NCBI GenBank assembly: GCA_902984215.1
Contig: CADWAF010004419.1
Span: forward strand, 1-18,340
Direction of reading: 5' to 3'
Origin: Willaertia magna
Lineage: Eukaryota; Heterolobosea; Eutetramitea; Acrasida; Naegleriidae
Length of the DNA stretch: 18,340 nucleotides
Shown: piece after piece, positions 1 to 18,340 of the stretch
Layout of the letters: every line of letters starts with the position of its first letter
Position numbering within the stretch: position 1 is the first letter of the stretch
Translations under genes and position numbers: made by a program
Notes under the pieces: model-generated
Told to the model about the DNA's origin: nothing
The model's input: the letters and a program-made list of their open reading frames with translations, nothing else
The model's database searches: none

Positions 1-2181
1 AAAACTAACAATAATAAAAACGACTGTTTTGTTTGTGGATCGGAAAACTGTATTGCTTTCGATGAAAATTATGGAAATGTTTGTACTTTATGTGGTGCTC
101 AACAAGATAACACAATGCAAGGAACTGCTTCGGTATTTAGAGAAGAAATTGAATTTGATAAAGGTGCTAATAGACCATCTATTCTAGGTAGACATATTTC
201 AAAAGATGAAGGCTTGCTTGGAGCATACCTTTATGCTTCTTCTTCGGGAGATGCTTTATCAATGAAATCTCAATCTAGAATTCAAAGACAAATACTTGCT
301 AAGAGGAAAGCTCTTTTTAGAATAACAGAGTTATTAAACGCATTAAAAGTTCCAACTAGGTTTGCTGATGAAGTTATGTTTTTAGTTTCTCAAATGGCAG
401 AACATTCTAATCCTCTTACAAATAAGAAATCTAAGAGAAAGAAGAAGATAGATAATAAGGAAGAGGTACATATGGCTGAGGCCTCTACTGCAAATAGTTT
501 AAATAATGATTTGGACCTAACTGCTAATAATAAAGAAGATAATGATGAAGATAATTTTGATTTAGATGATTATGATCCTACTAATAGTACGAGTGGTCAA
601 CTAGGGAATTTATTATATGGAAGCCTTAATGAAGAAGAAGAAGAACAAGAGGCAACAACAACAATAAATGAAGAAGAAGATGGAGAAGTTGAAGATTTAA
701 GTTATGATGAAAAGAGAAGTAGAAATATGAATTTAATTAAAGAACGTATGAAATCTACATTATTTTCCAATCGAGAGAATGATTTTAATCAATTTAAAAG
801 TAATAATGAAAAACAAGAAGATAAAGATTCTCCAGGTCTTACTTTTAGATATACAAAAGAGAAATGGTTAGATGGTATAATTGCTGGATCTATCTATATA
901 ATTTGTAGACGTGAACATTTACCAATAACGTTATTAGATCTATCGGAAGTGTTAGGTACAACAATATTTGAATTAGGTAAAAAGTATAAAGAGATTTGTT
1001 CTACTTTAAATATTAAAGTAGATCAATTAGATCCAGAGATACTATGCGATAAGATTGTAAATAATTTTACAGATAGATTTAAAGATGAAGAAGAAAAGAA
1101 TAATGCAATATTAAGAACTAGAAGGCTTGTAAGGGTTGCTATTAAAGAATGGTTAGATACTGGAAGAAGACCAATTGGTTTAGTTGGAGCTGCTTTAAAG
1201 TTGTCAATGGAAAGTTTTAAGATAAAAACATCTTTTGAAGATTTAGCAGAACATTTAAACATTGGTAAAGGATCATTAAGAGATAGATATAATGAATTAA
1301 AAGAATTGATGCTTAATTTATCAAAGAATTTACCTTGGTCACATGAGATAACAAACAAATCATTAATTAGACATTTACCTTTCCTTTTAGATTTTGTTGA
1401 ACAACTAAGAGATATACATAGAACTAAGATAGAACCTTCAACTGAAGAGATACAAGAAAGTAATAATACTGTCGTTAATATGGCTCCTAATAATGATAAT
1501 GAAAATAATGAACTACCAATAAGTATAGAAGATAATAGTGTTGTTGAGGTGACAAAACCATTAATACCCGTAGAATTAACACAAAGTACATTAAATAATC
1601 AAGGATTACAAACGAAAGGTAAACAATTTAAGGCAATATCAGATATTAATTCAAAAGTTTCACATGCACTTCCTCCTGCTTTTGTTAAGTCACATTTAAA
1701 TAGAGAAAGAAGAAAACAAAAAGTTGAACAAGCAAAAATAAGAATTAGTAATTCATTGCATGGAATTAAAGAAGATCAAAACAATAATAATAATACATTA
1801 ATAAATCAAAGAATGGATCAAGAAGATTTAGAAATTGAAAGGCTTTTACTTGAAGGTGTTGCTGAACAATCAATTATTAATGGCTATCAACATTCTGATA
1901 AGGCCCTTACAGAAGAAAGTATTAAAGAAATAAATAAACAAGAAGATGAATTGACAGATAAAGATTTAACAGAAAGAGAATTAAAATCATTTATTAGAAC
2001 AAGAGCAGAAATACAAGTACTTAAACAAATTAGAAATGATTTAGGTGAAGATATTGATTCTGAAAAATCAATAGCAGAAGCAAAGAAAAGAAAACAAAAA
2101 CAAGCAATGGAAGAAGGAGTTCAAGAACCAAACACCAACAATATGCTTCCCCTCATCAAAAAGAGAAAGGGCTTACAGTAA
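1..2181 (+). CDS. BRF1: BRF1, TFIIB-related subunit of RNA polymerase III factor TFIIIB (5' end outside window)
   Basis: BRF1 joins TBP and BDP1 in TFIIIB, which recruits RNA polymerase III to tRNA and 5S promoters in the nucleus. The reading frame is open from base 1, upstream of the first ATG at 115, so the true start is outside the window. Numbering codons from base 1, a zinc ribbon is visible as Cys9, Cys12, Cys30 and Cys33. First cyclin-fold helices lie at about residues 88-143 and resume at about 282-339 (LLDLSEVLGTTIFELGKKY). The second cyclin fold spans about 344-436 and contains the diagnostic block DTGRRPIGLVGAALKLS, which closely matches BRF1 rather than TFIIB. A charged C-terminal stretch at about 610-690 (LTERELKSFIRTRAEIQVLK) resembles the Brf1 TBP-binding domain. 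An acidic/Asn-rich insert of about 140 residues splits the first cyclin fold. It is convergent with the next gene; stop TAA at 2179-2181. Perhaps only a handful of N-terminal residues are missing. Confidence 0.93.
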   Translation, partial: KTNNNKNDCFVCGSENCIAFDENYGNVCTLCGAQQDNTMQGTASVFREEIEFDKGANRPSILGRHISKDEGLLGAYLYASSSGDALSMKSQSRIQRQILAKRKALFRITELLNALKVPTRFADEVMFLVSQMAEHSNPLTNKKSKRKKKIDNKEEVHMAEASTANSLNNDLDLTANNKEDNDEDNFDLDDYDPTNSTSGQLGNLLYGSLNEEEEEQEATTTINEEEDGEVEDLSYDEKRSRNMNLIKERMKSTLFSNRENDFNQFKSNNEKQEDKDSPGLTFRYTKEKWLDGIIAGSIYIICRREHLPITLLDLSEVLGTTIFELGKKYKEICSTLNIKVDQLDPEILCDKIVNNFTDRFKDEEEKNNAILRTRRLVRVAIKEWLDTGRRPIGLVGAALKLSMESFKIKTSFEDLAEHLNIGKGSLRDRYNELKELMLNLSKNLPWSHEITNKSLIRHLPFLLDFVEQLRDIHRTKIEPSTEEIQESNNTVVNMAPNNDNENNELPISIEDNSVVEVTKPLIPVELTQSTLNNQGLQTKGKQFKAISDINSKVSHALPPAFVKSHLNRERRKQKVEQAKIRISNSLHGIKEDQNNNNNTLINQRMDQEDLEIERLLLEGVAEQSIINGYQHSDKALTEESIKEINKQEDELTDKDLTERELKSFIRTRAEIQVLKQIRNDLGEDIDSEKSIAEAKKRKQKQAMEEGVQEPNTNNMLPLIKKRKGLQ

Positions 2182-2371
2182 TTTTTTTTATTTATTTTTT
2201 TGATCTTCAAAAATGATCCCATAAGTTGAAGTTAATTTTTTTCAATAAATTTTTTAGAGTCATTCCTTGAGTAGAAAGCCTAAATTTCTAAAAGCGTATA
2301 TTTACAAATAGCGTTTTTTTTACAATAATAAGTTTTTTAAATTACAATTTATTTTACAATTTATTGACTTT
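2182..2371. terminator. Convergent 3' spacer with candidate poly(A) signals
   Basis: This 190-bp spacer separates the convergent BRF1 and four-pass membrane genes and should carry both 3' UTRs. An AATAAA lies on the plus strand at 2244-2249, about 63 bases after the BRF1 stop. Another lies on the minus strand at 2360-2365, close after the stop of the membrane protein gene. In DNA this AT-rich the hexamer is expected by chance, so these are weak candidates. Confidence 0.3.
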
Positions 2372-3175
2372 TTAAAAAGTTCTTTCCAATTCATCATCAT
2401 CTTCATCCACCACATTTAATTTAGTATAATCATACGCATTACTATTTTTCTTTCTAAAATAATAAATACTTTGTGATAATTGTGCAATCCAACAAATTCC
2501 AGTTATTCCAATAAAAACATATTGTACAACTAAATAAATATTTATGATTGAATAATAATTTAAAAATAATTCTCTACATTTACTATTATAATTAAAAATA
2601 GACATTGTAATTAATAAAGCTAAAGAAGCACAACCTAATAAAATTCTTAAAGAATATCCACATGCCGTAATTGGTTTTTTTCTAGTTAATTCTTCTTCAT
2701 AATTATTATTATTTTGATAATTATCTAAAAGGTCATCATCTTCTGGTTGACTTTTTTGTAAATAATAAATTTCAAACCAACCAGAAAAGATACTTAAAAA
2801 ACTAATTGAGCCTAGAATTAAATCTACAATTCCTTGTGAAAGTAATAAATTATTAATTGTTTCTGCTTTACAATTATCTACATTAAAAGTTTTATCTTTT
2901 TGTAAAGTATAAAGAATTACTTTAAATTTTCAAAATAAATCTTGTCAACTTTTGTTATTCTCTTACTTACCACCCCATATTCCGAAACCTAAAGAAAGAG
3001 TTGTTGAAAGAACACTAAATAATGAAGAAAATCTATTATTTTAAAATCAATAAATCAATTTTATTATAATTTAATCATGAAATTTAATCTTGATTATCAA
3101 AAAACTAACTTACACCAATTGTGACAATTCACTTCTACCTGTTGATGTTGTTGACGTCCCTTCAGCTTCAGACAT
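2372..3175 (-). CDS. Small four-pass membrane protein, three exons
   Basis: I do not recognise the family. The gene is assembled from exons 3175-3114, 3032-2971 and 2919-2372, joining to 672 nt and 223 residues. Both introns start GTAAGT and end AG (81 nt at 3033-3113 and 51 nt at 2920-2970), and both contain in-frame stops if retained. The start context is AAAAAATGTCTGAA, like the RCC1 gene in this window. The product begins with a Ser/Thr-rich soluble tail (MSEAEGTSTTSTGRSELSQL) followed by four hydrophobic segments, at about residues 20-47, 70-93, 122-147 and 158-190. The loop between spans two and three is acidic and Asn-rich. The C-terminus is cytosolic-looking and acidic (VVDEDDDELERTF). 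The pattern suggests a tetraspan/MARVEL-like membrane protein, but no diagnostic motif is visible. Continuity of the hydrophobic segments across both splice junctions is the main support for the model. Confidence 0.8.
2920..2970 (-). other. Intron 2 of the four-pass membrane protein gene
   Basis: This is a 51-nt intron with donor GTAAGTAAGAG and acceptor TTTAAAG. Unspliced reading meets TAA at the third codon after the junction. Splicing joins a phase-1 codon (G + TA = Val) and keeps the hydrophobic segment open. Confidence 0.72.
3033..3113 (-). other. Intron 1 of the four-pass membrane protein gene
   Basis: This is an 81-nt, very AT-rich intron with donor GTAAGTTAG and acceptor AATAATAG. 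Splicing joins a phase-2 codon (GT + A = Val) and leads directly into the first membrane span. A second AG lies 18 nt further on; using it would keep the frame and remove six residues. Confidence 0.7.
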
Positions 3176-3345
3176 TTTTTAAAAAAGTTCTTTTCTCTTC
3201 ACTCCTTTTCAAGCATTAAGCCATTCTTAGAAAGAACATTGATTATTATTTTTATAATTATTTTAAAATTTGATTATTATTATTTTTACAAATTATTACA
3301 AAAAATTACAATAAAATAATTATAAACACAATAAAATTATAAAAT

Positions 3346-5196
3346 TTACAAATGATTTTCAACAGTTAATTGAAAAGGATCAATCATTGCCTTAAATCTT
3401 TCACCAGTCTTTAAATTCTTCATAGTAAAATAACCCTTCATATAACCTATTCTTTCACTTGATTGAGTACATGATTGATATTCAAAATAAGATCCAGGTG
3501 ATACTTTAGGGAATAATCCTACTACTCCTGGTCCTTCAACAATCTCACCTTGTTCTTTATTTAAATTATCTCCTTCAATAATTTCCCAATGTCTACTTTC
3601 TAATTTACAAGTATTATCTAATCTTTCTTTCTTATCCATTGTTATTCTTATACGATAACTAAAGTGATATAATAAGGAAGATGGATCTTTAGAGATTCTA
3701 CTTAGTTCGGGAACTACAATAGCATTACATTGAATACGAACACCATTAGTTATTGTATCGGAACCTTTACTTATAATTGTATCTCTTGGAAAACGTATAA
3801 TTTCATTCGTTTCTTGATAAATACTAAATAAATTCTTTTCCGTTAAATTTATTATATACTTTTCTATAAAACCTAAAAAACTTTCATGTAATAAGAAGGG
3901 AGCACCCTCTCCACTTAATTGAACTACATTACCAACCTTAAATACAAATCTATTATCATTTCCTTCAGTATTCCCTTCCTCATTAAAGCCTTCTTCCATT
4001 GTCATATTCCCTTCTTCTGCAACCTCATCATCATCATCTTCGTTATCTATTGGATTATTATTTACGGAAAAGTCTTTTAAAACAATAAAAAGAATAACAT
4101 TTGAACCACCTGCAAAAGGTAAACAATTCTTCTTATAATAAGAAGGAATATCCATTTCTTCTTCAATAAATCTTTTATAATAAATTAATGATTCTTGTAA
4201 TGAAAATAATTGTATATTTGCATGATAAGTATAAAATTCATATCCACCAAATAAACCTAATGTATTATTGTTATTATTGTTTTTAGTGAAATGTTGACCG
4301 TTTAGTAGTAAATAAAATAGTTGAAAATCTATTGGTATATATTGTTGTTGTAAAGTTTGTTGTAAAGGTTGTTGTGTATTTTGTTGTAAAGTGTGTTGAT
4401 TAAGGATATTTGATAATTCTTTAAAAGTTAATTTTTGTTTATTTATTTTTTGTATAAATTGTTTTATTGTAATATTAGAATTTGTTAAAAATTGTAAAGT
4501 TTGATGAATTGCTGGATTATTTTGTAATAAATATAATTCTAATTGGTTAATTAATTTTTTTAATTTTGTAAATTTATTTTGTGCATCTAAATAATTTTCA
4601 TTTTTATTTTCTAAATTATTTTGTAAATAAATTTTAACGAAAAATTCAAAAATTGATTTTTCAGAATAATTATTTTTTTGTAATAAACTTAAAATTAAAT
4701 TACTTTCTTTTTCAATAATTTTTTGTAAATTTAATTTTGTATTTTCATTAAAAAAATATAAATTTTCATAATCTAAAATATTTAAAATATTTAAATTTTC
4801 TTTAATATATAGTAAATTATCATTTTCTTCATCTTTAATAAATTCAGATATTGAAAAACATTCTTTATTAAAATTTTTCCATAAAATATTTAAATTCATA
4901 ATTAAATAATTAAAATTTTTATTTAAAATAAATAATTTATTTTTATTTAAAATATCATACCAAGATAAATAAGAAAATATTAAAAACCAAATATCATTAG
5001 GTAAATCTATCCAATTATTCATTTTATCTTCTACTACTTGTTGATAATTATCTTCTTCTTCCATTAATTGTTGTACATTTTCTTCTTTATTATTGTTGCT
5101 ATTATTATTATTAAATTTTATTCTCTTGTTATTATTGTTGTTTGTGTTATTATCGCTATCCACCCCTCCGCTAGCAATTGCATTAAGATGGTGCAT
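3346..5196 (-). CDS. FBXO3: FBXO3-like F-box protein with SUKH and ApaG domains
   Basis: This is a probable substrate-recognition subunit of an SCF (Skp1-Cullin-F-box) ubiquitin ligase. The 616-residue product has three modules in the order of animal and plant FBXO3-type proteins. The F-box lies at about residues 62-110 (DLPNDIWFLIFSYLSWYDIL). A SMI1/KNR4 (SUKH)-like region at about 245-450 includes FQLFYLLLNGQ and IPSYYKKNCLPFAGGSN, with a Glu/Asp-rich insert at about 385-415. The C-terminal ApaG (DUF525) domain at about 485-612 has the hallmark EGPGVVGLFPKVSPGSYFEY followed by QSCT and a GYFTM strand. The N-terminus and mid-region carry Asn and Gln runs typical of this genome. It starts at the ATG at 5196, and no other ATG precedes the F-box in a better position. 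It lies about 170 bp upstream of the membrane protein gene on the same strand and is divergent from the receptor kinase. Confidence 0.92.
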   Translation of the reverse strand: MHHLNAIASGGVDSDNNTNNNNNKRIKFNNNNSNNNKEENVQQLMEEEDNYQQVVEDKMNNWIDLPNDIWFLIFSYLSWYDILNKNKLFILNKNFNYLIMNLNILWKNFNKECFSISEFIKDEENDNLLYIKENLNILNILDYENLYFFNENTKLNLQKIIEKESNLILSLLQKNNYSEKSIFEFFVKIYLQNNLENKNENYLDAQNKFTKLKKLINQLELYLLQNNPAIHQTLQFLTNSNITIKQFIQKINKQKLTFKELSNILNQHTLQQNTQQPLQQTLQQQYIPIDFQLFYLLLNGQHFTKNNNNNNTLGLFGGYEFYTYHANIQLFSLQESLIYYKRFIEEEMDIPSYYKKNCLPFAGGSNVILFIVLKDFSVNNNPIDNEDDDDEVAEEGNMTMEEGFNEEGNTEGNDNRFVFKVGNVVQLSGEGAPFLLHESFLGFIEKYIINLTEKNLFSIYQETNEIIRFPRDTIISKGSDTITNGVRIQCNAIVVPELSRISKDPSSLLYHFSYRIRITMDKKERLDNTCKLESRHWEIIEGDNLNKEQGEIVEGPGVVGLFPKVSPGSYFEYQSCTQSSERIGYMKGYFTMKNLKTGERFKAMIDPFQLTVENHL

Positions 5197-5448
5197 TTTT
5201 TTTTAGGCTTGTTAATTTTAAGATGTTCCTTGAAAATAATACTTTTAATAATTGTCTATTTATTAACACTTATTAATAATACTTTCTAAAAACATGGGCT
5301 CTTTCAGTAAGTTGAAGGAAATTAACGTTAATTACTTTACTTTGAATTTGTTTGAATCAAATAGATTTGCTGTCAACTTTGTTTTAAATTAAGATTTTAA
5401 AAAATGTAGATGTATAGGCGGGTATTCTTCTTCTTGTTCTGTCAAAAG
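5197..5448. promoter_or_regulatory. Divergent promoter spacer with a 14-bp palindrome
   Basis: This is the gap between the divergently transcribed FBXO3-like and receptor kinase genes, so it should hold both promoters. The clearest element is a perfect palindrome AATTAACGTTAATT at 5320-5333, with a central CpG in otherwise CpG-poor DNA. A decamer TAAGTTGAAG at 5308-5317 sits just before it and also occurs at 2222-2231. No TATA box can be singled out in such AT-rich sequence. The 3' edge overlaps the earliest possible start of the kinase gene. Confidence 0.4.
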
Positions 5449-8400
5449 ATGTCCGATGTTAAAATCATTATAATGCCAAAAATCTTTTCAAAAAAACGAA
5501 ATAATGAAATGAAATCACATTTAAAGATAAATAATAAATTACTATTTCTTATACTAATCACTACCACATTATTGATATTGCAATTTACATCAATATCATT
5601 AGTTTTAACACAAACAACAAGTAATAATTTTAGACCTTTCATATCATGGCTACAATATTGGAAAATGAATGATAATGCACTTGACATAAAGATTGAAGAT
5701 CTGTCACTATTTGGAGAGAATCCGATTCAAGGCTTTACATTTATTGGAAGTTTCAAGGGTTCTTTAAATATTACTAGATATGAAGGTAATCAACAAGAAC
5801 TAGAAGCGCAATCATCATCTATACATTTCATTCAAAACGAAGGAAATTATAGAAATGGTTTTCTCTTTAAATTTAATTATGAAACATTTGATCAAAATTT
5901 AGAATTTAATAGATTAGAACAATTTGATTGGATAAGAAAGGTTTATTCGCCAACAAGGGAAGTTGAAATAATTGATTTAAATATGTTAAATTTTATTAAC
6001 GCTACTACGAATGAAGATGATTTCCTTTTTGTTTTGTTGGGAAAGGCTACAAAGCTTTCATCATCTTCTTCTAAAGGAATATCGGAAGAAACCTTTTCAT
6101 TAGTTTTTGAATCGCACGCTAATAAAAGGGTTATCCAACAAAGTACAGAAGATAAAGTAGTAAAGGAAATTCAAATTACGGGTAATACTGACATTGCGGT
6201 TAACTTTATAGCATTATATAAATCTAATGGAGAATTATATAAAACATTTTCAAATACATCTTATATTGATTTTACAAATTTAAATATTGTAAATTTAGAT
6301 GGAAATGTTTATTTAACAACATTAGCAAAATCTTCAGAAAGTACAGATATAATAACTGATACTTTATATTTAATTAATATGGATATAACTTTAAATGGTG
6401 GTAATAATATTATTAAAATTTATTTTGATAAAAATAATTATTTATCATCTGATTATATTTCTTCTTTTGGAATTCAAGTCAACTCAGTTACAATAGATGA
6501 AGAAGCGGCTTTTATTTATATAGGTGGTACTTGTAGATATACAATTACAGATGACAGTTATGCTAGTGCTTGTGTTTATAAAGTAAATATGAATAATGGT
6601 ACTATAATATGGGGTTCTTTTGGTTCTGGAAAGTATGAAAATTCAATTTTAGGCATTGAGAAAGTGCTTGGTGTAGAGGAATTGATTGTTGTGGTATCTC
6701 CAATACATATTTGGGAGAACGTTGTTGTTCGTGACGAAACTCAAAGAGATTTATTTTATATTATTTTAATGTTAGATACTAATAATGGACAAGTTTTAAA
6801 GATTGATTCATTAGCTGACTATAATCAAGGTAAATTAAAGAGATTAATGATCGATCCAATTGACAGAAATGTTTTATTTATACAACAATTTTCTTTTTAT
6901 TTTTTTAATTGGGAAGAAACTATTTATCTTTCTTTACCTATTAACATGAATTCTGAATTTATTGTTTTGGAAGATGAAATTTTTGTTTTAGGACATACTA
7001 TTGGTGATAATGGTACAGTGTTATGTGACGATAGAGAATTAAAACCAAATATGATTTATAGTTATTGGTGTAAATTACAACCTATAGATTCTTTATCTTA
7101 TCTACAAGTTATTTCACCAAGATTTACAATAGAAACACCAAAGCAATGGAATATTTTTGTTAGTAGTAATTGTTCACATGCCAACAGACTTTTATTTAAT
7201 TTTGGTACAGAATTTATTAGTTATGATGCTGATTTTTATAATATTAAAGGATTAGAAATAGATTTATATGATGAATTAGGTATTGGTACATCAAATTGTG
7301 ATTTAACATTATGGGAGATTGATAACATTGATTTAGGAGATGATAGAGAATTATATCATTCAATTTTAGTTACAACAGAAGGAACAATTTATAGATTAGA
7401 TACAAATTTAATTCAAGAGAATTTACAAATACCTTTTGTTGGAATTAGTAATAGAAAAGATATTTATTTTGGTGTAAATTTTAGGAATTCTACTTTAGGA
7501 AGAAGTATTATTCCAAAACCTATACAAAAATATATTTATTACAAAACAAGTACAAATAGTCAATTAACACCATGTTTATTAATTGGTACTACTTGTTATA
7601 TGCAAATTTATTCTTCTAAACCAAATAGAATTACATTAGAATTTCATGGAGAATATAAAGAAAATAGTACTCACCTTATTGGAAGGAGAAGTATAAATAT
7701 TTATAATACAGGTATTATTATGAATTCCAGTTCCAGAGCATCACTAATAGAAAGTTCAATAACTATTAGAATTCATCCACAATTTGATATTCCAATGTTA
7801 AATAATTTTGAAAAGGAAATATTTTGTGTTGTTGGAAAAGAAATTAGAAAATTATCTTTTAGTAGTTTTGTTTATTTACAAGGATATGTTAAGGAAGTTA
7901 ATTGTGGACAAATATCTTCTAATTTTGAAGGTATTACATTAGTTAATTTATTTGTTCAAGTTAATGATTCATATAGTGCAAATATTGGAGATAGTTTCAT
8001 ACCTTATTACTTTTTAGGAAATACTAGAAGTATTATTGTTAATAATATATTAGTTAAGGTATTTGACAAAAGTCCTTTTACATTATCTCTATCAGTGGAA
8101 CATTCAACAATATTTGATAATTCAGACATTTTACAAGTATTATATCTTAAATATGACAACAAAGTTTCTTTAATTAGAAATATAAAATGTTATATGATGA
8201 CTTACTGTGTATTATCTTTTACGATAGATAATTATGAATACAATGGTGGAAGATTATCGTTACAATTACTTTACAAAGATTATTTTGATTCGATACCAAT
8301 TTCTTTAGACACAACCTTACCGTTAATTCCTAAAGCAGATTTTATTTTAACAAACAAAGAACAATTTAATGGCACAATTATAATGGACTTTGAAACTAGT

Positions 8401-11400
8401 ACTATTAGACTGAAATTTAACACTGATTATAAATTTACATTTAACTCTACAAATAGACTTTTTTGTCAAGTAAACGGAGATGAACCCTTAGTAAATAGAC
8501 TTTTTGCATTAAATGTTTTAGATAATGATAATGGTACTTACTATTGTGAAATTACTAGATTTGGACTAGCCAATGAAATTGTGGACAGATTGGTGTCAAT
8601 TGTGTTACAAACTGGTATTGTAGAAATGGATTTAAATTATTTAGAAAAGATTTCTTCAACTGATTTTAAATTAACAATGTTAGATAGAAGTAATGTATAT
8701 CAAATACTCCCTGAATATGTAACACCTTTTCAAACTTCTTATGTTACTGTCGGGGCTAATTTAACAAATTATTTCTCTTATTTTGATGATCAAACTTTAT
8801 TTAAATTATGTTGTCAATATGGTATTACTGATCAAAGTTCATTATCAGTAAGGGATATGATATGTGATGGTGTGAATGTTATTTACGATAAATTAAAAGA
8901 TGAAATTGTAAATTGTCCAATGACTTTAATTGCAAATGACGATACTATTGATTTAAGAGTTAGATTATTCTTATATTATATTCCAAAACAATTTTATTAT
9001 AATTTTGGTGAAACAAGATTAAAGGTAAAGAACTTTAGAGTTAGTTGCGATAATGAAAAATGTCATTGTAATGAAGGTTATAATGGAACATACTGTGAAA
9101 ATGTAAAATGTTTTGGAGGATTCACTAATACTTGTTCAGGACATGGTACTTGTATATTACCTGATGTTTGTGCTTGTATGCCAGGTTACTATGGAGAACG
9201 TTGTGAAAAGTTTGTAAAGTGCTGGTTAAGTTCAGATTTTAGTTATTTTAGATGTAGTGCTCCAGATGAAGTTTTACAAAATCAATTTTGTACAGAATAT
9301 TTATCTCTTCCTACCTTAGATCAAGTCAACTTTGACGCTTGTACAATTTATAATCAAACAGATGTTAGAGTAGATTTATTGTATGATTCTTATTTGGGTT
9401 CTAATTCAAGCGAGTTGGTATATTTAAGATTGCCAAGTGAAAATATGAGTGTGTTGCAAGTACCTTTAGAATATAAATCGGTTCCACCTTATCCAGATGT
9501 TTCAGTTGTTGCTACACAATCAGTAGGGGCCACTGGTGAGGTAACACTGCTTGGGGTTTATTCTAAATCACCAGAAGATAGAACTTTAAGATTTCATTGG
9601 GAATTGGTTGATGTGATCCCTTCTAATGGAAATGTAGATCCAGATGCAAAGAAGGCCTTGGCTGATTATATTTACGGTTATGGAAATTCTATTTTAGTAT
9701 TACAACCTGATATTCTTAATGTCTCAAATGCTTATGAGACAAAATATAAAGTACAACTAACAGTTTCCAATATATTTGGTAATTCAGGGACATATACAAG
9801 TACATTTTCTAGATTTTCTACTTGGAGAGCTCACGTTACACCAGATTCTCCAATAAGGTTGAGTTGTTATAGGTTTGAGTCTTGCATACTTGTCATATTT
9901 AAACGTATTCCTCCAGCACTTATAGGCACTAGTACACCAAAAGTTTTTACAACATGGTATTCAGGATTTGATTTCCCATTAAAGAATACATTCGATGCTC
10001 CTTCTGCGTTAATGATTGATCCATACACAATACCTTTTATTAATAGCAGTTATAATGTTGATGTTACTTTATCGTTTGATGTGGATTCAAAGAAAACATT
10101 TGTTAAAGATTCAATAACTATCATTGTACCTCAAAGTCAATTGAGGTTACATATTATTGGTGGTGATTGTAGTGTACAAAAAACACTTTCTAAAACATTA
10201 ACAGTGGATTATGAAATCAAAGATTTTACAGATGAAGAAAGAGGCACAAAATATAACGTTTATGAAGAAATTTCCTGGAAATGTATAAGTGATAATTGTC
10301 CTGACTTTTTCAATAGAAGGCTTGCAAATGAAAAAGATAAACAAATTGATGTGACAGTGAGTGACTTGGTGAGTGATAAAATTTACGTAATTGAGTGTAA
10401 AGTTAAAGTAGTGGTTGAATGTAAAGGCTTCACTATCTGTAAATATACCTATGAAGATAGTGTTAGTACAAAATTAGAAATAGTTGCCCACGAAATCCCT
10501 CTCATTAGATTTTCTGATTTTCCACAATTACTTAATAATGAAAACTTTTTAATATTTGGAAGCGTTGAATATAATCTTCAAACAGTTACTGTCACTAACA
10601 TTAAATCTGAATGGCAAATAATTGAAGGAGAAAGAGTAATTTATTCAGAACCTTTCGTCAATAGACCAATGCTACTTAATTCAGATTTATTAATACAAGG
10701 TGGTCAATATGCCGTGCGTCTTAGAACTAATGCTCTTACAGAAACGAATAATACAATTTCAGCCTATAAAGACGCTGTCTTTACTGTAGCTCTTTCTCCT
10801 GATAGAGGCAGTTGTGTATTGAATCCAACAGTTTCAAAAGCTTTTGATGACAGTATGGTTTTGGAATGTATTCAATTTTCTGGACTAAATATTAAATATT
10901 TTATTTATTATTTCAATTTAGTGACAGGTGGAATTGTAGATATTTCTCCTTCTGCCACAACCTCACCTTATGCTTTAGAATTAAGATTACCACCCTTAAA
11001 GAAGATTGTAGTTAGAGCTATTAACCATTATAACAGTTTTACAGAATTTGATATGAACGTAAATATTACAAATCCTTTAGATAATATAAATAATATAACA
11101 GATATTGTAGATTACTTTAAAGAAAGAATGAAATCTTTAGATAGTTCCCTTACTTCTAAAGGTTATAGAAAGTTTTGTATTGGATTCCAAGCCTTACTAG
11201 AAATGTTTTTATTAAAATTAAAGTCAACCACATTAAATGTACAAGATGCAAAAGCCGTGAATGGTGTATTTGAAATATTCTTTAATAAGATTTATGAATT
11301 AAGTGTAGCTTTAAGAGATCCAACATGTATTAACTGTTGGCCTCTCTATTTTAGAAAGATATTTTCTTTATTATCAACTTTATATTTACAAGACATTGTG

Positions 11401-13275
11401 GAGATTAATTATTGTAGTGGTAGTTTTATAGAATCTTTAAAACAAATTATTGTACAATTAAATTCAAAGCTTTTAAGTAGAGATATTAGTAATCGTTATA
11501 TCAATGAAATTAATGTGATGATTACAAAGATGATTGCCCATTATAACAAATGTAATACAATTAGAGATCATACAACCACCAATTCACATTTATATGATTT
11601 AGTGGAAAGTTTTACTCATTTACCATTAAGATATATCACACCTGTAAACACTTATCTATTTGGTTCTAACTTGACAGATTTTATTAAAATTCAAAAATTA
11701 CAATATGAAATTGCTAATATAGATGGTTTTATATTTGATCATTGCATTGTACATCTTACTGTACTGTCAGCAGAACAATTACCATCTTATGTTAGAGCAT
11801 TTTTAGTTCTTAATTATAAAACTGTAAATGAAACAAATAATGTCAAATGGAAATCTATTATTTCAAAAGCTAATTTACAAGAAGAAGTTCCAAATAAGAA
11901 TGATTTATATGTTCTTACAGATTTAATATATTTTAAAGCAAGTACACAACAATTTTCAGAAGAACAATCTAATTTTAATGAAGTAATAGAAGATAATATT
12001 AAAACAAATGTTACAGTTTATTATAAGGATCCAATCGTTAAGGATATTAAGAATTTACAAAAGAAATATTTAAAGAACTATTTTTGTGCGTTATATGATC
12101 CAAAAACATTAAAACTTAAATTTACAAGCTTTTTATTTGTCGGCGATTCCTTATCCTGTACATTTGATGGAGTTACATTTAATTCCTACGTTACACTATT
12201 AAGAAATGATACAAAAGAACCAGATATTAATAATGATCATATCATTGCTATTGTAACAATCTTAATTGTATTAATTGTTTTACTGTTAGTTGCAGTAGCC
12301 ACTGGTCTATTAGTTTGTTATTATTTAAGAAAGAAAAAGAAGAAATCATTGGAATATAAATCATTTGAAGATCCATACATTCCACTAGGAGAATTAATGA
12401 TAAGTAAAGATCAATCTAGATATGAAATTATTAGAAAAGTAGGGGGCGGTTCTTACGGTTCCGTTTTTACAGTTAAAGAAAAGTTAAAACCTGAAAAGGG
12501 AGAGTTAGCAATGAAATTAATTAACATTACAGGAGGATCAGAAAATATTAACGTTGCATTACGTGAAGCAATTCAATTAGCAAAATTATCTCACAAACAT
12601 ATTGTAAATATTAATGAATGTTTTATATGGAATGAATCCAACATGTTATCATTAGCTATTGTAATGCCTTACATTAAGTTGGGACATTTAAGAAAAATTA
12701 TGAAAGAATATGCACCTCTTTCAATTCCAATAATTTATAAGATTTGGTTACAAATGGTTGATGTTTTAACATTTTTAGAAGAAAAGAATGTTATTCATAG
12801 AGATATTAAACCTGAAAATATTTTAATTTCTGAATTTAATCCAGATAATGAACAAATTAATGTTTTATTATGTGATTTTGGTGTAGCAAATGAATTTTCT
12901 AAAGGTTCAGCAGCTGCAACGTTTTGTGGAACTCAAACCTTTATGGCTCCAGAAATTATTTTAATTGATAAATCTTCTTCTTTAGATCGTTATGATGCAG
13001 AAGCTGACGTTTGGAGTTTAGGTTGTGTAATTTATCAATTATTTACAAATGATTCAGAAACTGTTTTATCTTCTTTTGTTATTCAATATGGTGATGGAGA
13101 GAATTTAAGGAAAATGATTTTACAGAAAATTAAATCATTTAATGAAGATTATTTAGAACATGAAAGATTTGAACAATTATTAGATTTATTAATGATTATG
13201 CTTAGAAAAAATACTGAAAGAAGAGCTAGACCTAATGAATTGTTTTTAGAATTATCTTCTTTACAAATAGAATAA
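5410..13275 (+). CDS. Giant single-pass receptor-like Ser/Thr protein kinase (EGF, REJ-like, GPS-like ectodomain)
   Basis: The longest reading frame encodes 2621 residues without introns. Met34 (nt 5509) gives the best signal peptide (NNKLLFLILITTTLLILQF follows); Met14 (5449) has the best poly-A/TC start context, so the first 13-33 residues are doubtful. The ectodomain begins with a beta-propeller-like region (about 60-700). EGF-type cysteines follow: Cys1218, 1220 and 1229, then a full module at Cys1234-Cys1265 (CSGHGTC, CACMPGYYGERC). A REJ-like region (about 1330-1850) and a helical Cys-containing region come next. A degenerate GPS-like segment lies at 2226-2264, directly before the membrane span at about 2278-2304, and a basic stop-transfer follows. 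The cytosolic kinase domain (2338-2615) is complete: GGGSYGSV 2345-2352, Lys2369, Glu2386, HRDIKPEN with Asp2465, DFG Asp2489 and APE 2513-2515. It should phosphorylate Ser/Thr. The ligand is unknown. Many N-glycosylation sequons fit an extracellular location. Confidence 0.9.
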   Translation: MYRRVFFFLFCQKMSDVKIIIMPKIFSKKRNNEMKSHLKINNKLLFLILITTTLLILQFTSISLVLTQTTSNNFRPFISWLQYWKMNDNALDIKIEDLSLFGENPIQGFTFIGSFKGSLNITRYEGNQQELEAQSSSIHFIQNEGNYRNGFLFKFNYETFDQNLEFNRLEQFDWIRKVYSPTREVEIIDLNMLNFINATTNEDDFLFVLLGKATKLSSSSSKGISEETFSLVFESHANKRVIQQSTEDKVVKEIQITGNTDIAVNFIALYKSNGELYKTFSNTSYIDFTNLNIVNLDGNVYLTTLAKSSESTDIITDTLYLINMDITLNGGNNIIKIYFDKNNYLSSDYISSFGIQVNSVTIDEEAAFIYIGGTCRYTITDDSYASACVYKVNMNNGTIIWGSFGSGKYENSILGIEKVLGVEELIVVVSPIHIWENVVVRDETQRDLFYIILMLDTNNGQVLKIDSLADYNQGKLKRLMIDPIDRNVLFIQQFSFYFFNWEETIYLSLPINMNSEFIVLEDEIFVLGHTIGDNGTVLCDDRELKPNMIYSYWCKLQPIDSLSYLQVISPRFTIETPKQWNIFVSSNCSHANRLLFNFGTEFISYDADFYNIKGLEIDLYDELGIGTSNCDLTLWEIDNIDLGDDRELYHSILVTTEGTIYRLDTNLIQENLQIPFVGISNRKDIYFGVNFRNSTLGRSIIPKPIQKYIYYKTSTNSQLTPCLLIGTTCYMQIYSSKPNRITLEFHGEYKENSTHLIGRRSINIYNTGIIMNSSSRASLIESSITIRIHPQFDIPMLNNFEKEIFCVVGKEIRKLSFSSFVYLQGYVKEVNCGQISSNFEGITLVNLFVQVNDSYSANIGDSFIPYYFLGNTRSIIVNNILVKVFDKSPFTLSLSVEHSTIFDNSDILQVLYLKYDNKVSLIRNIKCYMMTYCVLSFTIDNYEYNGGRLSLQLLYKDYFDSIPISLDTTLPLIPKADFILTNKEQFNGTIIMDFETSTIRLKFNTDYKFTFNSTNRLFCQVNGDEPLVNRLFALNVLDNDNGTYYCEITRFGLANEIVDRLVSIVLQTGIVEMDLNYLEKISSTDFKLTMLDRSNVYQILPEYVTPFQTSYVTVGANLTNYFSYFDDQTLFKLCCQYGITDQSSLSVRDMICDGVNVIYDKLKDEIVNCPMTLIANDDTIDLRVRLFLYYIPKQFYYNFGETRLKVKNFRVSCDNEKCHCNEGYNGTYCENVKCFGGFTNTCSGHGTCILPDVCACMPGYYGERCEKFVKCWLSSDFSYFRCSAPDEVLQNQFCTEYLSLPTLDQVNFDACTIYNQTDVRVDLLYDSYLGSNSSELVYLRLPSENMSVLQVPLEYKSVPPYPDVSVVATQSVGATGEVTLLGVYSKSPEDRTLRFHWELVDVIPSNGNVDPDAKKALADYIYGYGNSILVLQPDILNVSNAYETKYKVQLTVSNIFGNSGTYTSTFSRFSTWRAHVTPDSPIRLSCYRFESCILVIFKRIPPALIGTSTPKVFTTWYSGFDFPLKNTFDAPSALMIDPYTIPFINSSYNVDVTLSFDVDSKKTFVKDSITIIVPQSQLRLHIIGGDCSVQKTLSKTLTVDYEIKDFTDEERGTKYNVYEEISWKCISDNCPDFFNRRLANEKDKQIDVTVSDLVSDKIYVIECKVKVVVECKGFTICKYTYEDSVSTKLEIVAHEIPLIRFSDFPQLLNNENFLIFGSVEYNLQTVTVTNIKSEWQIIEGERVIYSEPFVNRPMLLNSDLLIQGGQYAVRLRTNALTETNNTISAYKDAVFTVALSPDRGSCVLNPTVSKAFDDSMVLECIQFSGLNIKYFIYYFNLVTGGIVDISPSATTSPYALELRLPPLKKIVVRAINHYNSFTEFDMNVNITNPLDNINNITDIVDYFKERMKSLDSSLTSKGYRKFCIGFQALLEMFLLKLKSTTLNVQDAKAVNGVFEIFFNKIYELSVALRDPTCINCWPLYFRKIFSLLSTLYLQDIVEINYCSGSFIESLKQIIVQLNSKLLSRDISNRYINEINVMITKMIAHYNKCNTIRDHTTTNSHLYDLVESFTHLPLRYITPVNTYLFGSNLTDFIKIQKLQYEIANIDGFIFDHCIVHLTVLSAEQLPSYVRAFLVLNYKTVNETNNVKWKSIISKANLQEEVPNKNDLYVLTDLIYFKASTQQFSEEQSNFNEVIEDNIKTNVTVYYKDPIVKDIKNLQKKYLKNYFCALYDPKTLKLKFTSFLFVGDSLSCTFDGVTFNSYVTLLRNDTKEPDINNDHIIAIVTILIVLIVLLLVAVATGLLVCYYLRKKKKKSLEYKSFEDPYIPLGELMISKDQSRYEIIRKVGGGSYGSVFTVKEKLKPEKGELAMKLINITGGSENINVALREAIQLAKLSHKHIVNINECFIWNESNMLSLAIVMPYIKLGHLRKIMKEYAPLSIPIIYKIWLQMVDVLTFLEEKNVIHRDIKPENILISEFNPDNEQINVLLCDFGVANEFSKGSAAATFCGTQTFMAPEIILIDKSSSLDRYDAEADVWSLGCVIYQLFTNDSETVLSSFVIQYGDGENLRKMILQKIKSFNEDYLEHERFEQLLDLLMIMLRKNTERRARPNELFLELSSLQIE

Positions 13276-13396
13276 ATTTCATTGAAACAACTCTAATTCT
13301 TGTTGTTTCTGAAAATTTTCTGTTGTTGTAAAATTTTGGGTATTTGCATGATTTTCCGATTTTTAGGAGAAATTTAAAAAATTGTTTTTCAAAAAA

Positions 13397-14701
13397 ATGT
13401 CACAACAAGAGCTCGCAATTGGTTTTAAACAAAAAATTAATGACAACGAAAGTGATCAAGAAGACGAGGACGCCATCGAAGATTATGAATTTGTTTTTAA
13501 TGAAGATAATATCAAACAAATTTACAGTAATGCTTTTTTTAATGATGAATTTGTAGTTATTTTAACACAAACAGGAAATGTTTATTGTAAAGGTTATGTT
13601 GGTGAAAATGCAGAGTTTGAAGGTAGTGGTGATTTAGAAAATAATGGATTTCAAAAAATTAAACAAATTTCAAATGCAAAATTTATGGCTACTGGTATGA
13701 ATTTTATAATTGTGATTGATGAAAAGAATAATATTTATGGTTGTGGCTGTGATTATGGTCAATTTGGAAATTTTAAAAAAAAAGAATTTTCAAAATTTAC
13801 AAAAATAATGACTTTACAAAATGTTGAAATGAATATAAAATTTATAACTTGTGGTTCAGAAAGTGTATTTATCATTACAAAAAATAATAAAATTTTATTT
13901 GGAGGAGATTCAACGGTAATTAACGGAAAAGAACAACCAATCATTGGTTTTCAAGAAATTATAGAATTACCAAATAAAATTAAAGATTTAAAAGCAGGAT
14001 TTTCACACGCTATTCTATTAGATTATTTTGGAAATATTTATGGAAGTGGAAAGAATAATGAAGGACAATTAGGGTTAGAAAATTTTAATGAAATTTTAAC
14101 TTGTTTTACAAAATTAAATGTTCCATTTAAAGTTAAAAAAATTGCTTGTTGTGCAACTGGAACGTTATTACTAAGTGGTAATAATAATGATAATAGTAAT
14201 TACAATAATAATTATTATAACAACGAGTTGTATGCAAGTGGTTTTAATGATTATCACGAAAAACAAATAATTGGTTTTAAAAAGATTACTTTATTTGGTT
14301 TAGAAAAATCAATTTGTTCTTTTAGATTTTTACAACAAGGACACGAATTTGCCTATTTTTCTTTAAATAATGAATTTTATTGTTTAGATAATGAAAATTT
14401 ATTTACAAAGGAAAATTGTAAAAAATTGGAGAACAAGTTGACTAGAAAGTGGAAATATCAATGCGTAGTTGTTTTTGAAGATTTTTATTTCTTTATTGGA
14501 AGTAATTGTAAAGTAAATGGAAAATTAAAAAATTGTAAAGTTTATGAAAGATTATATTTACAATTATTGGATAATATTTCAAATTGTTTATTTGATATTA
14601 CAATAATTGTAAATAATGATGACAAAATAATAATGAAAAGAAAGGATACAACAACATCTTTACAAAACAACGATTTGAAAAAGAGAAAAATTATTAATTA
14701 A
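13397..14701 (+). CDS. RCC1-repeat protein with possible truncated BTB tail
   Basis: This encodes 434 residues from the ATG at 13397, whose context AAAAAAATGTCACAA matches other starts here; the in-frame codon 15 nt upstream is TTG, not ATG. The acidic N-terminus (about 12-35) is followed by RCC1-type beta-propeller blades, in the pattern hydrophobic stretch, GN/NN-x-Y, G-x-G, GQ(F/L)G. Clear blades are at about 88-125 (NNIYGCGCDYGQFGNF) and 198-230 (FGNIYGSGKNNEGQLGLENF), with degenerate ones at 40-70, 148-185 and 245-300. The Asn-rich loop at 262-276 is low complexity. Residues 388-412 (LLDNISNCLFDITIIVNNDD) look like the first strands of a BTB domain, but the chain ends soon after with a basic tail. 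RCC1 repeats serve in Ran exchange factors, ubiquitin-ligase adaptors and other scaffolds; the specific role cannot be assigned. It follows the receptor kinase by about 120 bp. Confidence 0.82.
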   Translation: MSQQELAIGFKQKINDNESDQEDEDAIEDYEFVFNEDNIKQIYSNAFFNDEFVVILTQTGNVYCKGYVGENAEFEGSGDLENNGFQKIKQISNAKFMATGMNFIIVIDEKNNIYGCGCDYGQFGNFKKKEFSKFTKIMTLQNVEMNIKFITCGSESVFIITKNNKILFGGDSTVINGKEQPIIGFQEIIELPNKIKDLKAGFSHAILLDYFGNIYGSGKNNEGQLGLENFNEILTCFTKLNVPFKVKKIACCATGTLLLSGNNNDNSNYNNNYYNNELYASGFNDYHEKQIIGFKKITLFGLEKSICSFRFLQQGHEFAYFSLNNEFYCLDNENLFTKENCKKLENKLTRKWKYQCVVVFEDFYFFIGSNCKVNGKLKNCKVYERLYLQLLDNISNCLFDITIIVNNDDKIIMKRKDTTTSLQNNDLKKRKIIN

Positions 14702-14826
14702 AAAGGTCAACTTAAATAATTTGTTCATCAATTTGACAATTAGATGGAAAAATGAAATATTAAACAACCTATTATTGAACTAGTTCTGTAACCTTCAATC
14801 AATCAAACCAAATCATCATTTAAAAA

Positions 14827-15936
14827 ATGTTTAAATTGCGTCACTTTGTTTTTTGGTGTAACTTTTGGCAACTGTTTGTCTTTACGTTTGTGGCCATAAC
14901 CGTTTTCTCTTCTTTGTCCTTCGCAAGAAATTATAAAATTGACAACATTAACAATAACAACATCATCCCTGGTCCCGTTCAAACAATTCAAACAGCAAAG
15001 TACACTAATGATAGATTAACAAAACTTCCTCCTATCTATTGGCAACAAAAACAACAACAAAAACAAAAAGAAAATGATTTTATTATTACTGAGCTGCTTG
15101 GTTCTGACATTAATATTGTTAAAATTAATAGAAATAAAAGATATCAAACAATTTTAGGATTTGGATGTGCATTAACTGAATCATCTGCTTTTGTCTTTTC
15201 ACAATTACAACAAAATAAACAAAAAGAATTATTAGATTTATTATGGTCACCAAATAAAGGATTAAATTATACATTTGGTAGAATTCCAATGAATTCATGT
15301 GATTTTTCATTAAGCACATATAGTTGTGACGATGTTGAAAATGATTTTAAATTAAATTATTTTAATATTAATAGAGATAAAAAATTTATTATTCCTTTTG
15401 TAAAGGCAGTTTTAAATAATTTAAAACAATTTCAATTAGAAAATAATTTTAATTTATTTTTTAGTCCTTGGTCACCACCAGCTTGGATGAAATATAACCA
15501 CAATATGAATGGGAGTAGTAAGCCAATTGGCTTAATGAATGTGAGTCAAATTTTAGATAGCTGGTCACTTTTCTATTCTAAATTTATTACTGAATATAGA
15601 AAAGAAGGAATTAATTTTTGGGGATTTACTATCCAAAACGAACCAGAAAATGCACAAGATTATGAGGCATGTTTATATACACCAGAATATACAAGAGATT
15701 TTATTAAAAATTATTTAGGTCCAAGAATTAAGAAAGATCATCCAAATATAAAGATAATGATTTATGATCACAATAGAGATCATGCATTTAATTGGGCTAA
15801 AATAATTTATTCAGACTTAGAAGCATCTAAATATGTTGATGGAATGGCAATTCATTGGTATAGTTCAGTAAGTGACGGTCCAGATTTAGAAGATTATAAT
15901 ATTTTGATAAATAAAAAATTAACAAAAGTAGTATAA
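14827..15936 (+). pseudogene. GH30 glucosylceramidase-like gene, 3' part missing
   Basis: The family hydrolyses glucosylceramide in lysosomes or extracellularly and is usually about 500 residues. Here 369 residues are open. A secretory signal covers about 1-33 (hydrophobic FTFVAITVFSSLSFA). Conserved GH30 blocks follow: GFGCALTESSA (111-121), YTFGRIPMNSCDFS (148-161), SPWSPPAWMK (213-222), and FTIQNEPEN with the acid/base Glu272. The next block, DGMAIHWYSS (338-347), is present. The family pattern is lost after about residue 358 (nt 15,900), so the strand with the nucleophile Glu (ATEAC-like motif) and about 180 further residues are absent. The stop at 15934-15936 falls inside a palindromic repeat. 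I see no glucosidase C-terminus downstream in any frame. The remaining coding part has no frameshift or stop, so the break looks recent, or reflects an assembly join. A truncated product would be catalytically dead. Confidence 0.85.
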
Positions 15937-16050
15937 ATTTATACTTTTTTATTTTATTTTTAAAAAAATTAACAAAAGTTTATTTTTAAAAAAATTAACA
16001 AAAGTTTATTTTTAAAAAAATTAACAAAAATAGTATAAATTTATACTGCT
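15914..16050. repeat. Direct-repeat and palindrome cluster at the GH30 break
   Basis: ATTAAC recurs at 15918, 15968, 15994 and 16020. The two inner copies head identical 26-bp tandem units (15968-15993 and 15994-16019), made of ATTAACAAAAGTTT plus a T-rich then A-rich tail. The outer two head 28-bp near-identical blocks 102 bp apart (15918-15945 and 16020-16047), which differ by one base (G at 15928, A at 16030). Each outer block ends in the perfect 16-bp palindrome AGTATAAATTTATACT (15930-15945, 16032-16047). The cluster begins exactly where glucosidase homology stops. Confidence 0.85.
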
Positions 16051-16483
16051 TTTTTAAAAAATAAAAAAATATTTTTAAAAAAAAAATTCAAATTTAAATA
16101 TATTTTTATTAAATATTGATTTTATTTCTTTTAAGGCCAAAAGTATTAAAGTTTTTAAACAATTAATATTAAAGTTACTAAATATAACAATTTATAAAAG
16201 TTTATAATCTAAACAAAGTTTAATTATACTATAAAAAAAAATGTCTCTAGTGATTAATAGTTGTTATATTATTAAATAAAAGAAATAACTAATTGATTGA
16301 TTCTTATATTACTGAATAAAAAAGAAAAAAAAAATAAAGCATTAAAAACTATGGACTTTAATAAGAGTAATTATGAAGATCAACTTCACAAAATGATAAC
16401 TATATAATAATAACAATTAAATTTCATGAAATAAAGTATTTTTATAAAATAAAATACTAAAATAAAAGTTTATCTAAAAAAAA
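16051..16483. other. AT-rich stretch without a recognisable gene
   Basis: No open frame of useful length and no RNA gene is visible. A start-like sequence, a run of nine A residues before ATGTCT, occurs near 16231-16247 and resembles the one at 16475-16489. The reading from it stops after a dozen codons. A short readable stretch around 16342-16410 (ALKTMDFNKSNYEDQLHKMI) could be more of the broken RCC1-like sequence that follows, but this is a weak call. Confidence 0.4.
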
Positions 16484-16840
16484 ATGTCTAAAAATCAATT
16501 TTTTTATCTTATTGACAATCAACAATATGATAAAGAAAAAGTTTATAATTTATTAAATAAAATTATAATAAAACAAATAACATATAGTTATTATCATATA
16601 ATTATTTTAGATCAAAATAAAAATATTTATATTTTTAGTAGAAACAATGTTAGTTAATTAGAATTAGGTTATAGTAATGAAATAAAATATTTTAAACAAG
16701 TTAATTGAATAATAAAATTAAATTAATTAGAGTAGGTAGATTTTTTATAATTGTAATAACTTTATAAAATGAATTATATATTATTTATATATTATTTATA
16801 AATTCTTTTACAGAAGAAAAATTTTTTTAAACTATTGTAA
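16484..16840 (+). pseudogene. Broken RCC1-like gene fragment
   Basis: An open run of 57 codons starts at ATG 16484 with the AAAAAAAAATGTCT context and stops at TAA 16655-16657. It contains an RCC1-type blade, YYHIIILDQNKNIYIFSRNN, and after the stop the same frame continues with LELGYSNEIKYFKQVN. In the RCC1 pattern the stop sits where the Gln of GQLG belongs, the preceding Ser replaces Gly, and Glu replaces the next Gly. A second blade appears one frame over from about 16714: VGRFFIIVITL, TAA at 16765-16767, then NELYI, much like NELYASG in the intact RCC1 gene at 13397. There is thus at least one frameshift and several stops. The remnant fades by about 16840. Intact paralogues probably exist elsewhere in the genome. 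Confidence 0.66.
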
Positions 16841-16948
16841 AAAAAATACAAAAAAATATTCTTTAAGGTTTTTGTTGACTTTAAGGAAGTATTTTTAAGT
16901 TAATGAAATTTTTTTTAAGTATTTTTTTTACTGGCCAAATTATTTTTG

Positions 16949-17146
16949 AAATTAAAAAAATATTAAATATTCACTATAATACTATCAACTTAATACTATC
17001 AACTAATATTATTAACTAATATCATCAACTAATATCATCAACTAAATCTCCAACCAAATATCATTAACCAAATATCACCAACCAAATATCATCAACCAAA
17101 TACTATTAATCAAATATTATCAATCTATTATTTATCCACTAATTAA
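16949..17146. repeat. G-free segment containing a 13-14 bp tandem repeat with C/T variation
   Basis: No G occurs on the plus strand from 16949 to 17146 (198 bp). Between about 16978 and 17125 there are roughly eleven head-to-tail units of the type AATATCATCAACT, then AAATATCATCAACC. Most differences between units are C versus T (ATC/ATT, CACC/CATC/TATT, ACC/ATC), plus one-base length changes. No coding function is evident. Confidence 0.8.
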
Positions 17147-17173
17147 GTTATTTATTTAAATAAATATAATTAA

Positions 17174-18340
17174 TTACAAATTTAAACTAATTCTCCTTCC
17201 TTTTCTTCTTTTTTTAATTACTATTGTATTATCGTTATTATTTTGATTATTGATTTTTCTTTTATTGATGTTTATATCTTCTTTAATTATAGTTTCTTCT
17301 AAAAAAGAAGAACTTATAAAATTAATTATTTGTTGGTCAATTTGTTTTTTTTATTAATTATTAATCTTGTTCTTTTTCACTTATATGTTTTTTTTATAAT
17401 TGTTAATTTTTATTATTTATATTCTCATAAAAAAATAAATATGAATTATGATCAAGAATATATAATTTAATTTTACTAATATATACTTTATCAACACTTT
17501 ATTATTCTACTTATCTTTATTTACTTGTTTCTAAGTATATTACTTTTATTGTATTATTATTATATAGTTTTAAAATTTGAGCTTTTTTACTTAGTACTTA
17601 ATTAATTAATTAATTAATTAAGTAAATTTGATTTAATAGTAATTAAATATTTAACTAATACTTCTTGACTTATTTTAAAATTTATTAAATTAGTTTTTTT
17701 TAAATAATTTTTATTATTTTGTGTGTTTTTTTTGAAAATATTATTTTGAATAGTTTCTTTTAATATTTTTAATTTTATTACTTTTTTAATCAATGTATTA
17801 TCTTTTAGTTTAAATGATTTATAGATGAAATTCGATTTATATTTTGTAACTGAATGAATAGTTTTATTATAATTATCTATAACTAATAACAAAAATTCAG
17901 TTTAATTATTTTGTTTTTTTTAATTTTTAATTTTAGTACTATCTTTATAGTTTTATTAGCTTTTTCTATAAATAATTATAAAATAGGAACTCTTAAATTG
18001 TTATATACAATTTTAATATCTTTTTCATTAATATATTGGGAAATTATATGGTTTTTGAATTTTGGACTATTGTTGTAATGAATAATAATAATATTTTTTA
18101 TATATCTATCTTCTTTTAATTTACTTAACATTGTCTCAAGTTTATCTTTTATAGTATATGTTTGTTTGTTAGTTAATATTGAAGCTATTATATTTAGAAA
18201 AAGCATTAACCATTATTAAGACGTGTTTGAATTGACAATAAAAAGGTAAATTAAAGCAATCAACAAATATAATTATACAACATTTATCAAGACATGTATT
18301 CTGGATTAGGTTACTTTTTATATTTTATTGATGAAAATAA
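17174..18340 (-). pseudogene. Decayed rve-type (DDE) integrase of a retroelement or Maverick-like element
   Basis: Read from 18340 downwards this is the catalytic and C-terminal part of an integrase, broken by stops and frameshifts. A first frame gives IIFVDCFNLPFY, with Asp at 18261-18259 as a candidate first catalytic residue, then KHVLIMVNAFSKY (about 18228-18190). After a frameshift, an open run of 76 codons from 18206 gives LTNKQTYTIKDKLETML and HYNNSPKFKN; Asn at 18074-18072 lies where DNGxEF integrases have the second Asp. The run ends at TAA 17978-17976, but the frame continues to FIEKANKTIK with the candidate third-acid Glu at 17966-17964. A third frame carries DNYNKTIHSVTKYKSNF (about 17880-17842), matching the YN-T-H-x-TG-Y-P region. 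The tail ends in a basic stretch, IKKRRKGRR, and a stop at 17176-17174. The element continues beyond the window; no terminal repeat is visible. Confidence 0.68.
17595..17624. repeat. Perfect 30-bp palindrome of TTAA repeats
   Basis: TAC, a run of tetranucleotide TTAA/AATT repeats, and GTA read identically on both strands over 30 bp. It lies in the 3' part of the integrase relic, just after the 92-codon open stretch. A simple-repeat expansion would explain it; cruciform extrusion is possible but not shown. Confidence 0.8.

Follow-up and report, generated by a model that had tools for sequence, protein, structure and literature searches.

Our analysis revealed that, in the genome of Willaertia magna, retroelement copies that are dead or unconstrained, and likewise scraps of genes attached to repeats, have undergone a loss of C and G in favour of T and A; the loss affects both strands and every sequence context. 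Relative to A↔T change, it has been far faster in this DNA than at the silent sites of genes or in pairs of element copies with intact reading frames. The best reading of the pattern, to which we assign a probability of roughly 0.6, is that 5-methylcytosine decays in silenced DNA and that this decay also affects gene scraps adjoining repeats. The stretch analysed, here called the window, has a length of 18,340 nucleotides and is one whole contig (C721); the genome searched comprised 19.24 Mb on 894 contigs, and every contig whose length was listed is longer than 10 kb, so that short, repeat-rich contigs probably lay outside it. Willaertia is given as the sister of Naegleria (PMC11702301).

Layout of the window

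The original prediction, made from the letters of the window, had described two unrelated repeat relics dominated by C-to-T and G-to-A changes. The features of this region are listed below.

15897..16132, no strand assigned: high-copy AT-rich repeat after the GH30 frame; several contigs open with similar stretches
16477..16781, plus strand: RCC1-like relic, the 5′ part of a gene, with C/G-to-T/A damage; start codon at 16484; 81% identical to an intact ORF on C354; directional transitions 32:2
16782..16961, no strand assigned: AT-rich sequence separating the gene relic from the repeat, aligning neither to the C354 gene nor to the C227 and C52 copies
16962..18290, minus strand: integrase-bearing repeat relic, with copies on C227 (79%) and C52 (two blocks, 81% and 77%); transitions dominate
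16974..17130, no strand assigned: imperfect short tandem repeats in the element end, whose units differ mainly by C/T (read by eye from sequence and alignment)
17895..18279, minus strand: disrupted frame of integrase type, containing the TAA at 17976 and the AAC at 18072-18074, matched in two pieces by tblastn with the C208 integrase ORF (E 4.5e-14)
18294..18340, plus strand: 47-base tail, identical at 46 of 47 positions to the C354 RCC1-like gene further along its length

The TAA and AAC codons located in the prediction are present, including the TAA codons at 16655 and 16765 on the plus strand, and comparison with the C354 gene shows Gly replaced by Ser and by Glu and a stop in place of Gln at 16655. 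The integrase identity of the minus-strand relic holds as well, since the only intact integrase ORF that the genome yielded, on C208, matches the minus strand at about 18279-17895. The description as two unrelated repeat relics was right for the integrase-bearing repeat; the RCC1-like fragment belongs, as a dead copy, to a gene family and is not a mobile repeat.

The single-copy genes that had been taken as adjacent to the relics are perhaps not their true neighbours, because a frame for a GH30 (glucocerebrosidase-like) protein at 14824-15936 ceases to match its W. magna homologue near 15896. Its protein shares 99% identity with W. magna ABK040_007555 along 36% of the query length, and 50-62% with further proteins from Willaertia and Naegleria. 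The frame agrees with ABK040_007555 up to that point, then diverges and stops where the high-copy AT-rich repeat starts. The right part of the window may contain an insertion or an assembly misjoin. A DNA search of the genome for a second haplotype of positions 13200-16476 found none for the stretch as a whole, the matches being to paralogs and repeats. The AT-rich repeat carries two copies of a 16-base palindrome, AGTATAAATTTATACT, at 15930 and 16032; it occurs twice in 197,790 other bases, and part of it recurs in copies of the short element described below. Positions 5410-13275 form one open frame of 2621 amino acids with EGF-like, REJ and C-terminal protein kinase domains, encoding a receptor-kinase-like protein.

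Damage spectrum in repeats and controls

As a measure we used the loss of C/G by transition relative to A↔T change, P(T|C)/P(A↔T). Compared with the intact C354 ORF, the RCC1-like relic carries T/A at 32 sites where the gene has C/G (17 C>T and 15 G>A), the reverse being found at 2, so that 32 of the gene's 71 C/G in aligned columns are lost; the same comparison contains 11-12 A↔T changes depending on the alignment, 4 other transversions and one 10-base gap. When polarised with outgroups, the relic branch carries 17 losses against 2 gains, and the C354 gene is assigned 12 gains, which we read as partly wrong polarity. The integrase-bearing repeat differs from the C227 copy at 183 sites (150 transitions, 22 A↔T, 11 other; 150:33), from the main C52 block at 111 (84, 22 and 5; 84:27) and from the second C52 block at 35 (28, 5 and 2; 28:7). 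The predicted dominance of C-to-T and G-to-A changes is therefore borne out in both relics. These blastn pair comparisons, and those with C386 and C398 below, cover matches with E 1e-20 or better.

For the window repeat the ratio P(T|C)/P(A↔T) reaches 25.4 (17.4-41.1) and 25.7 (16.4-45.4) in a MAFFT alignment. It is 18.8 for the C227/C52 pair, in which transitions, A↔T changes and other differences number 103, 72 and 31 by blastn and 100, 29 and 5 by MAFFT. In three RCC1-like paralogs that are intact, the ratio is 5.9 (4.1-8.6) at third positions and 4.9 (2.5-13.7) at fourfold sites. Ratios of the older copies are lowered by saturation, because half of their C is already lost. Two further controls were sought: for the spacers of tandem gene paralogs, as noncoding DNA, the blastn matches of the paralogs end about at the gene ends, and a DNA search of the genome returned no close paralog of the BTB/KCTD-like gene on C227 (a name given from reading the sequence).

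The damage extends to several unrelated repeat families beyond the window and to both strands. In a short element, about 730 bases long and unrelated to the window repeat, eleven copies show P(T|C) of about 0.46 and A↔T change of 0.045 (here and in the context counts, only sites more than two columns away from any gap are included), and four pairs have P(T|C)/P(A↔T) of 10.0-19.6. Site pairs incompatible with one tree amount to 4263 of 9101 for transitions versus 28 of 124 for A/T sites; a high incompatibility of transition sites is expected if the same C changed independently in many copies. This element, traced at L032 4650-7650 and on C441, C389, C566, C604, C27, C253 and C425 (matches with E 1e-25 or better), recurs with its two halves adjacent, and on C208 a 2.1 kb stretch with an integrase frame sits between them, which suggests either deletion derivatives or an insertion; for the C208 element, 12 stretches of 82 matches were fetched.

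Old copies are not pure, as many transversions stand alongside their transitions: by blastn, the window repeat and C386 differ by 28 transitions, 30 A↔T and 7 other changes (28:37), and C398 and C52 by 8, 22 and 13 (8:35). Such copies agree with plain AT-biased neutral decay of dead DNA, in which C-to-T would merely be the commonest mutation, as do the GC content of 9-22% in intergenic and relic DNA and the loss of C at gene third positions, which runs at roughly six times the pace of A↔T change. The ratio of about 25 in the window repeat against 6 in genes speaks against this explanation, as do two dead gene copies that lack a C-to-T excess (C388, 15:19; C193, 6:17).

Young reverse-transcriptase copies

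The clearest comparison comes from young copies. Among 28 reverse-transcriptase (RT) segments, fetched from 76 matches and compared in pairs at 75% identity or more, only three pairs exceed 97% identity (C274/C492, C42/C489 and C65/C729). All 44 of their differences are transitions, with no gaps and no A↔T change. By codon position they are distributed 21/15/8, fewest at the third, so coding selection does not explain the pure transitions. RT pairs with intact frames have transition to transversion counts of 19:5 (C822a/C822b, 96% identical with open frames kept) and 55:27 (C311/C74), mainly at third positions. The 44:0 of the young pairs differs from the 74:32 of intact-frame element pairs (Fisher, p 4e-6), from the 18:20 of gene fourfold sites (p 5e-9) and from the 65:60 of gene third positions (p 1e-10). 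The chance of zero transversions in 44 changes is 1.5e-7 at the intact-element rate and 3e-13 at the gene third-position rate, which argues against plain neutral decay. AT-biased decay does not suffice to explain the young copies and must still contribute to the old ones; as the explanation of the pattern we regard it as improbable.

Distant outgroups polarise the 44 young changes as 24 losses and 9 gains, with 11 uninformative, and we estimate that the 9 gains lie at about the level of outgroup noise. In the trio C148, C148b and C766, losses to gains are 11:10, 23:3 and 10:3, respectively.

Strand and sequence context

Both strands are hit alike. The young RT pairs have 23 C>T changes at 533 sites and 21 G>A at 595, and the corresponding fractions in the window repeat are 0.56 and 0.55. 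Editing of retroelement cDNA by an AID/APOBEC-like deaminase would account for C/G-to-T/A changes and for retroelements being among the targets, and was set aside on this strand symmetry; gene scraps are affected too, and we consider such editing very improbable.

Context preferences are mild. In the window repeat CpG is changed at 8 of 12 sites, CpA at 0.59, CpT at 0.52 and CpC at 0.52; the short element gives 0.62, 0.49, 0.46 and 0.26 for CpG, CpA, CpT and CpC, and the young RT pairs 7/74, 18/395, 10/432 and 9/227 in the same order. CpG is highest, with a mild excess, and CpA is at most about twice CpT, so none of the three data sets has a strong CpA preference. The TpA/ApT index is 0.97-1.06 in repeats versus 0.90-0.92 in genes and RT segments.

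These counts bear on repeat-induced point mutation (RIP), one of the two causes named in the original prediction. A RIP-like process would recognise duplicated DNA and actively mutate its cytosines by DNMT1 or some deaminase. Such a fast process fits the 44 transitions and absent A↔T changes of the young copies, and fungal RIP resembles the Willaertia case in that repeats change from C/G to T/A on either strand and that gene copies are affected as well. A DNMT1-family enzyme is also present in the genome, and fungal RID belongs to the Dnmt1 family (PMC12730594). Unlike RIP in Neurospora crassa, which is reported to target CA (PMC12730594), the change is almost free of context in the young pairs. 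Similar duplicates also persist: RCC1-like paralogs of 82-92% identity over about 1 kb are intact or unbiased, and C822a/C822b lack the signature at 96%, which speaks against a homology trigger. Damage grows with A↔T divergence instead of arriving at once, and decay looks gradual, with C/G loss in older copies going along with the slower A↔T clock; neither a burst nor triggering in a sexual phase is evident in Willaertia. We set aside fungal RIP proper on the lack of strong CpA preference and on the undamaged intact duplicates of 82-96% identity, and a RIP-like process in the wider sense appears unlikely to us. We hold equally doubtful that Willaertia, perhaps heteroloboseans generally, evolved independently of fungi a context-free RIP-like mutator that uses DNMT1 alone on silenced repeats and the gene copies touching them.

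Gene scraps next to repeats

The C-to-T excess is limited to silenced or dead copies and absent from intact genes and elements, with the qualification that numbers are small and that the dead copies C388 and C193 lack it. Most intact RCC1-like copies have 20-26% GC, with transitions balanced against their relatives. A second damaged relic, C56b, shows directional transitions of 85:16 against C377, together with 28 A↔T and 26 other changes (54 transversions among 155 differences). Its gene match stops near query position 714-727, and from about 724-736 onward at least 8 other contigs match; both biased relics, that of the window and C56b, thus adjoin dispersed repeats. The two unbiased dead copies are C388, with pieces spread over three frames, and C193, with one frameshift and with 6 losses and 17 gains on its own branch, which differs from the 17:2 of the window relic branch (Fisher, p 4e-5). 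The death of a gene copy by itself is therefore insufficient, and repeat contact seems to matter. That repeat contact and not death alone drives the damage of gene scraps is a lead, not proof, as two copies stand against two. The 47-base tail has lost none of its C/G and sits right where the element match ends; it is either a remainder of the gene beyond the element or a misjoin at the contig end.

Methylation machinery and comparison with other systems

A search of the genome with PF00145, for the cytosine methyltransferases that the prediction had proposed to look for, found two genes only, one DNMT1-like and one DNMT2-like. The DNMT1-like gene on C319, joined across two introns, has RFD (5e-9), BAH (5e-11) and methylase (2e-55) domains and is closest in PDB to DNMT1; its N-terminus runs off the contig. 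The enzyme is predicted to be able to keep DNA methylated. Three SRA domain matches lie above cut-off. Matches to Tet_JBP below cut-off occur in two frames (L045 1189-1980 and L046 1270-1971, both on the minus strand) and could represent TET-like dioxygenases.

In Naegleria gruberi, four C contexts are reported to be methylated equally, with enrichment in repeats, DNMT1 enzymes only and more methylation in younger than in older elements (PMC12344493). This repressive all-context 5mC is the likeness closest to our case, in a close relative with DNMT1 only, targeted repeats and all C contexts alike. The accessible part of that report measures methylation and describes no mutational footprint, whereas the Willaertia case is known from the footprint alone (PMC12344493). 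Among the titles and beginnings of abstracts that we found on RIP, methylation or deamination in protists, none reports a C-to-T footprint in heteroloboseans.

On the strength of DNMT1 and SRA in the genome and of repeat methylation in N. gruberi, methylation followed by deamination is taken as the likeliest cause. Deamination of methylated repeats, the second cause originally named, gains indirect support from these observations; fungal-type RIP does not, given the sequence context and the intact duplicates. Silenced elements would be methylated in all C contexts, as in N. gruberi, methylcytosine would deaminate to thymine with incomplete repair, and the methyl mark may extend into neighbouring gene scraps, which we propose as the reason why the RCC1-like relic beside the element is equally damaged. 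Against decay of 5-methylcytosine stand the 11:10 of C148, the 9 gains and 11 uninformative sites among the young changes, the mixed old copies, the 54 transversions of C56b/C377, the undamaged 47-base tail and the 12 gains on the C354 gene.

Transposable elements of plants and vertebrates undergo a methylation-linked C-to-T decay in which transitions outpace other changes. The Willaertia case is alike in that transitions accumulate in silenced repeats faster than other changes. It differs in context, since decay is mostly at CpG in vertebrates and weighted towards CG/CHG in plants, while in Willaertia the CpG excess is only mild.

If decay of 5-methylcytosine is the cause, a heterolobosean would keep a heritable mutational record of all-context methylation, and past methylation would become readable from plain genome sequence. 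Element death in these amoebae would proceed largely through one type of change, and part of the extreme AT richness of their repeat-rich DNA would be explained. Should an active mutator be responsible instead, defence of the RIP kind would extend beyond the fungi.
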